This document shows positions 1-64,000 of a DNA stretch of 64,000 nt, in pieces. Each line of letters starts with the position of its first letter. Position 1 is the stretch's first letter. The stretch lies in contig NZ_CP034855.1 of assembly GCF_005082585.1 (NCBI RefSeq), positions 558,001-622,000 of the forward strand. Reading direction: 5' to 3'. The position numbers and the translations under genes are program-made. The notes beneath the pieces are model-generated. The model did not search any database. It saw only the letters and a list, made by a program, of their open reading frames with translations, and was not told where the DNA came from. The DNA is from Buchnera aphidicola (Sitobion avenae) (GTDB lineage Bacteria > Pseudomonadota > Gammaproteobacteria > Enterobacterales > Enterobacteriaceae).

Positions 1-1685
1 CCGTATTTTAACTGTTCTTGAATTCCTTTATCAATTGCTGATATATATTCACTAGGTATAACTCCTCCTTTAATATCATTAATAAATAAATATCCTTCCC
101 CTCCTGGATCTAAGGGAAATAATTCTATGACAACATGGCCATATTGCCCTCTACCACCAGACTGTTTAATATGCTTGCCTTCGATATCCTTAACTTTATT
201 AAGAATAGTTTCACGATATGCTACTTGAGGCTTTCCAATATTTGCATCAACACTAAATTCTCGTTTCATACGATCAATAATAATTTCTAAATGCAATTCA
301 CCCATTCCAGAAATTATTGTTTGATTAGATTCCTGATCAGTTCGCACACGAAAAGAAGGATCTTCTTTTGCTAACCGTCCTAATGCAAATCCCATTTTTT
401 CTTGATCAATTTTAGTTTTAGGTTCTACAGAAATAGATATTACTGGATCAGGAAATTCCATACGCTCTAATATAATCGGTTGATTTAAGTCACATAAAGT
501 ATCACCAGTAGTAACATCTTTCAAACCAATAGCGGCAGCTATATCGCCTGCATGTACTTCTTTTATTTCTTCTCTTTTATTAGCATGCATTTGAACAATT
601 CTACCGAATCTTTCTCGTTGAGACTTTACGGGATTAAGCACAGTATCTCCAGACTTTACTACGCCTGAATATACACGGAAAAAAGTTAAATTACCAACAA
701 ATGGATCATTGGCAATTTTAAATGCTAAAGCAGAAAAAGGAGCTTTATCGTCTGAATTCCGAATAGCTGGGGTGTGTTCACTATTGTTCAAAACACCTTT
801 AATATCTTGAACATCATCAGGAGCAGGTAAATATTCAATAATTGCATCTAGTAAAGATTGAACTCCTTTATTTTTAAAAGCGGAACCACAAGTAACAAGT
901 ACAATCTCACCATTTAAAGCACGTTTTCGCAATGCAGACTTGATGTCATCTTCAGATAATTGTATTCCATTTAAATATTTTTCTAAAAGATCTTCATTAG
1001 ATTCAACTGCAGATTCAATTAAATTAAGATTCCATTTTTTTGACAATTCAATCATTTCTTTTGGGATATCGTTATAAACAAATGTTAAACCTTGATCTGA
1101 TTCTTTCCAATGTACAGCTTTCATTTTAACTAAATCAATAACACCAACAAATGTGTCTTCTGAACCAATAGCTAACTGCAAAGGCACAGGATTAGCACCT
1201 AAACGTGTTTTAATTTGCTTAACGACTTTTAAAAAATTTGCTCCCATACGATCCATTTTATTCACAAATGCTATACGAGGAACGTTATATTTGTTTGCTT
1301 GACGCCATACAGTTTCTGATTGTGGTTGTACTCCTCCAACAGCACAATAAACCATAACAGCACCATCTAATACACGCATTGAACGTTCTACTTCTATTGT
1401 AAAATCAACATGTCCAGGTGTATCAATAATGTTAATTCTATGCGGTTTAAACTGTTTAGCCATTCCACTCCAAAACGTGGTAGTAGCAGCTGATGTAATA
1501 GTAATTCCTCTTTCTTGTTCTTGTTCCATCCAATCCATAGTAGCAGCACCATCATGAACTTCCCCAATTTTATGATTAATCCCTGTATAAAATAAGATTC
1601 TTTCAGTGGTAGTTGTTTTTCCTGCATCTATATGTGCACTAATTCCAATATTACGATATCGAGAAATAGGTGTTGTACGAGACAT
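1..1685 (-). CDS. fusA: Elongation factor G (3' end beyond the window start)
   Basis: Translational GTPase that moves tRNA and mRNA through the ribosome after peptide bond formation and works with RRF in ribosome recycling; cytosolic. The reading frame begins at the ATG at 1685 ([15 protein letters not shown]) and stays open to position 1, giving about 561 residues of a protein that is about 700 long in E. coli, so domain V and part of IV are outside. Visible GTPase motifs are the P-loop [17 protein letters not shown] and NKMDRMG. It is the last visible gene of the rpsL-rpsG-fusA str operon, 114 bp after rpsG; tufA would be expected next, outside the window. Identification is certain. Confidence 0.97.
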
Positions 1686-1799
1686 TATCTTTCTCTTATT
1701 TTTTAAGTTTAAAAAAATCAGACCTCATAAATCCAATTGAGATAATTGCCTCAATATACTTTACAAGTAATAAAAAACTAAGAACATATGATAATATTA

Positions 1800-2270
1800 T
1801 TACCAACGGTAATGTGCAAAAGCTTTGTTAGCTTCTGCCATTCGGTGTACTTCTTCTCTTTTTTTAACTGCTGCACCTTTATTTTCTAAAGCATCATAAA
1901 GTTCATTAGACAAACGCAAAGACATAGACTTATCAGCGCGCTTGCGAGCAGATTCTACAATCCAACGCATAGCTAAAGCATTGCGCCGAACTGGACGAAC
2001 TTCAACAGGTACTTGATATGTTGATCCACCAACTCGACGAGATTTTACTTCTACTGTTGGACGTACATGTTCTAAAGCTATTTCAAATACTTCTAATTCT
2101 TTTTTGTCTGTACGTTTCGATAAATTTTTTAATGCAGTATAAACAATAACTTCAGCAATGGATTTTTTACCATCTACCATAAGAATATTAATAAATTTAG
2201 CTAATAATTCTGAAGAAAATTTTGGATCTGGTAAAATTTTTCGAGTACTAATAATACGACGACGTGGCAT
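1800..2270 (-). CDS. rpsG: 30S ribosomal protein S7
   Basis: Primary 16S rRNA-binding protein that nucleates assembly of the 30S head and lies near the E site. The product starts [18 protein letters not shown] and ends NKAFAHYRW, 156 residues, the same core length as in E. coli. An open frame extends further upstream into the rpsL spacer, but the ATG at 2270 is chosen because a GGAG Shine-Dalgarno sits about 6 nt upstream and homology begins exactly there. It lies between rpsL (46 bp upstream) and fusA in the str operon. In E. coli S7 is the translational repressor of this operon; whether that survives here is not visible. Confidence 0.97.
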
Positions 2271-2316
2271 AAAACACTCCATTAGTTTAAAATATATCAA
2301 TAAATAATACTTTTTT

Positions 2317-2691
2317 TTATGCTTTTGGTTTTTTAACACCATATTTAGAGCGACCTTGTTTGCGTTCTTTAACACCAGCACAATCTAATGAACCTCTAAC
2401 AATATGATATCGAACTCCAGGTAAATCTTTAACACGACCACCACGTATTAAAATGACAGAATGTTCTTGTAAATTATGACCTTCACCACCAATATAAGCA
2501 GTTACTTCAAAACCATTAGTCAATCTTACACGACACACTTTACGTAATGCGGAATTAGGTTTCTTAGGTGTAGTAGTGTAAACTCTAGTACAAACACCTC
2601 TTTTTTGAGGACTTTTACCCAATGCAGGGACGTTACTTTTAACAATTTTTCGTACACGAGGTTTACGGACCAATTGATTTACTGTGGCCAT
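2317..2691 (-). CDS. rpsL: 30S ribosomal protein S12
   Basis: Decoding-centre protein of the 30S subunit, 124 residues as in E. coli. The streptomycin-region motif [14 protein letters not shown] and the [11 protein letters not shown] loop carrying the conserved Asp are intact. The start ATG at 2691 follows TAGGAG in a good Shine-Dalgarno position. First ribosomal gene of the str operon; tusB ends 128 bp upstream, a gap larger than elsewhere in the cluster, so rpsL may have its own promoter. A TTGATA followed 17 nt later by CATAAG lies in that gap on the minus strand but is weak. Identification is certain. Confidence 0.97.
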
Positions 2692-2819
2692 AAAAAACTC
2701 CTATGAGTTTAATTAATCTTATGGAAAATTATCAAAATAATATCAATGAAAAATATTGTCTATTATGATGAAGAATTTTAGGATTGGGTGTTTACATTAA
2801 AAATAACTCAGAATTTCTT

Positions 2820-3107
2820 TCACCAAGTCATTTGTTTTTTATGCTTAAGCGTTAATGAAACGAAATGAGTATAACTTATTAAAATAAATTCACTAGAAAT
2901 TTTTTTATGAATACCTCGCGCATAAACATCTTCTTTTATAAGATATAATTTGACCGGACATCTGATGATACTATTTAAAAAAATATTACCTTTTAATGCG
3001 ATCAAAACACCATCTTGAAGTGCTAAAAAATCATCTGATTTCTTTAACATACTTATAATAAGAGAAATATTAGTCTCAAAAGGAGATTTCATTAAAGTAT
3101 GCAACAT
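2820..3107 (-). CDS. tusB: Sulfur relay protein TusB (DsrH family)
   Basis: Subunit of the TusBCD heterohexamer that takes persulfide sulfur from IscS-TusA and passes it to TusE and MnmA for 2-thiolation of U34 in tRNA-Lys, Glu and Gln. 95 residues, the E. coli length. It starts [10 protein letters not shown] and ends with the family-typical [12 protein letters not shown]; a LQDGVLIA segment matches the DsrH core. It follows tusC by 11 bp and precedes rpsL, the E. coli order. Retention of the whole relay suggests thiolated wobble uridines remain important in this genome, where A-ending codons dominate. Confidence 0.93.
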
Positions 3108-3118
3108 ATTTATAAACC

Positions 3119-3475
3119 TTAAAAATTAATAATTGCATCATAACTATCTAATTTTAAACGTAAAACATCTGCATCTAAAATATCTATATTTAATATAAAA
3201 TTATTATCGATTAATCCTCGTTCGATTAATGATTCTTTACAACAATAAAAATCTTTAATGTCGTAAAAAGATAATATAGAAAAAGAAGACGTATAGTCAC
3301 GAGCTAAAATATTTTTCGATTGATGACTTTTAAATAATTGCAAAACACCATCTCCAATAAAAAATAAACTTATTTTTTGAAAGATTGATGAAATGCTAAA
3401 AATGGCATCTAAGCCTTCCCTGCCAAAACTAGTTCCATGCGGTGCATGAGAAAAAACAAAAGAAATTGTATTCAT
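3119..3475 (-). CDS. tusC: Sulfur relay protein TusC (DsrF family)
   Basis: Middle subunit of the TusBCD complex for tRNA 2-thiouridine synthesis. 118 residues (E. coli 119). The N-terminal [19 protein letters not shown] segment and the [11 protein letters not shown] strand are diagnostic of DsrF; the C-terminus ends SYDAIINF, close to the YDVILRF of E. coli. It is 18 bp downstream of tusD and 11 bp upstream of tusB, so the three are almost certainly cotranscribed and made in equal amounts. No frameshift or lost core segment is seen. Confidence 0.93.
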
Positions 3476-3493
3476 TATAATAAAAATACCAAA

Positions 3494-3883
3494 TTAAAAC
3501 TGTATTATACGATCACATATTTTTATAGAATGAGCTAATTCTATCAAACTACTTAATTGAAAAAAAAATGCCAGATTACCGGTTTTAACATTTTTATTAT
3601 TTAATAATTTTTCATCTTCTATAATTCCTCTTCTTAGAGCTGCACTATTACAGACATATAGTTTCACTTTATGTTTTTTATTTAATTTTTGCCATGCTTT
3701 AATTAAATTAAATTCATCAATTGCTGGTGTGATCATACTATTAGCATTAAGAACTCCATCACAATAAAAAAAAACACTGTATAATATATTGTTTGTCTTT
3801 AATAAAGATTTGCAAAATAAAAAAGCAGTACTTGCATTTTGCGTTCCATAAGCAGCGCCTGTTACTAATATTGTATAATTCAT
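3494..3883 (-). CDS. tusD: Sulfur relay protein TusD (DsrE family)
   Basis: Catalytic subunit of TusBCD; its conserved cysteine accepts persulfide from TusA. 129 residues (E. coli 128). The start is [19 protein letters not shown]. The key cysteine is in [11 protein letters not shown], matching the active Cys-x-x-Ala-Ala-Leu-Arg-Arg-Gly motif of the family. It ends KICDRIIQF. First tus gene of the minus-strand cluster, 82 bp after fkpA's stop, with tusC and tusB tightly behind. The E. coli neighbour yheO is gone, so fkpA now adjoins it. Confidence 0.94.
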
Positions 3884-3965
3884 TTTTAAAATTTTACACC
3901 AAGATACTTGTGAAGTAATATGTAATTATATCATATTTTAAAAATTGATGATCCATATAAGTATA

Positions 3966-4730
3966 CTATAGTCTATTAACTACATCTAATAATTCTATGT
4001 CAAAAATTAAAGTAGAATTACTTGGAATACCATTAACTTCTTCTGCTCCATAGGCTAGATGAGGAGGAATTACTAATTTTATTTTACCACCTTTTTTTAT
4101 ATATTTTAAACCTTCTTGCCAACCTAATATAACATCTTTTAACATCAATGATACTGGCTTTCCTCTTTTATAAGAATTATCAAATTCTACACCATTAATT
4201 AGCGTGCCTTTATAATGTACAGTAATTTTAGTGTCATTTATTAATTCTTCTCCTTCTCCTTCTCTTTCCAAAAGATACAGAAGACCACTAGATGTTTTCT
4301 TCACACCTTTTATTTTGGAAAAACTTTTCATATACAACTGTCCTTGAATAAAATTTTCTTTTGCATTTTTTTCAAATTGAATTTTAGTCGCATTCTTTAA
4401 TTTGTCTGATAATTCTTTAAGAATTACAGAAATTTCTTGATGCGAAAGTTTTAAATCACCAGAAATAGCATCTTTGATACCTTTTAAAATGCTATTTTTA
4501 TCTAATTCAACTCCTATTTTTTTTTGTTGATCAAAATATTGGTTGACATAATTGCCTAATGAAACACCTATAGCATAACCTAATTTTTCATTTTTGTTTG
4601 GAAGTTTATTTTTTATTACTGAATGAGATTGTAAATAGATATCAGATGACGGTGCTGATAATGAAAATGATTTTGGCACATATAATATTATAAATAACAA
4701 TATTATTCTTTTTAGAAAGAAAAAAACCAT
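3966..4730 (-). CDS. fkpA: FKBP-type peptidyl-prolyl isomerase FkpA
   Basis: Periplasmic prolyl isomerase and chaperone that helps fold exported proteins. 254 residues (E. coli 270). Residues about 1-25 form a hydrophobic signal peptide (MVFFFLKRIILLFIILYV...SLSA). Residues about 40-140 match the helical dimerisation/chaperone domain; about 150-254 form the FKBP domain, with VHYKGTLINGVEFDNSY and IPPHLAYGAEEVNGIPSN containing active-site residues. A GGAG lies 6 nt before the ATG. Upstream is a 434-bp spacer; downstream is tusD. Its retention is notable in a genome with few exported proteins. Confidence 0.95.
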   Translation of the reverse strand: MVFFFLKRIILLFIILYVPKSFSLSAPSSDIYLQSHSVIKNKLPNKNEKLGYAIGVSLGNYVNQYFDQQKKIGVELDKNSILKGIKDAISGDLKLSHQEISVILKELSDKLKNATKIQFEKNAKENFIQGQLYMKSFSKIKGVKKTSSGLLYLLEREGEGEELINDTKITVHYKGTLINGVEFDNSYKRGKPVSLMLKDVILGWQEGLKYIKKGGKIKLVIPPHLAYGAEEVNGIPSNSTLIFDIELLDVVNRL

Positions 4731-5164
4731 TTATAACTCCAAAAAAACACATAATATATTATTATCAATATGTTTTTTCTATAGGATGTTTTTTTAATAT
4801 GTTTAAGATATTTATTAAAGTAAAAGAAAATAAATACTAAAATTTTCTACATAAAAAAACTAAATCAATAAATTTTATTATGATTTTCTAGAAATTAAAT
4901 TAAAACCATAGAAATAAAAATATATTTTCTTCTGTTAAAATTATATATAAAGTATAAGCACTTAAAAAAATGATTTAAAAATTAAATATAATTCAATTAT
5001 ACTAGAATAATAAAAATATATTATATTTGCAGATATATAATCAGATGGTAGTTTAATTACAGAAATATTATTAATATTTATGAATTTTTTTAATAAATAA
5101 AAATTTTAAAAAGAATTTTTTTATGCTTTATATGATAGTCTTTGAAAGAAATAAAATCTATTTT
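4731..5164. other. Gene-free spacer between argD and fkpA
   Basis: 434 bp of very AT-rich DNA between two minus-strand genes. I see no open frame with recognisable homology, no tRNA-like fold and no strong hairpin. It presumably contains the fkpA promoter and the end of the argD transcript. In E. coli many genes lie between these two loci, so this is probably a scar of a large deletion. Confidence 0.6.
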
Positions 5165-6382
5165 TTATAATAAACATTTTTCTAAAGCATTAGAAAAACG
5201 TTTCATCCCTTCAATAATATCACGTTCTCTAATATTTAACGAAGGAGCTAAACGAATAACATTATTACCAGCTGTAAGAAAAATAACACCTTCTAAAAAT
5301 GAAAAGTTTAATATTTCATTTATTTTACAAGAGATATTTGATTTTAATACCGCTCCTATTAATAATCCCTGACCTCTTATTTCTGTAAATAGTTTAAAAC
5401 GTTTATTAATAATATTTAATTCACGAATTATTCTTTTAGATTTTTTTTCGACTCCAGATAAAAACTTTTTAGTATTAATGATATCAATAACAGATTCTGC
5501 TACTGCACAAGCAAGAGGGTTTCCACCATATGTAGTCCCATGTACTCCAGGACTTATAATAGAGGCAACTTTTTTTGTAGTTAACATTGCACTGATTGGA
5601 AAACCTCCACCTAAAGATTTTGCAAGAGTTAAAATATCTGGGATGACATCATAATTTTGATAAGAAAACAACTTTCCAGTTCTTCCTATTCCAGTTTGTA
5701 TTTCATCAAAGATTAAAAGTGCATTATATTTATCACATAATGTTCTTAGTTCTTTTAAAAAAGAAATACTTGCTGGTATAACTCCACCTTCCCCTTGAAT
5801 TGGTTCTACAACTACCGCGCATGTATTATTATTAATTAAATTTTTTACAGTATTAATATTATTAAATGAAGCATGTATTATTCCTTTAGGTTTTGGACCA
5901 AAATTATCAGAATATTTTGATTGACCACCAACAGAAACAGTAAAAAATGTACGTCCATGAAATGAATTATAAAAAGAAATAATTATATTTTTTTTAGTAT
6001 TATATGTTTTACATGAGTAGTAGCGTGCTAACTTAAAAGCAGCCTCATTAGCTTCTGCACCAGAATTTGCAAAAAATACTCGTGATGCGAAACTGAAAGA
6101 CACCAGCTTTTTAGCTAGTCTAAGAGCTGGTTCATTAGTAAATACATTGCTAACATGCCATAAAATTTTACTTTGATTTTTTAATATTTTATTTAATACA
6201 GGATGACAATGCCCTAAAGATGTTACTGCAATACCTCCAGAAAAATCAATATATTCTTTCCCTTCTTGATCCCAAATACGACTGCCTTTTCCTTTTACAG
6301 GAATAAAAGAAACTGGATTGTAAACAGGTAGAATTAACTGGTCAAAAGTATCTCGTGTAATTGATATTTTTTTTGATATCAT
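5165..6382 (-). CDS. argD: Acetylornithine/succinyldiaminopimelate aminotransferase
   Basis: PLP-dependent class III aminotransferase that serves arginine synthesis (N-acetylornithine) and, in enterics, lysine/DAP synthesis (succinyl-DAP), both pathways that feed the aphid. With the start at 6382 (MISKKISITRD) the product is 405 residues, against 406 in E. coli. The frame is open further upstream, but the added residues are low-complexity hydrophobic and a GGA lies just before this ATG. Seen: SGAEANEAA for PLP phosphate, LLIFDEIQTGIGRTG with the cofactor Asp, and TLAKSLGGG with the Schiff-base lysine. Divergent from tsgA. No ARG-box was recognised in the 313-bp spacer. Confidence 0.95.
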   Translation of the reverse strand: MISKKISITRDTFDQLILPVYNPVSFIPVKGKGSRIWDQEGKEYIDFSGGIAVTSLGHCHPVLNKILKNQSKILWHVSNVFTNEPALRLAKKLVSFSFASRVFFANSGAEANEAAFKLARYYSCKTYNTKKNIIISFYNSFHGRTFFTVSVGGQSKYSDNFGPKPKGIIHASFNNINTVKNLINNNTCAVVVEPIQGEGGVIPASISFLKELRTLCDKYNALLIFDEIQTGIGRTGKLFSYQNYDVIPDILTLAKSLGGGFPISAMLTTKKVASIISPGVHGTTYGGNPLACAVAESVIDIINTKKFLSGVEKKSKRIIRELNIINKRFKLFTEIRGQGLLIGAVLKSNISCKINEILNFSFLEGVIFLTAGNNVIRLAPSLNIRERDIIEGMKRFSNALEKCLL

Positions 6383-6695
6383 GAAATTTCCTAAAATACA
6401 TTTATTGCAGAAAAAAAACTGTATCAAATTATTTTGATAAATAAAAAAACTTATAAAAAACATGTAAAAATTAAAAATAAAATATACATCATATTTTATT
6501 AAAATTAAACTTATTTTATTAATAACATTCAAAATATAAATTGTTTTTATCAATTAGAAAAAAAATAATATTTTATATATTATGTATTTTAAATCTAAGA
6601 ACTACTTAATATTGCACGATATATTAAAATTATCAAAAAATACAATATATTTAATTGTACTTTTATAAAAAAATCAATAAAAAGGTAATAAAAAA
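6383..6695. other. Divergent spacer argD/tsgA
   Basis: 313 bp between the divergent starts of argD and tsgA. It must hold both promoters, but it is so AT-rich that no -35/-10 pair stands out. An AAAGG lies about 10 nt before the tsgA ATG. No gene, RNA gene or regulatory palindrome was recognised. Confidence 0.55.
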
Positions 6696-7871
6696 ATGCA
6701 AGATATTAATCGAATAGGACTTACATGGATTAGTTTCTTATCATATGCATTTACCGGTGCATTAATTGTAGTTACTGGTATGATCATGGGAAACATTTCT
6801 GATTATTTTCATTTATCTGTATCTAAGATGAGTAATACATTTACTTTTTTAAATGCAGGTATATTAATATCAATTTTTATAAATTCTTGGCTAATAGAAA
6901 TTGTATCTTTAAAAAAACAAATAATATTTGGCTTTTTACTTACTATTGTGGCTATAACAGGTATAGTTTTCTGTAACAGTGTATTTTTATTTTCAATAAA
7001 CATGTTTATACTTGGATTAGTAAGTGGTATTACCATGTCAATTGGTACATTTATTATCACTCATTTGTACTCTGGATCGAAAAGAGGTTCTCAATTATTA
7101 TTAACTGATTCTTTTTTTAGTATGTCTGGCATGATTTTTCCGATTATCACAGCTTTTCTTTTAGAAAAGAAAATTATTTGGTATTGGACTTATGTATGCA
7201 TAGGAATAATTTATTTACTAATTTTCATCTTAACAATAAATTTAAGTTTTAAAAAATTAAAAATCGATATAAAAGATATTAAAGAAGTAAAAGAAAAATG
7301 GAATTTTAATGTATTTTTATTATCAATTTCTGCATTACTTTACATATTAGGACAATTGGGTTTTATTTCCTGGGTTCCACAATATGCAACGGAAATTATG
7401 AATGTTAATATAAAAAAAACTGGTGATTTAGTTGGTAGTTTTTGGATGTCTTATATGCTCGGAATGTGGTTCTTTAGTTTTATAATTAAATTTTTTAATT
7501 TATATCGTATGTTTATATTTCTTACAAGTCTTTCAACAATACTTATGTATTTTTTTATCCATAGTCAAAATTTTTTAAACCAACAATATATCATTATTAG
7601 TTTAGGTTTTTTCTCTAGTGCTATTTATACTATAATTATAACATTAGCATCATTACAAACAAAAAAACCTTCTCCAAAATTAATAAATTTAATTTTATTA
7701 TTTGGCACAATTGGAACTTTGCTTACATTTATTGTGACTGGTCCTATTGTAGAAAAACAAGGATTATACATAACTTTAGTTAGTTCAAATATATTGTATG
7801 GTATAGTATTTTTACTCTCTCTTTTAATTTATTTTAATAAAAAGTATAAAATATTTACAATAAAATTGTAG
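6696..7871 (+). CDS. tsgA: MFS transporter TsgA
   Basis: Twelve-helix major facilitator superfamily membrane protein, 391 residues (E. coli 393); substrate unknown. It starts [32 protein letters not shown], the typical TsgA N-terminus, and alternating hydrophobic segments cover the whole protein, with a basic central loop near residues 185-205 ([16 protein letters not shown]). The gene faces trpS and shares with it a strong bidirectional hairpin. In E. coli tsgA lies in the same trpS-dam-aro neighbourhood, which supports the name. It is one of few transporters kept here and so a candidate for exchange with the host. Confidence 0.9.
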
Positions 7872-7880
7872 TAGAATGGA

Positions 7881-7912
7881 AAATAAACTAGAAAAAAAAT
7901 TCTAGTTTATTT
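7881..7912. terminator. Bidirectional terminator between tsgA and trpS
   Basis: Perfect 13-bp inverted repeat (AAATAAACTAGAA at 7881-7893 and TTCTAGTTTATTT at 7900-7912) with a 6-A loop, placed between the convergent genes tsgA and trpS and overlapping the trpS stop codon. The outer arms supply a T-rich tail in both directions, so it can act as an intrinsic terminator for both transcripts. Confidence 0.7.
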
Positions 7913-8930
7913 AAACTAATGAAATTAATCCTAATTTATCATGTATATTTTGCAAAGTTTTTTTAGATTTTATTTGAGATTGTAGAGCTCCTTCATAAGC
8001 TATTTTTTTTAAATAAGATTCATCATGACGATAATTTTGATAAGATTTTTGTAATTTAGATAAAAATTTAGACAAGCAATCTACAATAATTTTCTTAAAT
8101 TCTGAGTACATTATACCTTCTAATTCTTTAAGTAAAACATCAATATTTTTATCAGTAATAGCAGAAAGAATTTCTAATAAATTTGAAATTCCTGGTTTTT
8201 TTACTTTGTCATAATATATTTTAGATGGTTTTTCTGAATCAGTAAAAGCATTTTTTATTTTCAATGCCACTGTTGAAATATCATCTAATAAAAAAATTAC
8301 ATTGTTTTTATTAACATCAGATTTAGACATTTTTTTATTTGGCTCTAATAAAGACATAATTTTAGAACCGTATTGAGTAATTAATGGTTCAGGTAAAGTA
8401 AATACATTTCCATATAAAGAATTAAAACGATTAGCTATATTTCGAGTTAATTCTACATGCTGTTTTTGATCTCGTCCTACTGGAACAACATTAGTTTGAT
8501 ATAACAAAATATCTGCTGCCATCAAAATTGGATAATTAAACAAAGCAGCATTTGTATTTTTTATTGAGTTCTTTTTTATGTTTCTTTTTATTTTAAATTG
8601 AGTCATTCGAAACAATTCTGAAAACTGACTAAAACAATTTAAAATCCAATTGAGTTGACTATGCTGATAAACATGAGATTGAATAAAAATAATACTTTTA
8701 TTTGGATCTACTCCACAAGCTAAATAAAAAGATAGAGTGTCTAATATAGATTCTTTTAAATTATTTTTATTTTCTTGTATAGTTAAAGCATGTAAATCAG
8801 CAATACAAAAAAGACACTCATAATTATTTTGCATTGCAGACCAATGACGCATTGTGCCTATATAATTTCCAAGAGTTAATTGTCCAGAAGGTTGTACAGC
8901 ACTAAATAAAATAGGTTTATAACAAATCAT
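7911..8930 (-). CDS. trpS: Tryptophanyl-tRNA synthetase
   Basis: Class I aminoacyl-tRNA synthetase charging tRNA-Trp. 339 residues (E. coli 334). The HIGH-equivalent motif lies in QPSGQLTLGNYIG and the KMSKS loop in PNKKMSKSDVNKNN; PILMAADILLYQ is the Trp-binding region and PVGRDQKQHVEL is also family-typical. It is 20 bp downstream of rpe; together with dam they keep the E. coli order dam-rpe-(gph)-trpS, with gph lost. A clean housekeeping gene with no damage. Confidence 0.96.
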   Translation of the reverse strand: MICYKPILFSAVQPSGQLTLGNYIGTMRHWSAMQNNYECLFCIADLHALTIQENKNNLKESILDTLSFYLACGVDPNKSIIFIQSHVYQHSQLNWILNCFSQFSELFRMTQFKIKRNIKKNSIKNTNAALFNYPILMAADILLYQTNVVPVGRDQKQHVELTRNIANRFNSLYGNVFTLPEPLITQYGSKIMSLLEPNKKMSKSDVNKNNVIFLLDDISTVALKIKNAFTDSEKPSKIYYDKVKKPGISNLLEILSAITDKNIDVLLKELEGIMYSEFKKIIVDCLSKFLSKLQKSYQNYRHDESYLKKIAYEGALQSQIKSKKTLQNIHDKLGLISLV

Positions 8931-8950
8931 TTTACATCCTAAATAAAATA

Positions 8951-9637
8951 TTAATGAATAGATCGTGAATAAGCATGCTGTAATTCGTTTCGAATTTTTT
9001 TAATGATAAGTTCATAATTAGTATATTTAAATAATCCGGAACCAATTACAAAAACATTCGCTCCTGCAAATGCAATTTCAGCAATATTATCTAATTTTAC
9101 CCCGCCATCTACTTCTAAAAGAACATCAGAACAATTAGCGTCAATAATTTTTCTAACTGCTCGTAATTTATTAAACGTAGATGGTAAAAAAGATTGATTT
9201 CCAAATCCCGGACTTACTGACATTAATAAAATTAAATCTAACTTTTCTAATGTGTAATCAAGAAAATTAAGTGGTGTAGCTGGATTGAATGCTAATCCTG
9301 CTTTACATCCATGTTCTTTAATTAAATTTAATGTGCGTTCGATGTGAAAACTAGCTTCTGGATGAAAAGTAATAAAAGTCGCTCCTGCTTTAGCAAATTG
9401 AGGAATCAAATCATCTACTGGTTTCACCATTAAATGCACGTCAATTGGTACTGTAATATTATACTTGCGCAATGATTCTAAAATCATAGGCCCCATAGTT
9501 AAATTAGGCACATAATGGTTATCCATAACATCAAAATGTATTAAATCACTTCCTGCATCAATTACTTTCTGCGTATCTTCTCCTAAGCGCGCAAAATCAG
9601 CAGATAAAATCGATGGAGCTAAAAAAAACTTTTTCAT
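8951..9637 (-). CDS. rpe: Ribulose-phosphate 3-epimerase
   Basis: TIM-barrel enzyme interconverting ribulose 5-phosphate and xylulose 5-phosphate in the pentose phosphate pathway. 228 residues (E. coli 225). Metal and catalytic motifs are [16 protein letters not shown] at the N-terminus, [18 protein letters not shown] with the catalytic Asp, IDVHLMV with the His ligand, and [11 protein letters not shown] with the second Asp. It lies between dam (42 bp upstream) and trpS in a minus-strand series. It helps supply erythrose 4-phosphate for the aroB/aroK pathway encoded next door and ribose for nucleotides. Confidence 0.96.
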
Positions 9638-9679
9638 CTTGACTTTCCCATTTCTAAATTAAATCGATTAATTATAATA

Positions 9680-10492
9680 TCAATTATACAACGCTAATAA
9701 TTCATTAATTTTTTTTCGACTATGCGCAACACAACTAATCGAACGTTTAGATCTTATAAAATACAAAAAAGCTTTTTGGTATAATAAACGTGTTAATAAA
9801 ATATCTTGATTAGATACTAGAAAGGGAATAGATTTTTTTTTGAAAATAGATTCTATAAGATGTACTAACTTTTTATGTTCATAAAAATCAAAATGATTCA
9901 CATAATATCTAGTAAAATTTGAAGTTTTAGATAAAGGTAAATAAGGTGGATCACAGTATACCACAGAATCGGTACTAATTTTTTTTAATGTTATATTATA
10001 AGAAGAACAGATAAAAACTGCTTTTTGAGCATGTTCAGAAAATTGATATAATTCTTTTTGTGGAAAATATGGTTTCTTGTGACTTCCAAAAGGAACATTA
10101 AACTCTCCTTTTAAATTATACCGACATAATCCATTATAACAATGTCTATTTAAATAAAGAAAAATCAGTGCTTTTTGATAATTATTAGAACTTTTATTAA
10201 AAATAGCTCGATGTATGGAATAAAAGTCTAATTTATTAGTTCGAGGAGTAAAAAAAACTTGTGCATCATTAATAAACTCTAAAAAACGAGTCTTAACAAT
10301 ATTAAATAAATTAATTAGATCACTATTAATATCTGCTAAAATGTAACTATGATAGTTAGTATTTAAAAAAACTGATCCGGCACCTACAAAGGGTTCAATT
10401 AAACATTTTCTTTTTGGAAGGATTTTCAGAATATCATCTAATGATGAATATTTTCCTCCTGCCCACTTCAAAAAAGAGCGTTTTTTTTTCAT
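9680..10492 (-). CDS. dam: DNA adenine methylase (GATC-specific)
   Basis: Orphan N6-adenine methyltransferase acting on GATC. 270 residues (E. coli 278). Motifs of the D12 class are in order: FLKWAGGKYSSL and EPFVGAGSVFLN (SAM binding) near the N-terminus and YCDPPYLPLS (catalytic DPPY) near residue 180. The start MKKKRSF is encoded by ATG followed by nine A residues. E. coli neighbours damX and gph are missing; rpe follows 42 bp downstream. mutL is in this window too, so methyl-directed repair is conceivable, but mutH is not seen here. Confidence 0.95.
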   Translation of the reverse strand: MKKKRSFLKWAGGKYSSLDDILKILPKRKCLIEPFVGAGSVFLNTNYHSYILADINSDLINLFNIVKTRFLEFINDAQVFFTPRTNKLDFYSIHRAIFNKSSNNYQKALIFLYLNRHCYNGLCRYNLKGEFNVPFGSHKKPYFPQKELYQFSEHAQKAVFICSSYNITLKKISTDSVVYCDPPYLPLSKTSNFTRYYVNHFDFYEHKKLVHLIESIFKKKSIPFLVSNQDILLTRLLYQKAFLYFIRSKRSISCVAHSRKKINELLALYN

Positions 10493-10758
10493 AAAATATC
10501 TGTATTTTTTGATTTATTAGTGTGAAATAATAATATTATTTAAAATATTGTTTTTACTCTCTATAGTTTTATTTTTACAATTTAAAATATATTAATTATA
10601 AAATACTTCCTAAAAAATATTTTTATAATATTTGATACAAATTTTACATTCAAAATATAAAAAATATGATTTTTTCTTAAAGAATAAAACTATAAGAGCA
10701 AAAATAATTAAAAAATATATGATATATAAATAATTTTCATGCTCTAGAAAATCAAAAT

Positions 10759-11841
10759 TTATTGAGAATTTTTAATAGCTGCTAAAATAATATTTTTATC
10801 TATATTACTATAAATTTCTGCTTTACCAATAGATAATGGTAAAACTAGTCTAATTTCTCCTGAGATTACTTTTTTATCTCTCATCATATATGGGATATAT
10901 GAAGCTGCAGACATATTTTTCGGTCCTTTTATAGGTAAACCAGTTCGTTTTAATAATAAAAGAATTCTTTTTAGATCTATTTTATTCAAGTATCCTAATA
11001 GTTCCGCTGTACGTGCAGCCATAACTATACCTACTGATATTGCTTCACCGTGAAGCCAATTCCCATAACCCGCATGCACTTCAATAGCATGACCATATGT
11101 ATGACCAAGATTTAATAGTGCTCTAAAATTATTTTCTCTTTCATCTAAAGAAATTAATTGTGATTTTAATTCACAGCATTTTTTTATACAATAAGACATT
11201 GCTGTATGATCAAGAGATAAAATAGATTTAATATTTTCTTCTAACCAAGAAAAAAAATTTTCATCAAAAATAATAGCATATTTAATTACTTCTGCCATGC
11301 CAGATACTAATTCATTATACGGCAGTGTATTTAAACAATCAATATCAATAATTACAGAAGACGGTTGCCAAAATGAACCGATCATATTTTTACCAAGTAA
11401 ATGATTAACTGCTGTTTTTCCTCCAATGGAAGCATCAACTTGAGATAAAAGAGTTGTTGGTATTTGAATAAAACGCACACCTCTCTGATAAATAGAAGCA
11501 GCAAAACCAGCTAAATCACCTATTACACCTCCACCTAATGCAATTAAAGTCGTATCACGAGTGTGCTTTTTCTCTAATAAAGCAGAAATGATCAATTCCA
11601 TTTCATTTAATGTTTTATATTGCTCTCCATCCGATAAAATTACTTGATCTATTTTAATTCCTGCTTTTCTCAAATGGTAAAAAACTTTATCCTTTAAAAG
11701 ATTGGCCAGTGTTTTATTAGTTACCAGCATTGCTGGATTTCCTGGTTTTAAAGGCCAAAAAATATCATCTTCTTGAATAATACCAGAACCTATACTAATA
11801 GGATAACTACGTGCTCCTAGAACAACTTTCAATCGTTCCAC
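10759..11841 (-). CDS. aroB: 3-dehydroquinate synthase
   Basis: Second enzyme of the shikimate pathway, converting DAHP to 3-dehydroquinate with NAD and a divalent metal; needed to make Trp, Phe and chorismate products for the aphid. 360 residues (E. coli 362). Seen: [21 protein letters not shown] (NAD-binding and substrate loop), [21 protein letters not shown] and the metal ligands in [12 protein letters not shown] and [10 protein letters not shown]. aroK lies 38 bp upstream on the same strand, as in the E. coli aroKB operon. A 266-bp AT-rich spacer separates it from dam, where damX was lost. Confidence 0.97.
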
Positions 11842-11879
11842 AATTTTTGACGCTCCATAAATTCTTTATCAAGTATTTA

Positions 11880-12401
11880 TTATATTTCTTCTAATAAACG
11901 AATTATATTAAAAGCTACAGATTTAGCACTTTGATCATCAGTTTTCACTGTTATATCTGCAATTTCTTCATATAAAGGATTTCTTTCATTAGCTAAATTT
12001 TCTAATATAATATGATTTGAAGTGGCAGTTTGTAATAATGGTCTTTTTTTGTCTCTCTTAGTTCGTGCTAATTGTTTTTCAATTGTCGTTTCTAAATAGA
12101 CTACGATACCACGAGATGATAGAAAATTACGAGTTTCTTTAAATTTAACTGAACCTCCACCTGTAGCAAGAACAATACCTTGTTTAGTAGTTAATTCATC
12201 AATAATTTTTCGTTCTCTCAAACGAAAACCACTTTCACCCTCTACATCAAAAACCCAATTTATATCAGCACCAGTACGCTTCTCAATTTCTTGATCAGAA
12301 TCAAAAAATTCCATATTGAGTTGTTGAGATAATTGACGACCAATAGTGCTTTTTCCAGCACCCATAGGTCCAACTAGAAAAATATTTCGTTTTTCTGCCA
12401 T
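11880..12401 (-). CDS. aroK: Shikimate kinase I
   Basis: Phosphorylates shikimate with ATP in the fifth step toward chorismate. The start at 12401 gives [19 protein letters not shown] and 173 residues, the E. coli length; the frame opens 12 codons earlier but those residues have no counterpart. The Walker A P-loop is [20 protein letters not shown] carries the substrate Asp, ATGGGSV binds shikimate and RDKKRPLL is the lid. Identity to E. coli AroK is very high. First gene of the aroK-aroB pair; upstream is a 444-bp spacer before the tRNA-Ser gene. Confidence 0.96.
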
Positions 12402-12845
12402 GTTTTTATTACTGAGATAATTCGTTAATAATACCAATGCTCAGCATATTTTGCTGGCAAGACATAAACACACGTTAAAATAGAATAAAATGAATTATTT
12501 TAAAAAATTTATAAGTTTTTATGGAGCTACATTTATAAAAATTGCGATAAAATTATTCTAAATTAACGATTCATACATATTTTAGAAATATTTCTTATTA
12601 TGTTTTCATTAACTAATTTAATCCTTTTAATGAATATAGTAAAAATATAAAAACAACTATTTTTTAAAAAAATATTAAATATATTCTATCAGAATCGATA
12701 TAATTTTTTCTATTTTTATTTTAAAAAAATAATAAATATAATTTAATTAAAATACAATCTAAAAAAGTAAAAACTTGACGTAGTTTATTTTTTTATATTA
12801 AAATAAAAAAAATATTTTAGTATATTAAAAAAGAGAAAATATAAT
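12402..12845. other. Divergent spacer aroK/tRNA-Ser
   Basis: 444 bp between the starts of aroK (minus) and tRNA-Ser (plus). No protein-coding segment is recognisable. It should contain the aroKB promoter on the minus strand; the tRNA-Ser promoter candidate is listed separately. Long A/T runs dominate. Confidence 0.55.
12775..12803 (+). promoter_or_regulatory. Candidate promoter of tRNA-Ser
   Basis: TTGACG at 12775-12780 is followed after 15-17 nt by TATTAA/TTAAAA near 12796-12803, about 45 nt before the tRNA. The -35 is good (5 of 6), while the exact -10 cannot be fixed in this AT-rich context. Confidence 0.4.
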
Positions 12846-12930
12846 GGTGAGGTGTCCGAGAGGCTTAAGGAGCACGCCTGGAAAGCGTGTATATGGAAAC
12901 GTATCAAGGGTTCGAATCCCTTTCTCACCA
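12846..12930 (+). tRNA. tRNA-Ser(GGA)
   Basis: Class II tRNA with a long variable arm. The acceptor arms GGTGAGG and TCTCACC pair; the anticodon stem CACGC/GCGTG encloses loop CTGGAAA, so the anticodon is GGA, reading UCC and UCU. The variable arm TATATGGAAACGTATC follows, then the T-arm AAGGG-TTCGAAT-CCCTT. The discriminator is A and the CCA end is not encoded, so CCA must be added by the nucleotidyltransferase. It corresponds to E. coli serX/serW. deoD ends on the opposite strand 9 bp further on. Confidence 0.95.
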
Positions 12931-12939
12931 AAAAAAAAT

Positions 12940-13644
12940 TTATAAAATAGATTCTAAAGCTAATTCAATCATATTGTTAAAACTTGATTCTCTTTCTTTT
13001 GATGAAAGAAATTCTTTCTTCATGATATGATCTGATACTGTACATATCGATAACGCTTGAACTTTCAATTCAGAAGCCACTCCATATATTCCCGCAGTTT
13101 CCATATCAACACCAAGAATATTATATTTTTTTAAAATATGCAGCATTTCAATATTATCATTATAAAAAGAATCTGTTGTAAAAAAATTACCGATTAAAAC
13201 TTTAATATTTAATTTTTTTGAAACTAAAAAAACATTATAAATCAAATCAAAATCTGCAATAGCAGAAAAATCATGATTATTAAATTTGATTCTATTAACA
13301 CTCGAATCAGTACATGCACCCATGCTAATTACTATATCACGCAACTTTATATCATCTCTTACAGCACCACAAGTACCTATACGAATAATTTTTTTTACAT
13401 TAAATTCAACGATCAATTCTCTTGTATAAAGAGACGCTGATGGTATTCCAATACCATGACTCATTATTGAAACTCGTCTATTTTTATAAAATCCAGTATA
13501 AGCTAACATTAAACGAGTATCATTTACTTGAACGAAATTATTTAAGTATGTTTCAGCAATATATCTTGCACGTACTGGATCTCCAGGCATAAGCACTATA
13601 TCTGAAAAATCATTTTTTTTGCCATTAATGTGAAGGGTAGACAC
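12940..13644 (-). CDS. deoD: Purine nucleoside phosphorylase DeoD
   Basis: Phosphorolysis of purine (deoxy)ribonucleosides to base and (deoxy)ribose 1-phosphate. The chosen start is the GTG at 13644 (VSTLHINGKK), preceded by an AAGGA about 8 nt upstream; this gives 234 residues and aligns with the E. coli start MATPHINAE. The alternative is an ATG at 13680 with no Shine-Dalgarno, adding 12 lysine-rich residues. Seen: VLMPGDPVRARYIAE (phosphate), RIGTCGAVRDD, MGACTDSSVNR, GVDMETAGIYG with the ribose Glu and CTVSDHI with the catalytic Asp. deoB lies 45 bp upstream, as in the E. coli deo operon. Confidence 0.94.
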   Translation of the reverse strand: MSTLHINGKKNDFSDIVLMPGDPVRARYIAETYLNNFVQVNDTRLMLAYTGFYKNRRVSIMSHGIGIPSASLYTRELIVEFNVKKIIRIGTCGAVRDDIKLRDIVISMGACTDSSVNRIKFNNHDFSAIADFDLIYNVFLVSKKLNIKVLIGNFFTTDSFYNDNIEMLHILKKYNILGVDMETAGIYGVASELKVQALSICTVSDHIMKKEFLSSKERESSFNNMIELALESIL

Positions 13645-13689
13645 TAATTTTTTCCTTTTTTTATATATAAAAAAATGCACTGTGAGTTT

Positions 13690-14913
13690 TTAAAGCATAT
13701 TTTGACCATATGGCATATCAGATAATAAAAAATATGTTGCAATAGTTTGTCCTATATCAGAAAAAGTTTTACGGTGACCCAAGAAACGTTTTTGAATATC
13801 TGGCGAATAAATTAATATAGGAATATTTTCTCGAGTATGGTCTGTGCCTTTCCACGTCGGATCACACCCATGATCTGCAGTCAAAATTAATAAATCATTT
13901 TTTTTAACTAAATTGATCATTTCAGACAATTTGCAATCAAAAAATTCTAAACCTTTAGCATATCCAGAAACATCACGACGGTGACCCCAATTCGAATCAA
14001 AATCTACTAAATTAGTAAAAACAATAGTATTATTACCAGCCTCTTTCATCTCTTTAATAGTTGCATTACATAATTCATTAAGACCGGTAGATTGAATTTT
14101 TTTACTAATTCCCACTCCGCCATAAATATCAGAAACCTTTCCAATTGCAACTACTTGTCCTTGTTTTTCATCTATTAGTTTTTTTATAACTGTTGTAGAA
14201 AAGGGTTTAATTGAAAAGTCGCGTCTATTGCCTGTGCGTTGAAAGTTAGATGAACTATTTCCAATAAAAGGTCTTGCAATTACTCTAGCCACTTTGTATT
14301 TGTATTCATCTAAAATAACACGCACAGTTTCACATAATTTGTAAAGATTTGATAAACCAAAAAAAAATTCATGACATGCTATTTGAAAAACAGAATCTGA
14401 AGAAGTATATATAATAGGTTTTTTTGTTTGAATATGTTCTTCACCTAAATTATTTATAATATCTGTTCCTGATGCATGGCAATTTCCAATAAAACCTGTT
14501 AATGCTAATTTTTTTATAATTTTTTCCAATAAAAAACCAGGGAAACTATTTTGTTTTTCTTTAAAATAAAACCAATCATCTAAAACTGGCACACCTGCAA
14601 TTTCCCAATGTCCTGAAGTAGTATCTTTACCAGAAGAAATTTCGCTAGCAACACCATAACTAGAAATAATATTTGAACTGTAATTAAATCCTAAAGGATA
14701 TTTTCCAGTAGACTCTTTATATGCATTAATTATTCCCAATTTTACTAAATTAGGAATGTATAAAGAACCTTGTCTACCTATATTTGCCTCTCCTAAAAAA
14801 CATTTTTCTACTATATGTCCAAACGTATCTGAACCAACATCATTAAATTTATTAGCATCAGGACTGGATCCTATCCCAAAAGAATCTAAAACAATTAAAA
14901 AAATTCGTTTCAT
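13690..14913 (-). CDS. deoB: Phosphopentomutase
   Basis: Alkaline-phosphatase-superfamily enzyme interconverting (deoxy)ribose 1-phosphate and 5-phosphate, linking DeoD salvage to the pentose phosphate pool. 407 residues, identical in length to E. coli. The metal Asp is in [12 protein letters not shown], the phosphorylated Thr region is [11 protein letters not shown], and late metal ligands are in [19 protein letters not shown]. It is followed by deoD, while the deoC and deoA genes of the E. coli operon are not present here. The N-terminus begins right after prfC's stop region, 53 bp away. Confidence 0.96.
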
Positions 14914-14966
14914 AATGAAATATCCAAAATTTTATCTAAAAAAACTATTATTTAATTTTTAAAATA

Positions 14967-16550
14967 TTATTGTTCTCGTATTGTATCAAAAAAAATGTCA
15001 GAATTCTGAGTCATAACTATATTTAAATTTGCCACACTAGGTGCTAAATATATTAAATAATTAGAGCTATCATATGCTAAATAAGCACTATAATTATTTT
15101 TAAAATTGTTAATACTACGATGATTTTCAGATCTAATCCAACGAGCAAGAATAATATTAACTTTTTTATATATTGCATCTATATTATATTCTATTCTTAA
15201 ACGTTCAATAACAACATCAAATTGTAAAACTCCAATAGCACCTAAAATTAAATTATTATTTACAATAGGACGAAATACTTGAACGGTACCTTCTTCAGAT
15301 AATTGAATTAAACCTTTTTTTAATTGTTTTTGTTTTAGAGGATTTTTTAAATGAATAAGACGGAATATTTCTGGTGCAAAACTTGGTATGCCAATAAACT
15401 TTATTTCTTCCCCTTCTGTAAAAGTGTCTCCAATTCTAATTGTACCATGATTGTGAAGTCCTATAACATCACCAGGATAAGCTTTTTTAATTGATATTCT
15501 ATCTCCGGCTAAAAAAGTAAAAGCGTCAGAAACAGTTATGTTTTTTTTAATCCGTATATGCTTTAATTTCATTCCTTTAGTATATTGTCCTGAAACAATT
15601 CTCATAAAAGCTATTCTATCACGGTGTTTTAAATCCATATTCGCTTGAATTTTAAATATAAAACCTGTAAATTTTTCTTCTCTAGGACTTACTTTTCGCT
15701 TATTACTTTGACGGTGTAATGGGGGAGGAGCCCATTTTATTAGACTATTTAACAAATGATCTATTCCAAAGTTTCCAAGTGCACTACCAAAAAAAACAGG
15801 TGTAATAATCCCTTTCAAAAACTTTTCTTTATTAAATTCGGGATAGACATTGATAATTAATTCTAATTCTTTCTGAAAATTGATAGATAAATCTATATTA
15901 ATGTGTTCATCTAATGAACTATCAGACAAGCGGTTCAAAATTACAAATTTTTTTTTAAATAATTTATTTTTATATAAGTAGATTACTTTATCATGAATGT
16001 CATAAACCCCTTTAAAATTTTTCCCACAACTGATAGGCCAAGTGACAGGAATACAATCTAATTGCAACTCTTTTTCAATTTCATCTATAATTTCCATTGG
16101 TTCTCGACTATCACGATCTAACTTATTGATGAAAGTAATAATAGGAGTTTTATGAATACGTGTAACATCAATTAATTTTTTAGTTCTTTCTTCTATACCT
16201 TTTGCTGCATCGATAACAACTAAACAACAATCTACAGCAGTCAAAATACGATATGTATCTTCTGAAAAATCTTGATGACCAGGAGTATCTAATAAATTCA
16301 TTAAAATATTTTTATATCTGAATTGCATAACTGAAGTCGTAACGGAAATTCCACGTTCTTTTTCAATATTCATCCAATCCGACTTAGCATATTTTCCATT
16401 TCCTCTTCCTTTTATCGTCCCAGAAAAACGGATAACTTTTCCAAATAATAACATTTTTTCAGTAATAGTAGTTTTTCCAGCATCAGGATGCGAAATAATT
16501 GCAAAAGTTCTTCTTTTATTTAATTCTTGCTCATGATTTGAATTAAACAT
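14967..16550 (-). CDS. prfC: Peptide chain release factor 3
   Basis: GTPase that releases RF1/RF2 from the ribosome after termination. 527 residues (E. coli 529). The G1 motif is [16 protein letters not shown], the G2 region contains [14 protein letters not shown]3 is [11 protein letters not shown] and G4 is [12 protein letters not shown]. The start [17 protein letters not shown] matches the family N-terminus. Upstream of it begins the largest gene-free stretch of the window; deoB lies downstream on the same strand. prfC is dispensable in E. coli, so retention shows it is under selection here. Confidence 0.96.
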
Positions 16551-16771
16551 ATATACGCTCGTTAAAATACTTAATATTGAACATCTATATAAAAATATAA
16601 TACATAAAAAAATATTATATATCTGAAAAATAACTATTAAAAAATCGATTTTAAAAATCTTGTATCAAATTATTTTGATTTATTCAAAAACAATAGTAAA
16701 ATTATAATTTTAAATTATATAATATTATTTATAAAATAAATTAATATTTCATATTTTTTAAAATATGTTTT

Positions 16772-16801
16772 TTGACATAATTCGCACATATGGCATATAT
16801 T
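16772..16801 (+). promoter_or_regulatory. Promoter-like site with no known downstream gene
   Basis: A perfect -35 hexamer TTGACA (16772-16777) is followed 18 nt later by TATATT (16796-16801), with TATTAT slightly further on. No recognised gene follows on the plus strand for the next 900 bp; the first ATG opens only a 15-codon frame (MKKLKYNCIPIIRYL). It may drive a small RNA, or be a relic or chance match. Confidence 0.35.
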
Positions 16802-17469
16802 ATAAAATTATCAGCATGAAAAAATTAAAATATAACTGCATTCCTATTATTAGATATCTTTAAAAAAGATTACTAAATTTTCTAAATTTTGAAATTAGGA
16901 ATATTTTAATATTATCATTAAAAAAAAGTACTGGATATTAATTTTATTTTTCAATATAACTTAAATAAAATAGAAAATTATCAGAGATAATTTTAAAAGA
17001 AATTAACATGTAATATGATTAATTTAATATGATTCATAGCACTAGTTCAAAAATCTGTTAAACTTCTCTAAGTTATTATTTATTTTAGAATATCGAAAAA
17101 ACTAATATTTTATGTAATAAATCTTTAAATTTATTTATTAGAAATACTTTGTAATAATTATCAAGATCTATTGCACTTAGTTATAATGAAAATAAATGAT
17201 TTTATTGAATAAAATTTTTTTACTTTTAATGGCTAATGATTTTTAATAAATAGAACAAAAAACAACGTTCTTATATTTTTCTAATTCCAGACGATTTATG
17301 AAAGTTAGAATAAAACTTTATCATTTTAATAAAAAACAAAAAAATATCGAATAATACCTAAATCTATTAGATTCCTACTCACTAAGAAATTTCTATCAAA
17401 TTATGTACAAAAAAATTTTTTTTAATACTTGCTAAAAATATTAATTTTTTATGCCTGTAAAATAAACTT

Positions 17470-17507
17470 CAAAAAAAAAAAGAAATTTTACAGGAATGAC
17501 ATTCCTG
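17470..17507 (-). terminator. Probable rho-independent terminator of nfuA
   Basis: On the minus strand the stem CAGGAAT/ATTCCTG with a 3-nt loop (17491-17507) is followed by TAAAATTTC and then a run of eleven T (17471-17481). It lies about 190 nt beyond the nfuA stop. A nearer, weaker hairpin (TCAACTT/AAGTTGA, 17645-17679) followed by TTTT could also contribute. Confidence 0.6.
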
Positions 17508-17693
17508 CAATATGAAAACATATTATCATGGTTAATTTAACTTAATGTAGATTTAAATGAATAGATATAAAACGAAAAAATAATTACAAAGGGAAGTACA
17601 CTTATCAAAATTAGAGTTTTGATGCTTATGATATAATAATAAAATCAACTTTCACTAAATGGTAGTTTTATTAAGTTGAAAATATTTATGCAA

Positions 17694-18272
17694 TTAATAA
17701 AATGAATGTTTTCCATGTAAATGCTGTGTTTCATCATGTACTTTTTTTATTTCAGGAAAAGAAGCCAACAACTTTTTTTCTACTGTTGATTTCAAAGTTA
17801 ATCCAATCATTGCGCATCCATTACAACCTCCACTAAATTGTATTGTAGCAATTCCATTTTGATCAATTTTAATTAATTTAACTTGTCCTCCATGCATCGA
17901 TAATTGCGGGTTGACTTCTAAATTTAAAAAAGATCTTATTTTTTCTTCTAGTGAAGAAGATGTTTTTTTAGAAAAATTATTTTTAGCGTAAGGAGCTTTT
18001 AATGTTAATTGAGATCCTATTTTATCAATAACAAGATCAATTTCTGAATTTTTTAAATAAGAAATGATATTTTTGTTCACATAAACAAAAAATTTATCGT
18101 ATTTTAATGCAAGATCTGCTTCTTCTATTTCGTTTTCTAGACAAAATGCAACACCACATTCTGCATTGGGTGTTCCTGGATTTACTATAAAAACACGTAT
18201 TTGAGTACCCTTTGGTTCGCTTAATAAAAGGGATTTGAAATGTTCTTGTGCATTTTTAGAAATATTAATCAT
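17694..18272 (-). CDS. nfuA: Fe-S biogenesis carrier protein NfuA
   Basis: Carrier that receives Fe-S clusters and delivers them to apo-proteins such as aconitase, especially under stress. 192 residues (E. coli 191). Residues about 1-95 form the degenerate A-type (HesB-like) domain ([15 protein letters not shown]); about 110-192 form the NifU domain with the CxxC ligand pair in [15 protein letters not shown]. It stands alone: in E. coli it follows bioH and gntX, both missing here. A 677-bp spacer lies upstream and a terminator hairpin downstream. Confidence 0.95.
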
Positions 18273-18949
18273 AAGAATTTTTTTTATAAATTTTTACTAG
18301 GATAGATAATCTTACTAATTTATTAAAAATAATACAAGAATATTTAAATTTAATATGAAATTTTTTAAAAAATATATATAGAATTGAAAGAACATATAAA
18401 TAGAAAAATTAAAGTCTTGTTTTAATATAACATAGATAAAACAATTAAAACCTTGCAAATATTACACATCTTAAAATTCCCTCCTTCTAGGACACTGGAA
18501 TATATAATAAAATATTTATTAATTATTATATCTTTTTATTGGTGCTTTTTTAAAAAAGCAAAAAAATAGATGTAAAAATTGTTATATAAATAATGAAAAT
18601 AAAAATCCTTTTGTATAATAATTATATACATCTAAAATATAGATCAAAAAAATATCTTAAAATATCATCATATTAAAATTTTTTGATCTTAATATCATTA
18701 AAAATTATTAAAAAAAAGTCTGGAATGATTATTTTATATTGATTAATATTCAAATGTAATTTTTATTAGTTCTTCTATATTTAAAAAATACATCTAAATA
18801 ACTAATTTAGTTTATTAAAGAAATAAATAAAAGTTGCTTAATTATTGGTGAAAAAAAACTTTTTATAAATTATAAAAAATATTTAAAATAAAAACCTATA
18901 TCGCCCCAAAAATTGGGGCTCTTATTCGTTCAATTTTAACAATTCTTTC
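18273..18949. other. Gene-free spacer between ssb and nfuA
   Basis: 677 bp between two minus-strand genes. It contains the ssb terminator hairpin at 18903-18919 and an 18-nt perfect palindrome (TGCTTTTTTAAAAAAGCA, 18543-18560) that is mostly A/T. No coding homology or RNA gene was recognised. The nfuA promoter must lie in its left part. Confidence 0.55.
18903..18919 (-). terminator. Hairpin terminator of ssb
   Basis: Perfect 7-bp GC-rich stem (GCCCCAA/TTGGGGC, 3-nt loop), the most GC-rich hairpin in the neighbourhood, 31 bp beyond the ssb stop. On the minus strand it is followed, 8 nt later, by TTTTTATTTT. A classic intrinsic terminator apart from the short gap before the T run. Confidence 0.65.
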
Positions 18950-19462
18950 TTAAAAAGGAATCTCATCATCAAAATCTATTTCTGAAGAATGAATTAAATC
19001 TTTGTTAGGTTTATGTGTTTCTATATTTTTATCAAAATTTACTTTGTCTATTTTTTGTGCTTTCATTACAGTATTATTATTATCATGTGTTGACATTGCT
19101 TGCACGTTAGAATTACGACTACCTAACATTTGCATAGTACCACCAATGTTTACAATTATTTCTGTAGTATAACGTTCGAGTCCATTTTGATCTTGCCACT
19201 TTCTAGTTTGTAATGAACCTTCAATATATACTTGAGAACCTTTTCTTAAATATTCTCCAGCGATTTCTGCTAATTTTCCAAACAAAACTATACGATGCCA
19301 TTCTGTTTTTTCTTTATTTTCACCAGTGTTTTTATCTTTCCAATTTTCTGAAGTAGCCAAAGTCATATTTACTACTGCATTACCATTTGGCATATAACGC
19401 ACTTCAGGATCTTGTCCTAAATGTCCAATAAGAATAACTTTATTTACACCTCTACTTGCCAT
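18950..19462 (-). CDS. ssb: Single-stranded DNA-binding protein
   Basis: Tetrameric OB-fold protein coating single-stranded DNA and recruiting replication and repair proteins. The start at 19462 ([24 protein letters not shown]) is supported by GGAG 9 nt upstream; upstream TTG and ATG codons in frame add non-homologous residues. The product is 170 residues (E. coli 178). The OB fold covers about 1-112 with [14 protein letters not shown] and [17 protein letters not shown]. The linker lacks the Gly/Gln-rich character of E. coli and is Asn/Lys-rich. The acidic tip [10 protein letters not shown], which binds SSB-interacting proteins, is preserved. Confidence 0.96.
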
Positions 19463-20102
19463 AACAAATAACTCCATTTTTAAAGTTTGATTTAAAAAAA
19501 TACACTTAAATGTATACATGTTAAATATTTTATTTAGTATAATCAAATCTATAAAAATGCTATATTATTTTCTAAAATTTTAAAATATGTTAGATATTAA
19601 TTTATTAAAATTAATCTAGAAAAAAATGTTATGATTTTTATCATTGTTAATTTAAAGAAATAGTTGCAAATTTTGTTTGCGTTTAAAATAAAAAAATATC
19701 TATAAAATTTTATTTAAAATATTTATATCTTTTAAAAGGTAGCAGAATAATCAATATTATTAAAGATAATTTTGAATTATTTTAAATATTATGTTTTCTA
19801 TAACATAATTAAAAAACACAAAGAAATATTTTTAATAAAAAAACAACTAATTCTTATTAGAATATAACTTTAATAATTTTATTGTTTATATATATTAAAA
19901 TATAGCAATTAAATTTTAAATAATTATTTGATAAAAATATTACCATCTATATCAGATAAATTTCTAATTTTTTGTTTTTCATTAAATAGATAAAAATATT
20001 TTGAAACATGACTCAAACAGACTAGTCCATAGATAGTGTATTATTGCAATATTACGATATAATTTCACACAGATTCATTAAACAATGGTATATGCAATAA
20101 AT
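19463..20102. other. Divergent spacer ssb/dnaB
   Basis: 640 bp between the divergent starts of ssb and dnaB. No gene or clear DnaA-box cluster is seen. A TATAAT at 20058-20063, about 40 nt before the preferred dnaB start, is the best dnaB -10 candidate but has no good -35. The rest is low-complexity AT-rich sequence. Confidence 0.55.
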
Positions 20103-21482
20103 ATGGCTAAAAATAAATTATATTTAAACCACATTAATAGATTAAAACTTCCACCTCATTCTTTAGAAGCAGAACAGTCAGTATTAGGTGGATTAATGCT
20201 AGATAATGAACAATGGGACAGTGTTTCAGAACATGTAGTTGCTGATGATTTTTTTAGTAAACCCCATCGTTTAATCTTTCAAGAAATGCAAAAACTTCTT
20301 GATCTAGGATATCCAATAGATTTGATTACTCTATCTGAATCTTTAGAACAAAAAGGAAAATTAGAAAGTGTAGGTAGATTTTCTTATTTAGCTGAATTAT
20401 CAAAAAATACGCCTAGCACAGCAAATATTACAGCATATGCAGATATAGTTCGAGAACGTGCTATAGTAAGAGAAATGATATTAGTGGCTAATAAAATAGC
20501 TAATGCTGGATATGATACGCAAGGTCGAAAAAGCGAAGAATTATTAGATTATGCAGAATCAAGTGTATTTAAAATTGCAGAGAAGCGTTTTAAAAAAGAC
20601 TCAGGACCAAAAAATGTAGAACAAATTCTAGATGAAACTGTTGCAAGTATTGAAAAATTATTTTTATCACCTCATGATGGCGTAACAGGAATTAATACAG
20701 GATATCAAGATTTAAATAAAAAAACATCAGGTTTACAACGTTCTGAACTAATCATCATTGCAGCAAGACCTTCTATGGGAAAAACAACATTTGCAATGAA
20801 CTTATGTGAAAATGCTGCTATGCTTTATGATAAGCCTGTATTAATATTTAGTTTAGAAATGCCTGGAGAACAAATTATGATGCGTATGTTAGCATCTTTA
20901 TCCAGAGTTAATCAAGCACGAATTCGAACTGGACAGTTAAATGATGAAGATTGGGCTCGTATGTCTGGAACTATTAATATTCTTCTTAAAAAAAAGAATA
21001 TCTATATTGATGATTCTTCAGCACTAACACCTAGTGAAGTTCGTTCAAGAGCACGTCGTATTTATCGTGAAAATAATGGACTAACTTTAATTATGGTGGA
21101 TTATCTTCAATTAATGAGAGTTCCTTCTCTATCTGATAATCGTACTCTTGAAATTGCAGAAATATCTAGAACATTAAAAGCATTAGCAAAAGAACTGCAA
21201 GTTCCAGTAATAGCACTTTCACAACTTAATCGGTCTTTAGAACAAAGATCTGATAAAAGACCAGTAAATTCAGATTTACGTGAATCAGGATCTTTAGAAC
21301 AAGATGCAGATTTAATTATGTTTATATATCGTGATGAAATCTATAATGAAAATAGTGATCTTAAAGGAATAGCAGAGATTATCATAGGAAAGCAAAGAAA
21401 CGGACCAATTGGGACTGTTTGTTTGACTTTTAATGGCCATTGGTCTAGATTTGACAATTATTCTGGTCATAAATATGATTAA
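20103..21482 (+). CDS. dnaB: Replicative DNA helicase DnaB
   Basis: Hexameric 5'-3' helicase that drives the replication fork and binds primase. The start at 20103 (MAKNKLYLNH) gives 459 residues (E. coli 471) and resembles MAGNKPFN of E. coli; another in-frame ATG lies six codons upstream (20085), and neither has a clear Shine-Dalgarno. The N-terminal domain (LPPHSLEAEQSVLGGLMLDNE) covers about 20-150. The RecA-like domain has Walker A AARPSMGKTTFAMN, LIMVDYLQLM (Walker B) and QLNRSLEQR near the arginine finger region. In E. coli it adjoins alr; here it stands alone. Confidence 0.96.
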   Translation: MAKNKLYLNHINRLKLPPHSLEAEQSVLGGLMLDNEQWDSVSEHVVADDFFSKPHRLIFQEMQKLLDLGYPIDLITLSESLEQKGKLESVGRFSYLAELSKNTPSTANITAYADIVRERAIVREMILVANKIANAGYDTQGRKSEELLDYAESSVFKIAEKRFKKDSGPKNVEQILDETVASIEKLFLSPHDGVTGINTGYQDLNKKTSGLQRSELIIIAARPSMGKTTFAMNLCENAAMLYDKPVLIFSLEMPGEQIMMRMLASLSRVNQARIRTGQLNDEDWARMSGTINILLKKKNIYIDDSSALTPSEVRSRARRIYRENNGLTLIMVDYLQLMRVPSLSDNRTLEIAEISRTLKALAKELQVPVIALSQLNRSLEQRSDKRPVNSDLRESGSLEQDADLIMFIYRDEIYNENSDLKGIAEIIIGKQRNGPIGTVCLTFNGHWSRFDNYSGHKYD

Positions 21483-21790
21483 ATATTAACATATTTAAAA
21501 AATTTAAAATCAACAATATAAATCATAATTATCAAAAAATATTTTTTTAATTATTTAATAATAAAAAATTAATTCTTTTTTTCAATAAATGATTTAAATA
21601 TTAAAAACCATTAAACTGTACCAAATTAAAATTTTTATGAAAACGAGTCTATCAATATATTTTTAAAAAAATAAAATAATTAAAATAATATTATTTTAAA
21701 TTTGAATATATAAATGTATCGCCGATTGAATTCAAATAAAAAAACACCATTTCTTTATTAAAAAATCATTCAATTACTAAGATAAAATAT
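21483..21790. other. Spacer dnaB/gshB
   Basis: 308 bp of AT-rich DNA between two plus-strand genes. No gene, hairpin terminator or clear promoter was recognised; it presumably contains the gshB promoter. Confidence 0.5.
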
Positions 21791-22753
21791 ATGTCTAAGA
21801 AAAAAAATTTAAAAATTGGAATTGTAATGGATTCTATTGAATCAATTAATATTAAAAAAGATTCAAGTTTTGCTATTTTACTAGAAGCGCAAAAAAGAAA
21901 TCATATTATCCACTATATGGAAATGAATGATCTTTATTTAAGAAAAGGCCATGCATATGCAAGAACTTTTTTAATAAAATTAAAAAATGATAAAAAACAA
22001 TGGCATTCTTTTATAAAAGAAAAAAATATTTCTTTAAGTGAATTAGATGTTATTTTTATGCGTAAAGATCCTCCTTTTAACACTGAATTTATTTATTCAA
22101 CATATATTTTAGAACGTGCAGAAGAAACAGGTGTATTAATAATTAACAAACCTCAAAGTTTACGAGACTGTAATGAAAAAATGTTTATATCATGGTTTTC
22201 AGAATTAACTACTGATACTTTAGTGACAAGAAGTCTTGTTAAGATACGTGAATTTTGGGAAAAATATCAAGATGTTATAATAAAACCATTAGATGAAATG
22301 GGAGGAGCTCATATATTTCGAATTAAAAAAAATGATCCTAATTTTTCGGTTATTGTTGAAACCATGACAAATTATGAAAAAAAATATTGCATGATTCAAA
22401 ATTATTTACCAGAAATAAAATTCGGTGATAAAAGAATTTTAATTATCGATGGAAAACCTGTACCTTGGTGTTTAGCTAGAATTCCCTCAACAAGAGAAAC
22501 AAGAGCCAACTTAGCTGTTGGAGGAACAGGAAAAGTACAATCGTTAAGTGAAACAGACTGGAAAATAGCTAATTATTTATGTCCTATTTTGAAAAAAAAA
22601 GGTTTGATTTTTGTAGGATTAGATGTAATAGGTGACAAACTAACAGAAATAAATGTTACAAGTCCAACATGCATTTGTGAAATTGAATCAGAAAAAAAAA
22701 TTTCTATCACTGGAATGTTATTAGATTGTATTGAAAAAAGAATATTATATTAG
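21791..22753 (+). CDS. gshB: Glutathione synthetase
   Basis: ATP-grasp enzyme adding glycine to gamma-glutamylcysteine to make glutathione. 320 residues (E. coli 315). It starts MSKKKNLKIGIVMDSIESINIKK; MRKDPPFNTEFIY matches the N-terminal substrate domain, VIIKPLDEMGGAHIFR is the ATP-grasp lysine and glycine loop, RILIIDGKPVPWCLARIP follows, and EINVTSPTCICEIE near the C-terminus carries metal ligands. It contains an uninterrupted run of nine A (22592-22600) without frame loss. ruvX follows 10 bp downstream; yqgE of E. coli is lost. Confidence 0.96.
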   Translation: MSKKKNLKIGIVMDSIESINIKKDSSFAILLEAQKRNHIIHYMEMNDLYLRKGHAYARTFLIKLKNDKKQWHSFIKEKNISLSELDVIFMRKDPPFNTEFIYSTYILERAEETGVLIINKPQSLRDCNEKMFISWFSELTTDTLVTRSLVKIREFWEKYQDVIIKPLDEMGGAHIFRIKKNDPNFSVIVETMTNYEKKYCMIQNYLPEIKFGDKRILIIDGKPVPWCLARIPSTRETRANLAVGGTGKVQSLSETDWKIANYLCPILKKKGLIFVGLDVIGDKLTEINVTSPTCICEIESEKKISITGMLLDCIEKRILY

Positions 22754-22763
22754 AGATCATAAA

Positions 22764-23183
22764 ATGATAGTGATTGCATTTGATTTTGGCATAAAAAGAA
22801 TTGGAGTAGCAGTGGGAGAAAATATAACTAAAAAAGGAAGACCTTTAAATGTTTTAAATGCTCAAAATGGACATCCAAATTGGAGTATAGTAAAAAAATT
22901 AATACAATTTTGGCAACCTAATTTTATCATTGTAGGACTTCCATTAAATATAAATGGTACAAAACAAAATATAACCAGAAAATCAGAAAAATTCGCTAAT
23001 TTATTACAATATAAATTTAAGATTATTGTAAAAATGCATGATGAACGTTTAACTACTGTAGAAGCTAAATCAATTATGTTTAAAAAAAATGGTTTTAAAG
23101 CATTAAAAAAAGAAAAAATTCATTCTTGTGCCGCTACAATTATATTAGAAAGTTGGTTAAATCAATATTTTGTAACATTATAG
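22764..23183 (+). CDS. ruvX: Putative Holliday junction resolvase YqgF/RuvX
   Basis: RNase H-fold nuclease implicated in processing of the 5' end of pre-16S rRNA and, by fold, in Holliday junction resolution. The start at 22764 (MIVIAFDFGIKRIGVAVGE) gives 139 residues (E. coli 138); an in-frame upstream ATG inside gshB adds 11 residues without homology. Catalytic acidic residues are seen in AFDFGIKRIG (Asp) and MHDERLTTVEA (Glu), with IIVGLPLNINGT between. It follows gshB by 10 bp, so it is probably translated from the same transcript. A 308-bp spacer follows. Confidence 0.93.
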   Translation: MIVIAFDFGIKRIGVAVGENITKKGRPLNVLNAQNGHPNWSIVKKLIQFWQPNFIIVGLPLNINGTKQNITRKSEKFANLLQYKFKIIVKMHDERLTTVEAKSIMFKKNGFKALKKEKIHSCAATIILESWLNQYFVTL

Positions 23184-23491
23184 TTATTTTAAAACTATTT
23201 AAAAGTAGTACTTATGTAAATTAAAAGTTATATCTAGCATGGATAATTTTATTAATTTCTATTCTATATTAATTTCTATTCTATATTTAAGAAAAATTAT
23301 AGAAGTATATTAAATAAAACGATAATACTAATATAAAATATTTATGAATAAAAATACTTTATTAAGTAGATATCAATTTTAATAAAAAAACATTGCTTGT
23401 TATAAATATTTTAATAAAAATTAAAAGTGATGTTTTCAATAAATAAAAAATTTTTTAATACAATATTATCTAAAAAGATGAAATAATTGTT
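23184..23491. other. Spacer ruvX/hemW with a tandem repeat
   Basis: 308 bp between ruvX and hemW, where yggS, yggT, yggU and rdgB are found in E. coli. No gene remnant is recognisable. It contains a perfect 17-bp tandem duplication, listed separately. Confidence 0.55.
23251..23284. repeat. 17-bp tandem duplication
   Basis: The 17-mer ATTAATTTCTATTCTAT occurs twice head to tail (23251-23267 and 23268-23284), followed by a further ATT. It is a non-coding slippage-type duplication with no visible function. Confidence 0.85.
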
Positions 23492-24622
23492 ATGTTTAAA
23501 TTACCTCCTATTAGTCTATATATTCATATTCCTTGGTGCTTAAAAAAATGTGGGTATTGTGATTTTTATTCATATGTCAGTCAAGAAGTTATTCCTGAAA
23601 AAGAATATATTAAACATTTATTAAAAGATTTCGAAAAAGATTTACTTTTAACTCATAATAGAGAAATAAAAACTGTTTTTATCGGCGGTGGAACACCCAG
23701 TTTATTAAAAAGCATTTCTATAAAAAAATTACTTTATGGTATAAAAAAAAGAAATATGATTTCCAAAAACGCTGAAATTACTATAGAAGCAAATCCTAAA
23801 ACACTTGAATATCAACGTTTTATTCATTATAAAAATTCTGGCGTTAATCGTTTTTCTTTAGGTATTCAAACATTTAATTCCGATTTATTAAAAAAAATAG
23901 AGCGTACATATGATGCAAAAGAAGCAATAGATGCAATAATAACATCAAAAAAAATTAGTGATAATGTAAATTTAGATTTGATGTACGGCTTACCTGGACA
24001 ATTACTAAAAGATGCATTATCTGATTTACAATGTGCTATTCAGCATAATCCAACTCATATATCATGGTATCAACTAAACATAGAACCCAACACTGTGTTT
24101 TATGCAAAAAAAATAAAACTTCCAAATGAAGATATAATATCAAAAATGTCAGTAAAAGGAGAGAAATTATTAGAACAATCAGGCTATAAAAAATATGAAA
24201 TATCTTCATATTCAAAAATCAATTATCAATGTCAACATAATCTTAATTATTGGAATTTTGGAGACTATATAGGAATAGGCTGTGGTGCTCATGGTAAAAT
24301 TACTCAAAATAATGGGAAAATCATTCGAACTGTTAAAAATAAAAACATAAATGATTTTTTAAATGGAAACTACCTTAATTCTATACATACAGTATCTAAA
24401 AAAGATAAAATATTTGAATATTTTATGAATGCTTTTAGACTGTATCAACCTATTCTTAAAAAGGATTTTCAAGAAAAAACCCATGTAACCAAAAACTTCA
24501 TAGAAAAAAATATTCAAATTGCAATACAAGAAGGTTTTTTAATTAATAAGTCAAATTTTTGGCGTACAACACAAAGAGGAAAAAATTTTTTAAATTTATT
24601 ATTAGAGATTTTTTTAAAATAA
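23492..24622 (+). CDS. hemW: Heme chaperone HemW (radical SAM)
   Basis: Radical SAM protein related to coproporphyrinogen III dehydrogenase; HemW binds heme and inserts it into respiratory enzymes. 376 residues (E. coli 378). The 4Fe-4S motif CxxxCxxC is in HIPWCLKKCGYCDFYSY near residue 15. TVFIGGGTPSLL is the SAM-binding GGGTP motif, and NRFSLGIQTF and LDLMYGLPGQ are family hallmarks. The C-terminal part is Lys/Asn-rich but colinear. Earlier databases name it an oxygen-independent coproporphyrinogen oxidase; the single cysteine motif spacing fits HemW better than HemN. Confidence 0.92.
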   Translation: MFKLPPISLYIHIPWCLKKCGYCDFYSYVSQEVIPEKEYIKHLLKDFEKDLLLTHNREIKTVFIGGGTPSLLKSISIKKLLYGIKKRNMISKNAEITIEANPKTLEYQRFIHYKNSGVNRFSLGIQTFNSDLLKKIERTYDAKEAIDAIITSKKISDNVNLDLMYGLPGQLLKDALSDLQCAIQHNPTHISWYQLNIEPNTVFYAKKIKLPNEDIISKMSVKGEKLLEQSGYKKYEISSYSKINYQCQHNLNYWNFGDYIGIGCGAHGKITQNNGKIIRTVKNKNINDFLNGNYLNSIHTVSKKDKIFEYFMNAFRLYQPILKKDFQEKTHVTKNFIEKNIQIAIQEGFLINKSNFWRTTQRGKNFLNLLLEIFLK

Positions 24623-24631
24623 ACTAAAATA

Positions 24632-25351
24632 TTATTTTTTAATTTGAAACATTAAATCAAAAATTCTATTACCTTGAAGATATCCTTTTTCTTCAAATTT
24701 AGTTATTAAACGAGATAAAGGACGTTGTACAAAATTATTTTTTTTAGATAAATTTTTATAATTTTCAATATCTTTTATTTCATTTAATATATAAAAAGCA
24801 TATGATTCCGAATCAGTAGCAATATGTAATATACCATCAATTGTTAATTTTTTTGAAATCATTTTTAAAAAATGATTGTTTAAAAGTCTTCTTTTATGAT
24901 GACGTTTTTTATTCCAAGGATCTGGAAAAAAAATCTGTACAGCAGATAAAGTATAATCTAAAATCATATTTCGTACAACTTCAACTGCATCATAATAAAT
25001 AATTCTTAAATTGTGAATTTCATAAAAATGAATAGCATTTAAACAAGATCCTATTCCTGATTTATACACTTCCACTCCTAAAAAATTTTTATTAGGAAAG
25101 TTTATTGCAGTTTGTACTAAAGATTTTCCTGAACCAAAACCAATCTCTAACACAACTGGAGCATGACAATTAAATATAGAAGTTAGATTTATTGGTGTTA
25201 ATTGAAAATCAACACCAATTACGGACCAATGTTTTTGAATCGCGCGTAATTGGGATATAGTAATACGACCTTTTCTGGATACGAAACTTCGATTTTGACG
25301 TAAAAAAACACCATTATGATTATATTTTGGTGTAATAATGTTATTTTTCAT
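24632..25351 (-). CDS. trmB: tRNA (guanine-N7)-methyltransferase
   Basis: SAM-dependent enzyme forming m7G46 in the variable loop of many tRNAs. 239 residues, the E. coli length. The SAM site is APVVLEIGFGSGKSLVQTA; ILDYTLSAVQIFFPDPWNKKRHHKRRL holds the PDPWxKKxHxKRR catalytic/tRNA motif; the C-terminus has TKFEEKGYLQGNRIFDLMF, the typical T-x-(F/Y)E-x-(K/R)G end. It ends 9 bp from hemW's end (convergent) and is divergent from mutY, as trmB and mutY are in E. coli. Confidence 0.96.
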   Translation of the reverse strand: MKNNIITPKYNHNGVFLRQNRSFVSRKGRITISQLRAIQKHWSVIGVDFQLTPINLTSIFNCHAPVVLEIGFGSGKSLVQTAINFPNKNFLGVEVYKSGIGSCLNAIHFYEIHNLRIIYYDAVEVVRNMILDYTLSAVQIFFPDPWNKKRHHKRRLLNNHFLKMISKKLTIDGILHIATDSESYAFYILNEIKDIENYKNLSKKNNFVQRPLSRLITKFEEKGYLQGNRIFDLMFQIKK

Positions 25352-25469
25352 GTTTTATTTAAAATTTTACTTGAAATTAATAAAAATACTTTATTGCAAT
25401 GATATTATCATATTAACGTTTCTAAAAAAACACGTCGATGATTTTTTTATAAAAATGGTTTAAACTATA

Positions 25470-26522
25470 ATGACCAAATACATTTTTTCACAATTAGTTT
25501 TAAATTGGTACCATAAAAATGGTAGAAAAGATTTGCCATGGCAAAAAAATAAAACATTATATACAGTTTGGATATCTGAAATAATGTTACAACAAACTAC
25601 AGTAAAATCTGTCATCCCTTACTTCAAAAAATTTATATCAAGTTTTCCTAATATAAAATCTTTAAATAATAGTCAATTAGATGATATCTTATACTTGTGG
25701 AGTGGTCTAGGATATTACAATAGAGCTAAAAATATTTATAAATCAGCGCAAATAATTAAAAACGAATATAAAGGAATATTTCCTGATCAATTTATAGATG
25801 TGATCAAATTACCTGGAATAGGAAGATCCACAGCAGGAGCTATTTTATCTTTATCATTAAATTTTAATTATCCTATTTTAGATGGAAATGTAAAAAGAAT
25901 TTTGATTCGTTATTATGGAATAGTAGGTTTTTTAAAAGATTTTAGAATAGAAAAAAAATTATGGGACATCATTGAATTAATTACACCAATACATAATACT
26001 GGTAAGTTTAATCAAGGGATGATGGATATAGGTTCGTCTATTTGTATATCTAAAAATCCAGCATGTAAAATTTGCCCATTAAATAGAAAATGCATTGCTA
26101 ATATAGAACAAAAATGGGAAAAATATCCTTTAAAAACTATAAAAAAAAATTCTCCTAAAAAAAAATCTTGGTTTATTATAATAAAATTTAAAAATAATTT
26201 TTGGCTCGAAAAAAACACAGACAAAGATATATGGAAAAATTTGTTTTATTTTCCAAAATTTAATGATAAAAAAACGGCTTTGATCTGGTTAAAAGAAAAA
26301 AAAATAAATATAAATAAATGTGAAAATATGATATCCTTTTCCCATAAATTTAGTCATTTTATTTTACATATTTATCCAATTGTAATTAAATTAAATAAAG
26401 TTCCAAAATTTTTTAAAGAGAAAAGTACGAGTATTTGGTACAACTTAAAAAATCCTCAACATATAGGACTTCCTCAACCAGTACAGAAAATACTTGAAAT
26501 TTTTAAAAAAGATATTTCTTAA
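25470..26522 (+). CDS. mutY: Adenine DNA glycosylase MutY
   Basis: Removes adenine mispaired with 8-oxoguanine or guanine. 350 residues, the same as E. coli. The HhH-GPD core includes [19 protein letters not shown] (catalytic Glu), [16 protein letters not shown] (helix-hairpin-helix) and [10 protein letters not shown] (catalytic Asp). The 4Fe-4S cluster cysteines are spaced C-x6-C-x2-C-x5-C in [17 protein letters not shown]. The C-terminal MutT-like domain is Lys-rich but present ([16 protein letters not shown]). yggX follows 20 bp downstream as in E. coli. It counters G:C to T:A change in an AT-biased genome. Confidence 0.96.
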
Positions 26523-26542
26523 AAAAACGGAGTATTCAAATA

Positions 26543-26794
26543 ATGAGCCGCATCATTTTTTGCACATTTTTAGAAGAAAAATCTGAAGGTCAAGATTTTC
26601 AGTCTTATCCAGGTGAATTAGGAAGACAAATATATAATCAAATTTCAAAAAAAGCATGGAAAAAATGGATCGCAAGACAAACTATTTTAATTAATGAAAA
26701 AAATCTTAATATGCTTGATCTTCAAGATCGTAAAAAACTTGAAAAATATATGATATCATTTTTATTTAAAAATAAAACTCACACTAATATATAA
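26543..26794 (+). CDS. yggX: Probable Fe(2+)-trafficking protein YggX
   Basis: Small protein tied to iron handling and protection of Fe-S clusters from oxidants. 83 residues (E. coli 91). The start [19 protein letters not shown] contains the conserved early Cys and the SEGQDF motif; [24 protein letters not shown] matches the family core and [14 protein letters not shown] the C-terminal helix. CGGAG lies 6 nt before the ATG. It is cotranscribed with mutY (20-bp gap). mltC of E. coli is absent and murI follows. Confidence 0.94.
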
Positions 26795-26867
26795 AATATT
26801 GGAAATTATTTAAAATATGTTTTTAATATGCAATATAATATTTTTTACTTTATAAAAAAATCGTACA

Positions 26868-27656
26868 GTGCTTATATTTGATTCTGGTGTCGGTGGATTA
26901 TCTGTATTAAAAAATATAAAAAAAATTCTACCAAAAATGCACTATATTTATATTTTAGATAATGAAGCATTTCCTTATGGAAATAAAACAGAATTTTTTA
27001 TTGTTCAAAGAAGTATAAAAATAATTAATACAGTAAAAAATATTTATCCTATTAATATAGTCGTAATTGCTTGCAACACGGTAAGTACCATAGCTTTATC
27101 TATTTTAAAAAGTAAATTTAGTTTTCCTATTATTGGAATATTTCCAGACATAAAAACTGCAAAAAAAATAACTAAAAATAAAATTATCGGCTTAATAGCA
27201 ACTAAAGCAACGATGAATTCGTCTTATATTAAAAAAACAATATATAAAAATATTTCCAAAAATACCATTCAAGTAATAGGTACAAATAAATTGGCTTCAA
27301 TATCTGAAAAAAAAATTCGGGGCATTGAAGTTTCACAAAAAAAATTAAAAAATATTTTTAAATCATGGATAGATCTTCCTGTACATCCTGATACCATTAT
27401 ATTAGGATGTACTCACTTTTCATTGCTAGAAAAAGAAATCAAAAAAATTTTATATAAAACATCATCGATTTATTTTATTGATTCAATACACACAGTGACA
27501 TCTCAGATTAAAAATTATTTAAAAAAATTACATATTAATCAAAATATAAGAAAAAATATTTTTTTATATTCAAAATATAGTATTAGCTTAAAAGAATTAT
27601 TAATTTTTTTAAAAAAATACCAGTTTACGATAATAAAACATATTAATTTAAATTAA
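26868..27656 (+). CDS. murI: Glutamate racemase (GTG start)
   Basis: Makes D-glutamate for peptidoglycan. 262 residues (E. coli 285). The only in-frame start before the conserved FDSGVGGLSVLKNI is the GTG at 26868, as a stop codon lies five codons upstream. Both catalytic cysteines are present, in VVIACNTVSTIA and ILGCTHFSLLEKE; the substrate motif is DNEAFPYGNKT. The tail overlaps the convergent sbcB gene by 14 bp. The C-terminal third is very Lys/Ile-rich and drifted. Confidence 0.93.
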   Translation: MLIFDSGVGGLSVLKNIKKILPKMHYIYILDNEAFPYGNKTEFFIVQRSIKIINTVKNIYPINIVVIACNTVSTIALSILKSKFSFPIIGIFPDIKTAKKITKNKIIGLIATKATMNSSYIKKTIYKNISKNTIQVIGTNKLASISEKKIRGIEVSQKKLKNIFKSWIDLPVHPDTIILGCTHFSLLEKEIKKILYKTSSIYFIDSIHTVTSQIKNYLKKLHINQNIRKNIFLYSKYSISLKELLIFLKKYQFTIIKHINLN

Positions 27657-29085
27657 TATCTTTAAAGAATAATTTTTTATATTGTTTAACAATATATTCT
27701 AACAATTGTTTTAATAACAAAACCTTTTCTAAATTTTTAGAATATTTCTTCAATAAGAATTGAATTTCATTACAATATTGCTTTAAATATAAAGGATTTA
27801 AAACATTCATACAATGCTTCAACCATATTTTTCTTTCATTGCTATCTAGTGTATCAAAAAAATTACGAGCTCGATAACGAAAAAGTAAATCTTTTAAACG
27901 CGAATCATAGAAATTAAAACTACTATTTTTTAAAGATTCCGGTTCAGAATTTCTAATAACTTTTATTATTGCTTTATCATGAGAGTTAAAAAAAGAATTA
28001 TATATATCTAAATCAACATTTAAAGATTTTCTAAAATTTTTTTCTTTCGAAAAAATAATTTTGATATTTTTAATAAAAAAATTATTTTTTTTAATTAAAT
28101 CAATATTTTTGTTAAATAAAGATATATTAAGGTTTAATCTATTAGAGTCTTCTTTTCGTATTGTTTGAATCGGCGCTAAAATAGGACAACGATTTAAATA
28201 TAAAAATACTATTCCTAAACTGAATAAATTTTTAATAAAAACTTCATCAAAACATATTTTTTTACATGCGTTTATTAATTTTTGAATATCTTTAAACAAA
28301 TCAACCGCAATTAATAGATTTCTATTATTTTTATCCCATGTTATGGGAAGTACATAGCTTATATTATTACGAATCGCTCCAAAATAACTAGAGACATAAA
28401 TAATAGGTTTAATTTTTTTTAAATCAATTAATTTATATAATTCATTTTTTTTTCTCATTTTTAAAAAAAAATTAAATAATCTAGGTTGTTTTTTTTTAAT
28501 AAGTTTAGCTATTTCAATAGTTGCACATACATCTGATACCGCATCATGCGCATATGAATGTGCAATACTATTCATTTTTGTTAGATCTGATAATTTAAAA
28601 CTCGGAAATCCTAATTTGTTTTTAGGCCATTTTATACCAGCGGGTCTTAATGCATAACATGCTCGTAATAAATTTATTAAATCCCAGCGAGAATTTCCGT
28701 TTTTCCAACTCCATTCATAAGGCTCAAAAAAATTTCGATAAAATAAGTTTCTTGTAATCTCATCATCAAAGTTAATATTATTATAACCAAGAATACAAGT
28801 ATTAGACTCTTTAAAAATATTATATATTTTTTTAGAAAAATTATATTCATTAGTTCCATTTTTTTGTGTATATTGAGGAGTAATATGAGTGATTAACACA
28901 GAATAAGGATCAGGTAAATAATCATCAGATGGAAAACAGTAAAAATATTGCGGATCATCTTTGATATTTAAGTTTAAATCTGTTCTAATACAGGCAAATT
29001 GAGCTGGTTTATCTAAAGACGTATGTGTACCAAAAGTTTCATAATCATAAAATAAAAAAGTAGGAGTTGTTTTTAGTTGTTTCAT
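27643..29085 (-). CDS. sbcB: Exodeoxyribonuclease I (SbcB)
   Basis: 3'-5' single-strand DNA exonuclease of the DEDDh class, acting in recombination and mismatch repair. 480 residues (E. coli 475). ExoI is in FLFYDYETFGTHTSLDKPAQFA (Asp/Glu), ExoII in LGYNNINFDDEITRNLFYR and ExoIII in YAHDAVSDVCATIEIAKL. The central SH3-like and C-terminal helical domains are retained (RYRARNFFDTLDSNERKIWL). It is divergent from tmaR, its neighbour in E. coli too. The end overlaps murI. Confidence 0.95.
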   Translation of the reverse strand: MKQLKTTPTFLFYDYETFGTHTSLDKPAQFACIRTDLNLNIKDDPQYFYCFPSDDYLPDPYSVLITHITPQYTQKNGTNEYNFSKKIYNIFKESNTCILGYNNINFDDEITRNLFYRNFFEPYEWSWKNGNSRWDLINLLRACYALRPAGIKWPKNKLGFPSFKLSDLTKMNSIAHSYAHDAVSDVCATIEIAKLIKKKQPRLFNFFLKMRKKNELYKLIDLKKIKPIIYVSSYFGAIRNNISYVLPITWDKNNRNLLIAVDLFKDIQKLINACKKICFDEVFIKNLFSLGIVFLYLNRCPILAPIQTIRKEDSNRLNLNISLFNKNIDLIKKNNFFIKNIKIIFSKEKNFRKSLNVDLDIYNSFFNSHDKAIIKVIRNSEPESLKNSSFNFYDSRLKDLLFRYRARNFFDTLDSNERKIWLKHCMNVLNPLYLKQYCNEIQFLLKKYSKNLEKVLLLKQLLEYIVKQYKKLFFKDINLN

Positions 29086-29179
29086 TTTAAATTTTAATAA
29101 AATATTAAACTCCTAAAAAAATTAATTACATTAATAAAAAAATAAAAATCAAATACAAATTTTAAAAAGGTTTATTAAT

Positions 29180-29488
29180 ATGTCAGATACAAAAAAATCA
29201 TTTAAAAATGTATTAGAATTTGTACATAAGTTTCGAAGAAAGAATAAAATTAAAAGAGAAATAAACGATATTGAAAAAAAAATAAGAGATGATCAAAAAA
29301 GAATATTACTTTTAGACAATCTTAGTCAATATATTACATTAGATATGAGTTACGAAGAAATTAAAAAAATAATTTTTATGATGAAAAATGATTATGAAGA
29401 TCGAGTAGATGATTATATTATGAAAAGCGCAGAATTATCAAAAGAAAAAAGAAACTTGTCACAAGAATTAAAATTAATTATTAAGTAA
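29180..29488 (+). CDS. tmaR: PTS system regulator TmaR (YeeX, DUF496)
   Basis: In E. coli this small coiled-coil protein gathers at one cell pole and holds enzyme I of the PTS there. 102 residues (E. coli 109). It aligns along its whole length: [51 protein letters not shown] and [13 protein letters not shown]. It is nearly all charged helix. It sits divergent from sbcB as in E. coli. As the window also encodes a PTS permease (mtlA), a role in PTS control remains possible. AAGG lies before the ATG. Confidence 0.93.
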
Positions 29489-29502
29489 GAAGTAATTTTT
29501 TT

Positions 29503-29575
29503 CTCCCCTGACTGGATTCGAACCAGTGACATACGGATTAACAGTCCGCCGTTCTACCAACTGAACTACAGAGGA
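29503..29575 (-). tRNA. tRNA-Asn(GTT)
   Basis: On the minus strand the acceptor TCCTCTG pairs with CAGGGGA (one G-U). The anticodon arm GCGGACTGTTAATCCGT gives anticodon GTT. The T-loop is TTCGAAT. The discriminator is G and CCA is not encoded. The fold is standard and matches E. coli asn tRNAs. It is convergent with tmaR, 14 bp away. Confidence 0.96.
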
Positions 29576-29584
29576 ATATTAATA

Positions 29585-29613
29585 TATATATCAAAATTTT
29601 TTATATGTGTCAA
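29585..29613 (-). promoter_or_regulatory. Promoter of tRNA-Asn
   Basis: On the minus strand a perfect TTGACA (29608-29613) is followed after exactly 17 nt by TATATA (29585-29590), placing the start site a few bases before the 5' end of the tRNA. One of the best sigma-70 promoters in the window. Confidence 0.7.
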
Positions 29614-29709
29614 ATATATAAAAAAATATTTTTAAAAAATACAAATTTTTTTAAAAGAATTCTAGATTATTAGAAAAAATTGATTTATAGTAAGAGGATA
29701 AAAGAATAC

Positions 29710-29785
29710 GGCCCTTTAGCTCAGTGGTAAGAGCAGGCGACTCATAATCGCTTGGTCGCTGGTTCAAATCCAGCAAGGGCCACCA
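29710..29785 (+). tRNA. ileX: tRNA-Ile2 (CAT anticodon, lysidine type)
   Basis: Acceptor GGCCCTT pairs with AAGGGCC; the anticodon loop is CTCATAA, so the gene-level anticodon is CAT. The body, especially the stretch AGAGCAGGCGACTCATAATC and the T-arm GCTGGTTCAAATCCAGC, matches E. coli ileX/ileY rather than tRNA-Met genes. It is therefore most likely the minor isoleucine tRNA whose C34 becomes lysidine by TilS to read AUA. CCA is encoded. AUA codons are abundant in this genome, so this single gene would be essential. Confidence 0.88.
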
Positions 29786-29923
29786 ATATAAAACAAAATT
29801 AACTTTTTCTCCCTATATATTATCTAATAAAAATAAAATCATGCTTAATTTTTCATGTCATTCAAATTATTAACATGTAAAATTCTATTGTAAATTTTTA
29901 CGATTAATTAGGATTTAATTTTT

Positions 29924-30565
29924 ATGGACTGGAAAAAAGAATTCATTGATTTCTCTTTTAAAAAAAAAGCATTAAAATTTGGAACTTTTAAATTAAAGTC
30001 AGGACGAAGCAGCCCTTACTTTTTTAATTCAGGATTACTCTCTACAGGCAAAGATATCATTAAAATAGGATTGTTTTACGCTCATTCCATAATAGCATCA
30101 AAAATAAAATTCGATGTTTTATTTGGTCCTGCATATAAAGGTATACCTATAGCTGTAGCTACCTCTATAGCATTAAAAAATCATTATAATTTAAATATTC
30201 CATATGCTTTTAATAGAAAAGAGTCTAAAAAACATGGAGAACAAGGAGATTTAATTGGAGAAAAAATACATAACAAAAAAATTATTATTTTAGATGATGT
30301 AATTACATCAGGTACAGCAATACATCATTCTATAGAAATTATTGAAAAACAAGGAGCTCAAATTTCTTCCGTATTTGTATTGTTAGATCGCAAAGAAAAG
30401 GGAAAAAGAAATTTATGCACTATTAATCATTTGAAAAATCAAAAAAGTTATGAAATTATTTCTATAATTACAATTGAAGATTTAATCTCTTATTTGCTAG
30501 AAGATAAAACATTAAAAAAACACATACCAGACTTAGTACAATATCGCAAAAAATATGGTATTTAA
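29924..30565 (+). CDS. pyrE: Orotate phosphoribosyltransferase
   Basis: Transfers phosphoribosyl from PRPP to orotate in de novo pyrimidine synthesis. 213 residues, the E. coli length. It starts MDWKKEFIDFSFKKKALKFG. KLKSGRSSPYFFNSG binds orotate, FGPAYKGIPIA the phosphate, and the PRPP motif is IIILDDVITSGTAIHHS. The flexible loop KESKKHGEQGDLIG is intact. It is convergent with dut, its close neighbour in E. coli (dut-slmA-pyrE), with slmA lost. The E. coli leader attenuator is not recognisable in the spacer after tRNA-Ile2. Confidence 0.96.
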   Translation: MDWKKEFIDFSFKKKALKFGTFKLKSGRSSPYFFNSGLLSTGKDIIKIGLFYAHSIIASKIKFDVLFGPAYKGIPIAVATSIALKNHYNLNIPYAFNRKESKKHGEQGDLIGEKIHNKKIIILDDVITSGTAIHHSIEIIEKQGAQISSVFVLLDRKEKGKRNLCTINHLKNQKSYEIISIITIEDLISYLLEDKTLKKHIPDLVQYRKKYGI

Positions 30566-30577
30566 AAAAATATTTTT

Positions 30578-31033
30578 TTAGATCATACCGGAATGCCCAA
30601 AACCGTTTTCCGAGCGTGAGGTTTTTTTAAACTCTTTCACTAAAGAAAAATGTGGTTTAATAATTGGAATAAATACTATTTGCGCAACCCTATCATATGG
30701 GGATACATAAAACTCTTTCTTGCTGCGATTCCAAAGAGATATCATTAATTGACCTTGATAATCAGAATCAATTAAACCAACTAAATTACCTAATACAATA
30801 CCTTTTTTATGACCTAATCCTGATCTAGGCAAAATCAATGCTGTAATATTAGGATCTGCGATATATATTGCTATTCCAGTCGGAATTAAAATAGTTTGCT
30901 GAGATTTCAATATAATTTTTTTTTCTAAACAAGCCCTAAGATCTAAACCAGATGATCCTATTGTTGCATATGTAGGAAAAGAAAAATTTTTTTCTATCTG
31001 TGAATCTAAAATTTTTATTTCAATAGTATTCAT
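30578..31033 (-). CDS. dut: dUTP diphosphatase
   Basis: Trimeric enzyme converting dUTP to dUMP, preventing uracil incorporation and supplying dTMP synthesis. 151 residues as in E. coli. Five motifs are seen: [35 protein letters not shown] (catalytic Asp), [10 protein letters not shown] and the C-terminal [11 protein letters not shown] that closes over the active site. Only 12 bp separate its end from pyrE's end, and cysQ lies 49 bp upstream of its start side on the same strand. Confidence 0.96.
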
Positions 31034-31082
31034 AATAAAATTATATATTTCTTATAAGATAAATGTTGAATAAAAAAAAATA

Positions 31083-31832
31083 TTATAACACTGACGCACA
31101 AAACCCTGGATTAATAAAAGAAGCGCGAGAAGATAGTGAATAATTTAAATTCTTGCCTGTCCATGTTTTTACTTGTCCACCAGCTGCAACAACAATAGCA
31201 TGACCAGCAGCAGTATCCCATATATGAGTATTTCCAAATCGTGGGTAAACTTGAGCAGTACCTTCAGCTATCAAGCAAAATTTTAATGAAGAACCTAATT
31301 TTTTTAATTTATAATGTTTTATTCCTTTTAAATAATTATCTAATTCTTCATCAACATGTGAACGACTAGTAATTAATAATGGAATTTCTGATTGATACAC
31401 TTTAATTGATTTCTTTAAACCTGAATGATTTTCTTTCCAAGCATTCTGATAAAATGAAGAATACAAAATATCAAAAAAAGGAGCATATACTACTCCTAGT
31501 ATAGGAACCCCATTTTTAATTAAACTAATATTTACTGTAAATTCACCATTTTTTTTTAAAAATTCTTTAGTTCCATCTAATGGATCAATCAACCAATAAT
31601 TCTCCCAGTGTTGACAACTTGTTAAGTTGCATGATTGCTCTTCAGAAATTATTGGAATATCAGGAGTAATTAAAATTAGCCCTTTTTTAATTATATCATT
31701 GACGGCACAATCAACATTAGTTACAGGAGTGTTGTCAGATTTATACGAAATATTTATAAGTTCCGGGGAATAATAAAACTTCATAATACAATTGCCGGCA
31801 CAACGTGCTAAATTACAAATTTTTTCTAACAT
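31083..31832 (-). CDS. cysQ: 3'(2'),5'-bisphosphate nucleotidase CysQ
   Basis: Hydrolyses PAP, the by-product of PAPS-dependent sulfate reduction and of acyl-carrier-protein 4'-phosphopantetheine transfer. 249 residues (E. coli 246). Inositol-monophosphatase-family metal motifs are in VTNVDCAVNDII, PIISEEQSC, WLIDPLDGTKEFLKKNGEF and HIWDTAAGHAIVVAAGG. A nine-A run (31549-31557 on the complementary strand) is tolerated without frameshift. It precedes dut and follows rplI, close to its E. coli position near rpsF-rplI. Confidence 0.95.
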   Translation of the reverse strand: MLEKICNLARCAGNCIMKFYYSPELINISYKSDNTPVTNVDCAVNDIIKKGLILITPDIPIISEEQSCNLTSCQHWENYWLIDPLDGTKEFLKKNGEFTVNISLIKNGVPILGVVYAPFFDILYSSFYQNAWKENHSGLKKSIKVYQSEIPLLITSRSHVDEELDNYLKGIKHYKLKKLGSSLKFCLIAEGTAQVYPRFGNTHIWDTAAGHAIVVAAGGQVKTWTGKNLNYSLSSRASFINPGFCASVL

Positions 31833-31882
31833 GTTACTTTATAATATTGTTTTAAATTGAATTTTAAAAAATTCTAATGAAA

Positions 31883-32335
31883 TTAATTTTTTGCAATGAT
31901 GTTAACTATAAAATCAATAGATACTTTTCTATGTGGTTGAAATACGACTATATGCTCACCGACTTGACGTAGCAAACCATTAGGTAATCGAATTTCTTTT
32001 TTATTAACTTTTACACCCAACAGCATTATTTCTTTAATGATATTTCTAATGCCTACTGAACCGAATATTTTACCTTCTTTTCCTACTTTAGATGAAATTT
32101 TTATAGAACTTAATTTTTTTATTTTTTCAGCTCTTGACTGCGCTATAAGAAATTTACTAATATTTTCTTTTTCTAATGCAATGCGTTGAGCTTCGAAAGA
32201 TTCAATGTTTTTTTTATTAGCTAAAATAGCTTTTCCTTTAGGAATTAAAAAATTTCTTGCATAACCAGATTTAACATTTATAATCGCACCTGAATCACCT
32301 AATTTATCAATTTTAGATAAAAGAATAACTTCCAT
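31883..32335 (-). CDS. rplI: 50S ribosomal protein L9
   Basis: Two-domain ribosomal protein bound to 23S rRNA at the base of L1. 150 residues (E. coli 149). The N-terminal domain MEVILLSKIDKLGDSGAIINVKSGYARNFLIPKG is well conserved, then a long connecting helix, then a drifted C-terminal domain (FGSVGIRNI...RLPNGLLRQVGEH). It is the last ribosomal gene of the rpsF-rpsR-rplI cluster, 43 bp behind rpsR. Confidence 0.96.
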   Translation of the reverse strand: MEVILLSKIDKLGDSGAIINVKSGYARNFLIPKGKAILANKKNIESFEAQRIALEKENISKFLIAQSRAEKIKKLSSIKISSKVGKEGKIFGSVGIRNIIKEIMLLGVKVNKKEIRLPNGLLRQVGEHIVVFQPHRKVSIDFIVNIIAKN

Positions 32336-32378
32336 AGTTTATTTTTCTCTTTTTATATAATATAATCATCAAATTATC

Positions 32379-32606
<228 letters not shown>

Positions 32607-32725
32607 TTATTTTTTCTCCAAAAATCATTATAAATGATACAAATTTTTTATATGATTTATTTATAAAATAAATTATGACTATAGGTATATTAGTATTTTT
32701 GAAAACGATTTTTAATGAACTAAAA

Positions 32726-33067
32726 CTATTTTTTTTCTTTCTTATCATCTTTTAATTTAAAAATAGGCGAGGGCTCTATTACTGCTTTTTTCATAGACAT
32801 AATCATGTTACGAAGAATTATATTATTAAAACGAAATTCTGTTTCTAGAAGAGTGATAGTTTTAGAAAAAACTTCTATATTCATTAAGATATAATGTGCT
32901 TTATGTAGCTTATTAATTGAATAAGACAGTTGACGTCTGCCCCAATCTTCTAAACGATGTATAACACCATCACTATCATTAATAATTTTTTTATATTTTT
33001 CAATTAGTAATGGTACTTTATCACTTTGATCAGGATGAACCATAAATATTATTTCATAATGACGCAT
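32726..33067 (-). CDS. rpsF: 30S ribosomal protein S6
   Basis: Ferredoxin-fold ribosomal protein, partner of S18. 113 residues (E. coli 131-135); the shortening is mainly in the Glu-rich C-terminal tail, here replaced by [10 protein letters not shown], so RimK glutamylation of the usual Glu tail is unlikely. It starts [19 protein letters not shown], with [22 protein letters not shown] the RNA/S18-binding core. AGGAG lies 8 nt upstream. First gene of the rpsF-rpsR-rplI cluster. Confidence 0.96.
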
Positions 33068-33238
33068 TAAAATGCTCCTTTTGGTTTATTTAGCTTTCTT
33101 ATCGAATAAATATGTTATAAATATTTATTAAGGAAGCAAGGAACTTTTTTTAGAATATTTAACATATCTAAAATAATTATTTTATTTTATTTTTTTAAAA
33201 AAATCAATACTATTTCATGGTTTTAAAGATAAAGATCA

Positions 33239-35434
33239 TCAGGTTTTATATAAAGACAATTCTATTTTTCTTTCATTAAGGTTAACAGAAATTACTTTAA
33301 CTTGCAACGAATCACCAAGACAATAAGTATTTCTTCTAGATTTACCAATAAGTTTAAGTCCTAAAGAATCAAAATAATAATAATCATCATTTAAAGAAGC
33401 TATATGAACTAATCCATCAATAAAAAAATGATTTAGACGCACAAAAAAACCAAATGAAGTTACATTAGAAATCACACCATTTAATATAGCACCGATTTTT
33501 TTATGCATAAAATCACATTTTAGCCAATCAACTACATCTCTACTCGCTTCATCTGCACGTCTTTCAGTTATAGAACAATGCAACCCTATTTTTTTCATTT
33601 CATTGATACTATATAAAAAAGAATTAGAATAATTACAATTATTTATAGATATATCCTTATTTTTTAATAATAAATGTTTAATAACTCTATGTAATATAAG
33701 ATCGGGATATCGTCTAATGGGTGAAGTGAAATGAACATAACTAGATAAAGATAAACCAAAATGACCACGATTATCTGGAGAATATACTGCTTGCTTCATA
33801 GAGCGTAATAATATTGTTTGAATCATTTCATATTCGGGACGATTCGAAACACTTCTCAACAAATTTGAATAATGAGTGGATTCTGGAACATCACCTCCCA
33901 ATAATGTCAGTCCTAGTTCATTTAAAAATAAACGAAAACTAATAACATTATCTTTTTTAGGACGATCATGATTACGAAATAAAACAGGATGCTTATGTTT
34001 TTCAACAAAACGAGATGAAGCTATATTAGCTAATATCATACATGATTCAATAAATTTATGTGCATCATTTCGAGTATTTTGATAAATACTTTTAATTCGA
34101 GAATCAGAATCTAAAATAAATCTAGGTTCTATATTTTCAAAATAAATACCTTTTTTAGAAATACTATCTTTATTTAAGATTTTCTGTAAATATGATAAAT
34201 TCTTAATATCCTTTAAAAAATTTTTATATTTAGAACATAATAGAACGTCTCCATTCCACATTCTAAAAATCTCATCATAAGTAAAGCGCCCATGAGAACA
34301 TATAATTCCTTCATAATGTTTATAACTAATTAATTCTCCTTTATTTGATAAACTCATTTCGCATATCAAACATAAACGTTCTACATGAGGATTTAAAGAA
34401 CATAAATCTGTTGAAATTTTTTCTGGCAGCATAGGTATAACTAAAGATGGAAAATATATAGATGTACCTCTTTCTAATGCTTCTTTATCTAAAGGAGTAT
34501 CAGGTTGAATATAGAAGCTTACATCAGCAATAGCTACCCATAAGTTCCAACCTTCTTCTGGCGAATTAATTTGTCTTTTACAAAATACAGCATCATCAAA
34601 ATCACGAGCATCCTCATCATCAATTGTAAAAAAAGGAAGATGTCTCAAATCTACACGATTTTTTAAATCAGATTGATTTATTTTATTGCCAATTGTATAT
34701 AATTGTTTTTTGATTTCTTCTGACCATAAAGAAGGAATAGAATGTGTACGCAGCGCCATTTCTATAGCTAAATTTGTATTCATTTCTTTTCCTAGAACTT
34801 CTACTATCAATCCTTGTATTTTGACATTTCTAATAGGATGCTGCTTTAATTTTACCACTACAACAGATCCTGTAGAAATATCTTCTTTAATAGCTGAGCA
34901 GATAAAAATCTTAAAACTAAAACGAGTATCATTTGGAATTACAAAGTTCATTCTACTATCAATATAATATCTACCAACAATTAATACATTATTAGGCTGT
35001 AATAGTTTTAAAAACCTTGCTGAACTTCTTCTCTTTCCATGATTATTAACAATATGAGCAAGAATAATATCACCATGAATACAAGATTTCATTTGTTCTG
35101 ATGAAAGCCACAGATCATCTTTTAATGTTTCTGTTCTAAGAAAACCATAACCATCTCTATGACCTATAACTTTTCCTTTAATTACTTTTAGACTTTCAGG
35201 AGCAATATAACAATGATTTTTAGTATATATAACTTGGCCATCTCGTTCCATGGCTCTCAATCTTCGACGTAACGCTTTTTTTTCTTCTTGATTATTAATA
35301 CCAAATTTTTTTTCTAAATTTTTCTGACTTATTAGATCTTGACATTTTTGAAGCCACGAGGAAATATATTCCCGACTAGGAATCGGGTTTTTATATTTAC
35401 TAGCTTCTCTTTTTTGGTAGGGATCTACTACCAT
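33239..35434 (-). CDS. rnr: Ribonuclease R
   Basis: Processive 3'-5' exoribonuclease of the RNB family that degrades structured RNA and takes part in rRNA quality control. 731 residues against 813 in E. coli. It starts MVVDPYQKREASKYKNPIPSRE; a helix-turn-helix-like N-terminus (about 20-75), cold-shock domains, the RNB catalytic core with TIDDEDARDFDDAVF and FTSPIRRYPDLILHR, and the S1 domain (GVISNVTSFGFFVRL) are all present. The protein ends right after S1 (ERKIELSLYKT), so the Lys-rich basic C-terminal tail is missing. nsrR and rlmB, its E. coli neighbours, are absent. Confidence 0.96.
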   Translation of the reverse strand: MVVDPYQKREASKYKNPIPSREYISSWLQKCQDLISQKNLEKKFGINNQEEKKALRRRLRAMERDGQVIYTKNHCYIAPESLKVIKGKVIGHRDGYGFLRTETLKDDLWLSSEQMKSCIHGDIILAHIVNNHGKRRSSARFLKLLQPNNVLIVGRYYIDSRMNFVIPNDTRFSFKIFICSAIKEDISTGSVVVVKLKQHPIRNVKIQGLIVEVLGKEMNTNLAIEMALRTHSIPSLWSEEIKKQLYTIGNKINQSDLKNRVDLRHLPFFTIDDEDARDFDDAVFCKRQINSPEEGWNLWVAIADVSFYIQPDTPLDKEALERGTSIYFPSLVIPMLPEKISTDLCSLNPHVERLCLICEMSLSNKGELISYKHYEGIICSHGRFTYDEIFRMWNGDVLLCSKYKNFLKDIKNLSYLQKILNKDSISKKGIYFENIEPRFILDSDSRIKSIYQNTRNDAHKFIESCMILANIASSRFVEKHKHPVLFRNHDRPKKDNVISFRLFLNELGLTLLGGDVPESTHYSNLLRSVSNRPEYEMIQTILLRSMKQAVYSPDNRGHFGLSLSSYVHFTSPIRRYPDLILHRVIKHLLLKNKDISINNCNYSNSFLYSINEMKKIGLHCSITERRADEASRDVVDWLKCDFMHKKIGAILNGVISNVTSFGFFVRLNHFFIDGLVHIASLNDDYYYFDSLGLKLIGKSRRNTYCLGDSLQVKVISVNLNERKIELSLYKT

Positions 35435-35566
35435 ATTTACTTCTCCAAATATATTATTTTATAGTGAAATTATATGTTAATAAATTTTAATCTCATTTTT
35501 TATTTAATTCATTATAATTTGTTTGAAAAAAATATATTTAATTTTTTAAATCAAAAATAATTAGTT

Positions 35567-36865
<1,299 letters not shown>

Positions 36866-36911
36866 TTATAATGCCTATTTGTATTAAATATTTTAACTCT
36901 TACATTTAAAA

Positions 36912-37850
36912 TTATCGATTTTCAATATGAATCATTTTATTTATATAGTGAAAAAAGTCGCTATCTGAATCAATTAACATGATATTTCCATTATTTTTAA
37001 AACTATTTTCATATGCACGTAAACTACGAATAAAAAAATAAAAATCTGGTTCCTTGCTAAAATGTTCTGAAAATAATTTTGTTACTTCAGCTTCTCCTTG
37101 ACCTTTAATTATTAAAGCCTGTTTTTGTGCTTCAGCTAATATCATGGATACTTTATAATCCGCTGCCGCACGTAGTTTTTCAGCTTTTTCTTGTCCTTGA
37201 GAACGTTGGCTTCTTGCTACGGATTCTCTTTCTGCTCTCATGCGATTATATATAGCATCAGAGACTTCGATAGGTAAATTAATTTGTTTAATACGAACAT
37301 CTACTACTTGAATTCCTAACGCATTCATGCTATTTACATTAATCAAAGAAGTTTTTTCTAAATTAATACTTCCTTCATTTAATGCGTTTAAAACATCAGT
37401 TGTTAATCTTCCTCGTGAATCAGTAACAATTTCTTTAACATTAAGACAGCCGATCTCAGATCGCAATCGATCACTAAATTTTCTTTTCAATAGTACTTCG
37501 GCTTGTAAAATATCACCTCCTCCAGTTGCGAGGTAATAACGACTAAAATCATTAATACGCCATTTTATATAAGAGTCGACAATTAGATCTTTTTTTTCTT
37601 TTGTAACAAAACGATCTGCTTGATTGTCCATAGTATGAATTCGACTATCTAACATTTTAACTGTTTCTAAAAATGGCAATTTAAAATGCAACCCAGGATA
37701 GTATACTACTGTTTTTTGTTCATTATTACGCAAAACTTTTCCGAACTGCAAAACAATACCACACTCCCCTTCTTTCACAATAAAAAAAGAAGAAGATAGT
37801 AAAAGAAGCATCATACTTGACAGGAAAATAAAGATTTTACTCATATTCAT
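36912..37850 (-). CDS. hflC: FtsH regulator HflC
   Basis: Inner-membrane SPFH/band-7 protein that forms a large periplasmic cage with HflK around the FtsH protease. 312 residues (E. coli 334). One N-terminal membrane segment (IFIFLSSMMLLLLSSSFFIV) precedes KEGECGIVLQFGKVLR. The conserved MDNQADRFVTKEKKDLIVDSY and INLPIEVSDAIYNRMRAERE are intact; about 22 residues are missing from the insert after DALNEGS. The ATG overlaps the hflK stop as ATGA, which suggests coupled translation and matched amounts. Confidence 0.96.
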   Translation of the reverse strand: MNMSKIFIFLSSMMLLLLSSSFFIVKEGECGIVLQFGKVLRNNEQKTVVYYPGLHFKLPFLETVKMLDSRIHTMDNQADRFVTKEKKDLIVDSYIKWRINDFSRYYLATGGGDILQAEVLLKRKFSDRLRSEIGCLNVKEIVTDSRGRLTTDVLNALNEGSINLEKTSLINVNSMNALGIQVVDVRIKQINLPIEVSDAIYNRMRAERESVARSQRSQGQEKAEKLRAAADYKVSMILAEAQKQALIIKGQGEAEVTKLFSEHFSKEPDFYFFIRSLRAYENSFKNNGNIMLIDSDSDFFHYINKMIHIENR

Positions 37851-39070
37851 TCTCTCTCTATATTTTTCAGATTACTTCGAATAGAATCAATATGACGTTG
37901 TTCTAAAACATTATTAGGAAATAACGAAGAAAAATGATTATTTTTTCTTTTCTTTTTATTAAACAAAGAACCCTTTTTGTCAAAATTATTAATTTTATTT
38001 TTAAAACTTTTATGCAATGATTTTATATTAGAAAAAAAGTTATCTAAAGATAAAAAAAATATTGAATTATTGTTCTTATTAATAAATATTTTTTTATTTT
38101 TGCTTAACAATCTTTCCATAGATTCTATATAAAGACGCTTTAAAGTTATTGTTTTAGCCATTCTATATTCAGGTACAATTTTAGAAAAACGAGCCACTTC
38201 TCCTTGAGCTTCTAAAGTAATACGTGAAGAATATGCTCGTGCTTCTTCTAAAATTCTTTGAGCTTTACCATTTGCTTTAGGCTGAACTTCATTTGAATAA
38301 GCCTCAGCTTCACGGACGTATTGTTCACGATTTTCACGTGCCGCAATTGCATCATCAAAAGCAGCTTTTACTTCTTCAGGAGGTCGAGCTTTTTGAAAAT
38401 TAACATCTAATATTGTGATTCCCATTTTATATGGTTTGATTATGTCTTCAATTTCTTTTTGAGTATCACTTCGTACTAAAGTACGTCCTTCTGTCAACAC
38501 TCGATCCATAGTCGAATGTCCTATAACACCTCTCAATGCACTATCTGTTGCTTGACGTAAACTATCATCTGGATAAGAAACAGAAAAAAGATAATCGGCT
38601 GGATTAGTTATTTTATATTGTACATTCATCTCTACACGTACTACATTTTCATCTGAAGTCAACATTATACCTGAAGTAGCCAACTCACGTACCGTTTCAA
38701 CATTTACAGCTTTAACTTCGTTAAAAAAAACAGGTCTCCAATTTAATCCTGGTTCGACTAAATGACTAAATCTACCAAAACTAGTAATTACACCGCGTTC
38801 AGCTTCTTTAATAGTATAAAAACCACTGATACACCAAATAAAAAAACTTATCAATATTATTATTGAAAAAGGATGAATTATTTTTTTTGATGAGTATGAA
38901 GAATTAGTGTTTTTAGTAATAGTATTTTTAATACTATATAAAAAATTTTTTATATCTGATACGGTAGTTTTTTTTTCATATTTATTATCTGAACAGTTTT
39001 TGCTATTACCGTTCTTATTCCCCCATGGATCAAATTCAGGTTCATTATTATTTGGTTTATTCCAAACCAT
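37847..39070 (-). CDS. hflK: FtsH regulator HflK
   Basis: Partner of HflC in the FtsH-HflKC complex. The start at 39070 (MVWNKPNNNEPEFDPWGN) is preferred over an in-frame ATG four codons upstream because GAGG sits 6 nt before it and the E. coli protein begins MAWNQPGNN. The product is 407 residues (E. coli 419). The cytosolic N-terminus is Asn/Lys-rich, one membrane segment lies at about 70-92 (IIILISFFIWCISGFYTI), and the SPFH domain contains GRFSHLVEPGLNWRP and RPPEEVKAAFDDAIAARE. Upstream, hfq and hflX are missing between it and miaA. Confidence 0.96.
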   Translation of the reverse strand: MVWNKPNNNEPEFDPWGNKNGNSKNCSDNKYEKKTTVSDIKNFLYSIKNTITKNTNSSYSSKKIIHPFSIIILISFFIWCISGFYTIKEAERGVITSFGRFSHLVEPGLNWRPVFFNEVKAVNVETVRELATSGIMLTSDENVVRVEMNVQYKITNPADYLFSVSYPDDSLRQATDSALRGVIGHSTMDRVLTEGRTLVRSDTQKEIEDIIKPYKMGITILDVNFQKARPPEEVKAAFDDAIAARENREQYVREAEAYSNEVQPKANGKAQRILEEARAYSSRITLEAQGEVARFSKIVPEYRMAKTITLKRLYIESMERLLSKNKKIFINKNNNSIFFLSLDNFFSNIKSLHKSFKNKINNFDKKGSLFNKKKRKNNHFSSLFPNNVLEQRHIDSIRSNLKNIERE

Positions 39071-39234
39071 CTTATGCCTCATTTGTTAATTTTACTACTA
39101 AAATAAACTTTGAAAAATAATTTAAGAAATTATATTTTTTTATAGATGATAAGATCTAAAAAAAGTTATTATTAAAATAATATACCTTATATTCTATTGG
39201 AATAAAAATGCGTTTTTTATAAAAATTTTTCTAA

Positions 39235-40185
39235 TCATGTAGAAAATTTATTGTTTTTTTGAAGGACATCTAATATTTTTTGAACCAAAATATTGAAATT
39301 AGAATCATATAATATTTTATTAAGATTATTCCATTTTTTTAACCAGGTTAATTGATGTTTAGCAAGTTTTCTTGTGGCATATATTATTTTTTTAAACATT
39401 TCTGCATAACTATTTTTATATTCAAGATATTCCCAGATTTGACGATATCCTATACATCGAATAGATGGCAAATTTATATGCAAATCTCCTCTCAAAAAGA
39501 GAATTTCTACCTCTTTTTGAAAACCCAAAATCAACATTTTTTTTACACGAAGTTCAATTTTATTGTTTAACCATTCTTTGTTTGGAGGCATAATGGCAAA
39601 TTGAAAAATATTATATGATAATTCATAGTTATTTTTTTCTTTTAGTTCTGTTAAGTTTTTTCCAGAAATATAAAAAACTTCTAGAGCTCTTAATAATCTT
39701 TGAAAATCATTTCTATGAATTCTGCTAGCAGAAACAGGATCTATTAATTCTAATCTTTTATGTAAAAAATTTTTCTTATTGCTTGTTTGTAATAAATATT
39801 CACGAACTTTGATATTAGATGGTGGCAAAATAGATAATCCATGTAGTAATGTATGATAATAAAACATTGTTCCACCAACAAGACAAGGTATCTTTCCTAA
39901 TTTAATAACGTCATCAATGGCTTTTAACGCATCTTTTTGAAACTCTGCAGCTGAATAACTTTCAATTGGATCTTTTATACTTAATAAACGATGAGGGTGA
40001 TTAGACAAATCAGAAGAACTTGGTTTATCTGTTCCAATATCCATTCCACGGTAAATTAATGCAGAATCTACACTAATTAATTCTATTGGCAAAAATTTTC
40101 TCATATAAATAGCAAGTCGACTCTTTCCACATCCTGTAGGCCCCATTAAAAAAATAACAAAAGGTTTATTTTTTATAAAATTCAT
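39235..40185 (-). CDS. miaA: tRNA dimethylallyltransferase
   Basis: Adds the dimethylallyl group to A37 of tRNAs reading U-starting codons. The start at 40185 (MNFIKNKPFVIFLMGPTG) gives 316 residues, the E. coli length; a GTG five codons upstream is possible but less likely. Its ATG overlaps the mutL stop as ATGA, giving translational coupling as in the E. coli mutL-miaA superoperon. Seen: P-loop LMGPTGCGKS, SVDSALIYRGMDIGTDKP, LVGGTMFYYHTLLHGL and RCIGYRQIWEYL. hfq should follow and does not. Confidence 0.96.
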   Translation of the reverse strand: MNFIKNKPFVIFLMGPTGCGKSRLAIYMRKFLPIELISVDSALIYRGMDIGTDKPSSSDLSNHPHRLLSIKDPIESYSAAEFQKDALKAIDDVIKLGKIPCLVGGTMFYYHTLLHGLSILPPSNIKVREYLLQTSNKKNFLHKRLELIDPVSASRIHRNDFQRLLRALEVFYISGKNLTELKEKNNYELSYNIFQFAIMPPNKEWLNNKIELRVKKMLILGFQKEVEILFLRGDLHINLPSIRCIGYRQIWEYLEYKNSYAEMFKKIIYATRKLAKHQLTWLKKWNNLNKILYDSNFNILVQKILDVLQKNNKFST

Positions 40186-41936
40186 ATTTTTAAGATACAC
40201 AAAGCTTTATTAATATTTATTTTTTGTAGTAATTTTGGCGGAGGATTTTTTAGTAATAAAGGACAATAATATTCCATTTCCAAAAGTACTTTAATACCAT
40301 TAGTACGAGTCCAATCTTTTAGTTCTATAAAAACATTAATATAAAACCAATCTACTATTTGTGAAATTAAAACTGGTTTTTTAAGAAATAAAAATTTAAA
40401 AAAATCTGATACAACTACATTAGTATTGCATTTTTTTAAAAAGATAGGAATAGAACATAAAATAACATAGTTTTTTTTAAAAATTAAACGAAATCCAAAT
40501 TTTAATAAAGTTTCTTTAATATGGAATAAAATTCCATATTCTTGAGGTGTAGTATTAATTTTAATATTACTTGAAAAATACTCATATATTATTTTTTTTT
40601 CAATATTATCTTTCAACTTTTGTCTTCTAACCATTCCTTTAGCTAAAGGAAAAGAAATCAATAAAAAATTTTTACGATGATGAATTAATCCATAATATTC
40701 ACGTGTAATTGTTAATAATTTTCCAATAGAACATTGGTATTTTTCTAGAAAAATATCGAAAGCAAGATCATTACATATTTTTTTTATATTTATATTTTTA
40801 AAATATTTTTTTTTGAAAAAAAATAAAGATATTAATGTTAAAAAAATAGAATCTAAAGGATTAGAATGAATTTTTTTTTCATCATGTAAATTAATTCTTG
40901 GATTAGATAAAGAATCCTTTGATAAATATTTTTTTTCTATTTTTTTTAAATTATAAAAAACAGTTTCATAAATAAATTTATAAATTACATTGGGTTTATG
41001 AAATTTAATTTCATTTTTAGTCGGATGAATGTTGAAATCAATATTATCAGGTGAAATTTCTAAATACAAAATAAATGATATATTTGTTTTTCCTATTGTT
41101 TCATGATAAGCAGAACGAACAGCTTTAAGAAAAATATTATTATAAATACATCGATTATTAACATAACAATATTGAATATTTTTTAATTCTTTGCATGCAT
41201 ATGGATGTGATATCCATCCAAATAAAATCATATTGTACTTATTTTTTTCTTTTACTTCCAGAAATTGATTAGCATCAGATATATTGAATATATCTTGTAA
41301 TCTATGAATTTTATTATTTTTATTATTCACAGAATTATATTTAATAATTAATTTCTTGTTATGTTCAAGAGAAAAATTTACATAAAAATAGGATAAAGCT
41401 ATTTTTCGAACTACTTCACAAATTTTTAAAAATTCTAGTTTTTTATTTTTTAAAAATTTAAGACGAACTGGCATATTATAAAATAAATTTTCTATTATAA
41501 TAGTAGTACCTTGAGGATGTGCTATCGGTTGCAAAGGGATATAATTATTAGAAAATCCTTCTAAATATATCTTCCAAGCACAATCATTAAATTGAGTACA
41601 AGAAATCAAAGTTAATCTTGAAACAGCTCTAATACTAGCTAAAGCTTCGCCACGAAATCCGAAAGTAGTAAGTACATCTAAATCTGATAATGAAGTAATT
41701 TTACTTGTGGCATGATGGCACACTGCAAGTAATAAATCTTTTTTATTAATACCGCAACCGTCATCTTTTAAGATAATAGATTGAAACCCGCTTTTTTCGA
41801 TGAAAATATTAATATTTTTTGATCCGGCATCTATACTATTCTCTATAATCTCTTTAACAACTGAAGCTGGACGTTCAATAATTTCTCCAGCAGAAATTTG
41901 ACTTGATAAATCTTTTGGCAATACACGAATAGACAT
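40182..41936 (-). CDS. mutL: DNA mismatch repair protein MutL
   Basis: GHKL ATPase that couples MutS mismatch recognition to strand incision. 584 residues (E. coli 615). The N-terminal ATPase motifs are intact: VVKEIIENSIDAGSKNI, LKDDGCGINKKDL and TTFGFRGEALASIRAVS; IHPTKNEIKFHKP ends the domain. The linker and the C-terminal dimerisation part are strongly Lys/Ile/Phe-rich and drifted, but the frame is open. miaA is translationally coupled behind it. amiB, which precedes mutL in E. coli, is about 6 kb away here. Confidence 0.95.
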   Translation of the reverse strand: MSIRVLPKDLSSQISAGEIIERPASVVKEIIENSIDAGSKNINIFIEKSGFQSIILKDDGCGINKKDLLLAVCHHATSKITSLSDLDVLTTFGFRGEALASIRAVSRLTLISCTQFNDCAWKIYLEGFSNNYIPLQPIAHPQGTTIIIENLFYNMPVRLKFLKNKKLEFLKICEVVRKIALSYFYVNFSLEHNKKLIIKYNSVNNKNNKIHRLQDIFNISDANQFLEVKEKNKYNMILFGWISHPYACKELKNIQYCYVNNRCIYNNIFLKAVRSAYHETIGKTNISFILYLEISPDNIDFNIHPTKNEIKFHKPNVIYKFIYETVFYNLKKIEKKYLSKDSLSNPRINLHDEKKIHSNPLDSIFLTLISLFFFKKKYFKNINIKKICNDLAFDIFLEKYQCSIGKLLTITREYYGLIHHRKNFLLISFPLAKGMVRRQKLKDNIEKKIIYEYFSSNIKINTTPQEYGILFHIKETLLKFGFRLIFKKNYVILCSIPIFLKKCNTNVVVSDFFKFLFLKKPVLISQIVDWFYINVFIELKDWTRTNGIKVLLEMEYYCPLLLKNPPPKLLQKININKALCILKI

Positions 41937-42036
41937 TACCTTATTCTCTAAATTTATATAAAATACTATTTATAAAAATTAAAATAATATCATATTAAAT
42001 TCCTATAATTAAAAACAGTTTTACTGTCTACACAAT

Positions 42037-43191
42037 TCAACTATTTTTTAAAATTGAATTATATTCTAAAATGATAGAATTAACTTCTTCACTATTTTCA
42101 CATAAATTGCAAATTTTAATTAAAGTTTTTTTAAAACCCTGTTTTTTTATTAAAGATGCAATCTGTATTGATTCTAGATCATTTAAATTCTGATAAAAAA
42201 ATGCTGATGCAATGCCTTTTACTAAATTAGAATAAGGTAGTTGATATTTAATAGTCCCTAGAAGGGGTTTAATTAAACGTTCTTCTTTTCCTAGTTTTTG
42301 TAGTGGATTTCTTGCTATTCTTTCAAGGTTGTCTGATAAAAAAGGATTTTTAAAACGTGAAAAAATTTTTTTGATGTAAGATAAGTGATCATTTTTATTA
42401 AATTTATAACGTTTTATTAATACTGATCCACTTTCTTCCATAGCAGATCTCACAATAAAACCTATTTTTTCATCTGAAGTCGCTTCTTGTATAGTTTTAT
42501 ATTTTTTTATTAAACCTAAATAAGCTGCTATAGCATGACCGGTATTTAATGTAAATAATTTTCGTTCTACAAATGCATTTAAATTATTACTCAGCTTCAT
42601 GTCAATTATTTTTGGAATTCTTCCTTTAAATTGAGAGGCATTAACAATCCATTCTTTAAAGTCTTCGGCAACTAAAAATAAATAATCTTTTTTATTAACT
42701 AATGGTATAATTGTATCGATGCTACAATCTATAAAACCAATATATTCATTTAAATAATCATGATATTTTATTGGTAATTTTTTAAGAACTTCTTGTTTTA
42801 AAAAAGAACTAGCTTGAATTTTATTTTCACAAGCAATGATATTAAGTGGTTTGATAGACTTGTTTTTAATTTTGAGTTTTATTCCACGCATGATAACTAA
42901 AGCAATTTTATCTAATACACGCGGACCTACCGCAGTTGTAATTAAATCAACTATAGAAATTATTTTTATAATATTTGAATCATTAGAGTTTATAGCACTG
43001 ACTCTTTTAACATCAACAATGTTTTTTGTAGTAGCACTTATTATTTGAACAGAATATTCTTTATTACGATTAATAGCATCTACTATCTCTTGATTTACAT
43101 CAGAAAAAATAACGTTAAAACCAGATTGTGATAATGTTTTTCCAACAAAACCCCGACCAATATTTCCAGCTCCAAAATGTAGTGCTTGCAT
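42037..43191 (-). CDS. mtlD: Mannitol-1-phosphate 5-dehydrogenase
   Basis: NAD-dependent oxidation of mannitol 1-phosphate to fructose 6-phosphate. 384 residues (E. coli 382). The Rossmann start is MQALHFGAGNIGRGFVGKTL; ACENKIQASS and the active-site segment LFTLNTGHAIAAYLG with conserved Lys/Asn/His region are present. It lies 42 bp behind mtlA on the same strand, in the order of the E. coli mtlAD operon; mtlR is missing. Its product feeds pgi and glycolysis. Confidence 0.96.
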   Translation of the reverse strand: MQALHFGAGNIGRGFVGKTLSQSGFNVIFSDVNQEIVDAINRNKEYSVQIISATTKNIVDVKRVSAINSNDSNIIKIISIVDLITTAVGPRVLDKIALVIMRGIKLKIKNKSIKPLNIIACENKIQASSFLKQEVLKKLPIKYHDYLNEYIGFIDCSIDTIIPLVNKKDYLFLVAEDFKEWIVNASQFKGRIPKIIDMKLSNNLNAFVERKLFTLNTGHAIAAYLGLIKKYKTIQEATSDEKIGFIVRSAMEESGSVLIKRYKFNKNDHLSYIKKIFSRFKNPFLSDNLERIARNPLQKLGKEERLIKPLLGTIKYQLPYSNLVKGIASAFFYQNLNDLESIQIASLIKKQGFKKTLIKICNLCENSEEVNSIILEYNSILKNS

Positions 43192-43233
43192 ATAAGTAAG
43201 TCCAATAAAATTTTATAAAAAACTATTAGAAAA

Positions 43234-45138
43234 TTAAATTTTTTCAGTAGTTAAAAGTGATAATGCTTCTTTTACACTAGTAGTATTGGATAACTTTTTA
43301 ATTGTATCTTTATTGTCTAATACATTAGTAATATTACTAACTACCATAATATGTTCATTATTTTTCGCTGCAATTCCAATAACGAGATAAGCAATATCTT
43401 CTGCTTCTTCTCCAAAATGAACCCCATTAGGGAATTGACAAAAAATTATTCCAGTTCGTAATACAGAATCTTTTGCCTCAATAGTTCCATGTGGTAATGC
43501 TATTGATTCTCCCAACCAAGTAGAAGCTATTTTTTCTCTCTCTAGCATTGAATTAATATAATCAGATTTTACATAACCTTGCTTTACTAAATTATTTCCA
43601 ACAATATTGATTGCTTCTTCTTTATTATTTGCATGTTGATTAAGAATAATATTCTCTTCAGTTAGATGAAATAAATTATATGATTTTTCTACATTATTAA
43701 TATTGATAGCATTCTTATGATTATCATCTAAAAAAATTATATTTTCCATTAATTTTCGTATTAAATTATCATAAAAACTATTATTAAGAAAGTTTTTTAA
43801 AGATACATGCTTAGCATGTGGTGCATATTTTTGAGCTCGATGTGTTAGATTTTGATGTGTAATTACTAAATCTGCTTTTTTAGGTAATACATTAATTGCC
43901 ATATTTAATACAGAAATATGAGTTAAATTAGCATTTTTTATTTTTTTACGTAGAATACTTGCACCCATGGCACTAGATCCCATTCCTGCATCACACGCCA
44001 CAATAATCGTTTTAATTTTTCTATTAAATTGTAAAGTATGAAAACTGTCTTCTAATGTTTCTTGAACAAAAAGATCTTTATTTTTTTGTGTAGCATTTTT
44101 ATCATCTTTTTTAAAAGTGTAAAAAAAATTATATTTTAACAATACGGCAGCACTTAAAAAAGAAATAATAAAAGAACAAAAAATAGAAAGAATATTAGAA
44201 AAATATAAATCTTTAGGAGTCATGGCTAGAATAGATAAAATAGAACCTGGTGACGCAGCTGAAATCAAACCACCATGTAATAAAACAAGCATGAAAATAC
44301 CACTCATGCCACCTAAGATAAGAGCAAAAATTAATTTTGGTTTAATTAAGACGTAAGGAAAATAAATTTCATGAACTCCTCCTAAAAATTCGATAATTGC
44401 TGCTCCTCCAGAAGATTTACGAAGTTCACCTTTTCCGAAAAAAAACCATGCTATTAACACACCTAATCCTGGACCTGGATTAGATTCAATTAAAAAAAAT
44501 ATAGAACTACGTTTTTCTAATGCATCTTGAATGCCTAAAGGAGAAAAAATTCCATGATTAATAATATTATTTAAAAAAAATATTTTAGATGGTTCTATTA
44601 TAATAGAAATAAGAGGTAATAAATTATAAGATACAATAATTTTTATTAATTTTCCTAAAATATGAGAAGTCCATTCAATAAATGGTCCAATTGTAAAAAA
44701 TGAAAGTACTGCTAATAATATTCCACAAATAGCAAGAGAAAAATTATTCACTAACATTTCAAAACCATTTTTTATTTTATTTTCTATTTTGCTATCAAAA
44801 TATTTTATAGTCCATCCACCTAAAGGTCCTGCAATCATGCCACCTAATAACATCGGTATATCAGTACTGGTAATAACTCCTATAGTGGTTATACTACCGA
44901 CTAAACTTCCTCTTAAACCAGAAACTAAACCGCCTCCAGTATATCCAATTAAAATAGGTAAAAGATAGAAAATTATAGGTGATATTAATTTTTCTAAAGT
45001 TTTATTAGGGTGCCATCCTAATGGCATAAATAAAGCAGTCATTATTCCCCATGCAATAAAAATACTTATATTAGGCATAATCATGCTGCTTAAAAATCGA
45101 CCAAAATTTTGTATTTTCAATTTAATTAATATAAACAT
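43234..45138 (-). CDS. mtlA: Mannitol-specific PTS permease EIICBA
   Basis: Takes up mannitol and phosphorylates it to mannitol 1-phosphate. The start at 45138 ([15 protein letters not shown]) gives 634 residues (E. coli 637). Residues about 1-340 form the EIIC membrane domain ([27 protein letters not shown]). EIIB has the phosphocysteine in [15 protein letters not shown] (near 380). EIIA carries the phosphohistidine in [13 protein letters not shown] near 555. All three phosphotransfer sites are intact. A 19-nt palindrome lies 65 nt upstream of the start. Confidence 0.96.
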
Positions 45139-45202
45139 AATAACCACTCATATTCTTAAAAAAATAAAATTTTTAAAATAATTTAAAAGTAAAATATTAA
45201 TT

Positions 45203-45221
45203 ATTGAATTATTAATTCAAT
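45203..45221. promoter_or_regulatory. Palindrome upstream of mtlA
   Basis: ATTGAATTA-T-TAATTCAAT is a perfect 9-bp inverted repeat with a 1-nt centre, 65 nt before the mtlA start and 98 nt beyond the pgi stop. It could be an operator-type site or a weak hairpin; in such AT-rich DNA chance is also possible. Confidence 0.3.
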
Positions 45222-45318
45222 TAGATGAAAAGAAATGTTTAACTAATATATCAATATTACTTAAAGAAAATTTTTAATACATTTTTTAATTTGAATATTT
45301 TTCTAAATCATAACATTT

Positions 45319-46968
45319 TTATATTATAAAAGATTTATAAAATTTAATAAGACCTTCAGTTGAAGAATCATAAAACTGATCTTTAATATCACCATGTAAA
45401 TAATTATAAATATTTTTAGATAATTTTTTTCCTATTTCAACACCCCACTGATCAAAACTAAAAATATTTAATATATAGCCTTGAACAAAAATTTTATGTT
45501 CATATAAAGAAATCAACGCTCCTAAAGTATAAGGAGTAATCTTTCGAATTAAAATTGAATTAGTAGGCTGGTTCCCCTTACATATTTTAAAAGGTAAAAT
45601 TTTACTTGAATTATTCTTGTTCTTTTTTAATAATTTTGATTCATCTATACAATCATCTCTAGATTGACCAAAAGCTAATGCTTGTGTTTGAGCAAAAAAA
45701 TTAGATACTAATTTTATATGGTGATTGTCTAAATTATTATGTGAAAAAACTGATGCAATAAAATCACAGGGAATTAATTTAGTTCCTTGATGTATTAACT
45801 GATAAAATGCATGTTGACCATTGGTACCAGGTTCCCCCCATATAATAGGTCCAGTCTGGTAAGTTATTTTCTTTCCATTCCTATCAATTGATTTACCATT
45901 AGATTCCATATTAGATTGTTGAAAATATGCAGAAAAACGATGCATATATTGATCATATGGAAATATTGCTTCTGTTTCAGAATTAAAAAAATTAGTATAC
46001 CAAATACTAATTAAAGCTAATAAGATAGGAATATTTTCATTATAATTAGAATTGTAAAAGTGATTATCCATAGAATGAGCTCCATCTAAAAATTTCTCAA
46101 AATTATCAAATCCAATCGATAATATTATAGATAATCCTGCTGAAGACCATAATGAAAAACGTCCACCTACCCAATCCCAAAATTTAAAAATATTATTAAT
46201 ATTAATTCCAAAATTTAGAGCATTTTTTATATTTGCTGATGAAGCAAAAAAGTGTTTTTCTAAAGCATTTGTATCTTTTGCATGATGTAAAAACCATTTT
46301 TTTGCACTATATGCATTCGTGATAGTTTCATCTGTTGTAAATGTTTTAGACGCAATTAAAAAAATAGTTCTTTCAGGATTTATTTTCTTTAAAACTTCAA
46401 TTAGATGAGTACCATCTATATTTGAAACAAAATGCATATTTAAATGATTTTTATATGGACGTAATGCTTCACTAACCATATAGGGTCCTAAATCAGATCC
46501 ACCAATACCAATATTTACAATATCAGAAATAGATTTTCCTGTATAACCTTTCCATTGACCATTGATAATACAATTTGAAAAATTTTTCATTTTTTCAAGT
46601 GAATTATTTATCTCCAACATAACATTAGAATTATTAACCATAATAGGACGATTACTTCTATTACGCAACGCGATATGTAATACAGCACGATCTTCTGTTT
46701 GATTTATTTTCGCTCCGGAAAACATTAATTTTATTCCAGATTTTACATCAGTTTCTTTAGCCAAATTTAATAAATAGATCAAAGTTTCATCATTAATACG
46801 ATTTTTTGAAAAATCAATTAACATTTCATTTTCAAATACAATTGAAAATTTTTTAAATCGATTTAAATCATTTCTAAAAAGATCTCTTAAGTGGGTATTT
46901 TTAATTTTGTTAAAGTGATTTTTTAAATCTTGATAAGATTTAGTCTCATTAAAATTTATATTTTTCAT
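45319..46968 (-). CDS. pgi: Glucose-6-phosphate isomerase
   Basis: Interconverts glucose 6-phosphate and fructose 6-phosphate. The start at 46968 ([15 protein letters not shown]) gives 549 residues, exactly the E. coli length; an upstream in-frame TTG is rejected. AAGGAG lies 12 nt before the ATG, a rather long spacing. Signature motifs are [12 protein letters not shown], the glycine-rich [12 protein letters not shown] and [19 protein letters not shown]. It lies upstream of mtlA on the same strand and divergent from orn, so hexose and mannitol entry to glycolysis are encoded side by side. Confidence 0.97.
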
Positions 46969-47168
46969 TAAAGAATTATTCTCCTTCAACTGGTATGATA
47001 ATTTTTTATGTAATAAGAAATATTTTAAATAATATATTTATAATTAAAAAGTTTAATATATAATTAATATATATAATATAAACATTAAATAAAAAATACG
47101 ATAGAAAATCGTAAATTAATAATTCAAAAATTAAATTTCAAAAGAATGTTTAATAATATAGAAAGAAT

Positions 47169-47717
47169 ATGAAAATCAATAGAACAAATTTAATTTGGAT
47201 AGATCTGGAAATGACTGGACTTGACCCTAAAATACATCGCATTCTTGAAATTGCCACATTAATTACAGACATTAACTTAAATATAATTTCAGAAGGTCCA
47301 GTTATTCCTATATACCAAAAAAAAGAGCAGATTTTACTTATGGATCAGTGGAATACAAAAACCCATCAAAAAAATGGACTAATAAAGCGTGTTGAACAAA
47401 GTTTATACAACGAACAAAAAGCAGAGTCTGAAACTATACTTTTTTTAAAAAAATGGGTGCCTATTCAATCATCTCCAATTTGCGGAAATAGTATTGCTCA
47501 AGATCGAAGATTTTTATTTCAATATATGCCGAAATTAGAAAATTATTTTCATTATCGATATATAGATGTTAGTACTCTTAAAGAATTAGCTTACCGTTGG
47601 AATCCATCAATATTTAATAAATTTAAAAAAAAACATAATCATAAAGCATTAGAAGATCTTCATGAATCTGTAATGGAGCTAAATTTTTATAAAAAAAATT
47701 TTTTAAAATTTAAATAA
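47169..47717 (+). CDS. orn: Oligoribonuclease
   Basis: DEDDh 3'-5' exonuclease degrading 2-5 nt RNA to mononucleotides; essential in E. coli. 182 residues (E. coli 181). It starts [20 protein letters not shown], with the first Asp/Glu in [10 protein letters not shown], the second Asp in [10 protein letters not shown] and the last in [13 protein letters not shown]. tRNA-Gly follows 89 bp downstream; in E. coli orn is likewise followed by glyV-glyX-glyY. It complements RNase R encoded nearby in final RNA decay. Confidence 0.97.
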
Positions 47718-47741
47718 AATTATTTTTTTAGAAAAGAAAGC

Positions 47742-47770
47742 TTGAAAAATTTGTTGTATATATATAAAAT
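47742..47770 (+). promoter_or_regulatory. Candidate promoter of tRNA-Gly
   Basis: TTGAAA (47742-47747) and TAAAAT (47765-47770) are separated by 17 nt, about 36 nt before the tRNA 5' end. A plausible sigma-70 promoter in the orn/tRNA spacer. Confidence 0.5.
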
Positions 47771-47806
47771 AAATTAATAATTTAAAATTAAAATTTTTAT
47801 ATTTTT

Positions 47807-47882
47807 GCGGGAATAGCTCAGTCGGTAGAGCACAACCTTGCCAAGGTTGGGGTCGCGAGTTCAAATCTCGTTTCCCGCTCCA
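47807..47882 (+). tRNA. tRNA-Gly(GCC)
   Basis: Acceptor GCGGGAA/TTCCCGC, D-arm AGCTCAGTCGGTAGAGC, anticodon stem with loop TTGCCAA giving anticodon GCC, T-arm GCGAG-TTCAAAT-CTCGT. The CCA end is encoded. It corresponds to E. coli glyV/X/Y, reduced from three copies to one. It is followed by an AT-only hairpin (47913-47937). Confidence 0.97.
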
Positions 47883-47912
47883 ATCATATCATTCAAAACA
47901 TTATTCAAAATA

Positions 47913-47937
47913 TTTTTTTAGATTTAATCTAAAAAAA
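47913..47937. terminator. AT-rich hairpin after tRNA-Gly
   Basis: TTTTTTTAGAT and ATCTAAAAAAA form a perfect 11-bp stem with a 3-nt loop. It lies between tRNA-Gly and amiB; no T run follows it on the plus strand, so it may be a weak terminator or a processing barrier. Confidence 0.35.
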
Positions 47938-47973
47938 GTAAAATATATAAAAATACAAAATTCAGGAAAATTT

Positions 47974-48845
47974 ATGATTTTTCATTCTTATAAATGGATA
48001 GTATTTTTTATCTTTTTAGTAACATTTCCCACTGAAGCTAAAGATAATATTTTCTCTAAAAAAAACAGCTCAAAAACAATAGAAAATTTTTTTTTAATAA
48101 AATCAATGTTAAAAAAGAACTATGTAAAAATAGTAATAATACAAATTCATTAAAAAAAATCATTATAATAATAGATGCAGGGCATGGTGGATACGATCCT
48201 GGAGCAATTGGCATTCAAGGAATACAAGAAAAAAAAATAAATATCGCAATAGCACTGCGACTTCAAAAATTACTAAATGATAACAGTATGTTTCATACAA
48301 TTCTAACTCGTAGTAATGATTCTTATCTTTCACTAAAAAAAAGAAAACAATTTATAAATAAAAACCACGTAAATTTTTTAGTATCTATTCACGCCGATTC
48401 TTCTAAAAAACAATATGTATCAGGAGCTTCTGTTTGGATTGTATCAAAAACTAGAATTAATCGTGAAATTGACAATTACTTAAAAAAAAAATCACCGATA
48501 GTTTTTTCTCAAAAAATTGAAAAAATATTTAACGAAAATAAAAATGATATTTATTTAAAAAAAACTATTTTAGAATTACAAACTAATAACTTTCAAAAAA
48601 TAGAGTTAGATGTATCTAACAAAATATTAGAACAGCTTGAAAAAAATACAAAATTAAATAAAACATATCCAAATTACGCCAGTTTAGGTATATTAAGCTC
48701 TATTAACACGCCCTCCATATTAATAGAAACCGGTTTTATTACAAATTTTTTAGAAGAAAAGAAATTGAGAACTACAGAACACCAAGATAAAATTGCTTAT
48801 TCGATTTATTTAGCTCTCAAGAATTATTTTAATAACTCATCTTAA
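47974..48845 (+). pseudogene. amiB: N-acetylmuramoyl-L-alanine amidase AmiB, frameshifted at a T9 run
   Basis: Zinc amidase that cleaves septal peptidoglycan for daughter separation. The ATG at 47974 gives a signal-peptide-like start (MIFHSYKWIVFFIFLVTFPTEA), but the frame ends at 48153. The Amidase_3 domain is in the next frame: IIDAGHGGYDPGA (Zn His), IQEKKINIAIAL (Glu), LVSIHADSS (second His) and ILIETGFITN (catalytic Glu). The frames join if the run of nine T at 48087-48095 had ten; the product would then be 290 residues. The AMIN and LysM regions of the 445-residue E. coli AmiB are missing. Either a polymerase-slippage gene, a recent pseudogene, or a sequencing error. Confidence 0.85.
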
Positions 48846-48883
48846 TTTTGAAAAATAAATATATTTCAAATATTAATTTTATT

Positions 48884-48920
48884 ATTAAGCATCTTAATTA
48901 CAAAATTCAAGATGCTTAAT
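48884..48920. terminator. Bidirectional terminator amiB/rpmE
   Basis: ATTAAGCATCTT (48884-48895) and AAGATGCTTAAT (48909-48920) form a perfect 12-bp stem with a 13-nt loop between two convergent genes. It contains several G:C pairs, which are rare in this spacer DNA. Confidence 0.6.
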
Positions 48921-48955
48921 TCTTAAAAAAATCCATAATAAAACAAAGAATAATT

Positions 48956-49174
48956 TTATTTTAATTCTTTTTTAATAAATTTAAAACGCTTTTTAAATCT
49001 TTCAACACGTCCTCCAGTATCAATTACTCTTTGTTTTCCTGTATAGAATGGATGACACTTTGCACATATATCTAGATTTATATTTTGATTAATAGTAGAA
49101 AAAACTTCAATTATGTTTCCACAAGAACAAGTAGCTGTTATCTTGGAATAGAAAGGGTGGATTTTTTTTTTCAT
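48956..49174 (-). CDS. rpmE: 50S ribosomal protein L31
   Basis: Zinc-binding ribosomal protein bridging subunits. The start at 49174 ([13 protein letters not shown]) is preferred over an ATG three codons upstream, by homology and an AGGA about 10 nt before. 72 residues (E. coli 70). The zinc cysteines are in ATCSCGNII and [15 protein letters not shown], so it is the Zn-containing paralogue. The start codon is followed by ten A residues. In E. coli it also lies near the cytR-ftsN-hslVU cluster, with priA; priA is gone here. Confidence 0.95.
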
Positions 49175-49291
49175 ATAAAGCATTCCTAATTTAATTTTAA
49201 ATATATATATATATTGATTATACGAGTATTAGTATATTAATACTAAAAAATTATCAATTTTTATTCATAAAACATAATATGCAGAAAATAT

Positions 49292-49543
49292 ATGTATGAT
49301 AATAAAAAAAAAATTAAATTCATGTATTTTAATAAAAAAAATAATAAAAATAAAAAATTAAATTTGTACATATATTTAATTTTAATATGTATATTTATTT
49401 TTTTTATTTATTCGAATATAAACTTGAATATATCTTCTACAATAAAAAGTAATAATATTGAAAAAGACACTAAACATGATAATCAACTACCTCCTAAACC
49501 GAAGGAAAAATGGAAATATATTCATAAACTAGAAAATTTATAA
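49292..49543 (+). CDS. ftsN: Miniature cell division protein FtsN (cytoplasmic, TM and E motif only)
   Basis: 83 residues. A Lys/Asn-rich cytoplasmic segment (1-22) is followed by one membrane helix (about 24-41, LYIYLILICIFIFFIYS) and a short periplasmic part ending LPPKPKEKWKYIHKLENL (66-83). That end matches the essential E motif of E. coli FtsN (LPPKPEERWRYIKELES), including the Trp, Tyr and Leu needed to activate FtsQLB/FtsWI. The Gln-rich linker and the SPOR domain (E. coli total 319 residues) are absent, and the stop follows directly after the motif. It lies upstream of hslVU exactly as ftsN does in E. coli. Function by inference: septal activation without peptidoglycan binding. Confidence 0.85.
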   Translation: MYDNKKKIKFMYFNKKNNKNKKLNLYIYLILICIFIFFIYSNINLNISSTIKSNNIEKDTKHDNQLPPKPKEKWKYIHKLENL

Positions 49544-49739
49544 AAATACATGTTTTTTTAAATAGAATAGATTACATTTCTAATATATTTTTTTAATAAA
49601 AAAAACATTTTAAAAATACAATATATCCAGAAAGCATATACTATTGAAAAAATAGTTAATTACATCTTATATAAAGCTATTTTATTATTGAGAAACAATA
49701 TATGAGAAATAAAAATATTATTTTAAAGAGGCTTTTCTT

Positions 49740-50270
49740 GTGACTACAATATTAAGCGTAAGATTAAAAAATAAAGTAGTAATTGGAGGTGATGGACAAG
49801 CAACTCTAGGCAACACAATCATGAAAAGTAATGTAAAAAAAATCAGATCTTTATATCATGAACAAGTAATTGCTGGTTTTGCAGGAGGAACTGCAGACGC
49901 ATTTACTTTATTTGAAATGTTTGAAAAAAAATTAGCGATGTATCAAGGACAATTACAACGCGCAGCTATTGAATTAGCAAAAGATTGGCGATCTGATAGA
50001 ATGCTACGAAAACTTGAAGCTTTATTAGCCGTTGCTGATAAAGAAAGTTCGTTAATTATCACAGGAAATGGAGACGTAATACAACCTGAAGATGATTTAA
50101 TAGCTATAGGATCAGGTGGTTCTTATGCCCAATCTTCTGCTCGAGCGTTAATCGAAAATACTAGTTTAGATGCAAATGAAATTGTAAAAAAATCATTAAA
50201 CATCGCAGCTAATATTTGTATATATACAAATCATACTTTCACTATAAAAGAACTATTTTCGGAAAAATAA
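49740..50270 (+). CDS. hslV: ATP-dependent protease subunit HslV
   Basis: Threonine-protease dodecamer of the HslUV (ClpYQ) proteasome-like complex. 176 residues as in E. coli. The start is a GTG at 49740 with AGAGG 8 nt upstream; the mature protein begins with the catalytic Thr of [24 protein letters not shown] and [16 protein letters not shown] are near-identical to E. coli. hslU follows 11 bp later. A TTGAAA at 49644-49649 could be part of a sigma-32 promoter, but the -10 is poor. Confidence 0.97.
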
Positions 50271-50281
50271 GGATTATCTCT

Positions 50282-51613
50282 ATGTCTGAAATGACTCCTC
50301 CTCAAATTGTTTCTGAACTTGATAAATTTATTATTGGTCAAGAAAAAGCAAAAAGAGCCGTGTCTATTGCATTAAGGAATCGTTGGCGCCGTATGCAGTT
50401 AAATAGTGAACTTCGTCATGAAATCACTCCTAAAAACATTTTAATGATTGGACCTACAGGAGTAGGTAAAACAGAAATAGCAAGACGTTTAGCTAAATTA
50501 GCAAACTCTCCTTTTATTAAAGTCGAGGCGACTAAATTTACTGAAGTAGGATATGTTGGTAAAGAAGTAGATTCAATCATTCGCGATTTAACTGATGCTG
50601 CAATAAAAATGATTCGAATTAAAAACATCGAAAAAAATAAAACTCAAGTAGAAGCAATAGTGGAAGAGAAAATATTAGATGTTCTTGTTCCCACACCAAA
50701 AAAAAATTGGGCCGAAAACGAAAAAAATGAAAGTCTTTTAAAAACAATTCAAACATTTCGAAAAAAATTAAGAGAAGGTGTTTTAGATGAAAAAGAAATA
50801 GAGATAAATGTATTGGCAACTACTATGGGAGTTGAAATAATGGCGCCTCCAGGAATGGAAGAGTTAACCAGTCAACTACAATCTTTATTTCAAAATTTAG
50901 GAGGACATAAAAAAAATAATAGACGTCTAAAAATTAAAGATGCTATTGCACTATTAACAGAAGAAGAAGCAGCTAAATTAATTAATCAAGAAGAGATCAA
51001 AAAAGAGGCTATTCATGCTGTCGAACAAAATGGTATAGTTTTTATTGACGAAATTGATAAAATATGTAAAAGAGGTGATTCTTCTGGACCGGATATTTCT
51101 CGAGAGGGTGTTCAAAGAGATTTACTGCCATTAGTTGAAGGATGCACAGTATCTACTAAACATGGAATGGTTAAAACAGATCATATTTTATTTATTGCAT
51201 CTGGAGCATTTCAAACATCTACACCTTCCGACTTAATTCCTGAACTACAAGGACGTCTTCCAATTAAAGTTGAATTGCAAGCACTTACTATTGATGATTT
51301 TGAAAAAATTTTAACTGAACCTACAGCATCTATCACTGCGCAATATAAGGCACTTATGGAAACAGAGGGTGTTTATATTAATTTCACAAAAGAAGGAATA
51401 CGTAATATCGCAGAAGCTGCTTGGAAAGTTAATGAATCTATGGAAAATATTGGAGCCCGTCGATTACATACTGTATTAGAAAAATTAATGGAAGATATAT
51501 CTTTTAATGCCAGCGATAATAAAGGCAATACAATTGAAATTAATTCAAATTATGTAGGAGAACATTTGGACCAATTAGTATCTAATGAAGATCTTAGTCG
51601 TTTTATTTTATAA
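50282..51613 (+). CDS. hslU: ATP-dependent protease ATPase subunit HslU
   Basis: AAA+ unfoldase feeding substrates to HslV; heat-shock protein in E. coli. The start at 50282 ([17 protein letters not shown]) gives 443 residues, the E. coli length; an upstream in-frame start inside hslV is rejected. Walker A is [16 protein letters not shown], Walker B is [13 protein letters not shown], the pore motif is EVGYVGKEV, and the C-terminal EDLSRFIL that docks into HslV is intact. The intermediate domain (about 110-240) is the most divergent part. A T-tailed hairpin follows. Confidence 0.97.
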
Positions 51614-51625
51614 TTCTTATTGAAA

Positions 51626-51673
51626 ATATTTATCCATTATTATTTTTTTATGAAATGGATGAATATTTTTTTA
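51626..51673 (+). terminator. Rho-independent terminator of hslVU
   Basis: Stem ATATTTATCCATT (51626-51638) pairs with AATGGATGAATAT (51654-51666) with one wobble, and is followed by a run of seven T, 12 bp after the hslU stop. A standard intrinsic terminator. Confidence 0.75.
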
Positions 51674-51712
51674 TATTATAAAAAATAAATGTAAATTAAT
51701 TTATAAGTTACT

Positions 51713-51741
51713 CTTGAAAAAAAAAAATAAGACCTTACTAT
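51713..51741 (+). promoter_or_regulatory. Candidate sigma-32 promoter of ibpA with an A11 run
   Basis: CTTGAAA (51713-51719), the exact sigma-32 -35 element, is followed by a poly-A stretch (A at 51717-51727, eleven in all) and, 13 nt after the -35, by CCTTACTAT, a partial match to CCCCATNTA. It lies about 100 bp before ibpA. In A. pisum Buchnera a one-base change in the A run of this promoter is known to affect heat induction. Confidence 0.6.
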
Positions 51742-51813
51742 AAGGTAAGATATTTTTTAATGTTTTATATGTAAATTTTTAAATTATATATATTTTATAA
51801 TAAAAAAATATTT

Positions 51814-51828
51814 AAGAGGAATTTTCTT
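51814..51828 (+). promoter_or_regulatory. Small hairpin covering the ibpA ribosome binding site
   Basis: AAGAG and TTCTT (with a terminal G-U) can form a 5-bp stem around GAATT, hiding the GAGG Shine-Dalgarno immediately before the ibpA ATG. It is weak enough to melt on heating, so a mini-thermosensor is possible. Confidence 0.3.
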
Positions 51829-52311
51829 ATGTCTTATCGCTCTTTTTCATTTACCCCTAATTTTAATAATCAAGATATTTTTTCAAATAGATTCAATCAA
51901 ATTGATAAAATGTTCAGCACTTTAACTGGAGAAAAACCAATATCTGACACACCAGCATATAATCTTTATCAAATAAATGAAGCTCAATATCAATTAACAC
52001 TTAGCATTCCTGGGTATAAAGAAGAAGAATTAGATATATCGGTGCATAATAATCAATTATCTATTCAAGGAAAGAAACAAGATGATAAAAAATGTAATAA
52101 TCAAGAATATCATAAATGGTTACATAAAGGTATAATGATTAATAATTTCTCTTTAAATTTTAATTTAGATCATAAAATCAAAGTCAAAAAAGCAGAGTTA
52201 TCTTTAGGTTTATTAAAATTAGATTTTGAATGCAATATTCCAGAAGAAGAAAAACCTAAAAAAATTTTGATTAATAGTCCTAATGATAATAAAAAACTTG
52301 ATAAAAAATAA
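51829..52311 (+). CDS. ibpA: Small heat shock protein IbpA
   Basis: ATP-independent holdase that binds unfolding proteins; the main small heat-shock protein of Buchnera and tied to aphid heat tolerance. 160 residues (E. coli IbpA 137). The start MSYRSFSFTPNF is followed by the alpha-crystallin domain (about 42-130: PAYNLYQINEAQYQLTLSIPGY, LSIQGKKQDD, YHKWLHKGI, NFSLNFNL). The C-terminal I-x-I anchor is ILI in KKILINSPN, with a longer Lys/Asp/Asn tail than E. coli. Only one paralogue is present here. AGAGG lies 10 nt before the ATG. Confidence 0.96.
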   Translation: MSYRSFSFTPNFNNQDIFSNRFNQIDKMFSTLTGEKPISDTPAYNLYQINEAQYQLTLSIPGYKEEELDISVHNNQLSIQGKKQDDKKCNNQEYHKWLHKGIMINNFSLNFNLDHKIKVKKAELSLGLLKLDFECNIPEEEKPKKILINSPNDNKKLDKK

Positions 52312-52330
52312 AATCGTAAAAAAAATAAAA

Positions 52331-52364
52331 AATCATTGTACTTATACCAGTGTAAGTACAATGA
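52331..52364. terminator. Long hairpin between ibpA and fpr
   Basis: ATCATTGTACTTATAC (52331-52346) and GTGTAAGTACAATGAT (52349-52364) form a 16-bp stem with a single G-T and a 2-nt loop, the longest near-perfect hairpin seen. On the plus strand it has an A-rich 5' flank and no T run behind it; on the minus strand it is followed by a T-rich tract. It may end or stabilise ibpA mRNA. Confidence 0.55.
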
Positions 52365-52390
52365 TTTAATGAAAATGATTGAGAATAATC

Positions 52391-53149
52391 ATGAATCCTT
52401 GGATTAACGCTGATATTATAAAAGTAAAAAGATGGACTGATAATTTGTTTAGTCTTTTTTTAAATGCATCTATCGAACCCTTTCATGCAGGACAATTTAC
52501 AAAATTAGCTTTGTACAACAGCAATTCTTTAAACCGAAAAAAGATTCAAAGAGCATACTCATTTGTTAATGCTCCTAGTGAAAAAAATTTAGAAATTTAC
52601 ATTGTCCGTGTACTAAATGGAGAGTTAAGTAATCTTTTATATAATCTTCAAAGTGGAGATCAAATTTTTATCAAAAAAAAATCGTTTGGTTTTTTTATTA
52701 TAGATGAAATACCAGATTGCGAAATATTATGGATGTTTGCGACAGGTACTGCAATTGGTCCTTATTGTTCAATTTTAAAAGAAGGGAAAAATATTGACAG
52801 ATTTAATCATATTGTTTTAATACATGCAGTAAAATATCAGCATGAATTAACTTATTTACCTCTAATGAAAGAACTGCATGAAAAATATAATGGAAAATTA
52901 AAAATTCAAACTATTACTAGTCGAGAAAAAAATAAAAACTCTTTAACTGGAAGAATACCTTTTTTATTAAAAAATCAAACATTAGAAAAACATATTGGTT
53001 TTTCAATAGATTCTCAAACCTCACATGTTATGTTGTGTGGAAATCCCTTGATGGTAAAAGATACATTTTTATTTCTAAAAAATCACAGAAACATGGAAAA
53101 ACATCTGCGTCGAAAAAAAGGTAATATTACAATGGAAAATTATTGGTAA
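52391..53149 (+). CDS. fpr: Ferredoxin/flavodoxin-NADP(+) reductase
   Basis: FAD enzyme moving electrons between NADPH and flavodoxin or ferredoxin, for example for radical SAM enzymes and methionine or Fe-S pathways. The start at 52391 ([15 protein letters not shown]) gives 252 residues (E. coli 248); an upstream in-frame TTG is rejected. FAD motif [15 protein letters not shown], the NADP-binding [17 protein letters not shown], and [10 protein letters not shown] are present, and the end NITMENYW keeps the C-terminal aromatic residue. It is convergent with epmA, 16 bp apart. Confidence 0.96.
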
Positions 53150-53165
53150 AATGTTCTTTTAATTT

Positions 53166-54140
53166 TTAACAACGATCTAATGGAAAAGCAATAACATCAT
53201 TAATATTTTTTTTGTTCAAAATCAACATAATTAATCGATCTAAACCCATTGCCACTCCTGAACAAGGAGGTAACCCATAAGACAAAGCATTTAAAAATAA
53301 ATTATCTATTTTTTGCACTGGAAGATTCATAGAAAAACGTTCTGCATTATCTTTAATAAAACGTTTTTTTTGTTCATTTGGATCTGTAAGTTCGTAAAAA
53401 CCATTCCCTAATTCTATTCCCTTATAGAAGATTTCAAATCTTTCTGATACACGAGAATCTTTTAGATTAATAGCAGCAAGAGATGCTTGTTCTGAAGGAA
53501 AATAATAAACAAATAAAGGTTTTTCTTTTCCTATATTAGGTTCTATATTTAATGTAAATAATATTTGTATAAATTTATTTATATTAGTTTCAAAACCAGT
53601 TAAATGATCTAAATTTAATTTTTTAGATATTTTATGCAATTCTGATAGATTAGTACATAAAGGATCTATTTTAAAAAATTCTATAAATAAATCTTGATAA
53701 GAGATTTTATCTGATCTATCACATTTTAAAATGACTTGAAGAAATTCATCTATCTCTTTAATAAATTCTTTCATTGAATAAAAAGGTTGATACCATTCAA
53801 TCATAGTAAATTCGGGATTATGATATCGACCTAGTTCTTTATTTCTAAAACTACGGCAAATTTGATATATAGGTCCACTTTCTGATGCCAACAAACGTTT
53901 CATATGATATTCTGGACTAGTTATTAACCATAGTTTTAATTTGTCTACATTGTTCAATGAAATATATTTAGTATCAAATGATACTAAATTCACATCAGTA
54001 ACTGTTGACTGTGATAAAATTGGTGTTTCTACTTCAAGAATATTTTTTTTAGAAAAAAATAGACGAATATTAGAGATAATTTTTGATCTTTTAATTAAAT
54101 TTTTTATAGAAGCGCTAGGTTTCCAGTTTTTTTTTTTCAT
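53166..54140 (-). CDS. epmA: Elongation factor P--(R)-beta-lysine ligase
   Basis: LysRS-like class II enzyme (PoxA/GenX/YjeA) that attaches beta-lysine to EF-P, helping translation of polyproline stretches. 324 residues (E. coli 325). It lacks the anticodon-binding domain of true LysRS. Class II motifs are VETPILSQSTVTDVNLVSF (motif 1 region), RSFRNKELGRYHNPEFTMIEWY (motif 2) and GVAMGLDRLIMLIL (motif 3). The start codon is followed by eleven consecutive A (MKKKN), a slippage-prone tract at the very 5' end. Divergent from coaD. Confidence 0.95.
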   Translation of the reverse strand: MKKKNWKPSASIKNLIKRSKIISNIRLFFSKKNILEVETPILSQSTVTDVNLVSFDTKYISLNNVDKLKLWLITSPEYHMKRLLASESGPIYQICRSFRNKELGRYHNPEFTMIEWYQPFYSMKEFIKEIDEFLQVILKCDRSDKISYQDLFIEFFKIDPLCTNLSELHKISKKLNLDHLTGFETNINKFIQILFTLNIEPNIGKEKPLFVYYFPSEQASLAAINLKDSRVSERFEIFYKGIELGNGFYELTDPNEQKKRFIKDNAERFSMNLPVQKIDNLFLNALSYGLPPCSGVAMGLDRLIMLILNKKNINDVIAFPLDRC

Positions 54141-54209
54141 CTTAATTTTCTTTAAAAATTTATTAGAGTTTAGAAAAATTAATTATAAACAGAACAAAAA
54201 ACAAAAAAT

Positions 54210-54707
54210 ATGAATAAAACCGCAATATATCCAGGTACATTCGATCCGATTACATACGGACATTTAGACATTATAACACGTGCAACAAAAATATTTGATA
54301 GTATAACTATTGCAATTTCTAGTAATTTCAAAAAAAAACCCATTTTTAATTTAAAAGAACGAATAGAGTTAACCCGAACAGTTACATTACATCTTAAAAA
54401 TGTAAAAAAAATACTTGGGTTTAATGATTTACTTGCTAATTTAGCAAAAAAAGAAAAAGCTAATATTTTAATTAGAGGAGTTAGAACAATATTTGATTTT
54501 GATTATGAAATAAAATTAGCTGCTATAAACAAACAAATTTATCCAGATTTAGATAGTATATTTTTACTTTCTTCTAAAGAAGTTTCGTTTATATCTTCAT
54601 CTTTCGTTAAAGAAATAGCAAAATATAAAGGTGATATTAAGCCATATCTTCCTAAAGAAGTTCATTCTGCATTATTAAAAAAACTTAATAACGTTTCTAA
54701 AAAGTAA
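54210..54707 (+). CDS. coaD: Phosphopantetheine adenylyltransferase
   Basis: Penultimate step of coenzyme A synthesis, adenylating 4'-phosphopantetheine. 165 residues (E. coli 159). The nucleotidyltransferase T/HxGH motif is in IYPGTFDPITYGHLDII; RGVRTIFDFDYE contains the conserved Arg; EVSFISSSFVKEIAKYKGD is a variant of the ISSTxVRE motif with Lys for Arg. It is followed by a hairpin at 54724-54753. The aphid symbiosis relies partly on host pantothenate, so the late CoA steps are kept. Confidence 0.96.
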   Translation: MNKTAIYPGTFDPITYGHLDIITRATKIFDSITIAISSNFKKKPIFNLKERIELTRTVTLHLKNVKKILGFNDLLANLAKKEKANILIRGVRTIFDFDYEIKLAAINKQIYPDLDSIFLLSSKEVSFISSSFVKEIAKYKGDIKPYLPKEVHSALLKKLNNVSKK

Positions 54708-54723
54708 AAGTATTTTTATTAAA

Positions 54724-54753
54724 AATAGCAGGGATATTATACGCCCTGCTATT
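54724..54753. terminator. Bidirectional terminator coaD/orphan gene
   Basis: AATAGCAGGG (54724-54733) and CCCTGCTATT (54744-54753) form a perfect 10-bp stem with a 10-nt loop between convergent genes. On the minus strand TTTTT follows, so it serves best as terminator of the leftward orphan gene, but it is in place for coaD too. Confidence 0.7.
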
Positions 54754-54792
54754 CACTTAATAATTACATATTTATGAAAAAATATATAATGT

Positions 54793-56224
54793 CTATTTTA
54801 TAAAATATGAATATTTCATTATTGGTAAATTGTCTGGTGGAAGAACTATAGTTGCACGTATTCCAAAAGATCTATATTTCTGAACATAGTTATTATTATC
54901 ATTTATATTTAAATCGGATAAGTTAGTAGCAACTAATTTAATGGAACCATCATTTAAAAAATCTATTTTATAAATATTTCTTAAATTTTTTACTTGATAT
55001 TGACTAATTTCTGGATGTTCAGACACTAATTGAAGATAAGATTGATATATAAATTTTTGATTTGCATACGTAGAAATTAATTTTTGCGAATCTATATTTG
55101 GTACTATTTTCTTAAAATCACTTAATGTTTGATTTCGATTATTAACAGGAATGACATGATCATTTATTATAAAAATAAATGGATTGGAATCAGTCATAAA
55201 TGTTTTATCTAAATTATTAGATAACTTTAAAGATTCATAGCTTTTTTGAAAATTTTTAATTGTAGCCCGAATATTATGAAATGAATTTAATTGATCTGAA
55301 ACTTTCCATTCACTGTCATTAATAAAATTATGATAATAAGATTCTTGAACATCTTTATTCATTCTTTTTCTAAAATTTTTATCTGTTTTTAATATGTTTT
55401 TTCTTCCTTCTAAATCAAAATTTTCATCTAATCTTTCAAAAGGATGAAAATTATTTCGATTATTAGGTTTAGGTGTAACATTAAAAAGATCAGGAAATGA
55501 ACTTTGATATCCAGGATGACGTGTATTCCCGTTAAATTCGTTAATAATTTTTATTTTTCCTTGATATCTAATTTTTTCAATAATAGCTCTCATGTAAACT
55601 TTTGAAGATTCAATAGTTCTTTTAAGATCTTCGATATGTTTAGATAAAGAAATAACAGACTCTGCGCTGGAATCCGATTTTTCATCGCTATCATTAGATA
55701 AAAAAAATATTTTTTTAAACGTTGTACCATTGAATAAATTAATTGTTTCTTGTTTAATAGTTTCAAAAGTATTTACAACGGTATCCTGCATTTTTTCAAG
55801 GATATTTTCAGCTATTTCTAAAAAATCAAAATCTAAGAATTCTTTATTAGAACATTCTTTTTGATCGTCAAGAAAATTTAAATGGGATTTTTCAGGAATT
55901 TTTTTTTATGAGTGTATTTTGAATTGTTTGATTGTTTGTATCTATATCATACTTTTTAAGAATATTTTTTTCTATTTTTTTTTGCATTATATCCAATAAA
56001 AATAAAGAATTTTTATATGAATTTTCTAATTCAATTAACTTTTTTTTATCTTGAAAAGTATTTAATTCTTTAGAATTATAATGATTGCTAACATTAGTTT
56101 TTTGAAGTTTATTTATTTTTTTTTTTATTTTTAACATTTCTTTTATAGCATCTTGAGACATCTCTATTTTATTTAGATTGTTTTTATTTACTATATCTAT
56201 GTTAGATAAAAAATTAGATGACAT
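54793..56224 (-). pseudogene. Buchnera orphan gene split by a frameshift at an A9 run
   Basis: No E. coli homologue recognised. The first part (ATG at 56224, MSSNFLSNIDIV) is 110 residues of Lys/Asn-rich coiled-coil-like sequence, ending at 55892. The second frame becomes open exactly at the nine-A run (minus strand, 55899-55907) and continues as IPEKSHLNFLDDQKE to the stop at 54793. Removing one A joins them into 476 residues. An internal ATG at 55791 could start 332 residues but has no ribosome site. No signal peptide or membrane segment is evident; residues after about 180 contain acidic/Ser-rich DSDEKSDSSAES, and the C-terminus IRATIVLPPDNLP looks folded. Buchnera genomes are known to carry a few such yba-type orphans here; function unknown. 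Confidence 0.75.
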
Positions 56225-56380
56225 AATATTTTTGTCCTTTATATGAATTATTTTTTAACATGTTTTTTATACAACATATTTTGTTAAACTTAAATTATAT
56301 AAAAAATTGTTAATTTGCATTATAATTGAATTTTTCTAAAAGTCAATTATTAATTTTAAAAAATAAAAAAGATAAAAAAT

Positions 56381-57121
56381 ATGAAAGTATATTTAGAATT
56401 TCAGTCTTATAATGAAAGAATATATAACTTAATCAACTTACTTAAATTAGAACATGATGAAAATGCTTCTATATCTTTAATAATGAATCGTGACTCATTA
56501 GAATTATATAATCGTGAAAATACGAAACAAAAACCTATAAAAGTTGATTTTACTTCAAAAAAAAATAATTATCGATGTTTTCATTTTAAAAAAAAAAATG
56601 AAGTCTTATCTAAAGTTATAGGAATAAAAAAATCTTATTTTCCTTCTATACTAGATGTTACTGCCGGTTTAGGTAATGATGCTTTTATGTTTTCTTTTTT
56701 AGGATGTCAAGTTACAATGATAGAGCGAAATCCAATAGTTGCTGCTTTATTAAAAGATGGTTTGCAAAGAGGGTATGAAGATAAAAAAATAGGTTATTGG
56801 TTAAAAAAAAGACTTCATTTAATAGTAGAAGATAGTTTTAATATGTTTAAAATGCCTATTTCACAACCAGATATAATTTATTTAGATCCAATGTATCCTT
56901 CTCATCATAAAAAATCTTTACCTAAAAAAAATATGCAGATTTTTAGAAAATTAATAGGATATGATTTTAATACTGAAAAATTATTAAATATTTCTAGAAA
57001 ATTAGCAAAAAATAGAATTATTGTAAAACGCCCCAATTATGCAAAACCTTTATCCGAAGATAAAGTGAATTTTATTGTTACGACAAGAAATCATCGTTTT
57101 GATATATATCAACCTTTTTAA
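56381..57121 (+). CDS. rsmJ: 16S rRNA (guanine1516-N2)-methyltransferase
   Basis: SAM-dependent methylation of G1516 of 16S rRNA (YhiQ). 246 residues (E. coli 250). The SAM site is ILDVTAGLGNDAFMFSFLGCQVTMIERNP and the catalytic DPMYP is in IIYLDPMYPSHHKKS. The N-terminal part is drifted and rich in Lys/Asn. In E. coli rsmJ is close to pitA (pitA-uspB-uspA-dtpB-rsmJ); here the two face each other with the intervening genes lost. An imperfect hairpin (AGGAGTAC/GTACCCCT) lies between their ends. Confidence 0.94.
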   Translation: MKVYLEFQSYNERIYNLINLLKLEHDENASISLIMNRDSLELYNRENTKQKPIKVDFTSKKNNYRCFHFKKKNEVLSKVIGIKKSYFPSILDVTAGLGNDAFMFSFLGCQVTMIERNPIVAALLKDGLQRGYEDKKIGYWLKKRLHLIVEDSFNMFKMPISQPDIIYLDPMYPSHHKKSLPKKNMQIFRKLIGYDFNTEKLLNISRKLAKNRIIVKRPNYAKPLSEDKVNFIVTTRNHRFDIYQPF

Positions 57122-57185
57122 AATAACAGGAGTACATATATTTTGCACGTACCCCTATTTAAAATTTCTAAGTACTTTTAATTAT

Positions 57186-58640
57186 TTATATTAAAAATAG
57201 CGCCATCCAATATAAAAATCCAGATAATAAAATTGAAACAGGTAAAGTTAACATCCATGCTAAAGCTATATTTTTAACAGTTTTCATTTGAATTCCATCA
57301 CCATCAATCAACATAGTACCTGCAACCGAAGATGAAAGTATATGTGTAGTAGAAACTGGTATACCTGTATAACTCGCTATTCCAATAGAAAAAGAAGCTG
57401 TTATTTGTGCTGACATAGCTTGTGCATATGTCATTCTTTTTTTTCCTATTTTTTCACCGATAGTAACTACTATACGTTTCCAACCTATCATTGTTCCTAT
57501 TGATAAAGATAACGCGACAATTAATATAATCCACATAGGTGCATATTCAATTGTTTTAAGTATTATTTTTTTACTGTCTATTAAAAAATATTTCTCTTTA
57601 GAACTAACGTTAGAAGATTTCACTGTTCTGTCAATTGACTCGGAAATATACAATAAAAAATGACGTAATTGAAATCTTTGTTTAAGACTTAGTTTATTAT
57701 AGTTAGATATATTTTTTAATAATAATTTAGTACTTTGAATATTTTTTATAAAATCATAAAATTGAGAGTTTGTAACTGAATTATTCGTTTCATTTAATGT
57801 GTTAGTAGTCTTTTTTAAATAGTATTCTTCTAAATTATTTAGTGTTTTTTTCGTATAATTTATTTCATATTTATCAGCATGTAAATTTACTAAAAAAGAA
57901 GCAGGAGCAATTCCTATAAGTACAAGCATTATTAATCCAATTCCTTTTTGTCCATCATTTGCACCATGAGCATAACTAACTCCAATAGATGATAAAATAA
58001 GCGCTATTCTAATTAATAATGGTGGTATTTTTTTACCGTCTATTTTTTCTCGTTCTAATGGTGTCATATGAATACGATAAAAAATCTTATTGTTTTTTAA
58101 AAAATATCGTAGTAAAAAAATTAAGCCCCCAGCTATTATTAATCCAATGATAGGAGAAAAAATAAGAGATAAAAAAACACTTGTCATCTTAGGAATATTG
58201 AGCGCATCTAATAAAGATGAACCTGTCACTATTGCATTTGTTAAACCTATTCCAATAATTGCTCCAATTAAAGAATGTGAACTCGATGCGGGTAAACATA
58301 AATACCATGTAAATAAGTTCCAAATTATAGCTGCTAATAACATTGAAAAAACCATAGAAAGAGCATTTTTAGAAGTAGTATTTAATAATAAATCATTTGG
58401 TAATAAATGAACAATTGCATACGCAACAGTTAAACCTCCTAATAAAACACCCATAAAATTGAAAAAACCAGACATTATAACTGCAATATGCGCAGATATT
58501 GCTCGAGTATATATTAAAGTTGATACTGCATTCGCTGTATCATGGAAACCATTAATAGCTTCATAAAATAAAACAAAAAATAAAGCTAAAAAAATCCATA
58601 AACTATGATTCAAATCAGAACAAGAAAATAAATATAGCAT
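57186..58640 (-). CDS. pitA: Low-affinity inorganic phosphate transporter PitA
   Basis: Proton-coupled metal-phosphate symporter of the inner membrane. 484 residues (E. coli 499). The two repeated Pit signatures are present: [17 protein letters not shown] near residue 30 and [24 protein letters not shown] near 410; [14 protein letters not shown] marks the centre. About ten hydrophobic segments surround a hydrophilic loop at 260-350 that is Asn/Lys-rich. It is one of the few ion transporters kept and is probably the main phosphate entry. Confidence 0.95.
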
Positions 58641-58794
58641 AATCTTTAAGCCGTTTTGATGAATTGAACTAAGTTTATTATCTGTGAGAAACTATGTTTG
58701 AGGAAAGTAAAATATAAATTTTATTTTATACACTATAAAAAAATATATTAGCTAGCAATATAATAATATTTTTATAAATATTACTAAATTTTTT

Positions 58795-60012
58795 TTAACA
58801 ATTTTTACTTCTTAATTTAAAAGATAAAAAAACTCCAAGAAATAACATTAATATAATAAAAATAGAAATTCCAAGCCATTGCATATGAAACCAAAAAAAA
58901 CCACCAAATGTACCAAACACACTAGAACCTAAATAATAAAAGAACAAATACAAAGATGTAGCCTGAATTTTAGCAATATTTGCATATGAACCAACCCAAC
59001 TACTAGCAGTAGAATGAGATGCAAAAAAACCACCAGAAAAAATTATTAAACCTAAAATTACTATTAATAATTGATTGTATTGTGTAATAAAAACACCAAG
59101 TATCATCAAAAATAATGATGCGATAAGAATATTGTTTCTATGGTATTTGCTAATTAACATACCAGCTTTAGGAGAACTATATACTCCAGTTAAATAAATA
59201 ATAGATAATAAACCTATACTAGATGGACAAAGAAAAAAAGGTTCTAACATTAAACGATAGCCAATATAATTAAAAATAGTGACAAAACTACCCATTAATA
59301 TAAATCCTATGACAAATAAAATAAATAATAATGGATTTTTTAATTGTAAATAAAAACGATTTAAAAATTTATTAAGATCAATAGAAATTGATGAAAAGTT
59401 TTTAGAGGGAGGTAAAAAATATAAAAAAAAAGAAGATGATATTAATGAGAATAAACCAATAATCATTAATGAAATATTCCAAGAAAATTTTTCTGCTAAA
59501 ATACTGCTTAATAACCTTCCTGAAAAACCACCTATAGTATTTCCGCTAATATATAAACCCATACAAAAAGATAAGGAATTAGGATGTATTTCTTCACTAA
59601 TATATGTCATGGCAACAGCTACAACACCACTTAAAGCCAAACCAGTTAATGAACGTAATAAAACAATACTTGTCCAACTATTCATCATTGAACATATAAT
59701 AGTTAATATTGCAGCGATAAACAAAGAAGTAGACATAATTGATTTTCTACCAATTACATCAGATAAAGGCCCGGTAAAAAGCATTCCTAAAGCCATTGTG
59801 ATAGTTGCTGCAGAAAGAGATAAACTACTTTCGGCAGGAGTTAAAAAAAATTGTTTAGAAAATATTGGTAAAATTGATTGTACGCAATACAAAATAGAAA
59901 AAGTAGCAAAACCACCTGAAAACAGAGCTAAAATCACTTGATTAAATTTTTTTGTATTTTTTTTTATATATTGTTTTTTTAGCGAGTCTTTTTTATTTTC
60001 TAATAAAATCAA
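58795..60012 (-). CDS. ynfM: MFS transporter YnfM-like
   Basis: Twelve-helix major facilitator with 405 residues (E. coli YnfM 417; an arabinose/acidic-polyamine-type drug exporter family, substrate here unknown). Close matches to E. coli YnfM are LALFSGGFATFSILYCVQSILP, FTGPLSDVIGRKS (MFS motif A), ALSGVVAVAMTYISEEIHP and YISGNTIGGFSGRLLSS. The N-terminus is a Lys-rich cytosolic stretch. It sits between pitA and dapF, not its E. coli location, so it was moved by rearrangement. Retained transporters are candidates for host exchange. Confidence 0.9.
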   Translation of the reverse strand: MILLENKKDSLKKQYIKKNTKKFNQVILALFSGGFATFSILYCVQSILPIFSKQFFLTPAESSLSLSAATITMALGMLFTGPLSDVIGRKSIMSTSLFIAAILTIICSMMNSWTSIVLLRSLTGLALSGVVAVAMTYISEEIHPNSLSFCMGLYISGNTIGGFSGRLLSSILAEKFSWNISLMIIGLFSLISSSFFLYFLPPSKNFSSISIDLNKFLNRFYLQLKNPLLFILFVIGFILMGSFVTIFNYIGYRLMLEPFFLCPSSIGLLSIIYLTGVYSSPKAGMLISKYHRNNILIASLFLMILGVFITQYNQLLIVILGLIIFSGGFFASHSTASSWVGSYANIAKIQATSLYLFFYYLGSSVFGTFGGFFWFHMQWLGISIFIILMLFLGVFLSFKLRSKNC

Positions 60013-60043
60013 AATATAACCTCTTTGTTAGTAAGAAAATAGT

Positions 60044-60898
60044 TTATATATATATACAACCATCATAAACATGTTCTGCAGGTCCTATCATATAGAGAGA
60101 AGTTCCAAAACCTTTCCACATTATAATTAATTTTCCACCCAATAATTCAACTTTAACAATATTAAAGAGTAATTTTTGTGCGATACCCATTGCAACTGCA
60201 GCACAAGCGGCACTTCCACAAGATTGTGTTTCACCTACATCACGTTCATATACTCTTAACTTAATATGATTTTTATTGATAATTTCTATAAAACTTACAT
60301 TTATACCTTCTGGGAACATTGAATTTTCTGCTATACGTTTACCAATAATTTTCACGGGAGCATTTTTAATGCATTCTACTTTAATAATACAATGAGGATT
60401 GCCCATAGACACTAAACCACAGATTAAATTTTCACTATGAAGTTTTATTGAAAAATTTTTGCATGAATTTTTTTTTAGTAAAGAGAAATCATAAAATTTA
60501 AAATCAGGTTCATTCATATTGACTTTAATTCTATTTTTAAGTAGAAACTCAATAATTAAATGTTTTTTTTTAGTACTAACCAAAATTTTATTTTTATTAG
60601 TTAATTTTTTTAATAATAAAAAAAGACCAAAACATCGAGCACCATTTCCACATTGCTCAACTTCATTACCATTAGAATTAAAAATTCGGTAATGAAAATC
60701 AAATAACTCATTAGTTGATTTTTCTATAAGTAATAATTGATCAAAACCAATCCCAGTATATCGATTAGATAATTTTTTTATCATAAATGATGATAAAATA
60801 AAATTTTCTTTAATACAATTAATAACCATAAAATCATTACCTAATCCATGCATTTTAGAAAAATGTATTTTTTTTTTATTGTTGTAATATAAGTTCAT
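60044..60898 (-). CDS. dapF: Diaminopimelate epimerase
   Basis: Epimerises LL-DAP to meso-DAP for lysine (supplied to the aphid) and peptidoglycan. 284 residues (E. coli 274), with about ten extra residues ([10 protein letters not shown]) before [16 protein letters not shown]; no other start fits. The catalytic Cys pair is in [12 protein letters not shown] and [13 protein letters not shown]. Seen also [11 protein letters not shown] and RVYERDVGE. It ends VYDGCIYI. Divergent from cyaY, as the cya-cyaY-dapF block is arranged in E. coli, with cyaA missing. Confidence 0.96.
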
Positions 60899-61072
60899 TT
60901 TGCCTCTTAATAATCATTTGATGATTTTATAATATTATTTTCTGATAGTCTTAATATTTTAATATTACGTTAATTATTCAATTTAAAAAATAAGATAATA
61001 TTTATTATGTAAATTTGATTATTTTTATTTTTTATAATTTGTTATAATAAAATTTAAATTAAGGACTATTTT

Positions 61073-61423
61073 ATGAAAAAAAAAATAACTTTTCAAAAAG
61101 AAAATAAAAATTTTTATATATTAGTAAACGATTTGTTTTTAAAAATAGAAGATAATTTAAATTTATATGATAATGAAATTGATCTTGATTATCAGATTCA
61201 AGATTATGTCATGACTATTACTTTTAACAAAAAAAGTTTAATAATAATTAATAAACAAGAATCATTACAACAAATCTGGTTAGCTACAAAAAAAAATGGA
61301 TATCATTTTAATTATAAAAATAATCAATGGATCTGCAATCGTAGTGGTGAAAATTTTTGGAAAATTTTTGAAAATGCATGCTCTGTTCAATCTAATAAAA
61401 TTTTAATTTTTTCTAAAAAATAA
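61073..61423 (+). CDS. cyaY: Frataxin-like iron protein CyaY
   Basis: Acidic iron-binding regulator of Fe-S assembly at IscS. 116 residues (E. coli 106). The first helix keeps the acidic ridge in [23 protein letters not shown], and the sheet contains [23 protein letters not shown] with the frataxin motif and [14 protein letters not shown] at the end. The ATG is followed by ten A residues, encoding MKKKIT. AAGGA lies about 8 nt upstream. hemC follows 115 bp away; in E. coli they are separated by cyaA. Confidence 0.94.
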
Positions 61424-61538
61424 TATTTATTTAATGAAAAAATATATACATATAAAAAAATGATAATATTTTGCGTTTTTACTAATATAAAAAAATATTT
61501 TTATTTCACATAATTATAAAAAATATATCTATATTAAT

Positions 61539-62495
61539 ATGAATTTTAATATCTATAAAAAAACACTAAGAATTGCAACTAGAAAAAGCCCATTAGCCTT
61601 AGAACAAACTAAATATGTTCAAAAAAAAATACTATCTTTATATCCAGATTTGAATATAAAATTAGTACCTATTGTTACTCATGGAGATAATATTTTAAAT
61701 CAATCTCTTTCAAAAATTGGAGGAAAAGGTTTATTTATTAAAGAACTAGAACGCGCTCTACTTGAAAACAAAGCAGATATTGCAATTCATTCTATGAAAG
61801 ATCTGCCAGTAAATATCACAAAAGAATTATCTTTAGTTAGTATATGTAAAAGAGGAAATGCTTTAGATTCACTAGTTTCTAATAATTATGAATCAATCAA
61901 TAAGTTACCTAAAGGAGCTACAGTCGGCACTTCTAGTTTAAGAAGACAATGTCAATTAATTACGTATCGTCCAGATTTAATTGTTTCTCCTTTAAGAGGT
62001 AATATAGGGACTCGATTAAATAAATTAGATCAAGGCAAATATGATGCAATTATTCTTGCTACTGAAGGATTGAATAGATTAAATCTAAAAAATAGAATTA
62101 CTCAAATTATACCTGCGGAGTTATCTCTACCTTCATGTGGTCAAGGTGCTATTGGTATTCAATCTAGACTACATGATAAAAAAGTTCTATTTTTTTTATC
62201 TCATCTTAATCATATTAATACTGTTATTGAAATTAATGCAGAAAGAGCATTTTGTAGAAAATTAGAATCGGGATGTCAAATTCCGATTGGAAGTTATGCT
62301 GTTTTAAAAAAAAATAAAATTTGGTTAAGAGGATTGGTAGGTTCACCTAACGGTAAAACAATATTAAAAGGAGAAAGAATAGGTTCGTATAACACAGGAG
62401 AAAAGATGGGATATTCACTTGCTGATGAATTGCTTAGAAATGGAGCTAAAAATATTCTTAACAATCTTCATGTTAAACAATTTTATTATATATGA
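61539..62495 (+). CDS. hemC: Porphobilinogen deaminase
   Basis: Condenses four porphobilinogens to hydroxymethylbilane on a dipyrromethane cofactor. 318 residues (E. coli 313). Seen: [49 protein letters not shown] (catalytic Asp region is nearby), [11 protein letters not shown] and the cofactor cysteine in [13 protein letters not shown]. The stop overlaps the hemD ATG as ATGA, so the two enzymes are translationally coupled. With hemD and hemW it shows that heme synthesis is at least partly kept. Confidence 0.96.
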
Positions 62496-63248
62496 AAATA
62501 CTAGTAATACGACCCTCTCCTACAGGAGAAGAGTTAGCAAATGATCTAAATAGCATTGGCATACCTTCTTGGCATTTTTCATTGTTTGATTTTTGTCCAA
62601 GCTCCAGTTCAATTAGTTTATCAAAAAAAATTAATATATTATATCAATCAAAAATTATTCTTATTTTTTCTAAAAAATCTGTTTATTATACAAATTTATA
62701 TTTGAAGAAAAATAATTTAAAGTGGCCTTTTCATGCAAGATATTATGCTATTGGGGAAAGTACTGCTTTTTTTCTCTACAACTATATAAAAAAAAATTTT
62801 TTTTCCTACAAAAAAAGAAAATAGTGAAGAATTATTAAAAATATTATATAAAGATAAAATAAAAAATAGCAGAATAACTTTATTACAAGGAGAAAACGGA
62901 CGAAAACTAATAGAAAAAAAATTAAAAAAAGAAGGTTTTAAAGTTTGTTTGATTGAATGTTATAAAAGAGTTTTAAAAATTTTTGATGCTAATATAGAGA
63001 TTAAAAAATGGTATTCATATAAAATAAATACTTTAGTAGTAGCAAGTGGTGAATCTTTATATCAATTAAAAAACATTGTTCATAAAAATAATCAAAAGAG
63101 ATGGCTATTTAAATGTAAAATTTTTGTTGTTGGTCAAAGATTATCAATAATAGCAAAAAAACTAGGATGGAAAAATATAATAATTTCAAAATATGCTAAT
63201 AATAAATATTTTCTTAGCGTAATTAAAAAAGAAAATATTAAAAGTTAA
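62492..63248 (+). pseudogene. hemD: Uroporphyrinogen-III synthase, frameshifted at an A9T8 tract
   Basis: Closes hydroxymethylbilane to uroporphyrinogen III. The ATG at 62492 opens [19 protein letters not shown], but the frame stops at 62824. From the A9T8 tract (62788-62804) the continuing homology is in another frame: IFFPTKKENSEELL, then ITLLQGENGRKLIEKKL, CYKRV and VVGQRLSIIAKKLGW. Loss of one A or T would restore 251 residues (E. coli 246), aligned with QKILYPQDREISEVLL of E. coli. Both halves are otherwise well conserved, so the break is recent, rescued by slippage, or a sequencing error. Confidence 0.88.
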
Positions 63249-63253
63249 TTTTT

Positions 63254-63330
63254 TGGTCGGCGAAAGAGGATTTGAACCTCTGACCTACTGGTCCCAAACC
63301 AGTTGCGCTACCAAGCTGCGCTATTCGCCG
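63254..63330 (-). tRNA. tRNA-Pro(TGG)
   Basis: On the minus strand the acceptor CGGCGAA pairs with TTCGCCG; the anticodon arm ACTGGTTTGGGACCAGT gives anticodon TGG; the T-arm is GAGG-TTCAAAT-CCTC; CCA is encoded. It matches E. coli proM. Last of a three-tRNA operon on the minus strand, 23 bp behind tRNA-His. hemD ends 5 bp away on the other strand. Confidence 0.97.
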
Positions 63331-63357
63331 TTTTGAAGCTAAAAATTTTTATTTTTT

Positions 63358-63434
63358 TGGGGTGGCTAATGGGATTTGAACCCATGACCACTGGAATCAC
63401 AATCCAGCACTCTACCAACTGAGCTATAGCCACC
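63358..63434 (-). tRNA. tRNA-His(GTG)
   Basis: Acceptor GTGGCTA/TAGCCAC with the extra G at -1 opposite C73, the histidine identity element. The anticodon arm CTGGATTGTGATTCCAG gives GTG. CCA is encoded. It matches E. coli hisR. Middle tRNA of the Arg-His-Pro operon, 31 bp behind tRNA-Arg. Confidence 0.97.
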
Positions 63435-63465
63435 AATTTAAAATTTTTTTATAAAAAAAAATAAG

Positions 63466-63539
63466 TGCGCTCGACAGGATTTGAACCTGACACCTCTACC
63501 TTCGGAAGGTAGCGCTCTATCCAAATGAGCTACGAGCGC
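63466..63539 (-). tRNA. tRNA-Arg(CCG)
   Basis: Acceptor GCGCTCG/CGAGCGC; anticodon stem CTACC/GGTAG with loop TTCCGAA gives anticodon CCG, reading CGG. T-arm CAGG-TTCAAAT-CCTG. The discriminator is A and CCA is not encoded, unlike the two tRNAs behind it. It matches E. coli argX, first of argX-hisR-leuT-proM; leuT is missing. Confidence 0.95.
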
Positions 63540-63556
63540 ATTAATATAACAATTAG

Positions 63557-63585
63557 ATTTTAAAATTAATAACACCTCTTGTCCA
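63557..63585 (-). promoter_or_regulatory. Promoter of the tRNA-Arg-His-Pro operon
   Basis: On the minus strand TGGACA (63580-63585) and TAAAAT (63557-63562) are separated by 17 nt, each one base from consensus. The start would lie about 10 nt before the tRNA-Arg 5' end. Confidence 0.65.
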
Positions 63586-63746
63586 GCTTTTTTTTGGAAA
63601 ATTTCTATATTGTAAATATTATTATAGATAATATAATGAATGTTATTATTAAATACCCTGATTTTTAAAAAACAAAATAAAATTTTTTACAAAAGATTTA
63701 CGAGATATCAATTTAATATTTATCAAGATTGAAAATATTTTAAAAT

Positions 63747-64000
63747 TTATGAACGTTTCATCATGTCAAAAAATTCATCATTTGTTTTAGTCATAGATAG
63801 TTTGTTAAGTAAAAATTCCATTGCATCTATTTCACTCATAGGATGAATAATTTTCCTTAGAATCCACATTTTTTGAAGTTCATCTGGCAAAGTCAATAGC
63901 TCTTCTTTTCTGGTTCCAGATCTATTGTAGTCAATAGCGGGAAATACACGCTTTTCTGCAATTTTTCTAGACAATGGGAGTTCCATATTTCCTGTTCCTT
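63747..64000 (-). CDS. rho: Transcription termination factor Rho (3' end only)
   Basis: C-terminal 84 or so residues of the hexameric RNA helicase that ends transcription. The frame runs in from the window end (..[17 protein letters not shown]) and continues [25 protein letters not shown] to EFFDMMKRS, nearly identical to E. coli Rho. The N-terminal RNA-binding domain and Walker motifs are outside. In E. coli rho lies close upstream of the argX tRNA cluster, matching the order here. A 207-bp spacer without gene separates it from tRNA-Arg. Confidence 0.97.

Follow-up and report, generated by a model that had tools for sequence, protein, structure and literature searches.

Sequence comparison points to a pared-down ftsN descendant ending at the E motif in Buchnera

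Results

An 83-codon gene between rpmE and hslV

We analyzed a window of 64,000 nucleotides from Buchnera aphidicola (Sitobion avenae), in which a frame of 83 codons plus a stop occupies 49292-49543 of the plus strand. The frame starts with ATG. An earlier note on this DNA had described a basic N-terminus, one membrane helix and a terminal motif before the stop, and each of these was found in the translation, which reads MYDNKKKIKFMYFNKKNNKNKKLNLYIYLILICIFIFFIYSNINLNISSTIKSNNIEKDTKHDNQLPPKPKEKWKYIHKLENL. The product comprises a Lys/Asn-rich N-terminal tail, predicted to be cytoplasmic and encoded by DNA with many A runs (residues 1-24, 49292-49363), a membrane helix (approximately residues 25-43, 49364-49420), a variable, putatively periplasmic linker (residues 44-65, 49421-49486), and an E block, LPPKPKEKWKYIHKLENL (residues 66-83, 49487-49540), with W74 encoded at 49511-49513 and the stop codon directly after L83. 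The hydropathy maximum (2.40) falls in the helix and ends 40 residues before the C-terminus. In an AlphaFold2 model of the 83-mer, built from the alignment of 31 orthologues, the membrane part forms a long helix (mean pLDDT 95 at residues 31-40), residues 64-70 are without regular structure and a further helix is predicted at residues 71-82 (mean pLDDT 76.8, with a pTM of only 0.34).

The divergent neighbor rpmE (ribosomal protein L31; 48956-49183, minus strand) was named from its sequence and from the E. coli gene order. Downstream on the plus strand lie hslV (49740-50270), assigned from the open reading frame list and the E. coli order, and hslU (50282-51613), for which the listed frame begins at an upstream TTG and the ATG start was read from the sequence. 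The order in E. coli K-12 is hslU, hslV, ftsN, cytR, priA, rpmE; the frame thus sits directly before hslVU at the ftsN locus, as the earlier note had said, with cytR and priA absent between rpmE and hslV. At the matching place, E. coli FtsN reads LPPKPEERWRYIKELES. A scan for promoter-like matches gave 17, compared to 10.9 in shuffled sequences (sd 3.0), and a terminator, searched for alongside, was not found.

Elsewhere in the window, at 47974-48845 on the plus strand, lies an amidase that we take to be AmiB-like (PF01520, E = 2.5e-30 at 48288-48842). It is split, with a signal-peptide-like start (47974-48153) in another frame and A runs of 8 nearby. Amidases of the AmiB type make the glycan to which SPOR domains bind.

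Resemblance to FtsN

When the window protein alone was compared to NCBIfam, the first two places went to the FtsN models, one at E = 1.5e-4 (residues 35-81) and the other at 2.1e-4 (residues 21-82); three other families followed at E = 0.0035-0.034. Across the 31 orthologues described below, each of the FtsN models (NF008179 and TIGR02223) was matched by 27 at E ≤ 0.01, with a best value of 1.5e-7, and the next family by five. The window protein scores 20.9 and 21.4 bits, far below the curated cut-offs for full-length FtsN of 107.65 and 525 bits; since such a cut-off is unreachable for 83 residues, the shortfall bears on architecture and not on descent. Among six relatives in the protein database, one is named "cell division protein FtsN" by its source. 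A PDB search with the window protein gave no match, and a Pfam scan gave only matches below cut-off, unrelated to FtsN. The position of the gene at 49292-49543 and its FtsN model matches indicate that it descends from ftsN, with a resemblance that goes beyond chance.

SPOR domains are carried by the FtsN C-terminus and by DamX, DedD and RlpA. The SPOR profile (PF05036) found no match in the window's genome (647,564 bases in three contigs), while 6 of 14 control genomes, including E. coli, did match. The earlier note had named a long SPOR-containing FtsN elsewhere in the genome as a finding that would refute its reading, and none is seen; because SPOR is absent we refer to an ftsN descendant and not to a canonical FtsN. 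By eye, the N-terminal tails, which read MYDNKxKI(N)SMYF, retain a basic stretch and do not keep K/R-D-Y, the FtsA-binding motif (PMC7613929). A K/R-D-Y motif hidden in the Buchnera tail was considered and dropped.

Conservation across the genus

We searched 36 genomes of the genus, in 34 of which the locus was readable (G003 and G030 were not read there, in part or whole). An orthologue, defined by similarity such that a copy lacking the motif would be scored as absent, lies ahead of an hslV frame in 31 of the 36 (31 of the 34 readable). The three remaining genomes, G004, G019 and G025, have hslV and no E-motif frame before it, both in a search with the window protein and in a three-frame reading of the rpmE-hslV gap; a profile built from the 31 orthologues likewise recovered no copy of the motif elsewhere in these genomes (best E = 0.0056, motif not covered). 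TIGR02223 alone is insensitive here, listing no match for G014 though the gene is present. A separate scan based on HslV kept 80 loci out of 533 relatives, among which a single locus carries the title Buchnera (from Pemphigus, L109); no E-motif frame was seen by eye ahead of its hslV, and in that genome the 31-orthologue profile gave chance-level matches only.

Exactly four columns are invariant in all 31 orthologues, W74, Y76, L80 and L83. The first three correspond to W83, Y85 and L89 of E. coli FtsN, the residues most sensitive to alanine scanning (PMC10390529), and the terminal L83 faces an Arg in E. coli. Near-invariant columns are L66 (29 of 31), P67 (30), P70 (29), K71 (30), I77 (30) and N82 (28), while at P68, the counterpart of P77 in E. 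coli, only 19 orthologues have Pro. Pairwise identity averages 78% in the last 18 columns, 31% in the preceding 25 and 41% in the helix region, and in every orthologue the hydropathy mean of the best 19-residue stretch reaches 1.63 or more. Both the Trp/Tyr/Leu motif and the membrane helix are therefore kept across Buchnera wherever the gene was found (31 of 31), the gene itself being absent from 3 of the 34 readable genomes.

Purifying selection on the E block

Codon models were fitted on the hslV tree, with the E block represented by 18 codons from 31 genomes. Purifying selection acts on the block, for which omega was estimated at 0.128 (lnL -556.30, compared to -592.31 with omega fixed at 1; twice the difference, 72), so that the dN/dS check proposed in the earlier note gave a value far from 1; omega for hslV was 0.025. 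The low value means that what has been conserved in the block is its coding sense, and this argues against an RNA element as the conserved feature. For the helix and linker codons (43 columns after gappy ones were trimmed), the best grid value was near 0.2 with kappa stuck at 1, and a free fit to the 13 genomes with an intact frame gave 0.446; we place no weight on these values.

Restricting the E block fit to those 13 intact genomes gave an omega of 0.110 (lnL -252.0, compared to -268.6 at omega 1), and the 18 genomes with a split frame, described below, gave 0.111 (lnL -380.4, compared to -405.7). In a five-genome clade in which every copy is interrupted before the E block, four in one register and one by an in-frame stop, omega was 0.071 (lnL -140.78, compared to -151.21). 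All of these subset fits take in inner branches along which an unbroken gene may still have existed.

Frame splits near poly(A) tracts

An ATG-started tail shares an open frame with the E block in only 13 of the 31 genomes, the window's included. In the other 18, the frame is broken before the helix is reached, in the Lys-rich part where A runs occur. A short upstream piece that by eye resembles the tail (MYxNKxKI and similar) is present in 15 of the 18; a pattern search found no such piece in G002, G005 and G035. In 16 of the split genomes, the E frame has no ATG, GTG or TTG far enough upstream to take in the helix (at least 62 codons from the stop), and the other two have a TTG. The split state changes at least 10 times on the tree of 31 tips.

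The ftsL gene behaves similarly, with the conserved FtsL block (described below) and the membrane part in different frames in 17 of 32 genomes by pattern and in G031 by eye, making 18 of 33, and with at least 10 changes of state among 32 tips. Omega for the FtsL block was 0.036 in 15 unsplit and 0.037 in 17 split genomes. At least one of the two genes is split in 25 of the 30 genomes scored for both. All of these counts were read from assemblies, in which homopolymer errors are possible. The ftsL gene of the window's own genome, which lies outside the window (G000:C1:243907-244133, minus strand), is split as well: past a run of nine A residues, the EWRNLIIEKN block is no longer in frame with the membrane part. 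By contrast, FtsI frames stay open for at least 557 codons in 33 of 34 loci (all except G031), and only one of 35 genomes has a broken FtsW domain match (G005, two overlapping pieces with stops). The G031 ftsI gene (L077) appears interrupted, its PBP_dimer match falling in two pieces with stops and a longest frame of 437 codons; this genome has ftsN and the FtsL block all the same.

Division partners

Domain matches to FtsW, FtsI (PBP_dimer) and FtsL were each found in 35 of the 36 genomes, all three being missing from G025. No FtsQ profile match rose above the cut-off in the 36 genomes as covered (parts of G003 and G030 were not), the one chance match having E = 0.08; 5 of 14 control genomes exceeded the cut-off, and E. 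coli matches. FtsB exceeded its cut-off in 26 of 36 genomes, with model matches ending by position 57 of 80. Using the pattern W-L/I-Q-Y/F, we read FtsB frames at 24 of 29 loci (G001, G004, G008, G010 and G023 unread; G025, G030, G031, G032, G033, G034 and G035 outside the 29). These are 52-79 residues long and by eye look unrelated to E. coli FtsB beyond about residue 61. E. coli FtsQ is bound by FtsB residues 64-87 (PMC6134095), and the FtsQ-contact sheet includes strands from FtsB 83-88 and FtsL 115-118 (PMC10076392). Buchnera FtsL ends 5-16 residues after position 91. In the FtsL and FtsB frames read, the strands contacting FtsQ in E. coli are thus missing.

The AWI residues of E. coli FtsL are R61, R82, N83, L84, L86, E87 and A90 (PMC10076392). 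A block matching W-R/K-x-L-x-x-E, a pattern that fixes W81, L84 and E87 and allows Lys at R82, was found in 33 of 34 loci. Within these 33, position 82 is always Arg, N83 is kept in 32, position 86 (Leu in E. coli) is Ile in 32 and Leu in one, and A90 is Ala in only 10 (Thr in 12, Ser in 10, Met in one). At the FtsI positions predicted to touch FtsN, V86 is represented by Val in 30 of 34 rows, Ile in two and Leu in one, with one gap, and Y168 by Tyr in 33 and Leu in one; R167 and the catalytic S307 are present in all 34. By alignment, most of the FtsL and FtsI residues predicted to contact the E motif are thus retained.

Genomes G004, G019 and G025, which have no ftsN, differ in what else is gone. 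G025 has no match to ftsN, ftsW, ftsI or ftsL; G004 has the sole FtsL among 34 that reads without the block; and G019 has the sole FtsL block altered at N83, with Met at position 90. Matches to FtsW, FtsI and FtsL remain in G004 and G019, so division would proceed there without ftsN, and the gene is not indispensable. Co-loss of ftsN with its partners is thus partial, and three losses are too few for statistics.

Discussion

A proposed minimal activator

The reading that we favor, and consider probable, is that ftsN has been worn down by genome reduction to an anchor ending at the E motif and is still in use with FtsLB-FtsWI; its expression, binding and activating role are inferred. The earlier note's interpretation, a minimal FtsN produced by reductive evolution, is supported with qualifications. 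Homology, position, truncation and selection all bear out that FtsN was pared to the part equivalent to the activating segment of E. coli FtsN. The FtsQLB target named in that note does not stand; since FtsQ is unmatched in the 36 genomes of the genus, we propose FtsLB-FtsWI instead.

In this proposal, the membrane helix would hold the E segment at the inner membrane, LPPKP would run as a polyproline stretch over the FtsI head, and the helix with Trp-x-Tyr-Ile-x-x-Leu would act as a wedge, with the neck of FtsI on one side and the FtsL AWI face on the other, and so switch FtsW/FtsI to building septal wall. In a model of the E. coli complex (PMC10390529), FtsN L75-P79 forms a polyproline helix on the FtsI head, and W83-L89 is placed next to both the FtsI neck and residues L86/A90 of FtsL; the AlphaFold2 layout of the Buchnera protein alone is compatible with it. 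Among PDB chains of at least 20 residues similar to E. coli FtsN, we found only the SPOR domain and a single further chain that is SPOR-like, none covering the E segment. With the SPOR domain lost, the feedback through SPOR and denuded glycan must be absent, and, as the FtsQ arm would be gone too, activation would rest on FtsL, FtsB and FtsI alone; a link to FtsA is doubtful because K/R-D-Y is not kept. An E. coli E fragment is sufficient when overexpressed, in work that did its tracking with a superfission FtsB (PMC9525312).

The most serious alternative, which we regard as unlikely, is that the frame is the front of a dying ftsN, with the E block its last recognizable part and idle in many lineages. 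Decay would explain the frames split in 18 of 31 orthologues, the loss of the gene from 3 of 34 readable genomes and a linker identity of only 31%, and a stage resembling it can be seen in Serratia symbiotica PERIS-14S, where a stop follows right after the motif and SPOR-like remnants (by eye) are still downstream. Against it, the E block is constrained alike in intact and split genomes (omega 0.110 and 0.111), and omega stays low (0.071) in the clade where all five copies are interrupted, with all of these fits including inner branches possibly intact. Less likely still, and in our view improbable, is that the segment has been kept for the bifunctional synthase PBP1b and not for FtsWI: the spread of the descendant through 31 of 34 readable genomes and the losses seen together with ftsW, ftsI, ftsL or the FtsL block speak against it. 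That we are dealing with an unrelated small membrane protein whose likeness to the motif is a coincidence of A+T-rich DNA, as its short, low-complexity, Lys/Asn/Ile-rich sequence and modest single-protein E-values might suggest, is refuted for practical purposes by the ftsN locus, the FtsN model matches of 27 of 31 orthologues and the FtsN, whole or cut short, that relatives encode at this position.

Retaining the worn-down but active FtsN as the preferred reading, we tentatively extend it to a minimal, self-consistent division switch that does without FtsQ and SPOR and comprises FtsN(E)-FtsL-FtsB-FtsI-FtsW; its two small activating subunits, FtsN and FtsL, might both be decoded via poly(A) slippage. 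The anchor and the active block lie repeatedly in different frames (18 of 31 for ftsN, 18 of 33 for ftsL) and both blocks are under strong selection, so that slippage, under this possible extension, would set the amount of activator. For slippage correction in Buchnera, one paper cites one corrected locus (PMC3164680), and a transcriptome study reports no case of a frame restored by a transcription error (PMC5574713).

A 2023 review scores ftsN at 0% in sets of 38 and 15 Buchnera genomes and holds that no obligate intracellular bacterium described encodes FtsN, from which other routes of septal-wall activation are inferred (PMC10591338); for Buchnera, that inference is not safe. Literature outside subscription papers, supplements and database annotation yielded no description of a Buchnera FtsN in the text available. 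Truncated FtsN as such is already known, having been published for Serratia symbiotica (PMC5013485). What is new is that FtsQ is unmatched above the cut-off in 36 genomes, that FtsL and FtsB end before the FtsQ-contact strands and that the predicted contacts of the E motif are mostly kept. Buchnera may thus offer a natural counterpart of the E. coli deletion series, with an anchor and E motif left after long reduction, and the least protein needed to switch on FtsWI becomes testable with 83 residues and an FtsQ-free FtsLB.

Comparison with known FtsN proteins

Like E. coli FtsN (NF008179, TIGR02223), the Buchnera protein is encoded before hslVU and has a basic tail, one helix and the equivalents of W83, Y85 and L89. 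It differs in having 83 residues instead of 319, in stopping 9 residues after the Trp and in being without the long periplasmic linker, the SPOR domain and K/R-D-Y, in a genome with no FtsQ match. Full-length FtsN shares SPOR with the other SPOR-domain proteins, whereas the Buchnera genome has no PF05036 match.

Shortened frames also occur in relatives. At E ≤ 1, TIGR02223 finds a match in 298 of the 392 family genomes examined, and 272 exceed its cut-off. We chose 29 family genomes, mostly small, for a closer look; 7 of them exceed the cut-off, and one locus each was read for 24. An E-motif frame was found by pattern in 23 of the 24 loci, and the remaining one, G289, has a W-x-Y-I-x-x-L frame without prolines. 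In 14 of the 24 genomes, from 11 genera (among loci L202-L217; G043, G053, G073, G129, G135, G150, G183, G184, G195, G215, G253, G289, G292 and G316), the open frame is 83-125 amino acids long and ends 9-41 residues after the Trp, with hslV at most 900 bases downstream in 11 of the 13 such loci scored. Unlike Buchnera, several of these relatives keep K-D-Y, and in G073, G129 and G289 the model match spans a stop. At the 79 other hslV loci from the HslV-based scan, the upstream frame carries an E motif in 70, 53 of these reading PEERWRYIKELENRQ.

In Serratia symbiotica PERIS-14S (L125), a TAG lies directly after KELENR, as the Buchnera stop lies after its motif, but K-D-Y is kept and 73 more open codons, with a SPOR-like stretch recognized by eye, remain behind the TAG, whereas Buchnera is much more diverged and has no FtsN remnant left before hslV; PERIS-14S perhaps represents an early stage of the same paring. 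For a symbiont belonging to Pantoea, a review mentions that ftsN is degraded (PMC5091035). The FtsN of Serratia symbiotica SCc and STs is reduced to a very small portion, which a 2016 paper tied to the E. coli truncation work (PMC5013485); as described there, what remains is the front part, shown by experiments in E. coli to be enough for division, and in this it is like the Buchnera protein. A cut-back FtsN is therefore not unique to Buchnera, being found in other small-genome relatives and in Serratia symbiotica.
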